Below, piece after piece: positions 1 to 56,138 of a stretch of 56,138 nt of DNA. The notes below the pieces were generated by a model. The model searched no databases. It saw only the letters and a program-made list of their open reading frames with translations, and had not been told where the DNA came from. This DNA is from Thauera linaloolentis 47Lol = DSM 12138. Its GTDB lineage: Bacteria > Pseudomonadota > Gammaproteobacteria > Burkholderiales > Rhodocyclaceae. The DNA lies in NCBI RefSeq assembly GCF_000310205.1, contig NZ_AMXE01000016.1:1-56138 (forward strand). The letters are read 5' to 3'. The translations under genes were made by a program, and so were the position numbers. Each line of letters begins with the position of its first letter. Within the stretch, counting starts at the first letter, position 1.

Positions 1-45
1 GGCCCCCGCCGCTCCCCGCCATGCCCCCGAGCGCCAGGCGCGGGC

Positions 46-351
46 TCAGTTCTCCGGCACGTAGATCATGCGCCCGTCGTCGAGACGGTAGGTGACCCCC
101 GCCCGCGCGCCCTGCCCCTGGCCGACCTCGCCGCTGGATTCGTAGCGCGTCAGTTCCTGCCCATCCTTGATGGTGATGCGCATGTCGGCTTCGCCCGGAT
201 TCTCGACGACCACGACCTTGTTCTGGGAAAAGGGGTTGAGCGGGTTCTGCGCGATGACCACCATCAGCATGCCGATGATGACCAGGAACAGGTCGATCAG
301 GTTCACCACCGACAGCATCGGGTCGGTATCGTCCTCGTCGAGAAATCGCAT
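46..351 (-). CDS. DUF2149 family small membrane protein, ExbD-like (HmuV-type)
   Basis: A 101-residue protein read from the ATG at 351, whose first base overlaps the stop of the ExbB-like gene (ATGA), so the two are translationally coupled. One membrane segment lies at about residues 13-31 (SVVNLIDLFLVIIGMLMVVI). It contains an Asp in the setting NLIDLFLVII, which resembles the ExbD/TolR segment (IDVMLVLL) where the Asp is the proton-carrying residue. The rest, about 65 residues, would be periplasmic and ends near the C-terminus with YRLDDGRMIYVPEN. DUF2149 genes accompany CobN-like/TonB-receptor clusters such as hmu of Porphyromonas. The ExbD-like role is my inference from the membrane motif; I know of no direct demonstration. 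It is the last complete gene of the operon in this window. Confidence 0.8.
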   Translation of the reverse strand: MRFLDEDDTDPMLSVVNLIDLFLVIIGMLMVVIAQNPLNPFSQNKVVVVENPGEADMRITIKDGQELTRYESSGEVGQGQGARAGVTYRLDDGRMIYVPEN

Positions 352-857
352 CAGGCTTGCCCTCCGCCGCGCTGGCGTTCCAGTTCGCGCAGGTCCTGCA
401 ACAGCCAGCGCCGGCGGATGGTGAGGATGAAGAAGCAGATGCTCGCCGCCAGCAGCGCCAGGATCACCGCCGAGAAGGCGGCGACCATGTTCTGGCCCAC
501 GGCGGCGGCATCGTTGCCGCCCAGCGCCAGCAGCGCGGGCCCCATCGGGATCATGGTGGCGATCAGGCCGAGCATGGGCGCGGTGCGCGAGACGATGCGC
601 AACCATTCCAGCCGGCGCATGATCCACAGCTCCAGGTCATCGCTCGCCAGCGGGAGCCGTCCGGCATCCGCCCGCCGCGCGTGGGCGAACAGCGCACGCG
701 GATGCGTGTTGCGCCGGCGCTGCCAGCCCTCGACCGAGAAGGCGCCGAGCATCACCAGTGCATAGCCCAGCGCGACGGCGATCAGCAGCATCACCGGCGC
801 CAGAAACACGCGCGAGACGGCATAGAGCAGGGTTTCGATTTCAGCGAATACGGTCAT
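351..857 (-). CDS. MotA/TolQ/ExbB proton channel family protein (HmuU-type)
   Basis: A 168-residue inner-membrane protein with three hydrophobic segments: about residues 14-40, 93-112 and 122-148. The second begins TAPMLGLIATMIPMG, the TolQ/ExbB/MotA family signature region, and the third carries the small and polar residues expected of a proton-channel helix. It is shorter than ExbB (about 240 residues) because the cytoplasmic loop is reduced. It starts 22 bases after the CobN-like gene and overlaps the DUF2149 gene by the ATGA arrangement. By context the two small proteins would form a dedicated proton-driven motor for the receptor and/or the membrane-anchored chelatase of this operon. The family call is firm; the partner is inferred. 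Confidence 0.88.
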   Translation of the reverse strand: MTVFAEIETLLYAVSRVFLAPVMLLIAVALGYALVMLGAFSVEGWQRRRNTHPRALFAHARRADAGRLPLASDDLELWIMRRLEWLRIVSRTAPMLGLIATMIPMGPALLALGGNDAAAVGQNMVAAFSAVILALLAASICFFILTIRRRWLLQDLRELERQRGGGQA

Positions 858-879
858 GGGGTTTTTCCGGGCCGATGCG

Positions 880-3800
880 TCATGCGGCCATTCTCGAAAG
901 GCGGCGCGTGCCGGCGGCCTGCCACAAGCCGCCGGCGCAGACCAGAAACAGCATCAGGGCCAGCGCCCATCTCTGCCGGATGTCGTCCTGCGCGGGAGGC
1001 TCGACCGGCTCCAGTACCGGCCCCTGCACGGTTTCCAGGGAGCCATCGTCCGCTACCGGGGCCTCTGCGCGGGCGGGCGCGGCCTCCGTGTCCGGAGCGG
1101 GTGCCGCATCCAGCCCGAAGCCCTGCGCCAGATCGGCGATGAAGCGGCGCGTGGGCGCGGCACCGGTGTCCACACCGAACTGCCGTTGCAGCGCCTGCCA
1201 GCGCTGCGCCAGTTCGCGGCGGGTCTGGCCGGAGGCATCCCAATACCCCTTGCGGATGGCTTCGGCCATGCGTTCCAGGATCTGCGCCTGCGCGGTGGGG
1301 TTGTGCCGCTCGAACCATTCGCGCGTGCCCAGTTCGCGGATGTCGGTGACATAGGTGTCGAACAGCGCCTGCCACTGGTCGTCGCGTACCGTGGAAGCAT
1401 CCATGGCCTGCCAGCCGAACAAGTTGTTGGTGGCGTCGAGCACCTGCAGCGTGCCGGCATAGCCCTCCTGCTGCATCGCGGCGATCCAGTGCGGATTGAG
1501 ATAGCGCGTACGCATCTCGTCGGCGAGAAAGCGCGCCAGCCCGATGGTCCGCGCGTCGTGGCTGCGCAGGTCGGAAACGAGCAGTTGCGGCGCCTGGCCG
1601 TCCAGGTGCCGGACGGCCGCCGACAGGCCGCCGAGAAACTCGAACGGATGATCGGTGGACAGCACGCCATGCACGTTCGACGAGCGCGACATGATTGCCA
1701 CCTGCGTGCCGCGCAACTGCTCGGCCAGCAGATTGGCCTGCGCCGGCGCCGTGCCCCAGCCCTGGCGGCCATAGGCGTGGCTGCTGCTGGCGAGGAATTG
1801 CCGGGCCAACGCAGCATCGTCGTCCCATTCGGTGGAGCGCAGCGCCAGATCGGGCACGCCGGTGCCGTACTCGCCCGGCGCGTTGCCGAAAATGCGGTAG
1901 CGCGCCGCCGCGGCGGCGTCCTCGGCCGGCATGCCTTCCTGCTGCAGGGCCGCGGCGATGCGGCGGTTGTTGGCGGCGATGGGGTTGGCGGGTTCGTCCA
2001 GTCCGGCCAGGCGCACCAGCGCGTCGTCGAGCAGGCGCATGAAGCCGTCGAACTGGTCGCGGTATACGCCGGTGACCTGCACCACCACGTCACTGCGCGG
2101 CCGGCCCAGTTCTTTGGCTGGAATGATCTCCAGCGCGGTGACGCGCCCGCCGGCATCCCACACCGGGCGCAGGCCCAGCGCATGCAGGATCTGGGCCTCG
2201 GTCACGCCCAGGTGGCGGATCGCTTCGGACGACCACAGGCTGAAGGCGAGCTTCTCCGGCCAGGCGCCGCCATTGCCGTCGCGAAAGGCCTGCACGAGCT
2301 GTCCGTAAGCGGCCGCGGCGGCGTCATACGCGGCGCGTGCGGGAATCTTGTCCGCCTCGAAGGCATACAGGTTGCGGCCGCTGTGCACCTCCGGGCTGCG
2401 GATCGGATCACCGCCGGCGCCAGGCTGCACGAAACGGCCGGCCAGCCCGGCCAGCAGCGCCTCATTCTCCTGCGTGTCGCGCAGGCGGCGGTCCAACTCG
2501 CGGGCGCGCCCGGCAAACGCGGCCAGCGCGGCGGGCAGGGGGTGGCCGGCATCGGGCTCCAGCATGCGGCGCACCGCGAGATAGGCCGGGTTGTCGCGCA
2601 AGGCGGCGTGGTCGGCCACGAACAGCGCTTCCCGATCAGCGCCCAGCGCGGCGTAGAAGGGTTCGCCAAGCTGCTGCATGATGGTGCTGGCGCGATGCTC
2701 GGCGCCGGCTGGCTGGCCGAAGGTGTGCAGGCCCAGGGGCATGGCGCTGCGGGCCAGTTCGTGCAGTTGGTCGTGCACCGCCTGCAGGAAGCCGCCGAAA
2801 TCCTGCGCGGCCCGCTGCGGCGTCCAGCCCAGGTCCTCGTGCAGATGGGCGGCCGCCGCCGCCGCGCGGATCCGGGCCCCCACCTGCTCGCGCACCATGC
2901 CCTCATCGAGTTGCTGGTATTCGTGGATCAGGTGGTGCAGGTCGCGCAATTGGTCGTAAAGGCCGGCCGGGGCGAAAGGCGGCGTCTGGTGGCTGACGGT
3001 CACCGCGCGGCCGCGTCGCTTGGCCTGGATGGCCTCGCCGACATTGTCCTGGATGTAGGGGTAGAACACCGGCAGGCTACCCAGCGCCAACCAGGGGTAG
3101 TCACTGGCGGACAGCCCGCGGTCCTTGCCCGGCAGCCATTCCTGCGTGCCGTGGGTGCCCAGATGGATCAGCGCATGCGGCTTGTAATGCTGCTGCAGAT
3201 ACAGGTACGACGCCATGTAGAGGTGGTCGGGGACGCTGGCGATGTCGTGGTAGTGGCCGCCCGTTTCGGCGTGGCGCGGCATTTGCGGCATCACCAGCAA
3301 CTGGCCGACCTGCCAGCGCGGGATGACGAAGTAGCGCCGACCGTCCACCTCGCGCACCGCCCGGTGCCGCCCGGGTTCGCCCGCGCGGCGCAATTCGGCC
3401 TGGCGTTGGGCGGGCAGCCCAGCCAACCAGCGTTCGTAGTCGGCCAGCGGATAGAGCGCGGCCATGTCCTCGGCCAGCAGGGCATCCAGTGGCACGCGGC
3501 CATGCACGGCGCCCAGCATGCGCTGCCCGGCATCGATGACCTGCTGCTCGGCGAGCGCCTCGCCCACCGCGTGGCCCTGCGCCGCCAGTGCGGCCTGGAT
3601 CGAGACGATGCTGCGCGGGACGTTCAGGTTCGACGCGCCGAGATTCTTCTCGCCGGCCGGGTAGTTCCAGAACATCAGCGCCAGCTTCTTGCCGGCCGGC
3701 GGGGTACGGCGCAACGCGACCAGGCTTTGCAGCTTGGCGATCAGGGCATCGGCCTGTTCGGGCAGCAGGTCTTCGACGCCCGCGGTGGCCGCCGACAGCA

Positions 3801-4776
3801 CCAGCGGGTCGCTGATGCCCCAGCCCTCGGGGCCGGCCAGGAACACCGCCGTGGTACGCGCCGCCACGCCGCTCGCGGCCGCGGGCCAGTCGGCGGCCTC
3901 GCCTTCGCGAAAGCGCAGGGTCTGGAGCACGGGGACGTCGAGCGCGAGGAAATCTCGCCTGCGGGCCTCGCCGTTCTGCATGTGGGACAGGTTGACCAGC
4001 GCATCCACCCGCCCGCCGCCCAGGACGCCCGCGAGGCCGTCCGGCGCGGCCGCGTCGGACCAGAGGGCGATCGGCTGCAGGCCCGCCGCCTCGCTGCGGG
4101 CGATCAGTTCGTCGATCTCGCGGGTGAGCATGTCGGCCACGACGCCCGGATGGATCAGGAAGGCGACACGGCCGTCCGGGCGGCCGGCATTCGCCGCCGG
4201 GCGCGCGGCATGCCAGGCGAGGTAGGCCTCGAGGCGCTCGAAGACACGCGGCGCTTGCGGATGGTAGAAACCGGTGGACGGCAGGCGCTGCGGCGCTTCG
4301 AGCAGGCTGGGCGCGGGCGGGACGCCTTCGTGCGCCGCCCGTGCCAGGGCGAAGAAGCGGCGGAAGTTGCCTTCGCCGCCGGCGGCGTAGAGCTCGGCCA
4401 GTGCGGCGCCGTAGCGGGGCGGCAGGCGCTCCCAGGCGGGACGGCCGCCGCCGACCGTCAGACGCGGCACGACCGCCGCCCCGGGCACCTGTTCCAGCCG
4501 CTGCGCCACCATTGCGCGGTCGTTCGGCCGCGGTACGTCCAGCACGACCAGCGCAGTCGATGCGAGCGCCGCCCGCAAACCGTCCGCGCCGGCCTTGTCG
4601 ACGTCCAGATGCCGCAGGGCCACGCCTTCCTGCGTGGCGAAGGCCTGAAGACGCTGGAACTTCTCTGCCGAGACGAAGCCGTTGTGCAGCACCTGCACCA
4701 CCGGGGCCGCCAACACCGGCAGCGGGCCGGCCAGCAAGCAGTACAGCCACCACCACGCGAAACGAAGACGCGGCAT
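880..4776 (-). CDS. Exported, membrane-anchored CobN-like metal chelatase (HmuS-type)
   Basis: A 1298-residue protein of the CobN / magnesium-chelatase H-subunit family. The core motif HLGTHGTQEWLPGK lies at about residues 537-550, and homology-like sequence runs through most of the length. Unlike cytoplasmic CobN of cobalamin synthesis, it starts with a hydrophobic signal-like segment (LRFAWWWLYCLLAGPLPVLA, residues 4-23) and ends with a predicted transmembrane helix (WALALMLFLVCAGGLW, about 1270-1285) followed by basic residues. This puts the chelatase domain in the periplasm, anchored at its C-terminus. The ATG overlaps the receptor stop (ATGA). No CobS/CobT or ChlI/ChlD partner is nearby; the neighbours are a TonB receptor and an ExbB-like pair, the setting of haemin-operon HmuS. 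Likely work is inserting metal into, or removing it from, an imported tetrapyrrole or metallophore. The metal is unknown, although the Zur-like promoter points to zinc. Confidence 0.88.
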   Translation of the reverse strand: MPRLRFAWWWLYCLLAGPLPVLAAPVVQVLHNGFVSAEKFQRLQAFATQEGVALRHLDVDKAGADGLRAALASTALVVLDVPRPNDRAMVAQRLEQVPGAAVVPRLTVGGGRPAWERLPPRYGAALAELYAAGGEGNFRRFFALARAAHEGVPPAPSLLEAPQRLPSTGFYHPQAPRVFERLEAYLAWHAARPAANAGRPDGRVAFLIHPGVVADMLTREIDELIARSEAAGLQPIALWSDAAAPDGLAGVLGGGRVDALVNLSHMQNGEARRRDFLALDVPVLQTLRFREGEAADWPAAASGVAARTTAVFLAGPEGWGISDPLVLSAATAGVEDLLPEQADALIAKLQSLVALRRTPPAGKKLALMFWNYPAGEKNLGASNLNVPRSIVSIQAALAAQGHAVGEALAEQQVIDAGQRMLGAVHGRVPLDALLAEDMAALYPLADYERWLAGLPAQRQAELRRAGEPGRHRAVREVDGRRYFVIPRWQVGQLLVMPQMPRHAETGGHYHDIASVPDHLYMASYLYLQQHYKPHALIHLGTHGTQEWLPGKDRGLSASDYPWLALGSLPVFYPYIQDNVGEAIQAKRRGRAVTVSHQTPPFAPAGLYDQLRDLHHLIHEYQQLDEGMVREQVGARIRAAAAAAHLHEDLGWTPQRAAQDFGGFLQAVHDQLHELARSAMPLGLHTFGQPAGAEHRASTIMQQLGEPFYAALGADREALFVADHAALRDNPAYLAVRRMLEPDAGHPLPAALAAFAGRARELDRRLRDTQENEALLAGLAGRFVQPGAGGDPIRSPEVHSGRNLYAFEADKIPARAAYDAAAAAYGQLVQAFRDGNGGAWPEKLAFSLWSSEAIRHLGVTEAQILHALGLRPVWDAGGRVTALEIIPAKELGRPRSDVVVQVTGVYRDQFDGFMRLLDDALVRLAGLDEPANPIAANNRRIAAALQQEGMPAEDAAAAARYRIFGNAPGEYGTGVPDLALRSTEWDDDAALARQFLASSSHAYGRQGWGTAPAQANLLAEQLRGTQVAIMSRSSNVHGVLSTDHPFEFLGGLSAAVRHLDGQAPQLLVSDLRSHDARTIGLARFLADEMRTRYLNPHWIAAMQQEGYAGTLQVLDATNNLFGWQAMDASTVRDDQWQALFDTYVTDIRELGTREWFERHNPTAQAQILERMAEAIRKGYWDASGQTRRELAQRWQALQRQFGVDTGAAPTRRFIADLAQGFGLDAAPAPDTEAAPARAEAPVADDGSLETVQGPVLEPVEPPAQDDIRQRWALALMLFLVCAGGLWQAAGTRRLSRMAA

Positions 4777-6752
4777 CAGAACTTCGCCGTCAGCCCGGCA
4801 AAGTAGCGCCGCCCTTCGTCGGCGCGGCCGTGGAGATCGGCGTCGTCGTTGGCGAGGCGCTCGTCCGTCAGGTTCTCGATGCCGGCATGCAGCGCCAGCG
4901 AACGCCCCAGCTCATGATCCACATACCAGTGCAGCAGGGTGTAGCCGGGCCGGTCGCGCTCGGCGGCCGAGCGATACTGCGCACCGGTGTACTCGGCCTG
5001 CAGGCGGGTGGCCAGCCGATCCATCGCCATCCAGGACACGGTGGCGCTGGCGCGGTGGCGGGAACGGTCGGCCAGGCGCCCGCCGTTCGTGCGGTCGCGC
5101 GCATCCAGGTAAGTGTAGCTGGCATCCACCCGCCACTGCCGCGACAGGTCCGCCCCGGCGCTCAGCTCCACACCCCGCAAGCGCACCCTGGCGACGTTCT
5201 CGTATTCCAGGCAGACGCGCCGTGGCTCGAAGCAGGTGGGCTGGCGCTGGGTTTCGATCAGGTTGCGCACGTCGTTGTGGAACACGGTGGCGCTGGCCGA
5301 CCAGGCGCCCCGGTCGTATGCGGCCCCCAGCTCGAAAGAGCGGTTGGTCTCGGGCTTCAGGTCGGGGTTGCCACGAATGATGCCGCGTCCGCCCATCGCC
5401 GCGCGGGATTCGAATTCCGGCGACAGCTGCTTCAGCGTCGGCGCCTTGAACCCCCTGCCCGCGCCGGCCTTGAAGGTCAGCGCCTCGGACGGATGGAACA
5501 GCAGGTAGGCGCGGGGGCTGGTTTCCCAGCCGTAGTCCTCGTGGCGGTCGAAGCGGCCGCCCAGCACCAGCTCCCACCGCTCCCCCAACAGGATCTCGTC
5601 CTGCGCGAAAAGCGCATGATGAGTCTGGGACTTCCTCCCCGAGCGGGTGACATTGGGGTCTTCGAGGCTTTCGCGGCGCAGCTCCGCACCCAGGGTCAGC
5701 GCATGGGATGCACCGGCCCTGAAACCCAGCCTGCCGTCGAGCACGGTGTCGGTGAAACGGTTCGGGGCGGTCGAGTCGGCGCCGTCGCTGCGGCGGGCGC
5801 TCCGGTCCAGCGTGCTGCGGTACAGCCTCACCCGGCTGCTGCCCCAGTCCCATTCGCCGGCATGCGAGAGCGAGTAGCGGCGGCGCTGGACTTCGTTTTC
5901 GGCCTTGTAGAACGGGCTGGCGGTGCTGCTGCGCAGGCCCTCCTGGTCTTCGTTGCCCGCGCTCGCCGACAGGTCGATGCGCTGGCGGACGTCCGGCGTC
6001 CAGCTCAGCCCGACATGGCCGGTGGTGGCGCGCTGCCGGTCGAGCGCGGTCAACGCCGCATCGCCCGCGTCGCGCAGCGCGTCGCGGTAGCGGTATTCGC
6101 CCCACACGTTCAGCCCCAGGCGGCCCGGCACCAAGGGGCCGCCCAGATAGAAGCCGCCTTTGTACTGGTTGCCGTCCAGGCCATGGTCATTGATCAGCGC
6201 ATAGCCGCTGGCCGACCCTTGCCAGCGGTCGGTGGCCGAGCGGGTGATGACGTTGACCACGCCGCCGAGGGCCTCCGAGCCGTAAAGGGACGACATCGGC
6301 CCGCGCACCACTTCCACCCGCTCGATGGCCTCGGCGGACACCCAGCCGAGCTCGAAATCCGAGTGGGCGATGGCGGAGGCGGAGGAGTTGATGCGCTGCC
6401 CGTCGACCAGCATCAGCGTGTGCTCGGAGCTCATGCCGCGAATCGACACCCCCCGCCGCCCCAGGCCGACACTGTCCAGGCCGATGCCGACGGCACCCCG
6501 CACGGCATCGGCAAGATCATTCACGGGCCGGCGGCGCAGGCTTTCGCCGTCGATGACGGAGACGCTGGCCGGCGCATCGGCTTCGCTACGCGCCGAGGCG
6601 GTGGCCGTCACGACGATGGACGGCAGCGGCGCCATCTCGCGCTGCTCGCCGCGTCCCGGGACATGCTGCCCCGCATCCTGCGCGCAGGCCGCGCCACCCA
6701 CGAGCGCCAACGCGATCAGCCCGGCATGGGCGGCATCACGCCGCGCGTTCAT
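4776..6752 (-). CDS. TonB-dependent outer-membrane receptor, Zur-type operon
   Basis: A receptor of about 658 residues. It has a signal peptide (RRDAAHAGLIALALVGGAACA), a TonB-box-like stretch LPSIVVTATAS soon after it, a plug domain with RRGVSIRGMSSEHTLMLVDG and VERVEVVRGPMSSLYGS, then a 22-strand-type barrel. The barrel contains the family motif RGNPDLKPETNRSFELG and ends in the C-terminal Phe typical of outer-membrane proteins (YFAGLTAKF). It belongs to the CirA/FepA/HmuR-like group and carries siderophore, haem or metallophore ligands across the outer membrane. ATG codons at 6776, 6764 and 6752 are all in frame; I prefer 6752 because it gives a compact signal peptide preceded by AAGGGATGTGGAAG. 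It follows ykgO on the same strand with a gap of about 60 bases and overlaps the CobN-like gene by ATGA. The ligand is not readable from sequence; zinc control suggests a zinc complex. Confidence 0.88.
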   Translation of the reverse strand: MNARRDAAHAGLIALALVGGAACAQDAGQHVPGRGEQREMAPLPSIVVTATASARSEADAPASVSVIDGESLRRRPVNDLADAVRGAVGIGLDSVGLGRRGVSIRGMSSEHTLMLVDGQRINSSASAIAHSDFELGWVSAEAIERVEVVRGPMSSLYGSEALGGVVNVITRSATDRWQGSASGYALINDHGLDGNQYKGGFYLGGPLVPGRLGLNVWGEYRYRDALRDAGDAALTALDRQRATTGHVGLSWTPDVRQRIDLSASAGNEDQEGLRSSTASPFYKAENEVQRRRYSLSHAGEWDWGSSRVRLYRSTLDRSARRSDGADSTAPNRFTDTVLDGRLGFRAGASHALTLGAELRRESLEDPNVTRSGRKSQTHHALFAQDEILLGERWELVLGGRFDRHEDYGWETSPRAYLLFHPSEALTFKAGAGRGFKAPTLKQLSPEFESRAAMGGRGIIRGNPDLKPETNRSFELGAAYDRGAWSASATVFHNDVRNLIETQRQPTCFEPRRVCLEYENVARVRLRGVELSAGADLSRQWRVDASYTYLDARDRTNGGRLADRSRHRASATVSWMAMDRLATRLQAEYTGAQYRSAAERDRPGYTLLHWYVDHELGRSLALHAGIENLTDERLANDDADLHGRADEGRRYFAGLTAKF

Positions 6753-6810
6753 CTTCTTCCACATCCCTTGTTCCATCGATGCGACCCGGCCGGCCCGGCC
6801 TGGCCCTGGT

Positions 6811-6960
6811 TCAGCCTTTGCGCTTGTTCTTCGCCCCGCCCTGGCGCGCCTTGAAGCGCGGATTGCTCTTGCAGATGACGTAGATGCGGCCGCGGCGGCG
6901 GACGATCTGGCAATCGCGATGGCGGTTCTTGGCTTCCTTGAGGGATGAGAGCACTTGCAT
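6811..6960 (-). CDS. ykgO: Zinc-independent 50S ribosomal protein L36 (type B, YkgO/RpmJ2)
   Basis: A 49-residue protein beginning [20 protein letters not shown] and containing [19 protein letters not shown]. It matches the E. coli YkgO paralogue of L36 closely. Canonical L36 holds zinc with Cys-x2-Cys, Cys and His. Here the first Cys is replaced (HRDC) and the last His is replaced by Phe (PRFK), which is the zinc-free C-minus form. A strong ribosome-binding site (AGGAGG) lies 8-9 bases before the ATG. In many proteobacteria this paralogue is made only under zinc starvation and is controlled by Zur, releasing zinc from ribosomes. It is the first gene of the receptor/chelatase operon, directly downstream of a Zur-like box. 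Confidence 0.93.
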
Positions 6961-7064
6961 GGCAACGACCTCCTGCTAACGGTTTGGATTCAACAGCACG
7001 GCGACACGGCGACCTCCCGTCCGGAAATGCGCTGAATCAGCGCCGAATGAGCCCCGTTTAGTTC

Positions 7065-7094
7065 TGTTATAACATAACAATTCCGGAGTTTCAA
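7065..7094 (-). promoter_or_regulatory. Sigma70-type promoter overlapped by a Zur-like box
   Basis: On the minus strand TTGAAA (7089-7094) and TATAAC (7066-7071) are separated by exactly 17 bases. The -10 is part of the inverted repeat TGTTAT-AAC-ATAACA (7065-7079). Its core GTTATAACATAAC matches the proteobacterial Zur core GTTATANTATAAC, as I recall it, at all but one defined position. Zinc-loaded Zur would block polymerase here. The leader to ykgO is about 100 bases. The box is seen directly; the regulator is inferred, since no zur gene is in the window, but ykgO as the first gene supports it strongly. Confidence 0.82.
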
Positions 7095-7133
7095 AACCGC
7101 CACGCCGCGCGAAGCGTGCCCCTGGCGGGCCGC

Positions 7134-7556
7134 TCAGCCGGCGTCCTGCCCGCCCTGCGCCCAGGGAAGGCCTGCAAAGTGCTCGGCGAGATAGTCGATC
7201 AGGGCCTGGACGCGGGCCGGCCGCCGCCGCCCAGGCGGCGTCACGATGTGCAGGGCGATGGGTTCGACCTGCCAGTCATCCGTGGCCGTCTCCAGCCTCC
7301 CCGCCTGGATGTCCTGCCAGGCCAGGAACTCCGGCTGCAGCGCCAGACCCAGCCCGGCCAGCAGGGCGGGAGCCAGGGCTTCGGCGTTGTTGACCCGGAG
7401 CGGCGTGTTCATCGCCTGGGTGAATTCGCCATGGCGCGCATGGCGGAAACGCCAGCTCGCGCCGCTGCGCGAGTACGCGTACCGCAGGGCGCGATGTTCG
7501 GCCAGCTCGCGCGGATGGCGCGGGCGGCCATGGCGCTCGAAATAGCCCGGCGTGGT
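7134..7556 (-). pseudogene. LysR-type regulator remnant (C-terminal substrate-binding half)
   Basis: From about GYFERHGRPRHPRELAEH to the stop at 7134, the minus strand reads as the last 140 or so residues of a LysR-type substrate-binding domain. It includes LRVNNAEALAPALLAGLGLALQPEF and a typical C-terminal helix (RVQALIDYLAEHF). The DNA-binding helix-turn-helix and the first half of the effector domain are missing. Upstream of about 7556 the homology stops where the plus-strand MFS remnant begins. An open frame extends further upstream but is the antisense of that remnant and has no LysR character. Likely non-functional. Confidence 0.75.
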
Positions 7557-8084
7557 CGGCCTGGGCGCGATTGCCGGCGCGGTGATCATGCCCCACTTAC
7601 GCAAGCGCCTCGACGCCGACGGTCTGCTGCTGGCCGGCGCGGCCGGGCTGGTGGGCGTCGGCCTGGCGGCGCACCGGATCAAGCTGCCCGCCGGCGAAGC
7701 CGACCTGGTGCCTTCGAACCATTGGCCCGAGCCGCTGATCGCCCTGCCCGTCGACAACGACCGCGGCCCGGTGCTGATCCAGATCGAGTACCGCATCGCG
7801 CCGCAGGACCGCACCGAGTTCCTCAAGGCGCTGGCCCGGCTGTCGGCCGAGCCGCGGCGCGACGGCGCCTATGCCTGGGGAATCGCGGAGGATTCCGCCG
7901 ACCCCGCCCTGATGCTCGAATGGTTCCAGGTCGAATCCTGGGCCGAGCATCTGCGCCAGCACAAGCGGGTCTCCAGGGCCGACGCCGATGCGCAGGAAGA
8001 CGTGTGCGCTTCCACCAAGGCCAGCAGCGCCCGGTGGTGCACCATTTCCTGGCCTTCACCCGTCCGCATGAAGGCCTGGCATGA
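7555..8084 (+). pseudogene. EntS-like MFS exporter remnant (MFS_3), deleted and frameshifted
   Basis: The plus strand begins abruptly inside an MFS_3 protein (GLGAIAGAVIMPHLRKRLDADG). It jumps from that loop to the C-terminal cytoplasmic part (LIQIEYRIAPQDRTEFLKAL, DGAYAWGIAEDSADPALMLEW), skipping several membrane segments, so there is an internal deletion. Near 8000, after RADADAQEDV, the frame changes and continues as RFHQGQQRPVVHHFLAFTRPHEGLA to a stop at 8084, showing a frameshift. It has neither start codon nor N-terminus. It meets the LysR remnant head to head at about 7550-7556. The following 270 bases up to the nitroreductase gene hold no gene that I can support. Confidence 0.72.
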
Positions 8085-8355
8085 GGGCGACTCATGGAAC
8101 GCACCGCGCCGGCACCACCTTGCTTCATGGCCGGCAGCGTTCTGCCAGATGGCGCGCACCGAAGCGTTCCGACCGGGAATCGAAAGCTTGCATTTCGTTT
8201 TTTTCCGTTCCCGCAAGCGCATCGGGCTTTTATGATTGGGGCAGCATGGCCCTTCAGCAGAGCCCGCACTGCTTCGATGGCCCGTATCGCCATGCGGCAA
8301 GAGCCGCTGGCTTCGAGTTTTGTTTGAACCCACCCCTACAACAGGAGTCATCCGC

Positions 8356-8955
8356 ATGAGCAATGCCTACATCAATGCCATCAAAAGCCGCCGCAGCCAG
8401 TATGCACTGGGCAAGGAACTGCCCCTGCCGCAGCAGGAAGTCACCGCGCTGATCCAAGAGGCGATCAAGCTGTCGCCGTCCTCGTTCAACTCGCAGAGCT
8501 CGCGTGCCGTGATCCTGTTCGGCTCCCAGAGCGACCAGTTCTGGAGCATCGTGAAGGAAGAGCTGCGCAAGATCGTGCCCGCCGAAGCCTTCGCCGCGAC
8601 CGGGACCAAGATCGACGGCTTCGCTGCCGGCGCCGGCACCGTCCTGTTCTACGAAGACCAGAACGTCATCGCCGAGCTGCAGAAGCAGTTCGCGGCCTAT
8701 GCCGACAACTTCCCGGTCTGGTCCGAGCAGGCCAGCGGCATCGCGCAGTTCTCCGTGTGGAGCGCGCTGGCCAATGCCGGCATCGGCGCCAGCCTTCAGC
8801 ACTACAATCCCTTGCCCGACGCGGCGGCCGCGTCCGAATGGAATCTTCCGGCGAGCTGGAAGCTGCGCGCGCAAATGCCTTTCGGCGCCAACAAGGGCGG
8901 CTTCGGCGAAAAGTCCTTCATCGACGACGCACAGCGGTTCCGCGTGTTCGCGTAA
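8356..8955 (+). CDS. Nitroreductase family protein (Frm2/Hbn1-like)
   Basis: A 199-residue flavin oxidoreductase beginning MSNAYINAIKSRRSQYALGK and containing LIQEAIKLSPSSFNSQSSRAVILFG, the sequence typical of the fungal Frm2/Hbn1 group and its bacterial relatives. The SRRSQYAL and SSFNSQSSR segments are the FMN-binding region. Such enzymes reduce nitro compounds or quinones with NAD(P)H in the cytoplasm; the natural substrate is unknown. The ATG at 8356 follows AGGAG at suitable spacing. The frame is open further upstream, but that part has no family similarity. It stands alone: a pseudogene lies upstream and a long hairpin downstream. Confidence 0.88.
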   Translation: MSNAYINAIKSRRSQYALGKELPLPQQEVTALIQEAIKLSPSSFNSQSSRAVILFGSQSDQFWSIVKEELRKIVPAEAFAATGTKIDGFAAGAGTVLFYEDQNVIAELQKQFAAYADNFPVWSEQASGIAQFSVWSALANAGIGASLQHYNPLPDAAAASEWNLPASWKLRAQMPFGANKGGFGEKSFIDDAQRFRVFA

Positions 8956-8976
8956 CGACGGACGCGGGCAAAGCGC

Positions 8977-9034
8977 TGCCATCTCCCGCAGCCCTGCGCC
9001 GGACGGCTTCGACGCAGGGCTGCGGGAGATGGCA
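8977..9034. repeat. Perfect 22-bp inverted repeat (long hairpin)
   Basis: Bases 8977-8998 are exactly complementary to 9013-9034 around a 14-base loop, in the 145-base gap between the nitroreductase stop and the methyltransferase start. The arm core is CATCTCCCGCAGCCCTGCG. There is no T-tract after either arm, so it is not a textbook Rho-independent terminator, though it could still stop transcription or protect a 3' end. It could also be a dispersed repeat unit (REP- or MITE-like). I did not find a second copy in the window. Confidence 0.85.
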
Positions 9035-9100
9035 CACTACGGCGGCACCGGCGCCTGGCACCGTGCCGGACGGATACCGTGCAACCCGAAAGGAAAGAAG

Positions 9101-9703
9101 ATGTGGGATCAGCGCTACGCCAGTGACGAATACGTCTACGGAACCGAACCGAACGGCTTTCTCGCCGAGCATGCCGCCCTGCTGGACGGCCCGGTGCTGA
9201 ACCTGGCCGAGGGCGAAGGGCGCAACGCGGTCTTTCTCGCATCGCGCGGCCTGGACGTGCTCGGCGTCGACGGCTCCGCGGTCGGGCTGGCCAAGGCGCA
9301 CAAGCTGGCCGCATCGAAAGGGGTGTCGATCCGTACCGAAACCGCCGACCTGACGGCCTACAGTCCACCGCCGGGGGCCTTCGGCGCAGTCGTCTCCATC
9401 TTCGCCCACCTGCCCGGCGCGGCGCGCAAGCGGCTGCACCACCGGGTGGAACAGGCACTCAGGCCGGGCGGCGTGATCCTGCTCGAAGGCTACGGCAAGG
9501 CGCAGCTCGAGCGCGACACCGGTGGCCCCAAGGACATCGACATGCTGCTGTCGCGCGCGGACGTCGAGGCGGACTTCCTCGGCTGCGACATCATCCTGTC
9601 GCGCGAAACCGAGCGCGACATCGTCGAAGGCAGGCTGCACACCGGGCTGGCCAGCGTGGTGCAGTTCATCGCCAGAAAACGGCCCGGCCCGCCGGCGCGC
9701 TGA
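9101..9703 (+). CDS. Class I SAM-dependent methyltransferase
   Basis: A 200-residue protein starting MWDQRYASDEYVYGTEPNGF. It has the SAM-binding motif I as VLNLAEGEGRNAVFLASRG (residues about 31-50), motif II LGVDGSAVGLAKAHKLA and an acidic motif III region (TADLTAY). The N-terminal WDxRY...YGxxPN pattern is that of the TehB/thiopurine-methyltransferase-like group, which methylates small electrophilic or metalloid compounds; the actual substrate cannot be told. The start is chosen because AAGGAAAG precedes the ATG at 9101 and the family begins there. It is probably monocistronic, with 131 bases to the next gene. Confidence 0.85.
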   Translation: MWDQRYASDEYVYGTEPNGFLAEHAALLDGPVLNLAEGEGRNAVFLASRGLDVLGVDGSAVGLAKAHKLAASKGVSIRTETADLTAYSPPPGAFGAVVSIFAHLPGAARKRLHHRVEQALRPGGVILLEGYGKAQLERDTGGPKDIDMLLSRADVEADFLGCDIILSRETERDIVEGRLHTGLASVVQFIARKRPGPPAR

Positions 9704-9834
9704 CGCACGGAGGCGTTGCCACCCGGCCCCCGCGGGCCGCCGCCCCGCCACCGGAATCGGGTAAGCTTGCCTTCGCATCGCCGGCCGCCGGCCATCGCCG
9801 CGCGGCCTGGCGTCCAGCCTGGGGAGGGCCCGTC

Positions 9835-11601
9835 ATGACGACCGAAATCGTGGTGGTTCTCGGTATTGCCCTGGCGGCGATCGGGCTGTTCGCCACGGAA
9901 AGGCTGCGCATGGATGCGGTTGCCCTGCTGGTGCTCGGCAGCCTGGCGCTCTCCGGCCTGGTCGACGCGGGACAGGCGCTCGGCGGCTTCAGCAATCCGG
10001 CCACGGTGACGGTGGCCGCCATGTTCGTGCTCGCGGCCGGGCTGCAGAACAGCGGCGCGCTGTCGGGCATCGGCAGCCTGCTGGGGCGGGCGAAATCGCC
10101 GCTGCAGTTCCTGGCGATCCTGTTCGCGGTACTGGCGGTGATCGCCCCTTTCGTCAACAACACGGCGGTGGTGGCGGTATTCATGCCGATCGTGATGACC
10201 GCGACGGCCAGCGTCGGCATGTCGGCCTCGAAGGCGCTGATTCCCCTCTCCTACGTGTCGCAGATGGCGGGAGTGTGCACGCTGGTGGGCACCTCCACCA
10301 ACCTGCTGGTCAACGCCATGGCCAAGGACCTGGGCCACCCCGGCTTCGGCATGTTCGAGTTCACCCCGCTGGGCCTGATCTGCATGGGCGCAGGCTGCCT
10401 CTACCTGCTCACGCTCGGGCGCTGGCTGCTGCCGGATACGCGCGGGGCGGAACTGGTCGAGCACTACCAACTGGGCAAGTACATCACCGAGCTTCGGGTG
10501 ATGCCCGATTCGTCCCTGATCGGCACGTCGGTGGGCGAGGCCAAGCTGGGCGAGACGTTCGGCGTGTTCGTGCTGGAACTGCTGCGGGGCGACGAAAAGG
10601 TCTGGTCGCCGAGGGCGCAGACGCTGCAGGAAGGCGACGTGCTGCTGGCGCGCGGCGACTGGTCACAGCTCGACGAACTGCGCCAGAAGGCCGGTCTGGA
10701 GGTCGACCCGCAGTTCCGGCTCGGGCGGCGCGCCTTCGAGGAGGCGGAACAGGTGCTGACCGAGGTGATGGTCGCGCCCCGCTCGCGCGTGGTCGGCAGC
10801 ACCCTGGCGACGCTGGCGCCGCGCTGGCAGCACGACGCGACGGTGCTGGGCATCCACCGCCGCGGACAGGTCCTGCGCGACACGCTGCGCGACGTGCGCC
10901 TGCGCGTCGGCGACATCCTGCTGATGATCACGCCCGAAGCGGAAATGGCCGCCCTGCGCAAGGACAAGAACGTGATCGTGCTGTCCGAGCGCGACGCGCA
11001 AAGGCCGCGCGGCTGGCGGGCGCCGTTCGCGCTGGCGACGATGGTCCTCGTCATCGGCACCTCGGCCCTGGGCTGGGCGCCGATCGCCGTCACTTCGCTG
11101 ATGGGAGCGGTCGCGATGACCCTGGCCGGCTGCCTGGACGCGGACGACGTCTACGACGCCATCGACTGGCGCATCATCATCCTGATGGCCGGCCTGCTGC
11201 CGCTCGGCGTGGCGATGAGCGAAACCGGCGCGGCGGCCTTCCTGGTCGAGAACACCCTCGGCCTGGTGCGCGAATTCGGACCGCTGGTGGTCCTGGCGGT
11301 GCTGTACCTGATGGCGCTGCTGCTGACCGAATTCATGAGCAACGCAGCCGCGGCGGTACTGCTCACGCCCATCGGCCTGTCCACCGCGCGGATGATGGAC
11401 GTGGACGCCACCCCTTTCCTGATCGCGGTGACCTTCGCCGCCTCCACCAGCTTTGCCACGCCGGTCGGCTACCAGACCAACACCATGGTGTATGGCGCGG
11501 GGGGCTACCGCTTCATCGACTTCGTCAAGGCCGGGTTGCCGCTGAACCTGATCTTCTGGGTGCTGGGGGTGATCTTCATCCCCGTGTTCTGGCCGTTCTA
11601 G
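9835..11601 (+). CDS. SLC13-family permease with two RCK_C (TrkA-C) domains
   Basis: A 588-residue inner-membrane protein. The N-terminal transmembrane half (residues about 1-200) includes PFVNNTAVVAVFMPIV and a following VGTSTNLLVN loop, both characteristic of the ion-transporter/divalent-anion superfamily. Two soluble TrkA-C/RCK_C domains follow at about residues 205-370 (for example GVFVLELLRGDEKVWSP and VLGIHRRGQVLRDTLRDV). The second membrane half ends TPVGYQTNTMVYGAGGYRFIDF, the mirror anion-binding motif. Members carry sulfate or dicarboxylates, usually with sodium; the substrate is not evident. The stop codon lies in a long terminator hairpin shared with the convergent nucleotidase gene. 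Confidence 0.9.
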   Translation: MTTEIVVVLGIALAAIGLFATERLRMDAVALLVLGSLALSGLVDAGQALGGFSNPATVTVAAMFVLAAGLQNSGALSGIGSLLGRAKSPLQFLAILFAVLAVIAPFVNNTAVVAVFMPIVMTATASVGMSASKALIPLSYVSQMAGVCTLVGTSTNLLVNAMAKDLGHPGFGMFEFTPLGLICMGAGCLYLLTLGRWLLPDTRGAELVEHYQLGKYITELRVMPDSSLIGTSVGEAKLGETFGVFVLELLRGDEKVWSPRAQTLQEGDVLLARGDWSQLDELRQKAGLEVDPQFRLGRRAFEEAEQVLTEVMVAPRSRVVGSTLATLAPRWQHDATVLGIHRRGQVLRDTLRDVRLRVGDILLMITPEAEMAALRKDKNVIVLSERDAQRPRGWRAPFALATMVLVIGTSALGWAPIAVTSLMGAVAMTLAGCLDADDVYDAIDWRIIILMAGLLPLGVAMSETGAAAFLVENTLGLVREFGPLVVLAVLYLMALLLTEFMSNAAAAVLLTPIGLSTARMMDVDATPFLIAVTFAASTSFATPVGYQTNTMVYGAGGYRFIDFVKAGLPLNLIFWVLGVIFIPVFWPF

Positions 11602-11630
11602 GCGCCGGCCATGCGGGCCGGCGCCTAGAA
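11596..11630. terminator. Bidirectional hairpin between convergent genes
   Basis: Bases 11596-11610 pair perfectly with 11616-11630 (15-bp stem, 5-base loop ATGCG). The stem contains the TAG stop of the SLC13 gene and lies 12 bases from the stop of the minus-strand nucleotidase. Both edges end in short A/T stretches (TTCTAG...CTAGAA) rather than a full T-tract. The position between two convergent genes makes a shared terminator the natural reading. Confidence 0.75.
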
Positions 11631-11641
11631 CGCACGCTTCC

Positions 11642-13576
11642 TCAGCGCACCGGGCCGATGAAGCCCTGCGTGCTGTACCAGTCGTCCGGCACCGCCTGCA
11701 GCATGGGCAGGCCGGTCGCGGGATCGCGCGCCAGATTGTCGATGTAGCTTTGCAGCACGTCGGCGTCCAGCACGCCGATGTCCAGCCTGCGCTCGGCGGG
11801 AACATCCTTGAGCGTGGCGTAGCCGTCACCGCCGGTGGCATTGAAGCTCAGCACGAACAAGCGGTAGCTGCGCGACATGTCGAGCGGCTCCCACGCCTGC
11901 GCCGCCTGGTTGTAAACCTCCAGCGCGCTGGCCCGCTGGCCGTAGGGCTGGTTGGCATCGACATGCCAGCGCAAGCCGCCGGCATACGGATAGGGGCCGG
12001 AGCTGCCGCCTTCCTTGAACACCGCGTGCAGGCCGTCCTCGATCATCGCCTTGGCCTCGGCGCCCGTCACGTCGAGACGCCACAGCATGTTGCCGAAGGG
12101 CAGCACCTCGATCACGTTGGCCGCGGTGACCACGCCCTGCAGGGGCACGCGCACACCGCCGCCGCTCTGCAGCGTGATATCGGCGCCGCCGTATTCGGCA
12201 TTGGCGACTTCGAGGTAGGCGTTGGCGACCAGTTGCTGGATGTCGCCGCCGCGTTCGCTGACCTTGCCGGCGGCGTTGCACTCGGCGCTGGAACGGCCGT
12301 AGTCGACCGAGCCCGGGCCGCCGGGCACGCGCCGCGAGCACAGCTCGACCGGCGACAGCGCGACCTGCTTGGCCTTGAAGACGTCGACTTCTTCCTTGTA
12401 GGGCTGCAGGGTTTCCTGCGCCTGCGTGTCGGCCGCGGTGACGCGCAGGAAGCCGCTGGCCGCGATGTCGGCCAGGATGGCCTGGCGCTCGGCGTCAGTG
12501 GCCGCCTGGCGGTTGATGACGAAGGCGTCGCCGATCAGCACGTGCGGCGTGCCGGCGCAGTCCGTCACCTTGCCGCCGGCATCGAAGCTGACCTTCAGCT
12601 CGCCCACCACCTGCGAATACTCCCAGGCCTGCACCAGGCAGGCCGGGTCGCCGTCCTTGTTGGCCACGGCTTCCGCATAGGCGCCGGCGGGGCTGCCGAC
12701 GCTGTAGTCCTCGAGGGCGTCCGGCCCGAGCAGGTCGTGCGAGTCGCCGCCCACCACCACATCCACGCCGCTGAGGCTGGCGATCAGCTTGCGGTCGTTG
12801 GTGTAGCCGATGTGGCTGAGCACGATGATCTTGTCGACGCCGTCGGCCTTGAGCGCGTCGATGGCGCGCTGCGCCGCCGTGGCTTCATCCTCGAACAGGG
12901 TATCGGCGTCGGGGCTGGACGCTTCCTTGGTCTTGCCGGCGATGGTGAGGCCGACCACGCCGATCCGCTGTCCGCCACGCTCCAGCACCACCGAGGGCTT
13001 CACCAGCCCCGGCGCGCGGCTGGCGTTCAACGCGGAGCCCGCGCCGAACTGCACGTTGGCGCTGAGCACCGGCGTCTGGCAGGCGCCGGCATGCAGGCGG
13101 TCGATGAAGTTCTTGAGCTCGCTGTCGCCCTTGTCGAACTCGTGGTTGCCGAGCGTGAAGGCATCGAAGCAGACGGTGTTCATCAGCGCCGCGTCGGCCT
13201 CGCCGATTTCCCCCGCGCGGTTGAAGTACAGCGTGCCGGTCAGGGCGTCGCCGGCGTGCAGCTTGAGCACGTTGGGGCGGTCCTTGGCCAGTTCGTCGAA
13301 GGCCGTCTTGACGCGCGCGAAGCCGCCGGCCGGGACATCGACGCTGCTTCGTTCCTCGCCCACGCCGGTGCGCAGCTTGAGCGTCTTGGTCTTTTCGTCG
13401 AGGTTGGAATGGTGGTCGTTGATGTGCAGGATGGTCAGTTCGAGCGGCTGGCCGTCGTCGTCGCTACCACCACCACCGCCGCCAAGGCAGGCGGACAACA
13501 GGCCGGCGGACAGCAGTGCGATGCACAGGCGCCTGACGGGCACGGCCGGTACGAAATGGTGGACTCTGTTCAGCAT
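11642..13576 (-). CDS. Lipoprotein bifunctional metallophosphatase/5'-nucleotidase (UshA-like)
   Basis: A 644-residue exported protein. Residues 1-30 are a lipoprotein signal with lipobox LLSAC, followed by a glycine/aspartate linker. The metallophosphoesterase domain shows all metal motifs in order: HINDHHSN, HAGDALTGT, LGNHEFDKG, SHIGYTND and GGDSHDL. The C-terminal 5'-nucleotidase substrate domain contains the SGGGVRVPLQG-type loop and ends with NATGGDGYATLKD. It would hydrolyse nucleotides, NAD or sugar-nucleotides at the cell surface or periplasm to scavenge phosphate and nucleosides. It has its own transcription unit, convergent with the SLC13 gene. Confidence 0.9.
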   Translation of the reverse strand: MLNRVHHFVPAVPVRRLCIALLSAGLLSACLGGGGGGSDDDGQPLELTILHINDHHSNLDEKTKTLKLRTGVGEERSSVDVPAGGFARVKTAFDELAKDRPNVLKLHAGDALTGTLYFNRAGEIGEADAALMNTVCFDAFTLGNHEFDKGDSELKNFIDRLHAGACQTPVLSANVQFGAGSALNASRAPGLVKPSVVLERGGQRIGVVGLTIAGKTKEASSPDADTLFEDEATAAQRAIDALKADGVDKIIVLSHIGYTNDRKLIASLSGVDVVVGGDSHDLLGPDALEDYSVGSPAGAYAEAVANKDGDPACLVQAWEYSQVVGELKVSFDAGGKVTDCAGTPHVLIGDAFVINRQAATDAERQAILADIAASGFLRVTAADTQAQETLQPYKEEVDVFKAKQVALSPVELCSRRVPGGPGSVDYGRSSAECNAAGKVSERGGDIQQLVANAYLEVANAEYGGADITLQSGGGVRVPLQGVVTAANVIEVLPFGNMLWRLDVTGAEAKAMIEDGLHAVFKEGGSSGPYPYAGGLRWHVDANQPYGQRASALEVYNQAAQAWEPLDMSRSYRLFVLSFNATGGDGYATLKDVPAERRLDIGVLDADVLQSYIDNLARDPATGLPMLQAVPDDWYSTQGFIGPVR

Positions 13577-13648
13577 GTGCGCTCTCCATTGGGCAGGATG
13601 CGCGCACTGTAAGCAAGCCAGATGGCAGCCAGATGACGCCGCGGCGCT

Positions 13649-14248
13649 TCAATCGTCCTTGTACGGCCCCGCACCCAGCCCGATCGGCGCCGGCGCGGCG
13701 GCAACGAGCTTGGAGAAGATGCGGGCGAAGTCTTCCTGCCCGCTGGCGTTGCGGGTGCCGCCCATCGGGTCGCGGCTGGCGGCGAAGCCGGCATCGGCGC
13801 GCGCCCAGTCCTCGGCGGTGAGATGCTTGATCAGCAGCGGGATGACTTCGCGCTCCTCGGTCATCATGTGGTTGCGGTAGAACTCGGCGTATTCGTCGAA
13901 GGCATCGCCGAAGGCCGCACAGCCGCCGGCCTCGCCCGCGCGGTAGCGCGCCAGCGCGGCTTCGAGCTTCTTGATGCGGGCGTCGGCCTCGGCATGCTCC
14001 CGCTCCAGATGGGCCAGCACTTCGGCGCCCTCCGGGGTACGCTCCTTCAGCGGCCCGAAGAGGAATTCGTCCTCCTTCGGATGGTGGCGCTTCTCCGGGT
14101 AGGCGTCGAGGTATTCGACCATTGCCTGCAGCAGCTTGTGGTCCGGTTCGAGCCGGCCTTCGCCGATCTCCTTGATCATGTACCGGATGGCATGGATGAT
14201 CGCCGCCAGCGACTGGTGCTCATCCATCAATATACGCATCGCTTCCAT
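13649..14248 (-). CDS. Hemerythrin HHE domain protein
   Basis: A 199-residue cytoplasmic protein built of a hemerythrin-like four-helix bundle. His/Glu metal-ligand candidates stand in order: DEHQSLAAIIHAI, KRHHPKEDEFLFG, HLEREHAEAD and HMMTEEREVIPLL. Such proteins bind O2, NO or iron at a non-haem diiron site. The ATG at 14248 follows AAGGAGA. It starts only 23 bases after livF and so is probably the last gene of the ABC importer operon. A diiron O2-binding protein beside a pathway that starts with an O2-dependent diiron epoxidase is suggestive, but a role in O2 delivery or sensing is inference. The C-terminal 50 residues (ASRDPMGGTRN onwards) lie outside the HHE domain. Confidence 0.88.
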   Translation of the reverse strand: MEAMRILMDEHQSLAAIIHAIRYMIKEIGEGRLEPDHKLLQAMVEYLDAYPEKRHHPKEDEFLFGPLKERTPEGAEVLAHLEREHAEADARIKKLEAALARYRAGEAGGCAAFGDAFDEYAEFYRNHMMTEEREVIPLLIKHLTAEDWARADAGFAASRDPMGGTRNASGQEDFARIFSKLVAAAPAPIGLGAGPYKDD

Positions 14249-14271
14249 CGGAATCTCCTTGGCCGGACGGC

Positions 14272-15051
14272 TCAGGTCGACAGCATGTCCTGGTGTTTGC
14301 CGAAGCCCAGATAGGCTTCTATGACGCGCGGGTCGTCGGCGAGCAGGTGGGCGGGGCCTTCCATCGCCACCTGGCCGGTCTCGAGCACGTAGGCGTAGTC
14401 GGCGACCTGCAGCGCGGCACGCGCGTTCTGCTCGACCAGCAGGATCGACACGCCGCGCCGGCGCAGCTCGGCGATGATGCGGAAGATCTCGCGCACGATC
14501 AGCGGCGCCAGCCCCAGGCTGGGCTCGTCGAGCATCAGCAGCTTGGGCTTGGCCATCAGCGCGCGGCCCACCGCGAGCATCTGGCGCTCGCCGCCGGACA
14601 TGGTGCCGGCGGCCTGGTCGCGGCGCTCCTTCAGGCGCGGGAACAGCGCATAGACTTCTTCCAGCGTCTGCGCGTGGTCGCGCTTGCCCATGCGATAGCG
14701 CTGGAAGGCGCCGAGGACGAGGTTGTCCTCGACGCTCATCTCGCCGAACAGCTCGCGCTTCTCGGGCACCAGGTTCATGCCGCGCGCGACCATGCGCTCG
14801 ACTTCGGGCACGACTTCGAGCGTGCCGTCGAAGGCGACCCTGCCCTTGGAGCCGAGCACGCCCATGATCGCCGACAGCATCGTCGTCTTGCCCGCGCCGT
14901 TGGGGCCGATCACGGTCACGATCTGGCCTTCGCCCACGGTCAGGCTGGCATTGGTGAGCGCCTCGACCTTGCCGTAGGACACGCACAGGTCCTTCACTTC
15001 CAGCACCGGCTGCGCGGCGCCGGCATTGCTGTGCACGGTCTCCGTCGTCAT
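14272..15051 (-). CDS. livF: LIV-type ABC importer ATP-binding protein LivF
   Basis: A 259-residue ATPase with Walker [10 protein letters not shown], signature MSGGERQML, Walker [13 protein letters not shown] and switch His region [29 protein letters not shown] is typical of LivF. The ATG at 15051 is preferred (AAGGAG seven bases upstream); in-frame ATGs at 15078 and 15093 would only add a non-conserved tail overlapping the previous gene's stop. It pairs with the ATPase half of the LivM-LivG fusion. Substrate-binding and context point to an organic acid such as phenylacetate rather than branched-chain amino acids, but that is inferred. Confidence 0.92.
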
Positions 15052-15089
15052 CGTTTCGCTCCTTTGCCCTGTGCTCATGGCTGCCGTAC

Positions 15090-16883
15090 TCATTCCACAC
15101 CGCCCAGGTAGGCTTCGAGCACCGCCGGGTTTTTCTGGATTTCGTCGGGCAGGCCTTCGGCGATCTTCTGGCCGAACTCCATCACCACGACGCGATCGAC
15201 CAGGCCCATGACGAAGTCCATGTCGTGCTCGACGATCAGCGTCGCCATGCCCTCGGAACGCAGCTTGCGCAGCAGTTCGCCGAGCGCCTGCTTTTCCTTC
15301 AGGCGCAGGCCGGCGGCGGGCTCGTCGAGCAGCAGCAGGCAGGGGTCGGCGCACAGCGCGCGGGCGATCTCGAGGATGCGCTGCTGGCCGAGCGCGAGGC
15401 TGCCCGCTTCCTCGTACATGAAGTCCTTGAGGCCGACGCGTTCGATCTGCCAGGCCGCTTCCTTCAGGATGCGCGCTTCCTCGGCGCGGTCCAGGCGCCA
15501 GGCCGAACTGAGCACGCCCTTGCCGCTGCGCAGGTGGGCGCCGATGGCGACGTTCTCCAGCACGCTCATCGTCGGCAGCAGCTTGACGTGCTGGAAGCTG
15601 CGGCTCATGCCCATGCGGGCGATCTCGCGCGAGTCGTGGCCGGCCACCGGCTTGCCGAGGAACAGCACCTCGCCCGAGGTCGGCGTGTCGACGCCCGAGA
15701 TCTGGTTGAACATCGTGCTCTTGCCGGCGCCGTTGGGGCCGATCAGGGCGAGGATCTCGCCCGCGCGCACTTCCAGGCTCATGTCGTTGTTGGCCACCAG
15801 GCCGCCGAACTTGCGCGTCACGTTCTTCGCCACCAGGATCGGCTCGCCCGCGGCCGGCAGCGTGCGGCGCGGCAGCGGCGCGGCGGCGTCGTCGATCTTC
15901 TTGCGCACCGCCGGCACCGGCACCAGCTTCTTCAGGATCGGCCACAGGCCTTCGCGCGCCCGGTGCAGCACCAGCACCATCAGGATGCCGAACACGATCA
16001 TCTCGAAGTTGCCGCTGGCGCCGAGCAACTGCGGCAGCCAGTCCTGCAGCCACTGCTTGAGCACGGTGATGACGCCCGCGCCGACGATCGCGCCCCAGAC
16101 GTAGCCGGCGCCGCCGAGCACCGCCATGAACAGGTACTCGATGCCGATGTGCACGCCGAACGGCGTCGGATTGACGAAGCGCTGCATGTGCGCGTACAGC
16201 CAGCCCGCGGCACAGGCGTGCAGCGCGGCGATGATGAAGATGATCATGCGCGCGCGCGAGGTATCCACGCCCATCGCCTCGGCCATCACCCGCCCGCCCT
16301 TCAGCGCACGGATGGCGCGGCCTTCGCGCGAATCGAGCAGGTTGTGCGTGGTCAGCATCGCCACCAGCAGGAAGGCCCAGATCAGGTAGTAGATCTCGCC
16401 GCCCTCGTCCAGCGTCCAGCCGAACAACTCGATCGGCGGAATGCCGGTGATGCCGGTGTGCCCGCCCAGGCTTTCCATGGTGCCGAACAGGAAGTACAGG
16501 CTGATGCCCCAGGCGATCGTGCCCAGCGGCAGGAAGTGGCCCGACAACTTCAGCGTCAGCGAGCCCAGGACCAGCGCCACGGTGGCGGTGATCAGCAGCC
16601 CGGCGACCAGCGTCAGCCACGGCGAGGCGCCCACCCACGCCAGCCAGCCCGGCAGTTCGGCGGCGGTGGTCAGCGCCGCGGTGGTGTAGGCGCCGAGGCC
16701 GACGAAGGCCGCCTGGCCGAAGCTGGTCAGCCCGCCCACGCCGGTCAGCAGCACTAGCCCGAGGGCGACCATCGCATACAGGCCGATGTAGTTCAGCAAG
16801 GTAATGTAGTAAGGGGACAGCACGGCCGGCAGCACCAGCAGCACGGCCAGGAAGCCCCCCAGCAGCAGACGGTCGGCGCTCAT
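15090..16883 (-). CDS. Natural LivM-LivG fusion: permease plus ATPase of the ABC importer
   Basis: A 597-residue protein joining two normally separate subunits. Residues about 1-320 are a LivM-type permease with several membrane helices ([42 protein letters not shown]). After a linker rich in Pro/Ala, residues about 350-597 are a LivG-type ATPase: Walker [22 protein letters not shown], signature [16 protein letters not shown] and Walker [12 protein letters not shown]. The start ATG at 16883 overlaps the LivH stop (ATGA). The frame is intact across the junction, so this is a genuine fusion, which is known in some proteobacterial LIV systems. Confidence 0.92.
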
Positions 16884-17917
16884 TCTTCTTCCTCCACGTG
16901 GTGCGTGCTCAGCGACCGCCACAACAGCACGGGAATGATCAGGGTGAAGACGATGACTTCCTTGTAGGCGCTGGCCCAGAACGAGGCGAAGGCTTCGAGC
17001 AGCCCCACCGCCAGCGCACCCAGTGCGGCCAGCGGGTAGCTGGCCAGGCCGCCGATGATGGCGGCGACGAAGCCCTTGAGCGCGATCAGGAAGCCGGTGT
17101 CGTAGTAGATGGTGGTGATCGGCGCGATCAGCACGCCCGACAGCGCGCCGATGAAGGCCGCCAGCAGGAAGGTGAGCTTGCCCGCCAGCGCCGGCGAGAT
17201 GCCCATCAGCTGGGCGCCGACGCGGTTGATCGCGGTCGCGCGCAGCGCCTTGCCGTACAGCGTGCGCTCGAAGAACTGGTACAGCGCCACGATCAGCAGC
17301 GCCGACACCACCAGTACCCACAGCGTCTGGCCGGTGATCAGCAAGGGGCCGAGATCGAAGCTGGCTTCGCTGAAGGCGGGCGTGCGCTGGCCTTCGGCGC
17401 CGAAGAACAGCAGGCCGAGGCCGACCATGGCGATGTGCAGCGCCACCGACACGATCAGCAGGATCAGCACCGGCGCCGAGGCGATCGGCTGGTACATCAG
17501 GCGGTACATCATCGGCCCCATCGGCACGACGATGGCCAGCGTCAGCACGACGTGTGCGAACAAGGGCAGCGAGGCCACCGGCACCACGGCGAACAGCCCC
17601 GCCAGCGCCAGCGGATAGGCCAGGTTCCAGCCTGCCACGCCCAGCGCCTTGCGCGCCTGGCCGGACCGCAGCGCGGCGGCGCCGTCGAACAGGGTGACGA
17701 GCACGCCCATCGCCAGCAGCAGCCACACCGTGGCCGGCACGCTTCCGCCCTGCATCATCGCCAGCGTCAGCGCGCCATAGGCGACGAACTCGCCCTGCTG
17801 GATGAAGATCACCCGCGTGACCGCGAACACCAGCACCAGGGCCAGCGCCAGCAGCGCATAGATCGCGCCGTTGGTGATGCCGTCCTGGCCCAGGATCAGT
17901 GCAATTGAAATATCCAT
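16880..17917 (-). CDS. livH: LIV-type ABC importer permease LivH
   Basis: A 345-residue inner-membrane permease beginning [31 protein letters not shown], the typical LivH N-terminus. The loop [32 protein letters not shown] is the conserved ATPase-contact region. The ATG at 17917 has GGAG seven bases upstream; the open frame extends to 18010 without family similarity. It contains an extra hydrophobic stretch around residues 60-130 compared with E. coli LivH (308 residues). It would form the membrane pore together with the LivM part of the fusion. Confidence 0.92.
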
Positions 17918-18034
17918 GGATAGGCTCCACCGGCCGCCGTCGGCGGCCAGTCGGGTTGGAAACGCCGTGCCCGCCGGGCGGCACGGGAAGGGGTGTGCGC
18001 ATCGGCGCACCCCGCGTCCCGGGACTTGCGTGGC

Positions 18035-19183
18035 TTACTTGAGCAGCGACCAGGTACCGTTTCGGATCTCGATCATCACGCGCGAACGCTCGTCGAGGCC
18101 GAGGTGGTCGTCGGCGCTCATGCTGTAGATGCCGGTGGCGCCGGCTACTTCCTTGACGCTTTCGAGCGCGTCGCGCAGCGCGGCGCGGAACTCGGCGGTG
18201 CCCGGCTTGGCGGCCTTCAGCGCGTTCGGCGCAGCGGCCTCCAGCAGCACGCCGGCATCCCAGGCGTAGGCGCCGAAGCTCGACACCGTACCGGCGCCAT
18301 TGGCGGCCTCGTACTTCTCGACATAGGCCAGCGCGCTGGCCCTGACCGGGTTGCTGTCGGGCAGGCTGCGCGCCATCTGCACCGGGCCGACCGGCAGCAG
18401 CGTGCCTTCGCAGTCCTTGCCACAGATGCGCAGGAAGTCATTGTTGGCGACGCCGTGGGTCTGGTACACCGGCCCCTTGTAGCCGCGCTCGCGCAGCGTC
18501 TTCTGCGGCAGCGCGGCGGGCGTGCCCGAACCGGCGATGAACACCGCGTCCGGCTTGGCCGACATCAGCTTCAACGCCTGGCCGGTGACCGAGGTATCTG
18601 CGGGGTTGAAGCGCTCGTTGGCGACGATGCGGATGCCGGCGCCTTCGGCGAGCTGCTTGAACTGCTCGTGCCAGCCTTCGCCATAGGCATTGGCGAAGCC
18701 GATGAAGGACACCGTCTTCACCTTGTTGGCGCTCATGTGCTCGATGATCGCCGAGGCCATCTGCTTGTCGTTCTGCGGGGTCTTGAAGATCCAGCGCTTC
18801 TTGTCATCCATCGGCGCGACGATGCGCGCCGAGGCCGCCATCGAGATCATCGGCGTCTGCGTCTCGGCGGCGACGTCGATCATCGCCAGCGAGGCCGGGC
18901 TGGTGGTCGAGCCGACCAGCACGTCGACCTTGTCCTCGGCCACCAGCTTGCGCGCGTTCTTGACCGCGGTGGTGGTGTCGGAGGCGTCGTCCAGCACGAT
19001 GTAGCGCACCGGCTCGCCGCCGATGGTGGCCGGCAGCAGCGACACGGTGTTGCGCTCGGGAATGCCCAGAGAGGCCGCGGGGCCGGTCGCCGACAGCACG
19101 ACACCGACCTTGATCTCGGCCTGGGCGGCGGTGGCGGCGAACGCGAGGCCGATGGTGGCCAGCAGGGTGCGACGTAGTTTCAT
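18035..19183 (-). CDS. LIV-type ABC importer periplasmic binding protein (LivK-like)
   Basis: A 382-residue periplasmic protein with signal peptide MKLRRTLLATIGLAFAATAAQA and mature start EIKVGVVLSATGPAASLGIP, the family's ligand-pocket opening. Further family features are VDVLVGSTTSPASLAMIDVA and FANAYGEGWHEQFKQLAEG. Proteins of this subgroup often bind aromatic or other carboxylates rather than leucine. GGAGGAG lies just before the ATG. It is first in the importer operon, 117 bases before livH, and is transcribed from a promoter buried in a PaaX-like operator. Uptake of phenylacetate or a related acid is a context-based inference. Confidence 0.9.
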   Translation of the reverse strand: MKLRRTLLATIGLAFAATAAQAEIKVGVVLSATGPAASLGIPERNTVSLLPATIGGEPVRYIVLDDASDTTTAVKNARKLVAEDKVDVLVGSTTSPASLAMIDVAAETQTPMISMAASARIVAPMDDKKRWIFKTPQNDKQMASAIIEHMSANKVKTVSFIGFANAYGEGWHEQFKQLAEGAGIRIVANERFNPADTSVTGQALKLMSAKPDAVFIAGSGTPAALPQKTLRERGYKGPVYQTHGVANNDFLRICGKDCEGTLLPVGPVQMARSLPDSNPVRASALAYVEKYEAANGAGTVSSFGAYAWDAGVLLEAAAPNALKAAKPGTAEFRAALRDALESVKEVAGATGIYSMSADDHLGLDERSRVMIEIRNGTWSLLK

Positions 19184-19338
19184 GGTTTCTCCTCCGTTGT
19201 TGATGTAATCAGCCGGCCGGGCCCGATGGCCTCGTCCCGCCGCCCGGCCTGCAACACAGGGGCCGGCACACCTCGACCGCTTCAGCATGGCGCACACGAG
19301 GCCCCAATAAATTCTGAATAACGGAAGAGATTTCGTTT

Positions 19339-19384
19339 ATTAGAAATGATACAAAACATCGCGTCAAGCTGAAATTTTGTATCG
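19339..19384 (-). promoter_or_regulatory. Promoter of the ABC importer operon inside a PaaX-like operator
   Basis: Half-sites TGATAC (19347-19352) and GTATCG (19379-19384) form an inverted pair with a 26-base spacer; the inner sequence TACAAAA/TTTTGTA extends the symmetry. On the minus strand TTGACG (19362-19367) and TCTAAT (19339-19344) are 17 bases apart, so the promoter lies within the operator. The whole gap from livK to iclR (19184-19582, 399 bases) is otherwise GC-rich downstream sequence of iclR in which I see no gene. Confidence 0.7.
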
Positions 19385-19582
19385 CTTGCCGCCTGCGCCA
19401 CACGGCGGCGGCACGCACACGCGCCCGCACCGAACGGACGGAGGAAGGCCGACGCCGAACGGGCGGATACAGCGGGAGAAGGGAAAGCGGCAAAAGCAGC
19501 GGCACGCCCCGCCGGGGGAATGCGGCGCGGGCGGCGGCAAAGGACCAGGCACCCCGGGGGCCGGCCCCGGCGGCATGCCGGG

Positions 19583-20383
19583 TCAGTCCTGTGCCGGCGA
19601 GACGCCGAGCCGCCGCGAAAGATCGTCGGCCGCGCGCCGCAGCGCGGCGAGCGTGGCGCCGCCGGGCGACAGGTCCATCGAGCCTTCGACGCCGACGATG
19701 GCGATCGCCATCGTGATTTCGTTCTTGAAGTTGAACACCGGCGCGGCCGCCGCTTCGACGCCACGCGCGAAGTAGTCGCCGGTGAGGATCGCCAGCCCCG
19801 CGTCGCGCACCTGCGCCAGCAGCGCGCGCGCGTCGTCCATGCTGCGCACGCCGGCCGGCGTCCTGCCGCTGTCGAGCTCGCGCCCGATCAGCGCCTCGGT
19901 CTGGCGCTCGGGCAGCCAGGCGGCGAACACCCGCCCGCCGGCGGAGCGCAGCAGGCTGAGACTGGTGCCGGTGACGACATTGACGGTGATTGGGCGGCGC
20001 GGGCGCTCCCAGCGCACCACCACGGGCCCGCCCTCGCTCCACACCGACAGCGCCACCGTCTCGTTGGTGAGGTCGCGCAGGTCGTTGATCGCCAACAGGC
20101 CGAGCCGGATGCGGTCCACGCGGTCGAGCGCCACCAGGCCGAGGTTCAGCGCGAAGGGGCCGAGGTCGTAGCGCGAGGTCAGGCGGTCCTGCTCGACCAG
20201 GCCGCTGCGGATCAGGCTGACGAGGTAGCGGTGCGCCTTCGACGGCGGCATGCCGGCCGCCTGGGCGATGTCCTTGAGCATCATCGAGCGCCGTCCGGTG
20301 GCCATCGCGCGCAGGATGCTCATGCCCACCTCGAGCGATTGAACGCCGTGCTTCCCTTCGAGTTCGTCGTTCGCCGTACTCAT
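19583..20383 (-). CDS. IclR-family transcriptional regulator
   Basis: A 266-residue regulator. The N-terminal winged helix-turn-helix (residues about 12-75: VQSLEVGMSILRAMATGRRSM, LKDIAQAAGMPPSKAHRYLVSL) is followed by the IclR effector-binding domain (about 85-260), with LSLLRSAGGRVFAAWLP and AIAIVGVEGSMDL. Family members bind small aromatic or organic acids. It is divergent from paaY (62-base gap) and upstream of the importer operon on the same strand. It could sense phenylacetate or the importer's substrate, and is an alternative candidate for the shared GATAC operators, although those match the PaaX pattern better. Confidence 0.9.
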   Translation of the reverse strand: MSTANDELEGKHGVQSLEVGMSILRAMATGRRSMMLKDIAQAAGMPPSKAHRYLVSLIRSGLVEQDRLTSRYDLGPFALNLGLVALDRVDRIRLGLLAINDLRDLTNETVALSVWSEGGPVVVRWERPRRPITVNVVTGTSLSLLRSAGGRVFAAWLPERQTEALIGRELDSGRTPAGVRSMDDARALLAQVRDAGLAILTGDYFARGVEAAAAPVFNFKNEITMAIAIVGVEGSMDLSPGGATLAALRRAADDLSRRLGVSPAQD

Positions 20384-20445
20384 CGCACTGTTCCTTATTG
20401 AAGAAATTGTTTATTTATATGTAACACAAACACAGGAGAGTACGC

Positions 20446-21069
20446 GTGATCAAGCCCGAACTGAAGGTTTACGCCATCGACGGCATCGTCCCCGTGGTCG
20501 ACCCGAGCGCCTACGTCCACCCCTCGGCGATCCTGATCGGCGACGTCATCGTCGGCCCCGGCTGCTATGTCGGCCCCGGCGCCAGCCTGCGCGGCGATTT
20601 CGGCCGCCTGATCCTCGAACGCGGCGCGAACCTGCAGGACACCTGCGTCATGCACGGTTTTCCGGGCACCGACACGGTGGTGGAAGAAGACGGCCACATC
20701 GGCCACGGCGCCGTGCTGCACGGCTGCCGCATCCGGCGCAACGCGCTGATCGGCATGAACGCGGTGATCATGGACAACGTGGTGATCGGCGAGGAGGCCA
20801 TCGTCGCCGCGTCGGCCTTCATCAAGGCCGGCGTCGAGATTCCGCCGCGCGTGCTCGTCGCCGGCGTACCGGCCAAGGTCATCCGCCCCCTGAGCGAGGA
20901 CGAGATCCGCTGGAAGGGCCAGGGCACGGCCACCTACCAGGATCTGACGCGCCGCTGCCTGGAAAGCCTGTACGAAACCACGCCGCTGGCGGCGGTCGAG
21001 CCCGGGCGCAAGCGCATCGTGATGCCGGACGTCGTGCCGCTGGTCGAGGCCAAGAAACGCGAAGGCTGA
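20446..21069 (+). CDS. paaY: PaaY, phenylacetate-pathway thioesterase (gamma-carbonic-anhydrase fold)
   Basis: A 207-residue left-handed beta-helix protein with hexapeptide repeats ([30 protein letters not shown]) and metal-ligand histidines in CVMHGFPG and [13 protein letters not shown]. PaaY hydrolyses dead-end CoA adducts such as the 2-hydroxycyclohepta-1,4,6-triene-1-formyl-CoA formed when the ring intermediate closes, protecting the CoA pool. The C-terminal extension ([21 protein letters not shown]) is the PaaY-specific tail. The gene is convergent with paaX (33-base gap) and divergent from iclR. Its short AT-rich upstream region carries no GATAC operator. AGGAG precedes the start. Confidence 0.92.
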
Positions 21070-21102
21070 GCCTCCACGCTGCCTGGGAAAGGCGCGCGCC
21101 GC

Positions 21103-22116
21103 TCAGCCCGGCAGGCCGAGCAGGTCGGTATCGCGGAAGCGTTCGTGCAGGCGCGCCGAAGCCTCGGGCACCGAACCATCGGCCAGCTGGAAGCAGGCAT
21201 CGAGATGGCGCTCGGAGGCGGCCAGCAGGCGACGGTACAGTTCGCGGCACAGCAGGCGCGCCTTCTGCCCCGGCCAGTCGGGCGGCAGCAGCACGTCGGG
21301 CAGGGCGGGATCACGCAGCAGGAGGCGGCGATAGTCGTGGATCAACAGCACGCGCAGCAGGAAGGCGGTTTCGTCCGCAAGCTCGAAGCCGCCGTCGCGC
21401 AGCGACCCCAGCACCGGCTGGTAACGCGCGACGAAGGCGCGGTACATGTCCGCCAGGTGCTCGAGATCCCAGGCCGAATGCACCATCGCCGCGTCGCTCG
21501 CCGCCGTGCCGAGTGTCGCATCGGCCGCCATCAGGGGTTTCAGGCGGTCGAGCAGACCGCCCAGGCCCTCGGCCACGAGGGCGTCGAAGGCGGCGATGAG
21601 GTCGACGCTCGGGTGCACGAAGCAATCGTTGTTGAGCGAGCCGAAGCCATGCCAGACCAGCGCCTTGCGCAGGCGTTCGCGGTCCTTCGCGGCAAGCTCG
21701 CCGACGGTGACGATCAGGCGCCAGCGCCGGTCCCAGTGCGGCGTGGCCGCCGCATAGATCAGGCGCGAGGCTTCGTCGATGCGCTGCTCGCCCGACGGCG
21801 TCAGCAGGTAGTCGGTACGCCGCCCGGAACGCTCGCTCGCCAGCCACTCGTCGCGCACCAGGCGGAACACCGCCGTGCGCACCAGCCGCTCATTGAGCCC
21901 GAGCGGCTGCAGCAGGCGGATCAGGCTGCCGAGCCAGACGCGGCCGCCGCGCGGCACGACCGCATCCCCGAACACCGAAATGATCAGCGACCCCGCGTGC
22001 ACACGGTCTTGACGACGAAAATCGTCGAGCAGCTGTTGCAGGGGACTGGACACGGCGTAGCGGAAGTCGTTGGCGTTCAAGGCCGCGAAGTCTAGCGGCT
22101 TCAGTGGCTTGCGCAT
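21103..22116 (-). CDS. paaX: PaaX, phenylacetyl-CoA-responsive repressor
   Basis: A 337-residue regulator. The N-terminal winged helix-turn-helix contains AGSLIISVFGDAVVPRGGRVW, LGSLIRLLQPLGLNERLVRTAVFRLVRDEWL, the PaaX signature, followed by the PaaX-type C-terminal domain (HWDRRWRLIVTVGE, ERLRKALVWHGFGSL). In E. coli PaaX represses the paa operons and is released by phenylacetyl-CoA. The start at 22116 is chosen because similarity begins soon after and GGAG lies 11 bases upstream; the open frame to 22269 overlaps the AT-rich control region and has no similarity. It is divergent from paaN with two operators in between, suggesting autorepression. Confidence 0.9.
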   Translation of the reverse strand: MRKPLKPLDFAALNANDFRYAVSSPLQQLLDDFRRQDRVHAGSLIISVFGDAVVPRGGRVWLGSLIRLLQPLGLNERLVRTAVFRLVRDEWLASERSGRRTDYLLTPSGEQRIDEASRLIYAAATPHWDRRWRLIVTVGELAAKDRERLRKALVWHGFGSLNNDCFVHPSVDLIAAFDALVAEGLGGLLDRLKPLMAADATLGTAASDAAMVHSAWDLEHLADMYRAFVARYQPVLGSLRDGGFELADETAFLLRVLLIHDYRRLLLRDPALPDVLLPPDWPGQKARLLCRELYRRLLAASERHLDACFQLADGSVPEASARLHERFRDTDLLGLPG

Positions 22117-22261
22117 AGATGGCATATCTCCGGCCAGCGCTTGCCAGGCCCCTGCTTCACGGCCCTTCATGCCGGCCCCCGCGCCGAAGCGCCGCGCCGG
22201 GCCAGCAGGGGCTGGAACCCCGGCTCCGGCACCGCCGGCTGCGCAATGGCTCGCCATAAAA

Positions 22262-22300
22262 CGATACAAATAATAAAAATATTAGTACTTTTACGTATCA
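22262..22300 (-). promoter_or_regulatory. PaaX-like operator proximal to paaX
   Basis: CGATAC (22262-22267) and GTATCA (22295-22300) form an inverted pair with a 27-base AT-rich spacer, the same spacing reported for the E. coli PaaX site TGATTC-N27-GAATCA. It lies about 150 bases upstream of the paaX start. The paaX-paaN gap (22117-22529, 413 bases) is strikingly AT-rich between 22255 and 22510 against a very GC-rich background, and holds control sequence only. Confidence 0.7.
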
Positions 22301-22458
22301 TTTTTTGCGCTTCCGAACTTCATCCAAAAATTTTATAAATGACATAAAGATCGAATTTCAAGCCAATAAATACACTCAATATCATGTTAACAAACATATT
22401 TTGATCTGTGGAACACATTTTGAATAGAAGAAACAACGCCACATCAACACCTTTTCAA

Positions 22459-22499
22459 CGATACGATTTCTTGACCTTCAATAATCAAATTTGTATCGT
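22459..22499 (+). promoter_or_regulatory. PaaX-like operator and likely promoter of the paaN operon
   Basis: CGATAC (22459-22464) and GTATCG (22493-22498) form an inverted pair with a 28-base spacer. Between them lies TTGACC (22471-22476), a -35-like box, 17 bases before TATCGT (22494-22499), a weak -10. The expected transcript would start about 20 bases before paaN at 22530. Operator occupation would cover the -35 to -10 region, as at the ABC importer promoter. The operator is visible; the promoter assignment is tentative. Confidence 0.62.
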
Positions 22500-22529
22500 T
22501 TATAAAACAACCCGCCCGGAGAGAGACGC

Positions 22530-24197
22530 ATGAGCCACCCCCTTCTTGAAAAGCACCGCGACACCCTGGACAGCGCCCTGAACGCGATCGCGACGCGTGG
22601 CTACTGGACGCCTTTCCCGGAAATGCCCAGCCCCAAGCTCTATGGCGAAACCGCGCCCGACGACGGCAAGCGCGCCTTCGAGTCCCACCTGGGCAAGCCC
22701 TTCGAACTGGAGCAGCCCGGCCAGGCCGGCTGGCTCGGCAAGGAAGCCTCACCCTATGGCGCCGCGCTCGGCGTCAGCTACCCGGTGTGCGAACCCAAAG
22801 CCCTGATCGCTGCCGGCACCGAAGCCATGAAGGGCTGGCAGGCCATCGGCGCCGCCGGCCGCACCGGCGTCTGTCTCGAGATTCTCGCCCGCCTCAACGC
22901 CCAGAGCTTCGAGATCGCCCATGCGGTGATGATGACCACCGGCCAGGGCTGGATGATGGCCTTCCAGGCCGGCGGCCCGCACGCGCAGGACCGCGGCCTG
23001 GAGGCCGTCGCCTACGCCTGGCGCGAGCAAAGCTTCGTGCCGGCCGAGTCCAACTGGGAGAAGCCGCAGGGCAAGAACCCGCCGCTGGCCATGAAGAAGC
23101 ACTACCAGATCGTCGGCCGCGGCGTCGGCCTGGTAATCGGCTGCGGCACCTTCCCGACCTGGAACACCTACCCCGGCCTGTTCGCCGCGCTCGCCACCGG
23201 CAACGCGGTCATCGTCAAGCCGCACAGCAACGCCATCCTGCCGGCGGCGATCACCGTGCGCACGATCCGCGCCGTGCTCGCCGAAAACGGCCTCTCGCCC
23301 GACCTCGTCACGCTGTGCGTCGCCCCCCAGCGCGCCGCCACGCAGGCGCTGGCCACCCATCCGGCGGTGAAGTCCATCGACTTCACCGGCAGCAACGTGT
23401 TCGGCCAGTGGCTGATCGACAACTGCCGCCAGGCCCAGGTGTATGCCGAGCTGGCCGGCGTCAACAACATCGTCATCGACTCCACCGACGCCTACAAGGC
23501 GATGCTGGGCAACCTCGCGTTCACGCTGTCGCTGTACTCCGGGCAGATGTGCACCACCTCGCAGGCGATCTTCGTGCCGGCCGGCGGCATCGACACCGAC
23601 GACGGCCACAAATCCTACGACGAGGTCTGCGCCGACTTGGCGAAGTCGGTCGAGCGCTTCCTGGCCAAACCCGAAGTCGCCCACGCCGTGCTCGGCGCGA
23701 TCCAGTCCGCCGACACCGCCGAGCGCATCGACATCGCCAACGGCGGCGAACTCGGCCGCGTCGTGCTCGCCTCGCAGCGCCTCGACAACCCCGACTTCCC
23801 CGCCGCCACGGTGCGCACCCCGGTGCTGCTGGCCTGCGACGCCGGCGACGAGAAGGCCTACATGGAAGAGCGCTTCGGCCCGATCAGCTTCATCGTCAAG
23901 GTCGCCGACACCGCCGCCGCGATCGCCCTGTCCGAGCGTGTCGTCAGCACCCACGGCGCACTCACCGTCGGCCTCTATTCGACGAGGCAGGACGTCATCG
24001 ACGCCATGACCGAAGCCACCTGGCGCAGCAAGGTCGCGCTGTCGATCAACCTCACCAGCGGCGTGTTCGTGAACCAGTCGGCGGCCTTCTCCGACTACCA
24101 CGGCACCGGCGGCAACCCGGCAGCCAACGCCGCGTACTCGGATTCGGCCTTCGTCGCCAACCGCTTCCGTGTCGTCCAGCGCCGCTACCACGTTTGA
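22530..24197 (+). CDS. paaN: PaaN, ring-opening aldehyde dehydrogenase of phenylacetate catabolism
   Basis: A 555-residue aldehyde dehydrogenase of the PaaN type (TIGR02288-like). Visible features are the NAD-binding segment VGLVIGCGTFPTWNTYPGLFAALATGNAVIVKPHSNA, the catalytic Glu region YAELAGVNNIVI, and the catalytic Cys in LYSGQMCTTSQAIF. It oxidises the ring-opened semialdehyde (3-oxo-5,6-dehydrosuberyl-CoA semialdehyde). Unlike E. coli PaaZ (about 680 residues) it lacks the C-terminal MaoC hydratase domain, so a separate oxepin-CoA hydratase is needed. It is first in the paa operon, behind AT-rich control DNA with a PaaX-like operator; GGAGAGAG precedes the ATG. Confidence 0.92.
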   Translation: MSHPLLEKHRDTLDSALNAIATRGYWTPFPEMPSPKLYGETAPDDGKRAFESHLGKPFELEQPGQAGWLGKEASPYGAALGVSYPVCEPKALIAAGTEAMKGWQAIGAAGRTGVCLEILARLNAQSFEIAHAVMMTTGQGWMMAFQAGGPHAQDRGLEAVAYAWREQSFVPAESNWEKPQGKNPPLAMKKHYQIVGRGVGLVIGCGTFPTWNTYPGLFAALATGNAVIVKPHSNAILPAAITVRTIRAVLAENGLSPDLVTLCVAPQRAATQALATHPAVKSIDFTGSNVFGQWLIDNCRQAQVYAELAGVNNIVIDSTDAYKAMLGNLAFTLSLYSGQMCTTSQAIFVPAGGIDTDDGHKSYDEVCADLAKSVERFLAKPEVAHAVLGAIQSADTAERIDIANGGELGRVVLASQRLDNPDFPAATVRTPVLLACDAGDEKAYMEERFGPISFIVKVADTAAAIALSERVVSTHGALTVGLYSTRQDVIDAMTEATWRSKVALSINLTSGVFVNQSAAFSDYHGTGGNPAANAAYSDSAFVANRFRVVQRRYHV

Positions 24198-24246
24198 ACG
24201 CATGCATGAATCTACTGCGCCCGCCCAGGCCGGTCCTGCGATGCTC

Positions 24247-24264
24247 GCCGTACATGAGTACGGC
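24247..24264 (+). other. Small stem-loop between paaN and paaG
   Basis: GCCGTAC (24247-24253) pairs with GTACGGC (24258-24264) around ATGA, in the 130-base gap after paaN. No T-tract follows. It may affect RNA stability or partial termination between the ring-opening gene and the beta-oxidation genes, or have no function. Confidence 0.35.
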
Positions 24265-24327
24265 TGCGCTTCTCGAACCGGCCAGAACGGGCTCGCTACG
24301 ATTTCTGCACGCGTTCCGGAGAGATGA

Positions 24328-25125
24328 ATGAAGTTCGACAACATCCTGTTCGAGATCACCGACGGCATCGCCCGCCTGACGCTGAACCGCCCGGACAAGC
24401 TCAACAGCTTCACCGGCGCCATGCACGCCGAGCTGCGCGATGCGCTCGACGCCATCCAGGCCGACGCCGCGGTGCGCGTGCTGGTCATCACCGGCGCCGG
24501 CCGCGCCTTCTGCGCCGGCCAGGACCTGGCCGACCCCGACATGGCGGCGCTGCCCGACGGCCGCCTGCCGGACATCGGCAACGTCGTCGAACGCAACTAC
24601 AAGCCGCTGGTGGTGCGCCTGCAGAACCTGCGCGTGCCGACCATCGCCGCGGTCAACGGCATCGCCGCCGGCGCCGGCGCCAGCGTGGCGCTGGCCTGCG
24701 ACCTGGTGCTGGCAGCGCGCTCAGCCTCCTTCCTGCAGGCCTTCAGCAAGATCGGCCTGGTGCCCGACACCGGCGGCACCTGGTTGCTGCCGCAACGCGT
24801 CGGCATGGCGCGCGCGATGGGCCTGGCCCTGCTCGCCGACAAGCTGCCCGCCGACAAGGCCGTCGACTGGGGCCTGATCTGGGCCGCCTACGACGACGCC
24901 GAATTCGCCGCCAGGGTCGATGCGCTGGCCGCACAGCTCGCCGCGATGCCGACCAAGGCGCTGGTGCGCACCCGCCAGGCCATGCACGCCGCACCGGGCC
25001 ACACGTTGGAACAGCAACTGTCCTTCGAAGGCGGCTTCATGCGCGAGCTCGGCTGGAGCCGCGACTACGCCGAGGGCATCGCCGCCTTCATGGAAAAGCG
25101 CGCGCCGCGCTTCACCGGGGAATGA
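24328..25125 (+). CDS. paaG: PaaG, 1,2-epoxyphenylacetyl-CoA isomerase
   Basis: A 265-residue crotonase-fold enzyme. The oxyanion-hole segments are GRAFCAGQDLADPD (about residue 60-70) and NGIAAGAGASVALACDLVLAARSA; the catalytic-acid region is FSKIGLVPDTGGTWLLPQRVG. The FCAGQDL motif and the N-terminus MKFDNILFEITDGIARLTLNRP are typical of PaaG. It converts the ring epoxide into the seven-membered oxepin-CoA and also shifts double bonds later in the pathway. GGAGAG precedes the start, and its stop overlaps the paaH start (ATGA). Confidence 0.92.
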   Translation: MKFDNILFEITDGIARLTLNRPDKLNSFTGAMHAELRDALDAIQADAAVRVLVITGAGRAFCAGQDLADPDMAALPDGRLPDIGNVVERNYKPLVVRLQNLRVPTIAAVNGIAAGAGASVALACDLVLAARSASFLQAFSKIGLVPDTGGTWLLPQRVGMARAMGLALLADKLPADKAVDWGLIWAAYDDAEFAARVDALAAQLAAMPTKALVRTRQAMHAAPGHTLEQQLSFEGGFMRELGWSRDYAEGIAAFMEKRAPRFTGE

Positions 25126-26696
25126 GCGTGACGGACACCCAACACACCCCGCCGCGCGCCACCGCGCTCGATGCCTCTGCCGTCGTCGCCGTGGTCGGCG
25201 CCGGCGCCATGGGCGCGGGCATCGCCCAGATCGCGGCGGTGGCCGGCCATGCCGTGACGCTGCTCGACAGCCGCGCAGGCGCCGCCGCCGCGGCCATCGA
25301 CGGCATCCGCGCGCAGTACCGCAAGCTGGCCGACAAGGGCCGCATGACGGCCGAGGCCGCCGAGGCCGCCGGCCGGCGCCTGAGCGCCGCCGCCGGGCTC
25401 GCCGAACTGGCCGGCGCAGCGCTGGTGGTCGAGGCCATCGTCGAGAACCTGGAGGCGAAGCAAGCGCTGTACCGCGAACTGGAAGGCATCGTCAGCGACG
25501 GCTGTATCTTCGGCACGAACACCTCGTCGATCTCGGTGACCGCGATCGGCGCGGCGCTGAAGCGCCCCGAGCGCCTCGCCGGCCTGCACTTCTTCAACCC
25601 CGCGCCGCTGATGGCGCTGGTCGAGGTCGTGTCCGGCCTCGCCACCGACAGGACGGTGGCCGACACCCTGTTCGCCACCGCCGCGGCCTGGGGCAAGACG
25701 CCGGTGCATGCGCGCTCCACGCCGGGCTTCATCGTCAACCGCGTCGCCCGCCCCTATTACGCCGAGGCGCTGCGCGTGCTCAACGAAGGCGGCGCCGACT
25801 GCGCCACCCTGGATGCGCTGATGCGCGACTGCGGCGGCTTCCGCATGGGGCCGTTCGAGCTGATGGACATGATCGGCCACGACGTCAATTTCGCCGTCAC
25901 CCGCTCGGTGTGGAACGCCTTCTACAACGACCCGCGCTTCACGCCCTCGCTGATCCAGCAGGAACTGGTCGATGCCGGCTTTTACGGCCGCAAGAACGGA
26001 CGCGGCTTCTTCGACTACCGCGACGGCGCCGTCCGCCCCGCGCCGCGCGAAGCGGTGGCGCAGGCCACGCCGACCGACATCGTGCTGCACGGCCAGTCGG
26101 CCGCCGCGCACGCGCTGGCCGACCGCCTGTTCGAGCGCGGCATCGCCTGCACCTGGAGCGACGGCAAGGACGGCCAAGGTGACGACGGCCGCATTGCCGA
26201 AGCCGGCGGCGCGGTGCTGTTCGTCACCGACGGCCGCAGCGCCACCCAGCGCGCCGCCGACCTGGGCATCGCCAACGTGGTGCTGATCGACGCCGCGCTC
26301 GACCACGCCAGCGCGACGCGCATCGCCGTCGGCGCCGCGATCAACGCCTGGGCGCCGGCCATCGGCGCCGCCATCGGCCTGCTGCAGGCGGCCGGCTTCG
26401 CAGTCTCGCGCCTGAACGACATCCCCGGCCTGATGGTGATGCGCACCATCGCCATGCTCGCCAACGAGGCTGCGGATGCGGTCAATCAGGGCGTGTGCGA
26501 CGCGCGCGGCGCCGACGCGGCGATGCGCCTGGGCGTCAATTACCCGCGCGGGCCGCTCGAATGGGCCGACCGCATCGGCCTGCCGGCGGTGCGCGACGTG
26601 CTCGCTAACCTCGCCCGCTTCTATGGCGAAGACCGCTACCGCGTCTCGCCGCTGATCCAGCAACACGTCTTCGCCGGAAAGAACATCCATGACTGA
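25122..26696 (+). CDS. paaH: PaaH, 3-hydroxyadipyl-CoA dehydrogenase
   Basis: A 524-residue enzyme. The N-terminal NAD-binding domain (VVGAGAMGAGIAQIAAVAGH at about residues 22-41) and catalytic-domain motifs (LHFFNPAPLMALVEVV with the catalytic His, then TPGFIVNRVARPYYAEAL) are followed by a second, degenerate C-terminal dehydrogenase domain (about 420-515), as in E. coli PaaH (475 residues). It oxidises 3-hydroxyadipyl-CoA to 3-oxoadipyl-CoA with NAD. It overlaps paaG by ATGA and overlaps paaI by eight bases. A short Ala-rich N-terminal extension precedes the Rossmann fold. Confidence 0.92.
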   Translation: MSVTDTQHTPPRATALDASAVVAVVGAGAMGAGIAQIAAVAGHAVTLLDSRAGAAAAAIDGIRAQYRKLADKGRMTAEAAEAAGRRLSAAAGLAELAGAALVVEAIVENLEAKQALYRELEGIVSDGCIFGTNTSSISVTAIGAALKRPERLAGLHFFNPAPLMALVEVVSGLATDRTVADTLFATAAAWGKTPVHARSTPGFIVNRVARPYYAEALRVLNEGGADCATLDALMRDCGGFRMGPFELMDMIGHDVNFAVTRSVWNAFYNDPRFTPSLIQQELVDAGFYGRKNGRGFFDYRDGAVRPAPREAVAQATPTDIVLHGQSAAAHALADRLFERGIACTWSDGKDGQGDDGRIAEAGGAVLFVTDGRSATQRAADLGIANVVLIDAALDHASATRIAVGAAINAWAPAIGAAIGLLQAAGFAVSRLNDIPGLMVMRTIAMLANEAADAVNQGVCDARGADAAMRLGVNYPRGPLEWADRIGLPAVRDVLANLARFYGEDRYRVSPLIQQHVFAGKNIHD

Positions 26697-27159
26697 AGCC
26701 CGCTCCCTCCCCACCGATCCGCAGGCGCTCGCCGAAGCCGTCGCTGCCGCCATGTGGTCGCGCGACCGCGCCGCCCAGGCGCTCGGCATGCGCATCGACA
26801 GCGTCGGCCCCGGCCGCGCCACGCTGAGCATGCCGGTGCGCGGCGACATGGTGAACGGCCACCACATCTGCCACGGCGGGCTGATCTTCACGCTCGCCGA
26901 CACCGCCTTCGCCTACGCCTGCAACGCCTACAACCGCAACACCGTCGCCTCGGCCTGCAGCATCGATTTCATCGCCCCCGGCAAGGAAGGCGACACGCTG
27001 AGCGCCGAAGCCGTGGAGCGCACGCTGTCGGGCCGCACCGGCGTCTATGACATCACCGTGCGCGACGGCGCCGGCGGCATCGTCGCCCTGTTCCGCGGCA
27101 AGAGCCACCGCATCGCCGGCGACGTCATCCCCAACCCCGGCGGCGAACGGCAGTCCTGA
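26689..27159 (+). CDS. paaI: PaaI, hydroxyphenylacetyl-CoA thioesterase
   Basis: A 156-residue hot-dog-fold thioesterase with the PaaI active-site segment NGHHICHGGLIFTLADTAFAYACN, which carries the catalytic Asp, and ASACSIDFIAPGKEGDTL. It removes CoA from hydroxylated or stalled intermediates and prevents CoA depletion. It starts inside the last codons of paaH (eight-base overlap), showing tight coupling, and is followed 43 bases later by paaK. Confidence 0.92.
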   Translation: MTEARSLPTDPQALAEAVAAAMWSRDRAAQALGMRIDSVGPGRATLSMPVRGDMVNGHHICHGGLIFTLADTAFAYACNAYNRNTVASACSIDFIAPGKEGDTLSAEAVERTLSGRTGVYDITVRDGAGGIVALFRGKSHRIAGDVIPNPGGERQS

Positions 27160-27202
27160 GCCGGGACACGCCACAAGACAGAGAAAGAGAGGAGAGAACA
27201 CC

Positions 27203-28528
27203 ATGCCCGTGAAAAGCCCCCGCCCCGGCGATCTCGACCCCATCGAAACCGCCAGCCGCGACGAGATCGGCGCGCTGCAGCTGCAGCGCCTGCAGTGGTC
27301 GGTGCGCCACACCTACGACAACGTCGAACCCTACCGCCGCAAGTGCGAGGAACAGGGCGTGCATCCGGACGACCTGAAGTCGCTCGCGGACCTCGCCAGA
27401 TTCCCTTTCATGACCAAGGCCGACCTGCGCGACAACTACCCCTTCGGCCTGTTCGCCGTGCCGCGCGACAAGGTCGCCCGCCTGCACGCGTCGAGCGGCA
27501 CCACCGGCAAGTCGGTGGTGGTGGGCTACACCCGCAACGACATCGACAACTGGGCCGAGGTCGTCGCCCGCTCGCTGCGCGCGGCCGGTGTGCGCGCCGG
27601 CGACATGGTGCACAACGCCTACGGCTACGGCATGTTCACCGGCGGCCTCGGCGCCCACTACGGCATCGAGCGCGCCGGCTGCACCGCGGTGCCGATGTCC
27701 GGCGGACAGACCGAGAAGCAGGTCCAGCAGATCATGGACTTCCGCCCCGACGCGATCATGGTCACGCCGTCCTACTCACTGGTGATCGCCGAGGAATTCG
27801 AGCGCCTGAAAATCGCGCCGGAGGACATCTCGCTGAAGGTCGGCATCTTCGGCGCCGAGCCGTGGGGCGAGGGCATGCGCGGCGAGATCGAGAACAAGCT
27901 CGGCATCGACGCCATCGACATCTACGGCCTGACCGAGGTCATGGGCCCGGGCGTGGCCTGCGAATGCATCGAGACCAAGGACGGCCCGGTAATCTGGGAA
28001 GACCACTTCTACCCCGAGATCATCGACCCCGAAACCGGCGCAGTACTGCCCGACGGCGAGGAAGGCGAACTGGTGTTCACCTCGCTGACCAAGGAAGCCT
28101 TCCCGGTCATCCGCTACCGCACGCGCGACCTCACCCGCCTGCTGCCGCCCACCGCGCGCGCCTTCCGCCGCATCGGCAAGATCACCGGCCGTTCGGACGA
28201 CATGCTGATCGTGCGCGGCGTGAACGTGTTCCCGACCCAGATCGAGGAGCAGATCCTGCGCGACAAGCGCCTGTCCGGCAACTACCAGATCGTGCTGACC
28301 CGCGACGGCCACCTCGACAACGTCGAAGTGCGCTGCGAAGTCCAGCGCGAACTGTCGGGCACGCTCAGCCGCAACGACGTCGAAACCATCGCCCGCACGC
28401 TGCAGCAGCACATCAAGACCATCATCGGCATCACCACCAAGGTGAACGTGATGGAATTCGACACCATCCCGCGCACGCTGACCGGCAAGGCCCGCCGCGT
28501 CATCGACCAGCGTCCGAAGCAACTGTGA
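27203..28528 (+). CDS. paaK: PaaK, phenylacetate-CoA ligase
   Basis: A 441-residue ANL-superfamily ligase that forms phenylacetyl-CoA from phenylacetate, ATP and CoA, committing the substrate. Motifs in order: phosphate-binding loop LHASSGTTGKSVVVGYT (about residues 93-109), FGAEPWGEGMR, A5 motif IDIYGLTEVMGPG, A7/A8 region RTRDLTRLLP and GRSDDMLIVRGVNVFPTQIE, and a C-terminal lysine region LTGKARRVIDQR. Length and motifs are as in aerobic PaaK of Azoarcus. A purine-rich AGAGAGGAGAG site precedes the ATG. The C-terminal Lys of ANL ligases is the usual target of Pat-type acetyltransferases; compare the gene at 37395. Confidence 0.94.
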   Translation: MPVKSPRPGDLDPIETASRDEIGALQLQRLQWSVRHTYDNVEPYRRKCEEQGVHPDDLKSLADLARFPFMTKADLRDNYPFGLFAVPRDKVARLHASSGTTGKSVVVGYTRNDIDNWAEVVARSLRAAGVRAGDMVHNAYGYGMFTGGLGAHYGIERAGCTAVPMSGGQTEKQVQQIMDFRPDAIMVTPSYSLVIAEEFERLKIAPEDISLKVGIFGAEPWGEGMRGEIENKLGIDAIDIYGLTEVMGPGVACECIETKDGPVIWEDHFYPEIIDPETGAVLPDGEEGELVFTSLTKEAFPVIRYRTRDLTRLLPPTARAFRRIGKITGRSDDMLIVRGVNVFPTQIEEQILRDKRLSGNYQIVLTRDGHLDNVEVRCEVQRELSGTLSRNDVETIARTLQQHIKTIIGITTKVNVMEFDTIPRTLTGKARRVIDQRPKQL

Positions 28529-28539
28529 GGAGCGCCGCG

Positions 28540-29760
<1,221 letters not shown>

Positions 29761-29774
29761 CGCGGGGCCAGGCC

Positions 29775-30563
29775 ATGAGCTACGACACCCTCGACATCGA
29801 ACGGCGCGGCGCCATCGCCACGATCTGGATGGACCGCCCCGACGTGTTCAACGCCTTCAACGAACAGTTGATCGCCGAACTCGACGACGCCTGCCGCGCG
29901 CTCGACACCGACGCAGCGGTGCGCGTGGTCGTCCTCGGCGGCCGCGGCCGGCACTTTTCCGCCGGCGCCGACCTCCACTGGATGCGCCGCGCCGCCGACA
30001 GCAGCGAACAGGACAACCTCGCCGACTCGCGCCGCTTCGCCGCCATGCTGCGCCGCCTGGCGAACCTGTCCAAGCCGACCATCGCCCGCGTGCAGGGCGC
30101 CGCGCTCGGCGGCGGCACCGGGCTGGCCGCCGCCTGCGACATGGCGATCGCCGCCGACGATGCCAGCTTCGCGACCTCGGAAGCGCGCTTCGGCATCATC
30201 CCCGCGGTGATCAGCCCCTATGTACTGCGCGCGATCGGCCCGCGCCACGCGCTGCGCTACTTCCAGAGCGCCGAACGCTTCGGCGCCGCCGAGGCGAAGG
30301 CGATCGGCCTGGTCGGCGAAGTCGTCGCCCTCGACCAGCTCGACGCCGCCGTCGGCCGCCTGGCGCAGGCACTGCTGGCCTGCGGGCCGCAGGCCCAGTT
30401 CGCCGCCAAGGAACTGATCGCCGCCATCGGCGGGCGCCGCATCGACGACGCCGTCGGCGAGGAAACCGCCACCCGCATTGCCCGCCAGCGCGCCACCGCC
30501 GAAGCCCGCGAAGGTTTCGCGGCCTTCTTCGAGAAGCGCCCGCCGGCATGGACGGCGACATGA
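29775..30563 (+). CDS. Enoyl-CoA hydratase of the paa operon (LiuC/AtuE-like; probable PaaF role)
   Basis: A 262-residue crotonase. Oxyanion-hole segments are RHFSAGADLHWMRRAADSS and GAALGGGTGLAAACDMAIAADDA; the catalytic region is SEARFGIIPAVISPYVLRAIG. The motifs ADLHWMRR and GIIPAVISPYV are more like methylglutaconyl-CoA or isohexenylglutaconyl-CoA hydratases (LiuC/AtuE) than E. coli PaaF. Its position, 14 bases after paaJ inside the paa operon, makes hydration of 2,3-dehydroadipyl-CoA the likely job, since no other PaaF candidate is present. The symbol is left open because the subfamily does not settle it. Confidence 0.85.
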   Translation: MSYDTLDIERRGAIATIWMDRPDVFNAFNEQLIAELDDACRALDTDAAVRVVVLGGRGRHFSAGADLHWMRRAADSSEQDNLADSRRFAAMLRRLANLSKPTIARVQGAALGGGTGLAAACDMAIAADDASFATSEARFGIIPAVISPYVLRAIGPRHALRYFQSAERFGAAEAKAIGLVGEVVALDQLDAAVGRLAQALLACGPQAQFAAKELIAAIGGRRIDDAVGEETATRIARQRATAEAREGFAAFFEKRPPAWTAT

Positions 30564-30632
30564 ATCTCCGCCGCGCAGCGTGCGTGGCGGGTGTTTGAGG
30601 AGGAGACGGGCCGGTTCAGCGGTCCGCGTTCT

Positions 30633-30651
30633 GCTCCGGCCTGTCCGGAGC
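30633..30651 (+). other. Stem-loop in the leader of paaABCDE
   Basis: GCTCCGG (30633-30639) pairs with CCGGAGC (30645-30651) around a 5-base loop, 22 bases before the paaA start and just before its ribosome-binding site AGGAGG. It lies in the only sizeable gap (110 bases) between the beta-oxidation genes and the oxygenase genes. It may mark an mRNA processing or stability point; no promoter or GATAC operator is evident here. Confidence 0.45.
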
Positions 30652-30673
30652 GGTGTTTGCCAGGAGGAAACAC

Positions 30674-31693
30674 ATGTATACCCAAGCAATGGACATTCCG
30701 GACGAATCCGGAAACCCCGGCGGCAAGAAACTCAGCGTCGTGTCCGCGCCGCAGAGCGAGCAGGAAGCCGCGTTCGAGGCCCGCATCGACGCCGACGGCC
30801 GCATCGAGCCGCAGGACTGGATGCCCGAGGCCTACCGCAAGACCCTGGTGCGCCAGATCAGCCAGCACGCCCACAGCGAAGTCGTCGGCATGCTGCCCGA
30901 AGGCAACTGGATCTCGCGCGCGCCCAGCCTGAAGCGCAAGGCGATCCTGATCGCCAAGGTGCAAGACGAGGGCGGCCACGGCCTCTACCTGTATTCCGCC
31001 GCCGAAACCCTGGGCACCGGCCGCGACGAGATGATCGCCGGGCTGCTCTCCGGCCGCGCCAAGTACAGCTCGATCTTCAACTACCCGACGCTGAACTGGG
31101 CCGACGTCGGCGTGATCGGCTGGCTGGTCGACGGCGCCGCGATCATGAACCAGATCCCGCTGTGCCGCTGCTCCTACGGCCCCTATGCGCGCGCCATGAT
31201 CCGCGTGTGCAAGGAAGAATCCTTCCACCAGCGCCAGGGCTACGAAGCCCTGCTGGTGATGATGAAGGGCACCGAGGCGCAGCGCCGCATGGTGCAGGAC
31301 GCGGTCGACCGCCTGTGGTGGAAGTGCCTGGCGATGTTCGGGCCGCCGGACGCCGACAGCCCGCACAGCGCGCAAGGCATGCGCTGGGGCATCAAGCGCG
31401 TCAGCAACGACGAATTGCGCCAGAAGTTCATCGACGCCACCGTGCCGCAGGCCAAGGTGCTGGGCGTGACCCTGCCCGACCCCGATCTGAAGTGGAACGA
31501 GGCCCGCGGCCACCACGACTACGGCCAGATCGACTGGCAGGAATTCTGGAACACCGTCGAAGGCAACGGCCCCTGCAACAAGGAACGCCTGGCCACCCGG
31601 GTCAAGGCACACGAGGACGGCCGCTGGGTCCGCGAAGCGGCCCTGGCCCACGCACGCAAACAACAAGCACGCGCAAGCAAGGAGGCAGCATGA
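30674..31693 (+). CDS. paaA: PaaA, catalytic subunit of phenylacetyl-CoA 1,2-epoxidase
   Basis: A 339-residue ferritin-like diiron oxygenase subunit. Carboxylate/His ligand motifs are visible: [13 protein letters not shown] (E-x2-H type) and [16 protein letters not shown] (E-x3-H). The enzyme uses O2 and electrons from PaaE to make the ring 1,2-epoxide of phenylacetyl-CoA. The ATG at 30674 follows CAGGAGGAAACAC, a strong site. The N-terminal 25 residues ([17 protein letters not shown]) extend beyond the E. coli start. The stop overlaps paaB (ATGA). Confidence 0.95.
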
Positions 31694-31986
31694 ACACCCC
31701 CGCACTGAAGGATTGGCCGCTCTGGGAAGTCTTCGTCCGCAGCAAGCAGGGCCTCGAACACAAGCACTGTGGCAGCCTGCACGCGGCCGACGCGGCCCAG
31801 GCACTGCACATGGCGCGCGACGTCTACACCCGCCGCCAGGAAGGCGTCAGCATCTGGGTCGTGCCCTCGGTCTCGATCACCGCCAGCAACCCCGACGACA
31901 AGGGCGAGCTGTTCGACCCCGCCGCCGACAAGATCTACCGCCATCCGACCTTCTACGAAATCCCGGACGAAGTGGGGCACATGTGA
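31690..31986 (+). CDS. paaB: PaaB, subunit of phenylacetyl-CoA epoxidase
   Basis: A 98-residue protein with the PaaB family opening [24 protein letters not shown] and [17 protein letters not shown]. PaaB is a small bridging subunit that organises the PaaAC heterodimers and helps electron transfer from PaaE; it has no cofactor of its own. It overlaps paaA by ATGA and shares one base with paaC (TGATG), so the three subunits are translationally linked. Confidence 0.95.
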
Positions 31987-32771
31987 TGAGCACGGCACCC
32001 AACGACTACCTGCTGCACCTGGCGGACAACGCGGTCGTGCTCGGCCAGCGCGACGCCGAGTGGTGCGGCCACGGCCCGATCCTGGAAGAAGACCTCGCGC
32101 TCGCCAATGTCAGCCTCGACCTGATCGGCCAGGCCCGCCTGCTGTACCAGCTCGCCGCCGCGCGCAGCGGCGGCGGCGCCACCGAGGATTCGCTGGCCTA
32201 CTTCCGCGACGACACCGCATTCCGCAACTACACCCTGCTGGAGCTGCCCAACCACGGTGCGCTGGTCGGCTATGCCGCGTCGGACCGCGACTACGCCACC
32301 ACCATCGTGCGCAACTTCCTGTACAGCGCGCTGATGGTGCTGCTGTGGGACGCGCTGCAGAAGTCGCCCGACGCCGACCTGGCCGCGATCGCCGCCAAGT
32401 CGCTGAAGGAAGCGCGCTACCACCTGCACCATGCCGCCGACTGGGTGGTGAAGTTCGGCGACGGCACGGAGGAATCGCACGCCCGCGCCCAGGCCGCGCT
32501 CGACCACCTGTTCCCCTACACGGAAGAGTTCTGGACGCCGAGCGCCGCCGAGGATGCCGCCATCGCCAGCGGCGCGGCGGTCGACGTGCGCACGCTGCGC
32601 GCGGCCTGGGACGCCATCGTCGCCGACACTCTGGCCGAAGCCACGCTGAAGCGGCCCGAAGTGCGCGGCTACGTGCCGGAAGGCAAGCAGGGACGCCACT
32701 CCGAACACCTGAGCTACCTGCTGGGCGAGATGCAGGGCCTGGCCCGCGCCCACCCGGACGGCACCTGGTAA
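31986..32771 (+). CDS. paaC: PaaC, structural subunit of phenylacetyl-CoA epoxidase
   Basis: A 261-residue ferritin-like protein paired with PaaA. Visible features are YLLHLADNAVVLGQRDAEWCGHGPILEEDLALANVSLDLIGQ and SLKEARYHLHHAADWVVKFGDGTEES. PaaC lacks a working diiron site in characterised systems and stabilises PaaA. Length is close to E. coli PaaC (248). Start and preceding stop overlap as TGATG. Confidence 0.95.
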   Translation: MSTAPNDYLLHLADNAVVLGQRDAEWCGHGPILEEDLALANVSLDLIGQARLLYQLAAARSGGGATEDSLAYFRDDTAFRNYTLLELPNHGALVGYAASDRDYATTIVRNFLYSALMVLLWDALQKSPDADLAAIAAKSLKEARYHLHHAADWVVKFGDGTEESHARAQAALDHLFPYTEEFWTPSAAEDAAIASGAAVDVRTLRAAWDAIVADTLAEATLKRPEVRGYVPEGKQGRHSEHLSYLLGEMQGLARAHPDGTW

Positions 32772-32782
32772 GGCGGACGGCC

Positions 32783-33280
32783 ATGCACGCCACGATCGAC
32801 GACATCTGGTCCGCCCTCGACCACCTGACCGACCCGGAGATCCCGGTGGTCACGCTGCGCGAGCTGGGCATCCTGCGCGACATCCGCGAAACCGCCGACG
32901 GCATCGAGGTGGTCATCACCCCGACCTACAGCGGCTGCCCGGCGATGGGCCAGATCGAGGACGACGTGCGTGCGAGCCTGCGGCAGGCCGGCATCGAGGC
33001 GCGCGTGGTGACGCAGCTCGCGCCGGCCTGGACCACCGACTGGATGAGCGACGAAGCCAAGGCCAAGCTGCGCGCCTACGGCATCGCGCCGCCGCACACC
33101 ACCCCCAGCGACACCAGCGTGATCAGGTTCGTGCGCCGCGCCGACACCCGGCCGGTGGCCTGTCCGCAGTGCGGCTCGACCAACACCACCCTGAGCTCGC
33201 AGTTCGGCTCCACCGCATGCAAGGCGCTGTACAAGTGCCTCGACTGCCAGGAGCCCTTCGACTACTTCAAGCCCTACTGA
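32783..33280 (+). CDS. paaD: PaaD, maturation factor of the epoxidase (MIP18/DUF59 family)
   Basis: A 165-residue protein. The N-terminal DUF59 domain includes LTDPEIPVVTLRELGILRD and ITPTYSGCPAMGQIEDDV, with the reactive Cys of the Fe-S assembly family. A C-terminal zinc-ribbon-like part carries CPQCGSTN and CLDCQEPFDYFKPY. PaaD is needed for Fe-S or diiron centre assembly of PaaABCE rather than catalysis. It follows paaC by 11 bases. Confidence 0.93.
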   Translation: MHATIDDIWSALDHLTDPEIPVVTLRELGILRDIRETADGIEVVITPTYSGCPAMGQIEDDVRASLRQAGIEARVVTQLAPAWTTDWMSDEAKAKLRAYGIAPPHTTPSDTSVIRFVRRADTRPVACPQCGSTNTTLSSQFGSTACKALYKCLDCQEPFDYFKPY

Positions 33281-33312
33281 CTTCAACCTTACTCATGCCG
33301 GAGCCAAACGCC

Positions 33313-34410
33313 ATGTCAGCACTCCGTTTCCAAGAACTCGCCGTCAAGCGCGTGAGCCCCGAGGCCGCCGGCGCCGTGGCGATCACCTTCGACATCCCCG
33401 CCGCCGAGCGCGAGCGCTTCGCCTTCGAGCCGGGCCAGTTCCTGACCCTGCGCGCCACCATCGACGGCCAGGACGTGCGCCGCAACTACTCGATCAGCAG
33501 CCCGCGCAGCCGCCTCGCCCGGGACGGCGAAGTCGAGATCGGCATCCGTCCGGTCGAGGGCGGCCTGTTCTCCAACTGGGCCGCGCGGGCCATCAAGGCC
33601 GGCGACACCCTCAAGGTGATGCCGCCGGACGGCCGCTTCGTGATCAGGAAGAAGCGCGCCCTGCACCGCGTCGGCTTCGCCGCCGGCTCGGGCATCACGC
33701 CGATCCTGTCGATCGCCGCGAGCACGCTCGAAGAGCAGCCGGACGCCAAGTTCACGCTGATCTACGGCAACCGCCGGATGTCCACGGTGATGTTCAACGA
33801 GGCCCTGCAGGACCTCAAGGACCGCTACCGCGACCGCCTGACCATGATCCACGTGCTGTCGCGCCAGGCGCAGGAAGTCGATCTGCTGCAAGGCCGCATC
33901 GACGGCGACAAGGTACGCGCCATCATCGCCGCGCTGCTGCCGGTGGGCAGCATGGACGAGGTCTTCATCTGCGGCCCCGACGCCATGATCACCGACACCG
34001 AAAGCGCGCTGGTCGAGGCCGGCGTGCCCGCCGACCGCATCCGCACCGAGCGCTTCACTGCCAACCTGCCCGCCGGCGCCCAGCCGGTCGGCACCTCCAG
34101 CAGCGCCGAGGCCGCCGCCACCGCAACCAAGGACATCACGATGACCCTGGTCCTCGACGGCAAGGAGCACGAGATCGCCATCGGCCCCGACGAGCACCTG
34201 CTCGACGCCGCGCTCAACGCCGGCCTCGACCTGCCCTTCTCGTGCAAGGCCGGCGTCTGTTGCACCTGCCGCGCCAAGGTGCAGGAAGGCGAAGTCGTCA
34301 TGGACAAGAACTTCACGCTCGAAGCGCCCGAGGTCGCACAGGGCTTCGTGCTGAGCTGCCAGGCCCGCGCCACCACCAAGCAATTGCGGATCAGCTTCGA
34401 CGAACGCTGA
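33313..34410 (+). CDS. paaE: PaaE, reductase subunit of phenylacetyl-CoA epoxidase
   Basis: A 365-residue iron-sulfur flavoprotein. The FAD domain has RRNYSISSPRS (FAD-binding RxYS), the NAD(P) domain has GFAAGSGITPILSIA and EVFICGPDAMI, and the C-terminal plant-type 2Fe-2S ferredoxin (about residues 280-365) has Cys ligands in SCKAGVCCTCRAKV and LSCQA. It moves electrons from NADPH to PaaA. The start at 33313 has GGAG nine bases upstream; an upstream ATG at 33295 lacks a good site. It is last in the operon and is followed by a strong terminator. Confidence 0.94.
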   Translation: MSALRFQELAVKRVSPEAAGAVAITFDIPAAERERFAFEPGQFLTLRATIDGQDVRRNYSISSPRSRLARDGEVEIGIRPVEGGLFSNWAARAIKAGDTLKVMPPDGRFVIRKKRALHRVGFAAGSGITPILSIAASTLEEQPDAKFTLIYGNRRMSTVMFNEALQDLKDRYRDRLTMIHVLSRQAQEVDLLQGRIDGDKVRAIIAALLPVGSMDEVFICGPDAMITDTESALVEAGVPADRIRTERFTANLPAGAQPVGTSSSAEAAATATKDITMTLVLDGKEHEIAIGPDEHLLDAALNAGLDLPFSCKAGVCCTCRAKVQEGEVVMDKNFTLEAPEVAQGFVLSCQARATTKQLRISFDER

Positions 34411-34449
34411 ACGATCGCGCGCGCACTGCGCGCTGCAGTTTGCTCCACC

Positions 34450-35679
34450 TCACTCCACGGCCGTTTCGACGGCCGTTTTTTTGGGAACCACGCGGCGAAC
34501 ACTGACGAGAGCAAGTGCCATCGCCGCCAGTGCAGCCACCAGCAGGAAACCCAGCCACGCATGTGCGCCAACCGGGGCCAGAGCACCGGCCAGCGGCGTG
34601 GCAAGCGAACCCAATATGTGCGTGCCGGCCCCCAGCAGCGCGGCGGTCGCGCCCAGCGCCCGCTCCTGCGAGGCCATCGCAATCGACATCAGTGGCGGTT
34701 CGGCCATGCCCAGGCCGAACATCGCGATGAACAACCCCGGGACGATGCCGTAAAGCCCGGCACCCGCCAGCGCGGCCAGCAAGGCCAATGCCGCGCCGCT
34801 GCCCATGATGGCGACCCCGAGCAGCGCCAGCAGCCCCGCCGGGCGTGTGCGGGCCAGGCGGCTGCTCCCCATGGCGCCCAGCATCATCGCGGCGCCGGTG
34901 CCGCCAAACACAAAGCCGAAGACGTCCGAACGCAAGCCGTAGCCGGTCTGGTACACATAGGACGCACCACCGACATAGCCGAACAGAAAGAAAAACACGG
35001 CGCTCAAGGCCAGAGCCGGAACGATGAACCGAGGATCGGCCAGCAGATGCCAGTAGGTGCGGAACACACCATCCAGCTTGAGTGGCACGCGCTTTTCTTC
35101 GATCAGTGTTTCCGGCAGGTTGACGCTCGAGTTCGCCAAAGCCAGCGCACCGACGATGGCCAGCGCCAGCATCACCGCGCGCCAGCCGAATTGCATGTCG
35201 ATGACCCCACCGACCGCCGGCGCGAGGATCGGGGCGGCGCCCTGGATGGTCACGAGCAGGGCGAAGAGTTGAGTGGCACGGGCACCGCTGGCGAGGTCGC
35301 GCACCGAACTCATCGCCGTGACCAGCACCAGCGCGGCGGACAACCCCTGGAAAAAGCGGGCGGACAGCATCGTGTCCATCGACGTGCTGACGGCCGCCCA
35401 CAACGAGGCCAGGATGAACACCAGCAGGCCCGCCATCAGCGGACGCCGGCGCCCCAGCGCGTCGATCACCGGCCCGAACACGAGTTGCCCCGCGCCCATC
35501 GCCAGCAGGAACACCGTCAACGTCAACTGCATGGTGGCGTAGTCGGTATTCAGGTCTTGTGTCATCCGGGGCATGGCCGCCAGATACATGTCGATGGCCG
35601 AAGGCCCCAGGATGGTGATGAGGGCCAGGGATGCGGCGGTTTTCATCCCGGCCGCTTGCTGTTGGGTATCCATGGTCAT
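34450..35679 (-). CDS. MFS multidrug exporter, Bcr/CflA family
   Basis: About 409 residues with 12 predicted membrane segments. The Bcr/CflA pattern is visible at the start: LALITILGPSAIDMYLAAMPRM, then LVFGPVIDALGRRRPLMAG (MFS motif A) and ARFFQGLSAALVLVTAMSSVRDL. It would extrude drug-like compounds by proton antiport. ATGs at 35679 and 35673 are both possible; an open frame to 35730 covers the divergent control region and looks non-coding. The extreme C-terminus (KKTAVETAVE) is specified by the paa terminator. It is divergent from a TetR gene and probably repressed by it. Confidence 0.88.
   Translation of the reverse strand: MTMDTQQQAAGMKTAASLALITILGPSAIDMYLAAMPRMTQDLNTDYATMQLTLTVFLLAMGAGQLVFGPVIDALGRRRPLMAGLLVFILASLWAAVSTSMDTMLSARFFQGLSAALVLVTAMSSVRDLASGARATQLFALLVTIQGAAPILAPAVGGVIDMQFGWRAVMLALAIVGALALANSSVNLPETLIEEKRVPLKLDGVFRTYWHLLADPRFIVPALALSAVFFFLFGYVGGASYVYQTGYGLRSDVFGFVFGGTGAAMMLGAMGSSRLARTRPAGLLALLGVAIMGSGAALALLAALAGAGLYGIVPGLFIAMFGLGMAEPPLMSIAMASQERALGATAALLGAGTHILGSLATPLAGALAPVGAHAWLGFLLVAALAAMALALVSVRRVVPKKTAVETAVE
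34457..34482 (+). terminator. Rho-independent terminator of the paa operon
   Basis: ACGGCCGT (34457-34464) and ACGGCCGT (34469-34476) form an 8-bp stem closed by the very stable TTCG loop and followed by a T-run (34476-34482). It lies 46 bases after the paaE stop. It sits inside the last codons of the convergent exporter gene, whose C-terminal repeat TAVETAVE is encoded by the hairpin. Confidence 0.92.
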
Positions 35680-35728
35680 GAACGACGCTCGCCTGCACGA
35701 TGCACTTCCAGCACATGAGAGGAAATTC

Positions 35729-35804
35729 ACATACGCTGCGCATGTCTCTTTTAATCATAATTGACATACATTTCGTACGTCAATTAACATCCGCGGCGTA
35801 TGTT
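35729..35804. promoter_or_regulatory. Divergent exporter/tetR control region with duplicated TetR-type operator
   Basis: Two similar palindromes flank the promoters: ACATACGC-T-GCGCATGT (35729-35745) and AACATCCGC-G-GCGTATGTT (35786-35804). Between them a third near-palindrome, TTGACATAC...GTACGTCAA (35761-35783), supplies two facing -35 boxes. TTGACA (35761-35766) with TTAACA 17 bases on serves tetR; TTGACG (minus, 35778-35783) with TTATGA 17 bases on serves the exporter. Operator centres are 58 bases apart. The local TetR is the obvious binder, but this is inferred. Confidence 0.72.
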
Positions 35805-35825
35805 ATTTCGACAAAGGAAGCCGTG

Positions 35826-36422
35826 ATGCAGCCGCAACGCCGTACCCGCGCTGAAATGATTGAAGAAACCCGCGCCAAACTGGTGGCGGCGGCCCGAATC
35901 GCATTCGCCAGCCAAGGCTTCGCCCACACTTCGATGGACGACTTCACCGCTGCGGCCGGCCTGACGCGGGGGGCGCTCTATCACCACTTCGGCAACAAGG
36001 AAGGGCTGTTGCTGGCAGTCATCGAGCAGATCGAGGCCGAGGTTGGAGATCACCTGCAAGCCGTCTCGGACGCGGCCCCCTCCCCCTGGGAAGGCTTCCG
36101 CCGCCGCTGTCGCACCTACCTGGAACTGGCGCTTGAGCCGGAGATCCGCCGGATCATCCTGCAGGACGCGCGCGCCATCTTCGGCGACGTTCCGCAAGCC
36201 GCGCAGTCAGTGGGCATCGCCGCGCTGCAGACCTCGCTCGACGGACTGATTGCCGAAGGCGTCGTCGCTCCGCTGCATACCAACGTGACGGCCCGAATGA
36301 TCTACGGCGCAGTCACGGAAGCCTCCTTCTGGATCGCCGAACCGGAGGGCGACCAGGAAGCGCGTCTGGAGCAGGCACTCGAAGGCCTGGAACGCCTGTT
36401 GGGCGGCCTGCTCATCCACTGA
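35826..36422 (+). CDS. TetR-family repressor (AcrR-like)
   Basis: A 198-residue regulator with an N-terminal helix-turn-helix: AEMIEETRAKLVAAARIAFASQGFAHTSMDDFTAAAGLTRGALYHHFGNKEGLL, then a ligand-binding domain typical of TetR_C proteins. The ATG at 35826 follows AAGGAAG. It is divergent from the Bcr/CflA exporter, a common arrangement for drug-efflux repressors, with paired palindromes in between. A cytochrome b561 gene follows 35 bases later and may be cotranscribed. Confidence 0.9.
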   Translation: MQPQRRTRAEMIEETRAKLVAAARIAFASQGFAHTSMDDFTAAAGLTRGALYHHFGNKEGLLLAVIEQIEAEVGDHLQAVSDAAPSPWEGFRRRCRTYLELALEPEIRRIILQDARAIFGDVPQAAQSVGIAALQTSLDGLIAEGVVAPLHTNVTARMIYGAVTEASFWIAEPEGDQEARLEQALEGLERLLGGLLIH

Positions 36423-36457
36423 CCGCCCGCGTCCATCACTTTCCCGGGAGATACACC

Positions 36458-37054
36458 ATGCAATGGCGCAATACGGCAGGCCGTTTCGGCATCTTCGCCA
36501 AGTTCTTTCATTGGACGAGCGCAGCCGCGTTCATCGCGGCCTACATCGTCGTCTACTACGTGATCTGGTTCATGGACGACACCTCGCCGGAATCCTGGCC
36601 GGTGCTCAACATCCATTGGGCGCTGGGCCTGCTGGTCGGCTTCCTGGTGCTGCCACGGCTGCTGTGGCGGCTGCTCGACGTGCAGCCCGCAGACCCGCCC
36701 GGTTCGGCGCTGGAGCACCGGCTCGCGCACGCGGCGCACTGGGGGCTGTACGGCCTGCTGATCGTGATGCCGCTGACCGGTTATCTCGGTACCGGCGCGC
36801 CCACCGATTTCGGGCCGTTCAGCGTGACCGCGTTCAACGAGACCGCCGCGTTCTCCTCGATCAGCCATGCCTTCGACTTAAGTTGGGAAGCCTTCGAGGA
36901 GCCGGTCGATGCCGTCCATCACTTCCTCGGCAAATGGGTGGCCTGGGTCGTCGTTGGCCTGCATGTGGCTGCGGCGCTGTTCCATCATCGGGTGCGCCGC
37001 GACGACGTGCTGGTGCGCATGCTGCCGTGGTCGCGCCCATCGAAGACCACATGA
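36458..37054 (+). CDS. Cytochrome b561 (CybB-like)
   Basis: A 198-residue inner-membrane dihaem cytochrome with four membrane helices. Candidate haem-ligand histidines are in KFFHWTSAAAFIAAY, NIHWALGLLVGFLVLPRLLW, HAAHWGLYGLLIVMPLTGYLG and VHHFLGKWVAWVVVGLHVAAALFHH. CybB-type proteins pass electrons between quinol and superoxide or other partners. It lies directly behind tetR with GGGAG before the ATG. A link to exporter or redox stress is possible but only by position. Confidence 0.88.
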   Translation: MQWRNTAGRFGIFAKFFHWTSAAAFIAAYIVVYYVIWFMDDTSPESWPVLNIHWALGLLVGFLVLPRLLWRLLDVQPADPPGSALEHRLAHAAHWGLYGLLIVMPLTGYLGTGAPTDFGPFSVTAFNETAAFSSISHAFDLSWEAFEEPVDAVHHFLGKWVAWVVVGLHVAAALFHHRVRRDDVLVRMLPWSRPSKTT

Positions 37055-37326
37055 CGGCAGACGGATACGCCGGCCCACACTGGGCCTTGCGGCGCTGATC
37101 GATCTCCGGCGGGCAGGCCCTGTCGCCGACATGAGGGCCTCCCACAGCAGGCGCGAAGCACGGATGGGAACGCCCCATTCATTGGCTGGATACGGTGCTG
37201 AACTACCGCCTGATACTCAGCAAGCCGACGATGCGTTCTCCCGCCCCGTCGACATGTCGCGGGAGATTGCGCCAGTCCTCGCTGCCTTGCCGGGTCCGGC
37301 AGCACAAACGGGGCAAGCGCTCGATA

Positions 37327-37366
37327 TGATACAAATCATTTAATTTATTGCTTATGATTGGTATCA
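37327..37366 (+). promoter_or_regulatory. PaaX-like operator upstream of the Pat-like gene
   Basis: TGATAC (37327-37332) and GTATCA (37361-37366) form an inverted pair with a 28-base AT-rich spacer, 29 bases before the ATG at 37395. The half-sites continue as TACAAAT and ATTGGTA. It is the same arrangement as at 19347, 22262 and 22459. The rest of the 340-base gap after the cytochrome gene (37055-37394) holds no gene that I can support. Confidence 0.65.
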
Positions 37367-37394
37367 AATAAGCCTCATCCCCGCCACGCCGACC

Positions 37395-40034
37395 ATGACC
37401 AGCCCACACGCTCTCAGTACCGCCTTCGATCCAGGCTCGATCGCCGTCATCGGCGCTTCCGACACGCCCGGCTCGGTGGGCCGGATCATCTTTCGCAACC
37501 TGCTCGACGGCGGCTACCGCGGCACGCTGCACGCCGTCAATCCGAAATACGACAGTCTCCAGGGCCACCCCTGCCTGCGCGCGATCGAGGACATCGGCCG
37601 CCCGGTCGACCTGGCCATCATCGCCACGCCGGCGCGCATGCTGCACAACGTCATCGCGCAGTGCGGACGCGGCGGCGTGCGCAATGCCGTCATCGTCGGC
37701 GCCGCCGGGCACACGCTCGAACGCCGCATCGTCGAGACCGCGCGCGAAACCGGGCTGCGCCTGCTCGGCCCGGGCAGCCTGGGCATCGCGCGGCCGGGCA
37801 GTGGGCTCAATGCCGCGCTCACGCGCATCGCCGTCAAGCCGGGCGAAATCGCGCTGGTGTCCCAATCCGGCGCGATGTGCTCGGTGGTACTCGACTGGGC
37901 GCTGACCAACGACGTCGGCTTTTCGTCGGTGATCTCGCTCGGCGGCACCGTAGATATCGACTTCGGCGAAACCCTGGAGTACCTGATCCACGATTCCCGC
38001 ACGCGCTACATCCTGCTGTACGTGGATCGGGTGCACGACGCCCGCCACTTCATGAGCGCGCTGCGCTCGGCCGCGCGCATCAAGCCGATCATCCTGCTCA
38101 AGGCAGGCCGTCACGGCGACGGCCTGCACGCGGCCGGCACCGACCGCGTGTTCGACGCCGCCATGCGTCGCGCCGGCGTGGTGCGCGTGCAGAACATCGA
38201 CCAGCTCTTCTTCGCCACCAAGGCGCTGTCCTGCGGCTTTCAGCCACGCGAGGACAGCCTGGCCATCGTCTCCAACGGCAGCGGCCCGGCCGACCTCGCC
38301 GCCGACCGCGCCAAGGATCTGGGCACCGAGCTGGTCGGCCTCGGCTCGCCCACCATCGCCGCGCTCGAACGCCTGGGCGGACGCGAGCGCCGCTGCCACA
38401 ATCCGCTGGACCTTGGCGGTGACGCCGGCCCGCTGCTGTACCGCGACGCCATCCTAGCGCTGGCCGACGACCCGGCGGTGTCCAACCTGCTGGTGATCCT
38501 GTCGCCGCACGCGCTGGTCGAGCCGGTCGAAGTGGCGCAGGAGATCATCGACCTCGCCGCCCAGTTGCGGCTCAAGCTGTGCTGCTGCTGGATGGGCGGC
38601 GGACAGGTGGCCGAGGCGCGCGCGCTGCTCGCACAGGCCGGCCTGCCGGTGTTCAGTTCGCCCGAGGCGGCCATCGAACTGTTCCACAACATCTCGCGCT
38701 TCCACCGCAGCCAGGCCCTGCTGCTGCAGACCGCGGGCGGCGCCAGCGCCACCGCCTGCCGCCGCACCGGCGGTGCCCGCGTGCTGGTCGAGGCGCTGCT
38801 CAACCAGCGCCGCCATACCCTGTCGGCGATGGAGTCGAAGGCGCTGCTGCGCAGCTTCGGCATTCCGGTCACGCCCACCACGGTCGCGCGCGACGCCACC
38901 GAGGCCTTGTTCGTCGCCGAGCAGACCGGCTTTCCGGTAGCGATGAAGGTGGACGCCGCCGACATCGCCAGCAAGTCCGACGCGGGCGGGGTGCGCCTGA
39001 ACCTCAACACCGCCGAATCGGTGTGGAGCGCCTACCACGACATCGTCGATACGATACGCCTGCGCCACCCCGAGGCACGCATCAACGGCGTCTCGATCGA
39101 GCCCTACCTGTACCGCCCGCAGGCGCGCGAGTTCAACATCCGCATCGACCGCGACGCCACTTTCGGCCCGGTCATCAGCCTGGGGCCGCAGGACGCCCCG
39201 GCGCTGCGCGCCTTCGCCCTGCCGCCGCTCAACGCGGTGCTGGCGCGCGACCTCATCGACTCGGCGATACCGGCCGAGCCCCAGGGGCCGCAGGGCAAGG
39301 CCGACGTGCCCGACCGCAGCGCGGTGGAGGCGGTGCTGGTATCGGTGTCCGACCTCGCCTGTGAACTGCCCTGGGTGCGCGAGCTGGAAATCGGCCCGCT
39401 GATCGTCGACGCCGACGGCGCCATCGCCGCCGACGCCCGCGTCGCCATCGACCAGGGCCTGCCCGCCGGCAGCGACCGCTACGCCCACATGGCGATCCAC
39501 CCCTATCCGCTGCACCTGGTGCAGGACTGGCAGAGCGGCGACGGCCGCAGCATCCGCGCCCGTCCGGTGCGCCCCGAGGACGCCGGGCTGCTGCTCGCCT
39601 TCTTCGACACGCTCAGTGCCGAGACCCGCTACCTGCGCTTCATGGAAACAATCGAGGAACTCAGCCCGGCGATGGTCGCGCGCTTCACGCAGATCGACTA
39701 CGACCGCGAGATGGCGCTGATCGCCACCCTCACCGACGAAGCCGGCGCCGAGCAGATGATCGGCAGCGCCCGCTACGCCCTCGCCGCCGACGGCGAGTCG
39801 GTCGAGTTCGCCCTGATCGTCGGCGACGGCTGGCAGCGCCACGGCCTGGGCCGCCGCCTGCTGGGCGCCCTCATCGAGGTCGCCCGCGCGCGGCGCTACC
39901 GCAGCATCTTCGGCGACGTGCTCGGCAACAATGCCAAGATGCTGCGCCTGATGCACAGCCTCGGCTTCCTGGTGCAGCCCCACCCGGAAGAGAACACGCT
40001 CAGGCGGGTGGTGAAGATGCTGCGCGGGAAATAG
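37395..40034 (+). CDS. Pat-like protein: NDP-forming acyl-CoA synthetase fused to a GNAT acetyltransferase
   Basis: An 879-residue protein, the length of E. coli PatZ/Salmonella Pat. Order: CoA-binding domain (residues about 8-135, IAVIGASDTPGSVGRIIFRNLLDGGYRG), succinyl-CoA-synthetase-like domain (about 150-450, VSQSGAMCSVVLDWA), ATP-grasp domain (about 470-690, MESKALLRSFGIPVTPT and GFPVAMKVDAADIASKSDAGGVRL), and GNAT domain (about 715-870, with the acetyl-CoA loop DGWQRHGLGRRLLGALIEVA). The active-site SHTGALAG loop of true ADP-forming synthetases is not present (GLHAAGTDRVFDAA stands there), which favours a regulatory lysine acetyltransferase over an acyl-CoA synthetase. Such enzymes switch off acyl-CoA ligases. 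The upstream PaaX-like operator suggests control with the paa genes. Confidence 0.85.
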   Translation: MTSPHALSTAFDPGSIAVIGASDTPGSVGRIIFRNLLDGGYRGTLHAVNPKYDSLQGHPCLRAIEDIGRPVDLAIIATPARMLHNVIAQCGRGGVRNAVIVGAAGHTLERRIVETARETGLRLLGPGSLGIARPGSGLNAALTRIAVKPGEIALVSQSGAMCSVVLDWALTNDVGFSSVISLGGTVDIDFGETLEYLIHDSRTRYILLYVDRVHDARHFMSALRSAARIKPIILLKAGRHGDGLHAAGTDRVFDAAMRRAGVVRVQNIDQLFFATKALSCGFQPREDSLAIVSNGSGPADLAADRAKDLGTELVGLGSPTIAALERLGGRERRCHNPLDLGGDAGPLLYRDAILALADDPAVSNLLVILSPHALVEPVEVAQEIIDLAAQLRLKLCCCWMGGGQVAEARALLAQAGLPVFSSPEAAIELFHNISRFHRSQALLLQTAGGASATACRRTGGARVLVEALLNQRRHTLSAMESKALLRSFGIPVTPTTVARDATEALFVAEQTGFPVAMKVDAADIASKSDAGGVRLNLNTAESVWSAYHDIVDTIRLRHPEARINGVSIEPYLYRPQAREFNIRIDRDATFGPVISLGPQDAPALRAFALPPLNAVLARDLIDSAIPAEPQGPQGKADVPDRSAVEAVLVSVSDLACELPWVRELEIGPLIVDADGAIAADARVAIDQGLPAGSDRYAHMAIHPYPLHLVQDWQSGDGRSIRARPVRPEDAGLLLAFFDTLSAETRYLRFMETIEELSPAMVARFTQIDYDREMALIATLTDEAGAEQMIGSARYALAADGESVEFALIVGDGWQRHGLGRRLLGALIEVARARRYRSIFGDVLGNNAKMLRLMHSLGFLVQPHPEENTLRRVVKMLRGK

Positions 40035-40196
40035 GCAGGGCAAGGTCCGACGGCGACGCTCCGGGCAGCGTGATCACGGCGGACTTGCCGTCGGCGCCCG
40101 CGAGTGTTGAAGTCCACGCTTTGTGCATTGCACACTGAGCGGTCCGGCCTGCCCCGGGGCAAGGGACCGGCCGCGCCCACGAGGAAACTCCCCCAC

Positions 40197-41426
40197 ATGA
40201 GCACAGCAGAACCCACCCTCTTCCAGCGCCTGGCGCGCCTGAGCCTGGTCGCCCAGATCGCGATCGGGCTCGTCCTCGGCATCGCGCTGGCCCTCGTCTC
40301 GCCGGCCGGCGCACAGGCCGTCTCGATGCTCGGCGACATCTTCATCTCCGCGCTGAAGGCGGTGGCGCCGGTGCTGGTGCTGGTGCTGGTGATCGCGTCG
40401 ATCGCCAACCACAGGCAGGGCCAGCCGACCTACCTCAAGCCGGTGCTGATGCTCTACCTGATCGGCACGCTGGGCGCGGCGGCGATCGCGGTGATCGCCA
40501 GCTTCGCCTTTCCGACCACGCTCGTCCTGAACACGCCGCCGATCGAGGGGGCGCCGCCGGGCGGCATCCTGGGCGTGTTGAAGAACCTGCTGCTGAGCGT
40601 GGTCACCAACCCGGTCAAGGCGCTGCAGGAGGCCAACTTCATCGGTGTGCTGGCGTGGGCGGTCGCGCTCGGCATCGCGCTGCGGCATGCGGCGCCGGGC
40701 ACGCGCACCATGCTCAACGACGTGTCCGACGCGATATCGGCCATCGTGCGCCTGGTGATCCGCTTCGCGCCGCTGGGCATTTTCGGCCTGGTGGCGTCGA
40801 CGCTGGCTGAATCCGGCTTCGGCGTGCTGCTCGACTACGGCCGCCTGCTGCTGGTGATCGTGGGCAGCATGCTGTTCGTCGCCCTCGTGTTCAATCCGCT
40901 GCTCGCCTACTGGAAGATGCGCCGCAACCCCTATCCGCTGGTGTTCACCTGCCTGCGCGAGAGCGGGGTCACGGCTTTCTTCACCCGCAGCTCGGCAGCC
41001 AACATCCCGGTGAACATGGAGCTGTGCAAGCGCCTGGGCCTGCACGAGGACACCTACTCGATCGCAATCCCGCTCGGCGCCACGATCAACATGGCCGGCG
41101 CGGCCGTCACCATCACGGTGATGACGCTGGCCGCCACGCACACGCTGGGCATCCACGTCGATCTCCCCACCGCGCTGCTGCTGTGCATCGTCGCCTCGCT
41201 GGCCGCCTGCGGCGTGTCGGGCGTGGCGGGCGGATCGCTGCTGCTGATCCCGATGGCCTGCGCGCTGTTCGGCATGGACACCGACGTGGCGATGCAGGTC
41301 GTGGGCATCGGCTTCATCATCAGCGTGGTGCAGGATTCGGTGGAGACCGCGCTCAATTCATCCACCGACATCGTATTCACCGCCGCCGTGTGCGCGGCCG
41401 AGAGCGGCGAGCCACTGAAGCTGTGA
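40197..41426 (+). CDS. sstT: SstT, serine/threonine:sodium symporter
   Basis: A 409-residue transporter of the DAACS family. The N-terminus [25 protein letters not shown] matches SstT. The re-entrant loop and substrate-site motifs are present: [29 protein letters not shown] and [29 protein letters not shown]. It imports serine and threonine with sodium. The ATG at 40197 follows GAGGAAACTCCCCC; an open frame to 40104 upstream has no similarity. It has its own unit, with 162 bases after the Pat-like gene. Confidence 0.93.
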
Positions 41427-41705
41427 ATGGCGCGCCCGGATGCGGCCAATGCAGGCCGACCGGCTCCACTGACACGCCTCGGCATCAAACGGCAAACATG
41501 ATGGAGCCGCCTGTGCAACGGTGGAGGCAGGGCCGCTCGCTCCGTGCAGGCGGGTGACGCGCAGTGCCGCCTCCAGCGTGGCGCCGATGAAGCCGAGCAG
41601 GTCGAACAGCAGGCTGGCGCCAGCGGTATCCAGCGCGCCGACAGTCAGCATCGGCGCTGGCGGCACGGTGGTATCCGCTGCGCGGATGAAGGGCGTTTCA
41701 TTCAT
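41358..41705 (-). other. Doubtful small reading frame between pagL and sstT
   Basis: Within the 324-base gap 41427-41750 a minus-strand frame begins MNETPFIRAADTTVPPAPML and reads through a plausible helix (LFDLLGFIGATLEAALRVTRL). It then runs into the antisense of the sstT 3' end, losing protein-like character. There is no clear ribosome-binding site. It may be a small conserved protein whose true end is lost, or chance. I see nothing else in the gap. Confidence 0.22.
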
Positions 41706-41750
41706 GGACGGGGGGCGGCGCGTCAATGGTGGCTATCCGGGGCGCCATCG

Positions 41751-42335
41751 TCAGAACCGGCAGGCAAAGCGCAGACGGACGATGTTCTCCCCCGGATTGG
41801 GTTTCTTGATGCCGGCATTGGAGATGTGCTGGGCGCGCAGAGAGATTTCATAGGCATGTTTTCCTCCGAAGCGATAGCCCAGTCCGACTGCTTCGGTGAA
41901 CTGGAACGCCGTGCTGAACTTGTCTGCTCCGGACCGATACAAGCGGTCGAAAATGCTGATGCCGAGGCCCAAGTCGACGAACCATGGCGCATCCGGCCCG
42001 CCGACGGGATGGCGCCACACGCCCATGCCGGTCAGTTGAGTGAAATGGTGACGTCCGCTCCGCACATGATCGGTCCGCCAATGGGCCAGCGATACGTCCC
42101 AATGCAAGGACAAGGGGCCGGCCGTGCGCGGAATCGAGGAAAGCAGCGCGCTGGGAATCAGCATGCCCAGCGCCGCCGTATGGGCCGGATCGTCGTCCCC
42201 CGTGGTTCCCGCATCCACGTAGAAGCGGTGACCGAGATCCGCCAAGGTCTGGGCTGCGGTGGCGGCCGGGAACAAGACGTTCATGGCAACACAAAGGATC
42301 AGGCCAGGAAACGCGCAGGTCTTGGAACGGAGCAT
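41751..42335 (-). CDS. pagL: PagL-like lipid A 3-O-deacylase
   Basis: A 194-residue outer-membrane beta-barrel with a signal peptide (GLILCVAMNVLFPAATAAQ), barrel strands of alternating pattern, and the PagL active-site segment RAQHISNAGIKKPNPGEN near the C-terminus, holding the catalytic His and Ser. The catalytic Glu appears as GEN rather than GIE, one residue off the Pseudomonas enzyme, which needs an alignment to judge. The protein ends in Phe as outer-membrane proteins do. It removes an acyl chain from lipid A. It follows phaA by 42 bases on the same strand; whether it belongs to that transcript is unclear. Confidence 0.82.
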   Translation of the reverse strand: MLRSKTCAFPGLILCVAMNVLFPAATAAQTLADLGHRFYVDAGTTGDDDPAHTAALGMLIPSALLSSIPRTAGPLSLHWDVSLAHWRTDHVRSGRHHFTQLTGMGVWRHPVGGPDAPWFVDLGLGISIFDRLYRSGADKFSTAFQFTEAVGLGYRFGGKHAYEISLRAQHISNAGIKKPNPGENIVRLRFACRF

Positions 42336-42377
42336 GGAATCGAGTCTCTTCTGATGGGGGTTGCCGCAGCGTCCGGG

Positions 42378-43559
42378 TCAGGCCATTTTCACGGCCAGCG
42401 CCACGCCCTGGCCGCCGCCGATGCACAGCGTCGCCAGGCCCTTGCGGGCACCGCGGCGGCGCAGTTCGTGGATCAGGGTGACCAGGATGCGCGCACCGGA
42501 GGCGCCAATGGGGTGGCCCAGGGCGATGGCGCCGCCATTGACGTTGACCCGGGCCGGGTCCCAGCCCAACTCATGGGCCACCGCCAGGGACTGGGCGGCA
42601 AACGCTTCGTTGGCCTCGATCAGGTCCACCTCGTCCAGCGTCCACCCCGCTTTTGCCAGGGCTCGACGGGTGGCCGGCACCGGACCGATGCCCATCACCG
42701 CCGGATCCACGGCGGCGCAGGCATGGGCCTTGATCCAGCCCAGCACCGGCAGGCCCAGCTCCCGGGCCTTCTCGGCGCTCGCCAGCAACAGCAGCGCGGC
42801 TCCGTCGTTGAGCGTCGAGGCGTTGCCGGCGGTCACCGTGCCGTCCTGCTCGAAGGCCGGCTTGAGCCGGGCCAGGGTTTCCAGGGAGGTGCCGGGGCGC
42901 GGTTGCTCGTCGGTGTCGAACACCATCGGATTACCTCGCCTCTGCGGCAAGGTGATCGGTGTGATCTCACCCTTGAAGCGGCCCACCGCGATGGCCGCGG
43001 CGGCCTTGTCCTGCGACGCCACGGCAAAGGCGTCCTGCTGCTCGCGGGTGAACCCGTAGCGTTCGGCCAGATTCTCGGCAGTGATGCCCATGTGATAGTC
43101 GTTGAAAGCGTCCCACAGACCATCACGGATCAGGCTGTCCTCCAGCTGCACATGGCCCAGACGGAGACCGGTGCGCGCACCGGGCAGCACATACGGGGCC
43201 TGGCTCATGCTCTCCTGGCCGCCGGCAAGGATCAGCCCGGCATCGCCGCTGCGGATGGCCTGAGCGGCCAGTTGCACGGCCTTGAGACCGGAGCCGCAGA
43301 CCTTGTTCAGAGTGAACGCCGGCACCGTGCACGGCAGTCCGGCCTGAAGCGCCGCCTGCCGGGCCGGATTCTGGCCGCCGCCGGCGGTAATGACCTGGCC
43401 GAGGATGACTTCGTCGACACACTCCGGTGCGACGCCGGTGCTCTTGAGCACGCTGCGGATCAGCGCTGCGCCGAGGGCGGGAGCGGGGAGCCCGGATAAA
43501 CTGCCCTGGAAAGCCCCGATCGCGGTGCGGGTGGCGGTCAGGATGGCGATGTCGCGCAT
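42378..43559 (-). CDS. phaA: Acetyl-CoA acetyltransferase (PhaA-type thiolase)
   Basis: A 393-residue biosynthetic thiolase beginning [21 protein letters not shown]. Catalytic residues lie in [17 protein letters not shown] (Cys about 88), [30 protein letters not shown] (His) and [11 protein letters not shown] (Cys near the C-terminus). It condenses two acetyl-CoA to acetoacetyl-CoA, the first step of poly-3-hydroxybutyrate synthesis, or the reverse in degradation. The PhaA role is supported by a phasin gene directly upstream and phaC at the head of the same gene row. No phaB reductase is in the window. Confidence 0.88.
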
Positions 43560-43660
43560 GGTCTGGTCTCGTGCTCGATGATGTAAGAAGCGGGCCGCAA
43601 GCAGCTTGCCTGCGCGGCCCGCCATGCCGCCGGCCACCGGCCGTCGGCGCATGATGCCGT

Positions 43661-44131
43661 TCAGTTGCCGCGGTTCGCGCCGCCTTTGGTCACTGCGGCC
43701 TTGTCCTTTCGCACTGGGAGGGTCCATGCCACGCCCCACTGCTTCAGCAGGTCCTGGAAGGGCTGCGGGAGGGCGCCCACCTCGCCGACGGCCTCGGTGA
43801 CCGCTTTCTGCCAATTCTCCAGGGCCTGCTGCAGGCCGGCGGTAAAGGCGGCCTGGCGCTCGATGGCAGCCTGGTTCAAGGCCTGGACATCGCCGCTGCG
43901 CTGCTGGAACAGGCGCCAGAAGGCCTCGCCGGGCAAGGTGGTCAGTGCCTGCCAGTTGGCGGAATTCAGTAGCCCTTCGATCTCGGTGGTGGCCTCGGAC
44001 ACCCCTTCTTCGTTGGAGCGCTGGACGGCTTCCAGCCATTCGCGCCCGGCGTCCTGCAACAGGCGGGTGATGCGCAACTGCAGTTCGATATTGGCCTTGT
44101 ACAGGTCCAGGGACGGTAGGTTGGTATTCAT
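43661..44131 (-). CDS. Phasin-family PHA granule protein
   Basis: A 156-residue, mostly helical amphipathic protein with the phasin pattern [24 protein letters not shown] and [21 protein letters not shown], without membrane segments. Phasins coat PHA granules and control their size. It lies between the ABC-2 permease (47-base gap) and phaA (101-base gap) on the same strand. The symbol phaP is not assigned because several phasin types exist. GAGAGGAAA precedes the ATG at 44131. Confidence 0.82.
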
Positions 44132-44178
44132 TTCGGTTTCCTCTCCGGTTTGCAGCGAAGCCCCTCGCGGGGCGGGGA

Positions 44179-45303
44179 TCAGGCCATCTGTCCGATGGTC
44201 TTGCGAAAGCGTCGGAACGACAGGATGAACAGCACGGTGCCGATCACCGCCAGTGCCAGGAAGGGCTTCCAGACCGCATCCAGGCCCGCGCCGCGGAACA
44301 GGATGGACTGGCCGATTTCGACGAAATGCGTGGTCGGCGCGATCAGCATCAGGTTCTGCACGACCTCCGGCATGCTCTCGCGCGGGGTGGCGCCGCCGGA
44401 GAGCATGTTCATCGGCATCAGCGTCAGCATCAGCAGCAGGCCGAACTGCGGCATGGTGCGCGCCAGCGTCGCCATGTAGATGCCCAGCGAGGTCATGGCG
44501 AACAGGCACAGCACGACGCCGACGAGGAACAGGGGGATCGAGCCCTCGATCGGCACCTGCAGCAGGCCGCGGATGACGAAGTTCAGCGACAGCCCGGTCG
44601 CGAGCAGCACGACCAGGCTCATCGACCAGATCTTGGAGATCATGATCTCGCCGGGGGTGACGGGCATGACGAGAAGATGCTCGATGGTGCCGTGCTCGCG
44701 CTCGCGGATCAGCGCCGCGCCGGTCAGGATGATCGACAGCATCGCAACGGTGTTGATGATCTCGGCGATGCCGCCGAACCAGGATTTTTCCAGCGTGGGA
44801 TTGAAGCGCGCGCGCAGGGCCAGTTCCACGGGCAGCGCCTGCGCGGCCCGGTGGCGCTGCACGAACTCCGAAATCTCGCCCATTGCCATCTGCTGGATGT
44901 AGCCGTTGCCGGTGAAGGCCTGGCTCATGCGCGTGGCGTCGATGTTGAGCTGGATCTCCGGGTTGCGCCCGGCCAGCACGTCGCGCTGGAAATCCGGCGG
45001 GATGTTCAGCGCGAAGGTGAAGTCGCCGCGGTCCATGCCCGCATCCATCTCGCCCACGGTGATCATCCTGGGGTGCTGGAACTCGGGCGGGTAGAAGGCC
45101 GAGGCGATGCGCGCCGACAGCGGCGACTGGTCCTCGTCGACGATGGCGATGGCCGCGTTGTGCAGGGTCTCGGGCAGGGCCGTGGCGGCGGTATAGACCG
45201 AAACCGTGAACACGTACAGGATCAGCAACAGCATCATCGGGTCGCGCCACAGGCTCCACAGCTCCTTGCGGCCGAGGCGAAGAATGTTCTTGAGCTTGCG
45301 CAT
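44179..45303 (-). CDS. ABC-2 type permease (YhhJ/YbhR-like)
   Basis: A 374-residue membrane protein with one N-terminal helix, a long periplasmic domain (about residues 40-170) and five C-terminal helices, the ABC-2 exporter layout. [20 protein letters not shown] and [27 protein letters not shown] are family hallmarks. In E. coli the homologue YhhJ is encoded with RbbA and the HlyD-type YhiI; the same order is found here. It starts one base after the rbbA stop. It forms part of a tripartite exporter of unknown substrate. Confidence 0.9.
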
Positions 45304-45304
45304 G

Positions 45305-48079
45305 TCAGCGCTCCTGCTTCTTGAGCAGCGCGATCGCCGCGCCGAGGATCACGGGCACCGCCGCGAGCAGTGGCAGCATCGTGCCGTGCAGATCGGCGAA
45401 TTCCAGCGCCTTGCTGAACACTCCGCGGCTGATGGTGAACATGTGGGTGGCCGGATAGATCTCGCCCATCACCCGGCCGGCGCCCTCCATCGAGGACACC
45501 GGGTTGATGAGCCCGGCCAGTTGCATCGCCGGCAGCATGGTGCCGATCATGGCGATGAACATCGCCGCGATCTGGCTGCGGGTGATGGTGGACGCCAGCA
45601 GCCCCATGCCGGTCGAGACCACGCAGAAGACCGCCATCGCCAAGGTCAGCGCCAGGTAGCTGCCGGTGACCGGCACGCCGAAAACGGTGACCGCCATCAG
45701 GCTCATGCAGAAGAAATTGACCATCGCCAGCAGCACATAGGGCAGTTGCTTGCCGAGCAGAAATTCCGTGCGCGTGACCGGCGTGACGTACAGGTTGATG
45801 ATCGAGCCCAGTTCCTTCTCGCGCACCACCGCGAGCGCGGTGAGCATGGCCGGCAGCATCAGCAGCAGCAGCGGCATGACCGCCGGCACCATGGCCCTGA
45901 GGCTTTCGATGTCCGGGTTGTAGCGGTAGCGGCTTTCGATCGTGGCCGGGCCGCCGGCGCCGGTGCCGAACTGCTCGCCGGCCTTCTCCTGCAGCCAATG
46001 CTGGTGGATGCCCTGCACGTAGCCCTGCACGGTCTCGGCGCGCTGCGGCATCGAGCCGTCGATCCAGGCGCCGACCTCGACCTGGCGCCCACGCAGCAGA
46101 TTGCGGCCGAAGCCGGACGGAATCTCGATGGCGAGCGCGATCTCGCCGCGGCGCATGCGCCGGTCGAGGTCTTCGTAGTCGGCCAGCGGCGGCTGCTCGA
46201 TGAAATAGCGCGAACCGGCGAGGCTCAGCGAATAGTTCTGGCTGAGGGTCGTCTGGTCGCGGTCGAGCACCGCGTAGCGCAGGTCCTCGACGTCCATCGT
46301 GATGCCGAAGCCCATCACCAGCATCAGCAGCAGCGAACCCGCCAGGGCCAGGGTCGCGCGCACCGGGTCGCGCTGCAGCTCCAGCGTCTCGCGCCAGCAG
46401 TAGCTGAACAGTCGCTGCAGGCTGAAGGCACGGTGCCCGGCCGGGTGGGCTTGCTGCGGGATGTCCGCGGTGCCATGCGCCACGGGCGCGGCCTGCGCGA
46501 GGTCCTGCTCCGCGGCCGCTTCGGCCTGGGCCTCGCCGCCGGCCTCGACCAGGTAGCCGATGAAGGCTTCTTCCAGGCTCCGCGCGCCGCGCTTTTCGAC
46601 CAGGCGCGCCGGCGCATCGCTGTCGAGCACCTTGCCCGCGTGCATCATCGACATGCGGTCGCAGCGCTCGGCCTCGTTCATGAAATGCGTGGAGATGAAG
46701 ATCGTGACCTTGTCGCGGCGCGACAGCTCCACCAGCAGGTGCCAGAAGTTGTCGCGCGCCACCGGGTCCACGCCCGAGGTCGGTTCGTCGAGGATCAACA
46801 GCTCGGGCTTGTGCACCATGGCCACGGCCAGCGACAGGCGCTGGCGCATGCCCAGCGGAATGGCGTCGGGCAGCCGCTCGAGGACCTGGCGCAGGCCGAA
46901 GCGCTCGACCATCTCGTCCACGCGGCCGGCGACGGCTTCGTCCGGCACGTGGAAGAGCTGCGCATGCAGCTCCAGGTTCTGCCGCACGGTCAGTTCGCCG
47001 TACAGCGAGAAGGCCTGCGACATGTAGCCCACCCGCCGGCGAGTGTCGATGTCCTTGGGGTTGACCTCGTGGCCGAACAGCCAGGCCTGCCCCTCGCTGG
47101 CGGGCAGCAAGCCGGTGAGCATCTTCATCGTGGTCGACTTGCCGCAGCCGTTGGAGCCGAGGAAGCCGAAGATCTCGCCGCGGCGGATGCGGAAGCTGAC
47201 ATGGTCGACGGCGGTGAAATCGCCGAAGCGCATGGTCAGGCCGCGCGCCTCGATCGCGATGTCGTCCGCGTGGGTTTCCAGCGGCGGAATCACCACCGGC
47301 GTGTGGCCGCGGGTCTTGTCCTCGGGCAGCAGGCGGATGAAGGCCTCTTCCAGGCTGGCGCTGCGGGTACGGGCCAGGATGTCGGGGGGCGTGCCGGTGG
47401 CCAGCACGCGGCCGTCGTCCATCGCCACCAGCCAGTCGAAGCGCTGGGCCTCGTCCATGTAGGCGGTGGCGACGATCACGCTCATGCCGGAGCGCTCGCC
47501 GCGGATGCGGTCGATCAGGTCCCAGAACTGCGCGCGGGCGAGCGGATCGACACCGGTGGTGGGCTCGTCGAGGAGCAGGAAGTCCGGGTCGTGGATCAGC
47601 GCGCAGCACAGGCCGAGCTTCTGCTTCATGCCGCCCGACAGCTTGCCGGCGGGGCGGTCGAGGAAGGCATGCAGGCCGGTGCTGCGCGTGAGGTCGTCGA
47701 TGCGCCGGCGCCGCTCGGCCGCGCCGTGGCCGAACAGGCGGGCGAAGAACTGCAGGTTTTCCTCGACCGACAGCGTCGGGTACAGGTTCTTGCCCAGGCC
47801 CTGGGGCATGTAGGCGATGCGCGGGCACACGGCGTCGCGATGGCGCTTGTCGGCCATGTCGCCGCCCAGCACCTCGATGCGCCCGTCCTGGATCGCGCGC
47901 GCGCCGGCGAGCAAGGACATCAGGCTGGACTTGCCGACGCCATCCGGGCCGATCAGGCCGACCATGCAGCCGGCCGGCACCTCGAGATCCAGCGCATCCA
48001 GCGCCCGCATGTTGCCGTAGTGCAGCGTGAGCTGGCGGACGCGCGCGGCGGCGGGCCCGGGCGCCTGTGCCGACGCCAT
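45305..48079 (-). CDS. rbbA: RbbA-like double ABC ATPase fused to an ABC-2 permease
   Basis: A 924-residue protein close in length to E. coli RbbA (911). The first ABC domain (residues about 10-240) has Walker [12 protein letters not shown] and signature [12 protein letters not shown]. The second (about 275-500) has Walker [13 protein letters not shown] and Walker [21 protein letters not shown]; its signature is degenerate ([10 protein letters not shown]). The C-terminus (about 565-924) is an ABC-2 permease ([28 protein letters not shown]). E. coli RbbA was described as ribosome-associated, but the gene context here, HlyD adaptor, permease and outer-membrane channel, points to efflux. Confidence 0.92.
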
Positions 48080-48082
48080 GCG

Positions 48083-49168
48083 TTACTCCGCCAGCCGGGT
48101 GGCCAGCGCGGCCGGCCAGGCCGCGTCGGCGTCGAGCCTGACCCAGGCCACGCCCGGCAGGCCGGTCTTGACCTGCTCCAGGTGCTGGCGCAGCAGTTCC
48201 GGCGCGATCTGGGCCTTGACGCGGAACATCAGCTTCTGCCGCTCGGAGGCGGTTTCCACGGTCTTGGGGGTGAACTGGGCCTGGCTGGCGACGAAGGACA
48301 CCGTGGCCGGGATCGGCGTGCCGGGCGCCGCGTCGAGCACGATGCGCACTTCGGTGCCCAGGGCGACGCGGCCGGCGATTTCGTTGGGCAGGAAGAAGGT
48401 CATGTACACGTCGGACAGGTCGATGACGTTGAGCACGCGTCCCCCGGCGGCCAGCACCTCGCCGGGCTGGGCGACGCGGAACTGCACGCGGCCGTCGCGC
48501 GGGCTCTTGAGCTCGCCGTCGCGGATGTCGGCGTCGATGCGCGCGACCGTGGCCGCGGCGGCCTCGACCGCCGACCGGGCGCCGACGAGTTGGGCGCCGG
48601 CGGCATGGATCGCGGCCTGCGCCGCCTTGGCCTGCGCGGTGGCGGCCGCTACCGCGGACTGCGCGCCGCGCACGGTGGCGCGGTCGTCGTCGAGTTCCTG
48701 GATCGAGGCAGCGCCTTCCTGCGACAGGGTTTCCGAGCGCGCCAGCCGCCGCCGCGCCGCATCGAGGTCGGATTCGCGCTGGGCGACCACGGCCTGGGCG
48801 GCGGCGGCGTCGCTCTCGCGCAGGGCCACCTGCGCCTGCGCGGCGGCCACGTTGTGTTCGGCCTGGCGCAAGGCGGCGACCGCTTCATCGCGCTGGGCAT
48901 TCAGGGTATCCAGCTGCATCGTCGCCAGCGGCTGGCCGGCGGTGACGAAATCGCCCTCCTTCGCCAGGATGCCGCCGATACGTCCGGCCAGCTTGGTGGA
49001 GATGTCGATCTCGGTGGCCTCGATGCGCCCGTTGCCGCTGACGAAACCCTCGCCCGGACCGGTGTCCGGGCGTTGCGTCCAGCCGACGGCCGCGACGACA
49101 CCGATGGCGACAGCGGCGATCGCGATGCCGTTCTTCTTGACGAAGGAAGTCGGAGAAGCTTTGCTCAT
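48083..49168 (-). CDS. HlyD/EmrA-family periplasmic adaptor (YhiI-like)
   Basis: A 361-residue adaptor with an N-terminal membrane anchor ([17 protein letters not shown]), lipoyl half-motifs ([20 protein letters not shown] and [18 protein letters not shown]), a long Ala-rich coiled-coil hairpin at about residues 85-215 and a beta-barrel ([18 protein letters not shown]). It links the inner-membrane RbbA/YhhJ transporter with the outer-membrane channel encoded upstream. The start ATG at 49168 fits the anchor; three bases separate its stop from rbbA. Confidence 0.92.
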
Positions 49169-49178
49169 GGAAGGACTC

Positions 49179-50702
49179 TCAAGGGATGAGGCGGGCATCG
49201 GCCGTGGCGGGGCCGGGTTCCGGGCGGATGGCGGCAACGGGCTCGGCCGGCTCCGCACCGCCGCCCAGCGCGCTGTACAGGGCAACCTGGCTGGACAGCA
49301 GCGCGCGGCGCGTGCCGACCAGTTGCTGCTCGGCATCGAGCAGGTCGCGCTGCGCATCCAGCACTTCCAGGTAGGCCGACGAGCCGTTGTCGTAGCGAAG
49401 CTGGGCCAGCCGGGCGCGCTCGGCCTGGGCATCGCGCGCGACGCGTGCGACCTCCACTTGCGCAGACACCCAGCGGTGGGCGGCCAACGCATCGGCCACC
49501 TCGCGGAAAGCCGCCTGGATTGTCTGCTCATATTCGGCCACGGCGATGTCGCGGCGGACCTCAGAAAGTGCCAGGTTGGCCCGGCGCCGGCCGCCGTCGA
49601 AAATCGGCAATGAGATCGTCGGCACGAAGGACCAGGCGCGGCTACCGGATTCGAACAGGCCGTCGAGTTCGGCGCTGGCGGTGCCGTAGGAGGCGGTGAG
49701 CGCGATGCGCGGCAGGAAAGCCGCGCGGGCGGCGCCGATGTTGGCGTTGCTTGCGCGCAGGCGATGCTCGGCGGCGATGATGTCCGGACGCTGGGTCAAC
49801 AGCCCGGAGGGCAGCCCGGGCGACAGTTGGACCAGGACGGTGGTTTCATCGAAAGGCGCTTTCTGCGCCAGCGGCCCCGGGTCGCCGCCGACCAGCACGC
49901 GCAGGGCGTTGATCTGCTGCTCGCGCTGCTGGGCCAGTTGGGCGTGCAGCATCTGTGCCTGCGTGAGCAGGGTCTGCACCTGCGTGACCTCCAGCCTGGA
50001 GGTGGAGCCGACCTCGTAGCGGCGCTGGAAGATGCGGTAGGACGCCTCGCGGGCGGCCACGCTCTTGCGCGCGATCTCCACCCGCTCGTCGAGTTCGCGC
50101 AGCCCGAGGTAGCCGTCCGCGACTTGGCCGATCAACGCGACGTGGACCGCCTGGCGCGCGGCATCGGTCGCCAGCCAGCCTTCCAGTGCCGAAGCCTCCA
50201 GGCTGCGCACCCGGCCCCACAGGTCCAGCTCCCAGCTGCTGAGCCCGAACTCGGCGCGGTATTCGCCGCCGACCAGCGCGTCGCCGGTGGTGTTGAGGTC
50301 TCCCGGCACGCGCGAGCGTGCGCCCTGCGCGCCCACCGCGATGCCCGGGAAACGATCGCTGCGCTGGATGCGGAAGGCCGCGCGGGCTTCGTCGACCCGC
50401 AGTGCGGCCGTGCGCAGGTCGCGGTTGTTCGCCAGCGCCGTCTCGATCAGTTGCTGCAGCAGCGGATCGGTGAAATAGCTGCGCCAGGCCAGGTCGAGGC
50501 GGCCCGCCTCCAGTGCCCCCTCGGCCCTGTCTCCGGCCGGATAGGACGCCGGCACGGGCAAAGGCGGCGTTTCGTGGGGCGGCGCCAGGGTGGCGCAGCC
50601 GGCGAGCACCAGCACGGCGAGGCCGGCTGCCGCGGCGCGCGATGCCGCGCCGCCACGGCCGCACCGCAGGCAGGCACCCGCCTTCCATTGCATCCGGCGC
50701 AT
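49179..50702 (-). CDS. NodT-family outer-membrane efflux lipoprotein (RND-type OMF)
   Basis: A 507-residue TolC-like channel. It has a lipoprotein signal with lipobox LVLAGC (Cys at about residue 36), two repeated OEP domains with [31 protein letters not shown] and [23 protein letters not shown], and a C-terminal half with [10 protein letters not shown]-like text ([19 protein letters not shown]). It provides the outer-membrane exit for the HlyD-RbbA-YhhJ exporter, which E. coli's yhiI-rbbA-yhhJ operon lacks. It starts immediately after the phaC stop (one base between) and ends 10 bases before the adaptor. Confidence 0.9.
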
Positions 50703-50703
50703 G

Positions 50704-52443
50704 TCATTTCCCCCGCACGTATTCGCCCGGCGCGTCGCCGAGCACCCGGCGCCCCCGGCCGGGGAGGCCCATGCGCGGCGGCTCGCCCGGCTCACCCGAG
50801 CGCTGGCGCAGCCAGTCGGCCCACGCCGGCCACCAGGAGCCCTGCTGCACCGGCACCGCGGCCTGCCATTCGTCCGGCGCGATGTAGCCGCCGCCCGCCG
50901 GGCGGGTGTGCAGTTGATACTGGCGCCGCGGTCGCCCGGGCTCGCTGACGATGCCCGCGTTGTGGCCACCGGTGGTCAGCACGAAGGTGATCTCGGTCGG
51001 CGACAAATAGTGCAGCTTGTAGACCGAACGCCAGGGCGCCACGTGATCGGCGACGGTGCCGACGCTGAACACCGGCAGCCTGATGTCGCCCAGGGAGACC
51101 GACCGCCCGCCCACCGGATGGCGGCCTTCGCTCAGATCGTCGTCGAGGAACAGCCGGCGCAGGTACTGGGCATGCATCTTCGCCGGCATGCGGGTGGCGT
51201 CGGCGTTCCAGGCCATCAGGTCGTTCATCGGCCGGCGCTCGCCGAGCAGGTATTCGCCGACCAGGCGCGACCACAGCAGGTCGTAGGAACGCAGCATCAT
51301 GAAGGCGCCGCCCATCTGCTCGGCGAACAGGTAGCCGGTGTCGGCCATTTGCGCCTCCAGCAGGGCGATCTGGCTCTCGTCGATGAACAGGGCGAGTTCG
51401 CCGGGTTCGGTGAAATCGGTCTGCGCGGTGAACAAGCTCAGCGAGGCCAGGCGGTCGTCGCCGTCGCGGGCCATGGCCGCCGCGGCGATGGCGAGCAGCG
51501 TCCCGCCCAGGCAGTAGCCGGTGGCGTGGACCTTGCGCCCCGGCACGATCGCGGCCACCGCATCGAGCGCGGCGTGGAAACCGAGGTTCAGGTAATCGTC
51601 CATGCCCAGGTCGCGGTCGTCCGCGTCCGGGTTCTTCCACGAGATGCAAAACACCGTGTATCCCTGCTCCACCAGATAGCGGACCAGCGAGTTGTGCGGC
51701 GACAGGTCGAGGATGTAGTACTTCATGATCCAGGCCGGCACGATCAGGATCGGCTCGGGGTGCACCTTGCCGGTCGCCGGCGCGTACTGGATCAGCTCGA
51801 TCAACCGGTTCTTCAGCACCACCTTGCCCGGCGTGACGGCCACGTCGCGCCCCACGACGAACTCCCCGGGACCGGTTTGCCGCTGGTGGGGGCTGAGATC
51901 GTCCCGCAGGTAATCGAAGCCCCGCAGCAGGTTGGCACCGCGCTCTTCCGCGGTGCGCCGCAGCACGACGGGGTTGGCAAGAGGCAGGTTGCCTGGCGAG
52001 AACATGTCCAGCCACTGCCGCGCGGCAAAGGCCACGGCATGCTCATGGTGCGGATCGACGCCCCATACGCCGCGGGTGGCTTCGTCCCACCAGCGCTCGT
52101 GCATCAGGAAGGACTGGTGCAGCACGTTGAACGGCCAACGCTGCCACGCGGGGTCCCGAAAGCGCCGGTCCTCCAATGGCGGCGCGACGCCCGCGTCCGC
52201 ATCTTCGTGGAGGCCGGCCAGGCATTCGTGCAGATAGGCCTGCATCTGCCCGGCCTGCTCGATCGCCAGCCGCGCCAGCTCCAGGCACTTGCCGGGGCTG
52301 GCCGCCAGGTGGGTGGCCCAGTCCATCCAGGCAAGCAGCACGGAGTGCGGCGAAATCGACAGGCATGCGCGTGACAACGCGGCATGGACGCTATCGTCCA
52401 GGGCCTTCCACGGCAGCATCGCATCGGCTTTTGCGTCAGGCAT
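50704..52443 (-). CDS. phaC: PHA synthase PhaC (class I-like)
   Basis: A 579-residue alpha/beta-hydrolase-fold polymerase. The N-terminal PhaC_N domain includes DPAWQRWPFNVLHQSFLM. The lipase-like box is GYCLGG with the catalytic Cys (about residue 308), the catalytic Asp is in SVGTVADHVAPW and the His in TTGGHNAGIVSEPG. It polymerises 3-hydroxyacyl-CoA into polyhydroxyalkanoate. Several tracts, such as SWKNPDADDRDLGMDDYL, are strongly conserved in class I enzymes. GGAGCC lies nine or so bases before the ATG. It is the first gene of the efflux/PHA row and is divergent from a tetR gene. Confidence 0.9.
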   Translation of the reverse strand: MPDAKADAMLPWKALDDSVHAALSRACLSISPHSVLLAWMDWATHLAASPGKCLELARLAIEQAGQMQAYLHECLAGLHEDADAGVAPPLEDRRFRDPAWQRWPFNVLHQSFLMHERWWDEATRGVWGVDPHHEHAVAFAARQWLDMFSPGNLPLANPVVLRRTAEERGANLLRGFDYLRDDLSPHQRQTGPGEFVVGRDVAVTPGKVVLKNRLIELIQYAPATGKVHPEPILIVPAWIMKYYILDLSPHNSLVRYLVEQGYTVFCISWKNPDADDRDLGMDDYLNLGFHAALDAVAAIVPGRKVHATGYCLGGTLLAIAAAAMARDGDDRLASLSLFTAQTDFTEPGELALFIDESQIALLEAQMADTGYLFAEQMGGAFMMLRSYDLLWSRLVGEYLLGERRPMNDLMAWNADATRMPAKMHAQYLRRLFLDDDLSEGRHPVGGRSVSLGDIRLPVFSVGTVADHVAPWRSVYKLHYLSPTEITFVLTTGGHNAGIVSEPGRPRRQYQLHTRPAGGGYIAPDEWQAAVPVQQGSWWPAWADWLRQRSGEPGEPPRMGLPGRGRRVLGDAPGEYVRGK

Positions 52444-52492
52444 TTTTCCTGGCTCCTTCGTTGCCCTGCAATTTCACGGATGAAACGGTATT

Positions 52493-52558
52493 TAGAACAA
52501 TCATTCTATAGTTTGATTGGATATTATCAGAAACAACCGATCGGATGGTTGTTTTTTT
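52493..52558. promoter_or_regulatory. Divergent phaC/tetR control region with two inverted repeats
   Basis: Two palindromes occur in the AT-rich gap. TAGAA-CAATCA-TTCTA (52493-52508) overlaps a TATAGA -10-like box for phaC on the minus strand. AACAACC...GGTTGTT (52532-52538 and 52547-52553) is followed by a T-run to 52558. The second could act as a terminator-like leader hairpin for the tetR transcript or as an operator. Both are plausible binding sites of the flanking TetR protein; this is inference. Confidence 0.55.
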
Positions 52559-52684
52559 AACTGCGGCGAGAGGCCATGCCGGATCCGCGTCGGTCCGGGC
52601 GGTGCACGCACCCGCCGCGTAGCGAGCGGCTACAATGGCCCCCTACCGATGCGCTTTTGCGCAGCCCCAGCAAGAGGAGCCGCC

Positions 52685-53338
52685 TTGACCACCGGCACGC
52701 GCCAGAAAATCCAGAAAACCGAAACCCAGCGGCGGCGCTATCTGCCGTCGACCGAGCGCAAGCGGGAAATCCTCGATGCCGCGCTCATCGAGTTCTCCAG
52801 CCACGGCTATACCGCCGCCACGATCGAACGCATCGCCGCGCGCGCGGGCCTGTCCAAAGCCGGCATCTATGCCCACTACAAGAGCAAGGACGAGGTGTTC
52901 GAAGATCTGCTGGAGACGGCACTGACACCGTCCGTACAAGCCGACGGCGTGCTGCCGCCGGACGTGGGCGCGCCACTGCCGGTGGTCGTGACGGCTTACG
53001 TGGACCGGATGTATGACCAGCTCGACGAACCGATCGTCATGGCAACGTTCCAGTTGCTCATCACCGAAAGCCGACGCACGCCGGAGCTGATCCGGCGCTG
53101 GTACGACAAGATGCTGGAGCCGCGCCGGCTCAAGGACCAGGCCGACGTGGACGAATACGTCAGGAGCGGCATCATGCGGCGCAGCGCCTTGACCGACCAC
53201 TTCATCCTGGCGGCCGCGCCGCTCGTGATGTGGATCGTGATGCGCATGCTGCACCAGGACAATGATCTGCCGATGTCCCTGGAGCAGGCCCGCGAGGCAC
53301 ACAAGCAATTGCTGCTGGACGTGCTCCAGCCAAGGTAA
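52685..53338 (+). CDS. TetR-family regulator divergent from the phaC/efflux row
   Basis: A 217-residue regulator. The helix-turn-helix is ERKREILDAALIEFSSHGYTAATIERIAARAGLSKAGIYAHYKSKDEVFEDLL, followed by a TetR_C domain with LITESRRTPELIRRWYDKML. The start is taken as TTG at 52685, five bases after AAGAGGAG; an ATG at 52649 in frame has no such site. It is divergent from phaC and most likely controls the exporter genes. Its TAA stop is part of the direct repeat TAACGA made by the adjacent IS, so the IS landed exactly at the end of the gene without changing the protein. Confidence 0.88.
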   Translation: MTTGTRQKIQKTETQRRRYLPSTERKREILDAALIEFSSHGYTAATIERIAARAGLSKAGIYAHYKSKDEVFEDLLETALTPSVQADGVLPPDVGAPLPVVVTAYVDRMYDQLDEPIVMATFQLLITESRRTPELIRRWYDKMLEPRRLKDQADVDEYVRSGIMRRSALTDHFILAAAPLVMWIVMRMLHQDNDLPMSLEQAREAHKQLLLDVLQPR

Positions 53339-53340
53339 CG

Positions 53341-54845
53341 AGTCCGCCCTGAACAATTCAATTCTCAGCCGCGGGCCGGTCGGTGATTGCATGGAGCGGC
53401 GAGCAGTGCCGCGATGACCGCCTGCAACGACAGCCCGAATCGGGCGCAATAAAGCCGCAGCGCGGCCAGGATCAGGCGCAGATTGTGCCCGGCGCCGCAC
53501 ATCACCGCGTGCAGCGCATCGCCCAGCGCGCCCTTGAGCGGATTGCGGCCCAACCTGCCGTCCATCTTCATGTGCCCGATGGCCGGTTCGATGGCGCTGC
53601 GCCGCTTGATCATGGCTTTCAGCGTCTTGGTGACGCCGCGTCTTTGTCCCGAGCGCAGGATGCGTACGCCTTCGATCTCCACGCCACGGTAGCCCTTGTC
53701 GACGATGGCCGTGGCCGGTGGCCTGTCCGTGCCGGTGAGGATGCCCACCTGTTCCAGTGTCTCGACCAGCGTGTGGCCGTCGTAGGGGTTGCCCGGCATG
53801 GAGCGCATGCCCACCACCAGGCCTTCCTTCAACGTGGTGGCGATGCTGACCTTCACGCCGAACTCGTAGGGTGTCCTGGCTTTGCCTTTGCTGATGCACT
53901 CCACTTCGGGCGCGTGCAGGGCGTACAGCTTGTTCTTGTCCTTCGTGCGCTGAGTGAGGATGCGACCGGTGCGTTGCAGCAGGTCCTGGACCTTAGCCTG
54001 GGCCGCTTCGGGCAGTACGTGCAGTTGGCGCTGCACCTCGCGATGCACCCGCCCGACGCGGGTACGCAGCGTGCGCACCGCCTTGCGCATGCGCTTGAAC
54101 TGTTTGGCATGCGCGTAGCGCCCGATCTGTGCAGCCAGCCGCGGGGCCACCCGGTTGTAGTTCTGGCGCAGCCGCAGTCCGTTGTCCTCAGCCGCCTTGA
54201 CCAGGTGCTGGCGGCTCTTGTCCAGCAACCGGCTGTCGGTCGGATGGGCGATGGCCTTGGGCATGACGGTGGTGTCCACGATCACCTGCTGCGTGCTGGC
54301 CTTGTGGATCACGCCGCCACGCCGGGCGGCATCGATGCTGGCCGCCAGCAGTGTCTCCACGCCTTCTTCTCCGACGCGCTTTCTCCAGCGCGTCAGGCTG
54401 GACGGGTCGATGGGCAGTTCGGTCTGCAGGTAAGTCTCGCCGCAGAAGAACTGCCAGTACGGGTTCTCCACCCAGGTATTGACCACGGCCTCGTCGGAGG
54501 CATCGAAGGTGTGTTGCAGGTACAGCAGGCCAGCCACCAGGCGCGGCGGCAAGGCTGGCCGGCCACGGCCGGAAGTGAACGACATCGCGAACGTGCGCTC
54601 GATCTCCGCCCAGTCGATCAATGCGGCCAGCCTGACCAGTGGGTGCTGCATGTTGATCTGCTCGTCCAGCCTGGGACGGAACAGTTCGGCCGTTTGCGGC
54701 TGCGAAGGCTTCGGGCCCATCGGACTCCTCGGAGCAATTTGCAAGAAAACAGGGACTGGCAAAACCATACCTTGCAAATCCTGCGCCCATCAATCCGAAG
54801 AATCGCGAATCAGATCAACAGATTGGAAGTTGTTCAGGGCGGACT
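53341..54845. mobile_element. Intact IS5-type insertion sequence
   Basis: A 1.5-kb element bounded by 16-bp perfect terminal inverted repeats, AGTCCGCCCTGAACAA at 53341-53356 and its complement at 54830-54845. The next bases partly match as well (TTC/CTTC). The hexamer TAACGA occurs at both junctions (53336-53341 and 54845-54850), overlapping the outer base of each repeat, so the target duplication is 4 to 6 bases with an ambiguous boundary. It contains one uninterrupted transposase gene. Intact ends, repeats and frame suggest recent insertion. Confidence 0.9.
53365..54720 (-). CDS. IS5-family DDE transposase
   Basis: A 451-residue transposase beginning MGPKPSQPQTAELFRPRLDE, with an N-terminal DUF772-type domain (LVAGLLYLQHTFDASDEAVVNTWVENPYWQFF). 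The DDE catalytic core has QQVIVDTTVMPKAIAHPTD (first Asp), ATAIVDKGYRG (second Asp) and RRSAIEPAIGHMKMDGRLGRN (Glu). The ATG at 54720 follows AGGAG. An open frame extends 57 bases upstream into the element end without similarity. It cuts and pastes the element in the cytoplasm; the frame is complete. Confidence 0.92.
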   Translation of the reverse strand: MGPKPSQPQTAELFRPRLDEQINMQHPLVRLAALIDWAEIERTFAMSFTSGRGRPALPPRLVAGLLYLQHTFDASDEAVVNTWVENPYWQFFCGETYLQTELPIDPSSLTRWRKRVGEEGVETLLAASIDAARRGGVIHKASTQQVIVDTTVMPKAIAHPTDSRLLDKSRQHLVKAAEDNGLRLRQNYNRVAPRLAAQIGRYAHAKQFKRMRKAVRTLRTRVGRVHREVQRQLHVLPEAAQAKVQDLLQRTGRILTQRTKDKNKLYALHAPEVECISKGKARTPYEFGVKVSIATTLKEGLVVGMRSMPGNPYDGHTLVETLEQVGILTGTDRPPATAIVDKGYRGVEIEGVRILRSGQRRGVTKTLKAMIKRRSAIEPAIGHMKMDGRLGRNPLKGALGDALHAVMCGAGHNLRLILAALRLYCARFGLSLQAVIAALLAAPCNHRPARG

Positions 54846-54925
54846 AACGAGCCCCCTGCGGCACGACAGAAAACAAGAAATCGGAGTAGGGGCGGCCGAC
54901 TTGTATGACCGTCCGCCTCCCACAC

Positions 54926-55070
54926 CACCAGGCATATAGGTCCTCATCCATTCGGATATTTCGGACAGGTTGCGTCCGCCCGAGCCGCGCCAGAAGGCAT
55001 AGCCCAGAAACTTGCGATGCGAGGCCAGCGCGAAGATCGTCTCGCCTTCGTTGATCTTCAGATAAAGCGC
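54926..55070 (-). pseudogene. Group II intron reverse transcriptase/maturase fragment
   Basis: On the minus strand about 48 codons read ALYLKINEGETIFALASHRKF, then LGYAFWRGSGGR and NLSEISEWMRTYMPGG. LKxNExK...RKFLGxxFW is the end of the RT domain, and NLSEISEWMRTYMxGW resembles the maturase X domain. The two blocks are closer together than in a complete protein, so there is an internal deletion, and both ends are missing. Between it and the IS (54851-54925) nothing can be identified. Confidence 0.6.
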
Positions 55071-55078
55071 TTGGGCGC

Positions 55079-56116
55079 GTGACCCAGCAGCGCTTTGGCA
55101 ACGGCGTCGTCACCAGCCAGAGCTTCTACGGCCCCAGCGGCCGCCCCCAGAGCATTCTTGCCGGCACGGGCAATAGCGTGCAGAACCTGCACTACCAGTA
55201 CGACAGCCTGGGCAATCTGACCAGCCGTACCGACGTCCATCAGGGCGTGCTCGAGGCCTTCACCTACGATGCGCTCAACCGGCTGACCAGCAACACTGTG
55301 AACGCCACCTTGCTCGGCCCTGCCCAGAGCACCCACTACGCCTACGACGACCTGGGCAACCTCACCTGCAAGAGCGACCTGGGCACGTGCTCCAGCGCCA
55401 GCCCCAACATGACCTACGGAGCCACGGTCACCGCAGGGGGCACAACCCGCAGCCTGCCCCATGCCCTGGCCCGTGTCACCGGCACCGTGCGCGGCGCGGC
55501 CAATCCGAGCTACAGCTACGACGCCAACGGCAACATGGTCTCCGGCGGCGGGCTCACCTATCTCTACACCAGCTTCAACATGCCCCAGGCCATTGCCGCG
55601 GCCACCTACAGCGCCGGCTTCCAGTACGGGCCCGAGCACCAGCGCGTCATGCAGGTCACCACCACCTCGACCGTGGTCTATCTGCACCCGGACCAGAGCA
55701 ATGGCCTGCACTACGAGAAGGAACTGCGCGGATCCACGGTCACCCACAAGCACTACATTGCCGGCGTGGCCGTGGTCACGCTCACCGGTTCGAACTGGGC
55801 GACCCAGTACCTGCACCGCGACCACCTGGGCTCGGTCACCGCAATCACCAACCAGGCCGGCGCAGTGATCGAACGTCTGGCCTACGACCCCTGGGGCAAG
55901 CGCCGCTTCCCCAACGGCGCGGCAGATCCGGGCGGCACCCTCCGCGGCAATCCGGCCATCGCGTCCGTGACCGATCGCGGCTTCACCAACCACGAACACC
56001 TGGACGGGCTGGGGCTTGTCCACATGAACGGGCGCATCTTCGATCCGGTGCTGGCGCGCTTTACTGACCTGCCCCCACTGGCCGTACCAGTGATTACTGA
56101 CAAAGCCCGGGGTTGA
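55079..56116 (+). pseudogene. RHS/YD-repeat protein fragment
   Basis: About 345 codons with YD repeats (YQYDSLGNLTSRTDV, FTYDALNRLTSNTV, YAYDDLGNLTCKSDL, YSYDANGNMVSG) and the start of the RHS core (YLHRDHLGSVTAITNQAG, YDPWGKRRF, RGFTNHEHLDGLGLVHMNGRIFDPVLARF). No N-terminus or signal is present; the frame starts at a GTG next to the maturase scrap. It leaves the RHS pattern right after LARFT, where SADP would be expected, and stops 16 codons later. Whole RHS proteins are large secreted or surface toxins; this piece is a remnant. Confidence 0.78.
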
Positions 56117-56138
56117 AGGGTACTGCGTTGTTGGCCTG

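Follow-up and report, generated by a model that had tools for sequence, protein, structure and literature searches.

PA1922-PA1925 of Pseudomonas aeruginosa was published as a Zur-regulated operon in 2015 and has since been counted among zinc-uptake clusters, its mechanism unsolved (PMC4542158); the statement in the original prediction that such a zinc system had not been described does not hold. As reported there, the genes of the cluster rose 44.7- to 147.3-fold when znuA was mutated, and a Zur site is predicted for it (PMC4542158). Zur was reported to bind the PA1922 promoter, in EMSA also without added zinc, the latter a point against the zinc reading (PMC8531726). Proteomics of zinc-depleted cells gave PA1922, PA1923, and PA1925 as up, with just one listed p-value below 0.05 (PMC11761036), and, for the genus Pseudomonas, a review using 150-bp promoters judged the control of PA1922 by Zur to be "unique to P. 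aeruginosa," which likewise counts against it (PMC10393844). So far the cluster has carried the label cobaltochelatase and has been linked to cobalt or to free zinc. The likeness to hmuR-S-U-V that had also been proposed was borne out, as HmuU is described as ExbB-like and HmuV as a DUF2149 protein (PMC10434189).

The window (the whole 56,138-nucleotide stretch of DNA analyzed) is an entire contig, and therefore anything past the DUF2149 gene is cut off. All five operon genes are encoded by the minus strand and are preceded by the Zur box; the parts are as follows.

7060-7079, minus strand: a pair of overlapping Zur boxes, TGTTATAACATAACA and AGTTCTGTTATAACA, located ~100 bp before the L36 gene
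6811-6960, minus strand: ribosomal protein L36 of the C-minus kind, which lacks the zinc ribbon (92.4 bits against NCBIfam NF002021 "type B"; cut-off, 70)
4776-~6752, minus strand: TonB-dependent outer-membrane receptor, with either 6752 or 6764 as its start
880-4776, minus strand: class-I chelatase (CobN/HmuS-like), apparently exported and C-terminally anchored (Pfam CobN-Mg_chel, 958.7 bits)
883-1062, minus strand: last 60 residues of the chelatase, the C-terminal tail, through which it is proposed to dock with the ExbB-DUF2149 pair
351-857, minus strand: MotA/TolQ/ExbB-family inner-membrane protein (HmuU-like)
46-351, minus strand: DUF2149 protein (HmuV-like), one N-terminal transmembrane helix, then a predicted beta-rich part

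Gene calls and profile matches agreed with the predicted five-gene, single-strand operon, and the identity of the C-minus L36 was confirmed by its profile score; a four-ligand L36 (ligands read by eye) is encoded at another genome site (G000:C1:84751-84861). Two details had to be corrected. The supposed ATGA overlaps, between the receptor and CobN-like genes and between the ExbB-like and DUF2149 genes, are both TGATG with one shared base (4776 and 351). The −10 that had been placed inside the box is not supported, as a sigma-70 scan gave 0 promoter-like sites both for 6940-7200 and for 1-7200. Because the operon strand showed no terminator-like sites in 1-7200, the L36 and receptor genes plausibly share a transcript. 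Among receptor profiles CirA scored best, yet below its cut-off, and the comparison does not indicate a ligand. A neighbor survey returned for the most part genes of no evident relation, along with numerous spurious frames.

The exact copy of TGTTATAACATAACA lies at 7065-7079, overlapping the weaker box at 7060-7074. At ≤3 mismatches, the window held three matches, all at this one place, against a mean of 0.01 in shuffles. A search for the box before orthologous clusters had been suggested as a check, and within the 700 bp preceding the receptor it was present in 57/76 related loci when ≤3 mismatches were allowed, 37/76 at ≤2, and 18/76 at ≤1 (76 of 80 loci counted, with L034, L074, L075, and L084 skipped and the receptor start estimated from the chelatase in 6/76). 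The remainder of the same loci gave expected values of 0.83, 0.41, and 0.26 sites, respectively. Sixty permuted palindromes reached means of 2.5, 0.2, and 0.0 loci, with maxima of 25, 2, and 0; the single control that reached 25 loci at ≤3 mismatches counts against the box. This count supersedes an earlier one of 56/72, made with a less symmetric pattern and a background inflated by N runs. Of the 19 loci lacking a box in the scanned region, which also speak against the zinc reading, 5 carry one elsewhere in the locus and 14 have none. No box was found ≤600 bp upstream at loci of the other exported chelatase paralogues (0/32), where many receptor starts came from weak matches (58 to 126 bits). 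A chance origin was rejected on the window shuffles and on the locus conservation relative to expectation.

Across the whole genome, GTTATANNATAAC is exact at two sites only, the operon box and C4:26715-26732, the latter upstream of a gene for the zinc GTPase ZigA (NF038288, 695 bits; cut-off, 600). Thauera sp. Sel9 (L016) carries a cluster comprising a zur-like gene, the box, zigA, C-minus L36, the receptor, CobN-like, ExbB, and DUF2149 genes. A Zur-like protein is also encoded in the genome studied here (contig C53; best NCBIfam match Zur, 76 bits, below the cut-off of 167), so that a zur-like gene and a box common to another zinc gene, as expected of a Zur regulon, are both present. The box is absent before the genome's own znuCBA operon at ≤3 mismatches and that operon carries its own Fur-family gene; we therefore infer the regulator that reads the box from the Sel9 synteny. 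The operon is very likely a zinc-starvation unit switched by the zinc sensor Zur. Box conservation, the ZigA site, and the published zinc regulation of PA1922-PA1925 strongly support both Zur control and a role in zinc, and this part of the original interpretation stands, as does the hmuR-S-U-V likeness, while its claim of novelty does not.

The key residues of the chelatase are His542, Glu581, His1043, Glu1046, and His265. In 78 of the 80 zinc-clade proteins (L069 and L084 were too short and left out), His542 is kept in 78/78, His1043 and Glu1046 each in 76/78, and His265 in 75/78. Among 36 exported paralogues, which include the over-long reads L197 and L211, misaligned at the key columns and excluded from the trees and the tail model, position 1043 is Asp in 34, position 1046 is Gln in 33, and position 265 is never His. 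The genome's own B12 CobN has Asp, Gln, and Ala at positions 1043, 1046, and 265, and HmuS (9d26) has His, His, Glu, and His at the positions matching His542, His1043, Glu1046, and His265. An HmuS H538A mutant is reported to show no heme turnover (PMC12583661). Across 75 loci, the full signature was found in 57/57 with an upstream box, and the 5 loci without the full signature had no box in the locus. The change at position 1043 is compatible with a single event on the tree; two other trees were built with about every third zinc-clade protein. What appears new here is this HmuS residue signature in a zinc-clade chelatase and its coupling to a Zur box, which would fit removal of zinc from a tetrapyrrole or metallophore in the periplasm.

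His542, His1043, and Glu1046 match the HmuS-family catalytic His-538 and DHxxEF motif (His-1209, Glu-1212). At the His-Gly-Arg (His-254) heme site, His265 is aligned but is not followed by Gly-Arg. Met-79 corresponds to Pro82 in one alignment and falls in another register in a second, and no Met is 90% conserved in the head domain (30 sequences). The Met-rich insertion of domain IV is absent, with residues 716-769 spanning a gap opposite HmuS 712-933. Membership of HmuS proper was rejected, since both defining features, the Met-79/His-Gly-Arg site and the Met-rich insertion, are lacking. The chelatase N terminus resembles an export signal by eye; the N-terminal hydropathy test, passed by 51/78 zinc-clade proteins, is non-discriminating because the B12 CobN passes as well. 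A C-terminal hydrophobic helix is present in 72/78 zinc-clade proteins and 33/36 paralogues, whereas the single B12 CobN lacks it. The structure model of the chelatase has a pLDDT of 83. Against the CobN equivalog profile TIGR02257, the chelatase scores 499.5 bits, under the cut-off of 822, and the true CobN of the genome 1607; NF004644, another model named CobN, is passed by the chelatase (1688 bits; cut-off, 1248) and by the C83 paralogue too. The label "cobaltochelatase" is a misnomer. Cobalamin synthesis was rejected, as the true CobN lies at another place behind a B12 riboswitch.

The chelatase tail follows the pattern V.G..LEPVEPP, a transmembrane helix, and GGLWQ..RR. Of the 112 chelatase tails in the tail model (L197, L211, and L075 excluded), a quick check with two regular expressions matched 79 with the first and 102 with the second, L248 being given in a wrong frame; searching the PDB with the tail of one sequence, or of 24, did not find HmuS. 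Sel1-repeat proteins that are unrelated to the chelatase but encoded next to the same kind of ExbB-DUF2149 pair have this membrane tail as well; the sharing also appears to be new, and it suggests a proton motor for the chelatase. ExbD has an acidic residue in its N-terminal transmembrane helix. In DUF2149, Asp20, in the N-terminal transmembrane helix, is invariant in 27 aligned sequences; a low-confidence model (pLDDT 63) has one helix followed by five strands. The Pfam ExbD profile gave no match to this protein at E ≤ 0.001, with DUF2149 alone listed. In 199 genomes of the family, 55 of 71 DUF2149 matches lie within ~5 kb of a chelatase, as matched by eye, and 14 do not, the other 2 being at contig ends or on another contig. 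Exclusive dedication of DUF2149-ExbB to chelatases was rejected on those 14. The pair also occurs at loci without a nearby receptor (searched with three query receptors).

Taken together, the operon probably acts in zinc starvation through uptake of a zinc complex by the receptor, periplasmic release of zinc by the chelatase, and proton energy from ExbB-DUF2149. Gene content, box conservation, residue signature, and shared tail are observed here; zinc regulation and Zur binding are reported for the P. aeruginosa relative (PMC4542158, PMC8531726). Zinc-loaded Zur would repress the operon, and when zinc is scarce zinc-free L36 would be made, sparing zinc, alongside the uptake line. The receptor would carry a zinc complex, perhaps a zinc tetrapyrrole or metallophore, through the outer membrane. 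The periplasmic, membrane-anchored chelatase would then work in reverse, as in HmuS, the opposed His542 and His1043 (backed by Glu1046) gripping and protonating the ligand so that Zn2+ leaves. The freed ion would presumably pass via ZnuA to the ZnuABC system encoded elsewhere in the genome, and the ExbB-DUF2149 pair would supply proton energy, most likely to the chelatase via its C-terminal helix. HmuS is NADH-dependent and iron-reducing and zinc is not redox-active, which counts against a zinc dechelatase. So do six loci (L048, L051, L054, L056, L058, and L070) in which no same-strand match to the window's receptor precedes the chelatase; in L051 and L070, the two inspected, a different receptor class lies there.

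A more specific proposal, which we advance tentatively as possible, is that ExbB-DUF2149 is a proton-driven motor for periplasmic chelatases rather than the receptor's power source, docked via the conserved C-terminal tail and replacing the ATP-driven motors (CobST, ChlID) of cytosolic cousins. It would also drive at least one unrelated client, a Sel1-repeat protein with the same tail, and the zinc operon would encode a Zur-controlled, proton-powered zinc dechelatase. Of the duplicated class-I chelatases in one genome, the copy behind the B12 riboswitch would then serve cobalt, the copy with the Fur-like box probably iron, and the copy behind the Zur box zinc.

A free-zinc importer, in which the receptor takes Zn2+, ExbB-DUF2149 powers the receptor, and zinc binding by the chelatase domain makes it no more than a bystander, has been suggested in print for PA1922-1925 (PMC10393844, PMC8456098, PMC11761036). 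We consider it unlikely here, as the 1,300-residue class-I chelatase of these loci keeps HmuS-type catalytic residues, the six loci with a receptor unlike the window's retain chelatase and pair (chelatase presence in all loci being by construction, because it was the search query), and seven ExbD-family genes elsewhere in the genome could serve receptors. It is also doubtful that the role of the operon is to provide cobalt, or to process a cobalt-tetrapyrrole, as a zinc substitute under zinc starvation. The znuA mutant is reported to have raised cobalt, with the operon proposed as a cause (PMC4542158), import of pyochelin-cobalt is reported for the Zur-regulated PA2911-2914 (PMC11481552), and cobalt could be the cargo because it relieves zinc starvation in P. 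aeruginosa (PMC13083405, PMC11481552); against this, the chelatase is not the cobalamin enzyme, which differs in its key residues. A heme-iron system like hmu, captured by Zur at the promoter only, is very improbable: gene set and catalytic residues are those described for hmuR-S-U-V (PMC10434189), but zinc boxes, the only kind covered by the scan of these loci, mark most of them, a Fur-like box stands instead at the genome's other exported chelatase, and the HmuS Met-rich insertion and Met79 are absent.

For zinc-complex dechelation, the signature residues, coupled as they are to the Zur box, yield a specific testable claim, a zinc dechelatase of HmuS type. The shared tail yields a second, that ExbB-DUF2149, perhaps including HmuU-HmuV of gut bacteria, energizes the enzyme and not the receptor. 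Compared with the Ton system (TonB-ExbB-ExbD), the operon shares an ExbB-family protein and, in DUF2149, an N-terminal transmembrane helix with an acidic residue, but has no TonB gene and no match to the ExbD profile. The chelatase belongs to the CobN/Mg-chelatase superfamily with the aerobic cobaltochelatase CobN of B12 synthesis, but is tail-anchored and apparently exported, has His/Glu/His where the genome's own CobN has Asp/Gln/Ala, and has no riboswitch in the promoter stretch scanned. With PA1922-PA1925 (PA14_39650-39620), the likeness, drawn from published descriptions, lies in membership of the Zur regulon (PMC4542158, PMC8531726, PMC9431628) and in the order receptor (annotated CirA-like), CobN-like, ExbB/D-type proton-channel protein, and DUF2149 (PMC9431628); both that order and the upstream Zur box are found here. 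Unlike here, PA1922-PA1925 is without C-minus L36, rpmJ2 of P. aeruginosa being PA3600, elsewhere, and the methyltransferase gene PA1921 is listed under the same predicted site. With hmuYRSTUV of Bacteroidota, the operon shares receptor, an apparently exported chelatase, ExbB-type protein, and DUF2149; with the heme dechelatase HmuS it has in common the two catalytic His residues, their Glu, and the His of the neck. It differs in that no hmuY or hmuT was seen between the genes, in the chelatase being without the Met-rich insertion and conserved Met79, and in its apparent zinc control as against the iron control of hmuYRSTUV.

The five genes of the operon lie on the minus strand as originally predicted, and profile matches to the window genes confirmed their families as type B L36, TonB-dependent receptor, CobN/Mg-chelatase, MotA/TolQ/ExbB, and DUF2149. 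The two overlaps described as ATGA in fact read TGATG, with one shared base each (positions 4776 and 351). A promoter with its −10 at the box had also been proposed; the promoter scan saw none on either strand, and the terminator scan saw none on the operon strand. The window corresponds to the whole of contig C16 in the 4.2-Mb genome and carries a single regulatory box of the following type:

7065-7079, Zur box, exact match to TGTTATAACATAACA, overlapping a weaker box at 7060-7074

No second place in the window was found within ≤3 mismatches of TGTTATAACATAACA, and shuffled sequences averaged 0.01.

The box also precedes orthologous clusters among relatives, defined as the best 80 of 177 loci from a genome scan (chelatase identity, 45 to 81%). 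A Zur box with ≤3 mismatches was located ≤700 bp upstream of the receptor gene in 57 of the 76 usable loci, and counts fell to 37 and 18 at ≤2 and ≤1 mismatches; the rest of the same loci predicted 0.83, 0.41, and 0.26 sites, respectively. ExbB and DUF2149 followed the chelatase in 78 of these best 80 loci, the remaining two (L034 and L075) being on contigs of only 3.9 and 4.4 kb. The C-minus L36 gene adjoined the receptor in the window and in one of the 80 loci, that of Thauera sp. Sel9 (L016), where zur-like gene, box, zigA, C-minus L36, receptor, chelatase, ExbB, and DUF2149 follow one another in that order; at another (L025) the L36 gene is found 2.6 kb before the receptor. Matches of the ZigA type, all above 48% identity but some of them partial, were present in 10/80 loci, and DksA-type genes with fewer cysteines in 7/80, as counted from the sequences, some of which may be the normal DksA of the species. 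Only 4 of 199 genomes of the bacterial family carried the zinc type at ≥76% identity, giving a patchy distribution. Two rhizobial loci (L051:3540-5912 and L070:3388-5739) encode a TonB-dependent receptor of another class and retain the Zur box together with the chelatase, ExbB, and DUF2149 genes, and four others (L048, L054, L056, and L058) had no match to the receptor of the window. The cluster of Microbulbifer thermotolerans is preceded, on the other strand, by a gene for a zinc transporter of the ZIP family (Pfam Zip; L090:2821-3552).

Elsewhere in the genome, GTTATANNATAAC occurred exactly at only two places, the operon box and positions 26715 to 26732 of contig C4. Two COG0523-like genes lie downstream of the latter; the first scored 695 bits against the model for the zinc metallochaperone ZigA (cut-off, 600), and for the second no ZigA-type model was above cut-off. 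Genome-wide, TGTTATANTATAACA with ≤3 mismatches yielded 9 sites, and the reversed pattern used as a control yielded 5; only the 1-mismatch sites therefore stand out. A Zur-like gene on contig C53 shares 66% identity with the zur-like gene of Thauera sp. Sel9, and what appears to be a second Fur-family gene accompanies znu genes on contig C1:

C1 (L099), 4253-7643, separate ZnuA gene, behind apparent znuC and znuB genes and the second Fur-family gene

As no box of the operon type was present in this region, two zinc regulators may operate in this genome. A zinc-binding L36 (ligands judged by eye) is retained on C1.

Two further class-I chelatases were identified in the genome. The true CobN gene lies behind a cobalamin riboswitch (contig C125) and adjoins a CobW-like gene. 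The other is export-like:

C83 (L096), 301-6350, second chelatase, preceded by its own receptor

It may be partnered by the DUF2149 protein encoded on contig C45. At the C83 locus there was no Zur box upstream, and a Fur-like site, GAGAATGATTATCATTGAG, was found 182 bp upstream, with more mismatches than the 3 allowed when the whole genome was searched for Fur sites. Fur-like sites (≤5 mismatches, ≤400 bp) were present in four of five close C83-type loci, where background predicts 0.017 per locus. Among 36 loci of exported paralogues in the bacterial family, a receptor was located at 32, in many cases with a start derived from weak matches, and none of these 32 had a Zur box within ≤600 bp. 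One genome thus holds three class-I chelatases, each under a different metal control (Zur box, Fur-like box, and B12 riboswitch). Both exported chelatases score above the cut-off of NCBIfam model NF004644 (PRK05989.2-2, "cobaltochelatase CobN") and the true CobN below it; the model is therefore probably a source of wrong naming.

In the Bacteroides haem dechelatase HmuS, His538 removes the haem iron, with His1209 and Glu1212 opposite, and a second haem is bound by His254 with Met79 (PMC12583661). By alignment, the counterparts of His538, His1209, Glu1212, and His254 in the window chelatase are His542, His1043, Glu1046, and His265 (numbers counted from printed alignments), and Glu581 aligns with HmuS Glu577. 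Met79 stood opposite Pro82 in one alignment and in another register in a second. An AlphaFold model of residues 24 to 1200 had a mean pLDDT of 83 and a pTM of 0.82. Within the zinc clade, which is monophyletic (support, 0.974), conservation was 78/78 for His542, 76/78 for both His1043 and Glu1046, and 75/78 for His265. Of the 36 paralogues, 34 have Asp at position 1043, 33 have Gln at 1046, and none has His at 265. The exceptions at 1043/1046 (L072 and L086) are the earliest branches of the zinc clade (inner node support, 0.66); on the tree, position 1043 requires a single change and position 265 seven. Across 75 loci, the full signature was present in all 57 with a box upstream, in 5 whose box lies at another place in the locus, and in 8 without any box. 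The five lacking part of it have no box; these represent two or three lineages only and are not independent. When HmuS was included in the tree, it fell outside all exported proteins compared (zinc clade bootstrap, 77), and on this topology the His/Glu pair may have two origins.

The ExbB-like and DUF2149 proteins HmuU and HmuV have been assigned to powering the receptor (PMC12583661, PMC10100974), as has PA1924 (PMC4542158). The genome of the window has seven ExbD-family genes outside the operon. A recent paper states that an influence of HmuT, HmuU, and HmuV on the HmuS reaction cannot be excluded and that inner membranes stimulate the reaction (PMC13227078). DUF2149 gave 71 matches in 57 of the 199 family genomes; matched by eye, 55 lie beside a chelatase, 14 do not, and 2 are unassigned. 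No chelatase and no match to three query receptors was found in the regions of these 14. At 13 of them, the gene just upstream of ExbB (start estimated from length) encodes a chelatase-like C-terminal tail:

L237-L249 (e.g., L237:7857-9703), genes for proteins with Sel1 repeats and a tail resembling that of the chelatases, ahead of ExbB and DUF2149

Sel1 repeats were present in all 12 of these proteins scanned. When a profile built from the C-terminal 60 residues in 112 exported chelatases was searched against 2180 ORF ends from the 14 loci, exactly those 13 ranked first (E value, 2e−9 to 0.067; next ORF, 0.12), the weakest (L238; 10.2 bits) falling under the top-scoring reversed decoy (11.8 bits; E value, 0.021). 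Eleven scored higher than any of 14,667 non-chelatase ORF ends from other places (maximum, 15.4 bits). A zinc-clade-only profile placed the same 13 first, and a paralogue-only profile 11 of them. In L236, the remaining locus, the ExbB frame is short and adjoins an apparent ordinary TonB-ExbB-ExbD set (by eye). Distant chelatases beside DUF2149 (L250-L253 and L256-L261) have a weak or absent tail (E value, 5e−4 to none). By eye, there is a COG0523-like gene nearby in L237 and a hydrogenase-like gene in L242. The simplest reading of these sequence comparisons is that the tail would dock its owner protein to the ExbB-DUF2149 complex.

As far as sequence can tell, the original assignment of the operon to zinc is right, and the proposed dechelation mechanism is plausible. 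Its composition, first thought undescribed, is already known from PA1922-PA1925 of Pseudomonas aeruginosa, for which published sources give gene order and DUF2149 (PMC9431628), fold changes and a predicted Zur site (PMC4542158), Zur binding in EMSA even without added zinc (PMC8531726), and proteomics (PMC11761036). Reviews suspect that it imports free zinc (PMC10393844, PMC8456098), and roles for cobalt have been discussed (PMC13083405, PMC11481552). In the open-access literature searched, no proposal was found of zinc dechelation by a PA1922-PA1925-type chelatase or of ExbB-DUF2149 as a chelatase motor. Zur control of PA1922 was described as seemingly unique to P. aeruginosa within Pseudomonas (PMC10393844), and the wide box conservation found here extends past that statement. 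To the known system, this analysis adds a link between an HmuS-like signature and zinc control, together with a shared tail that would serve for docking.
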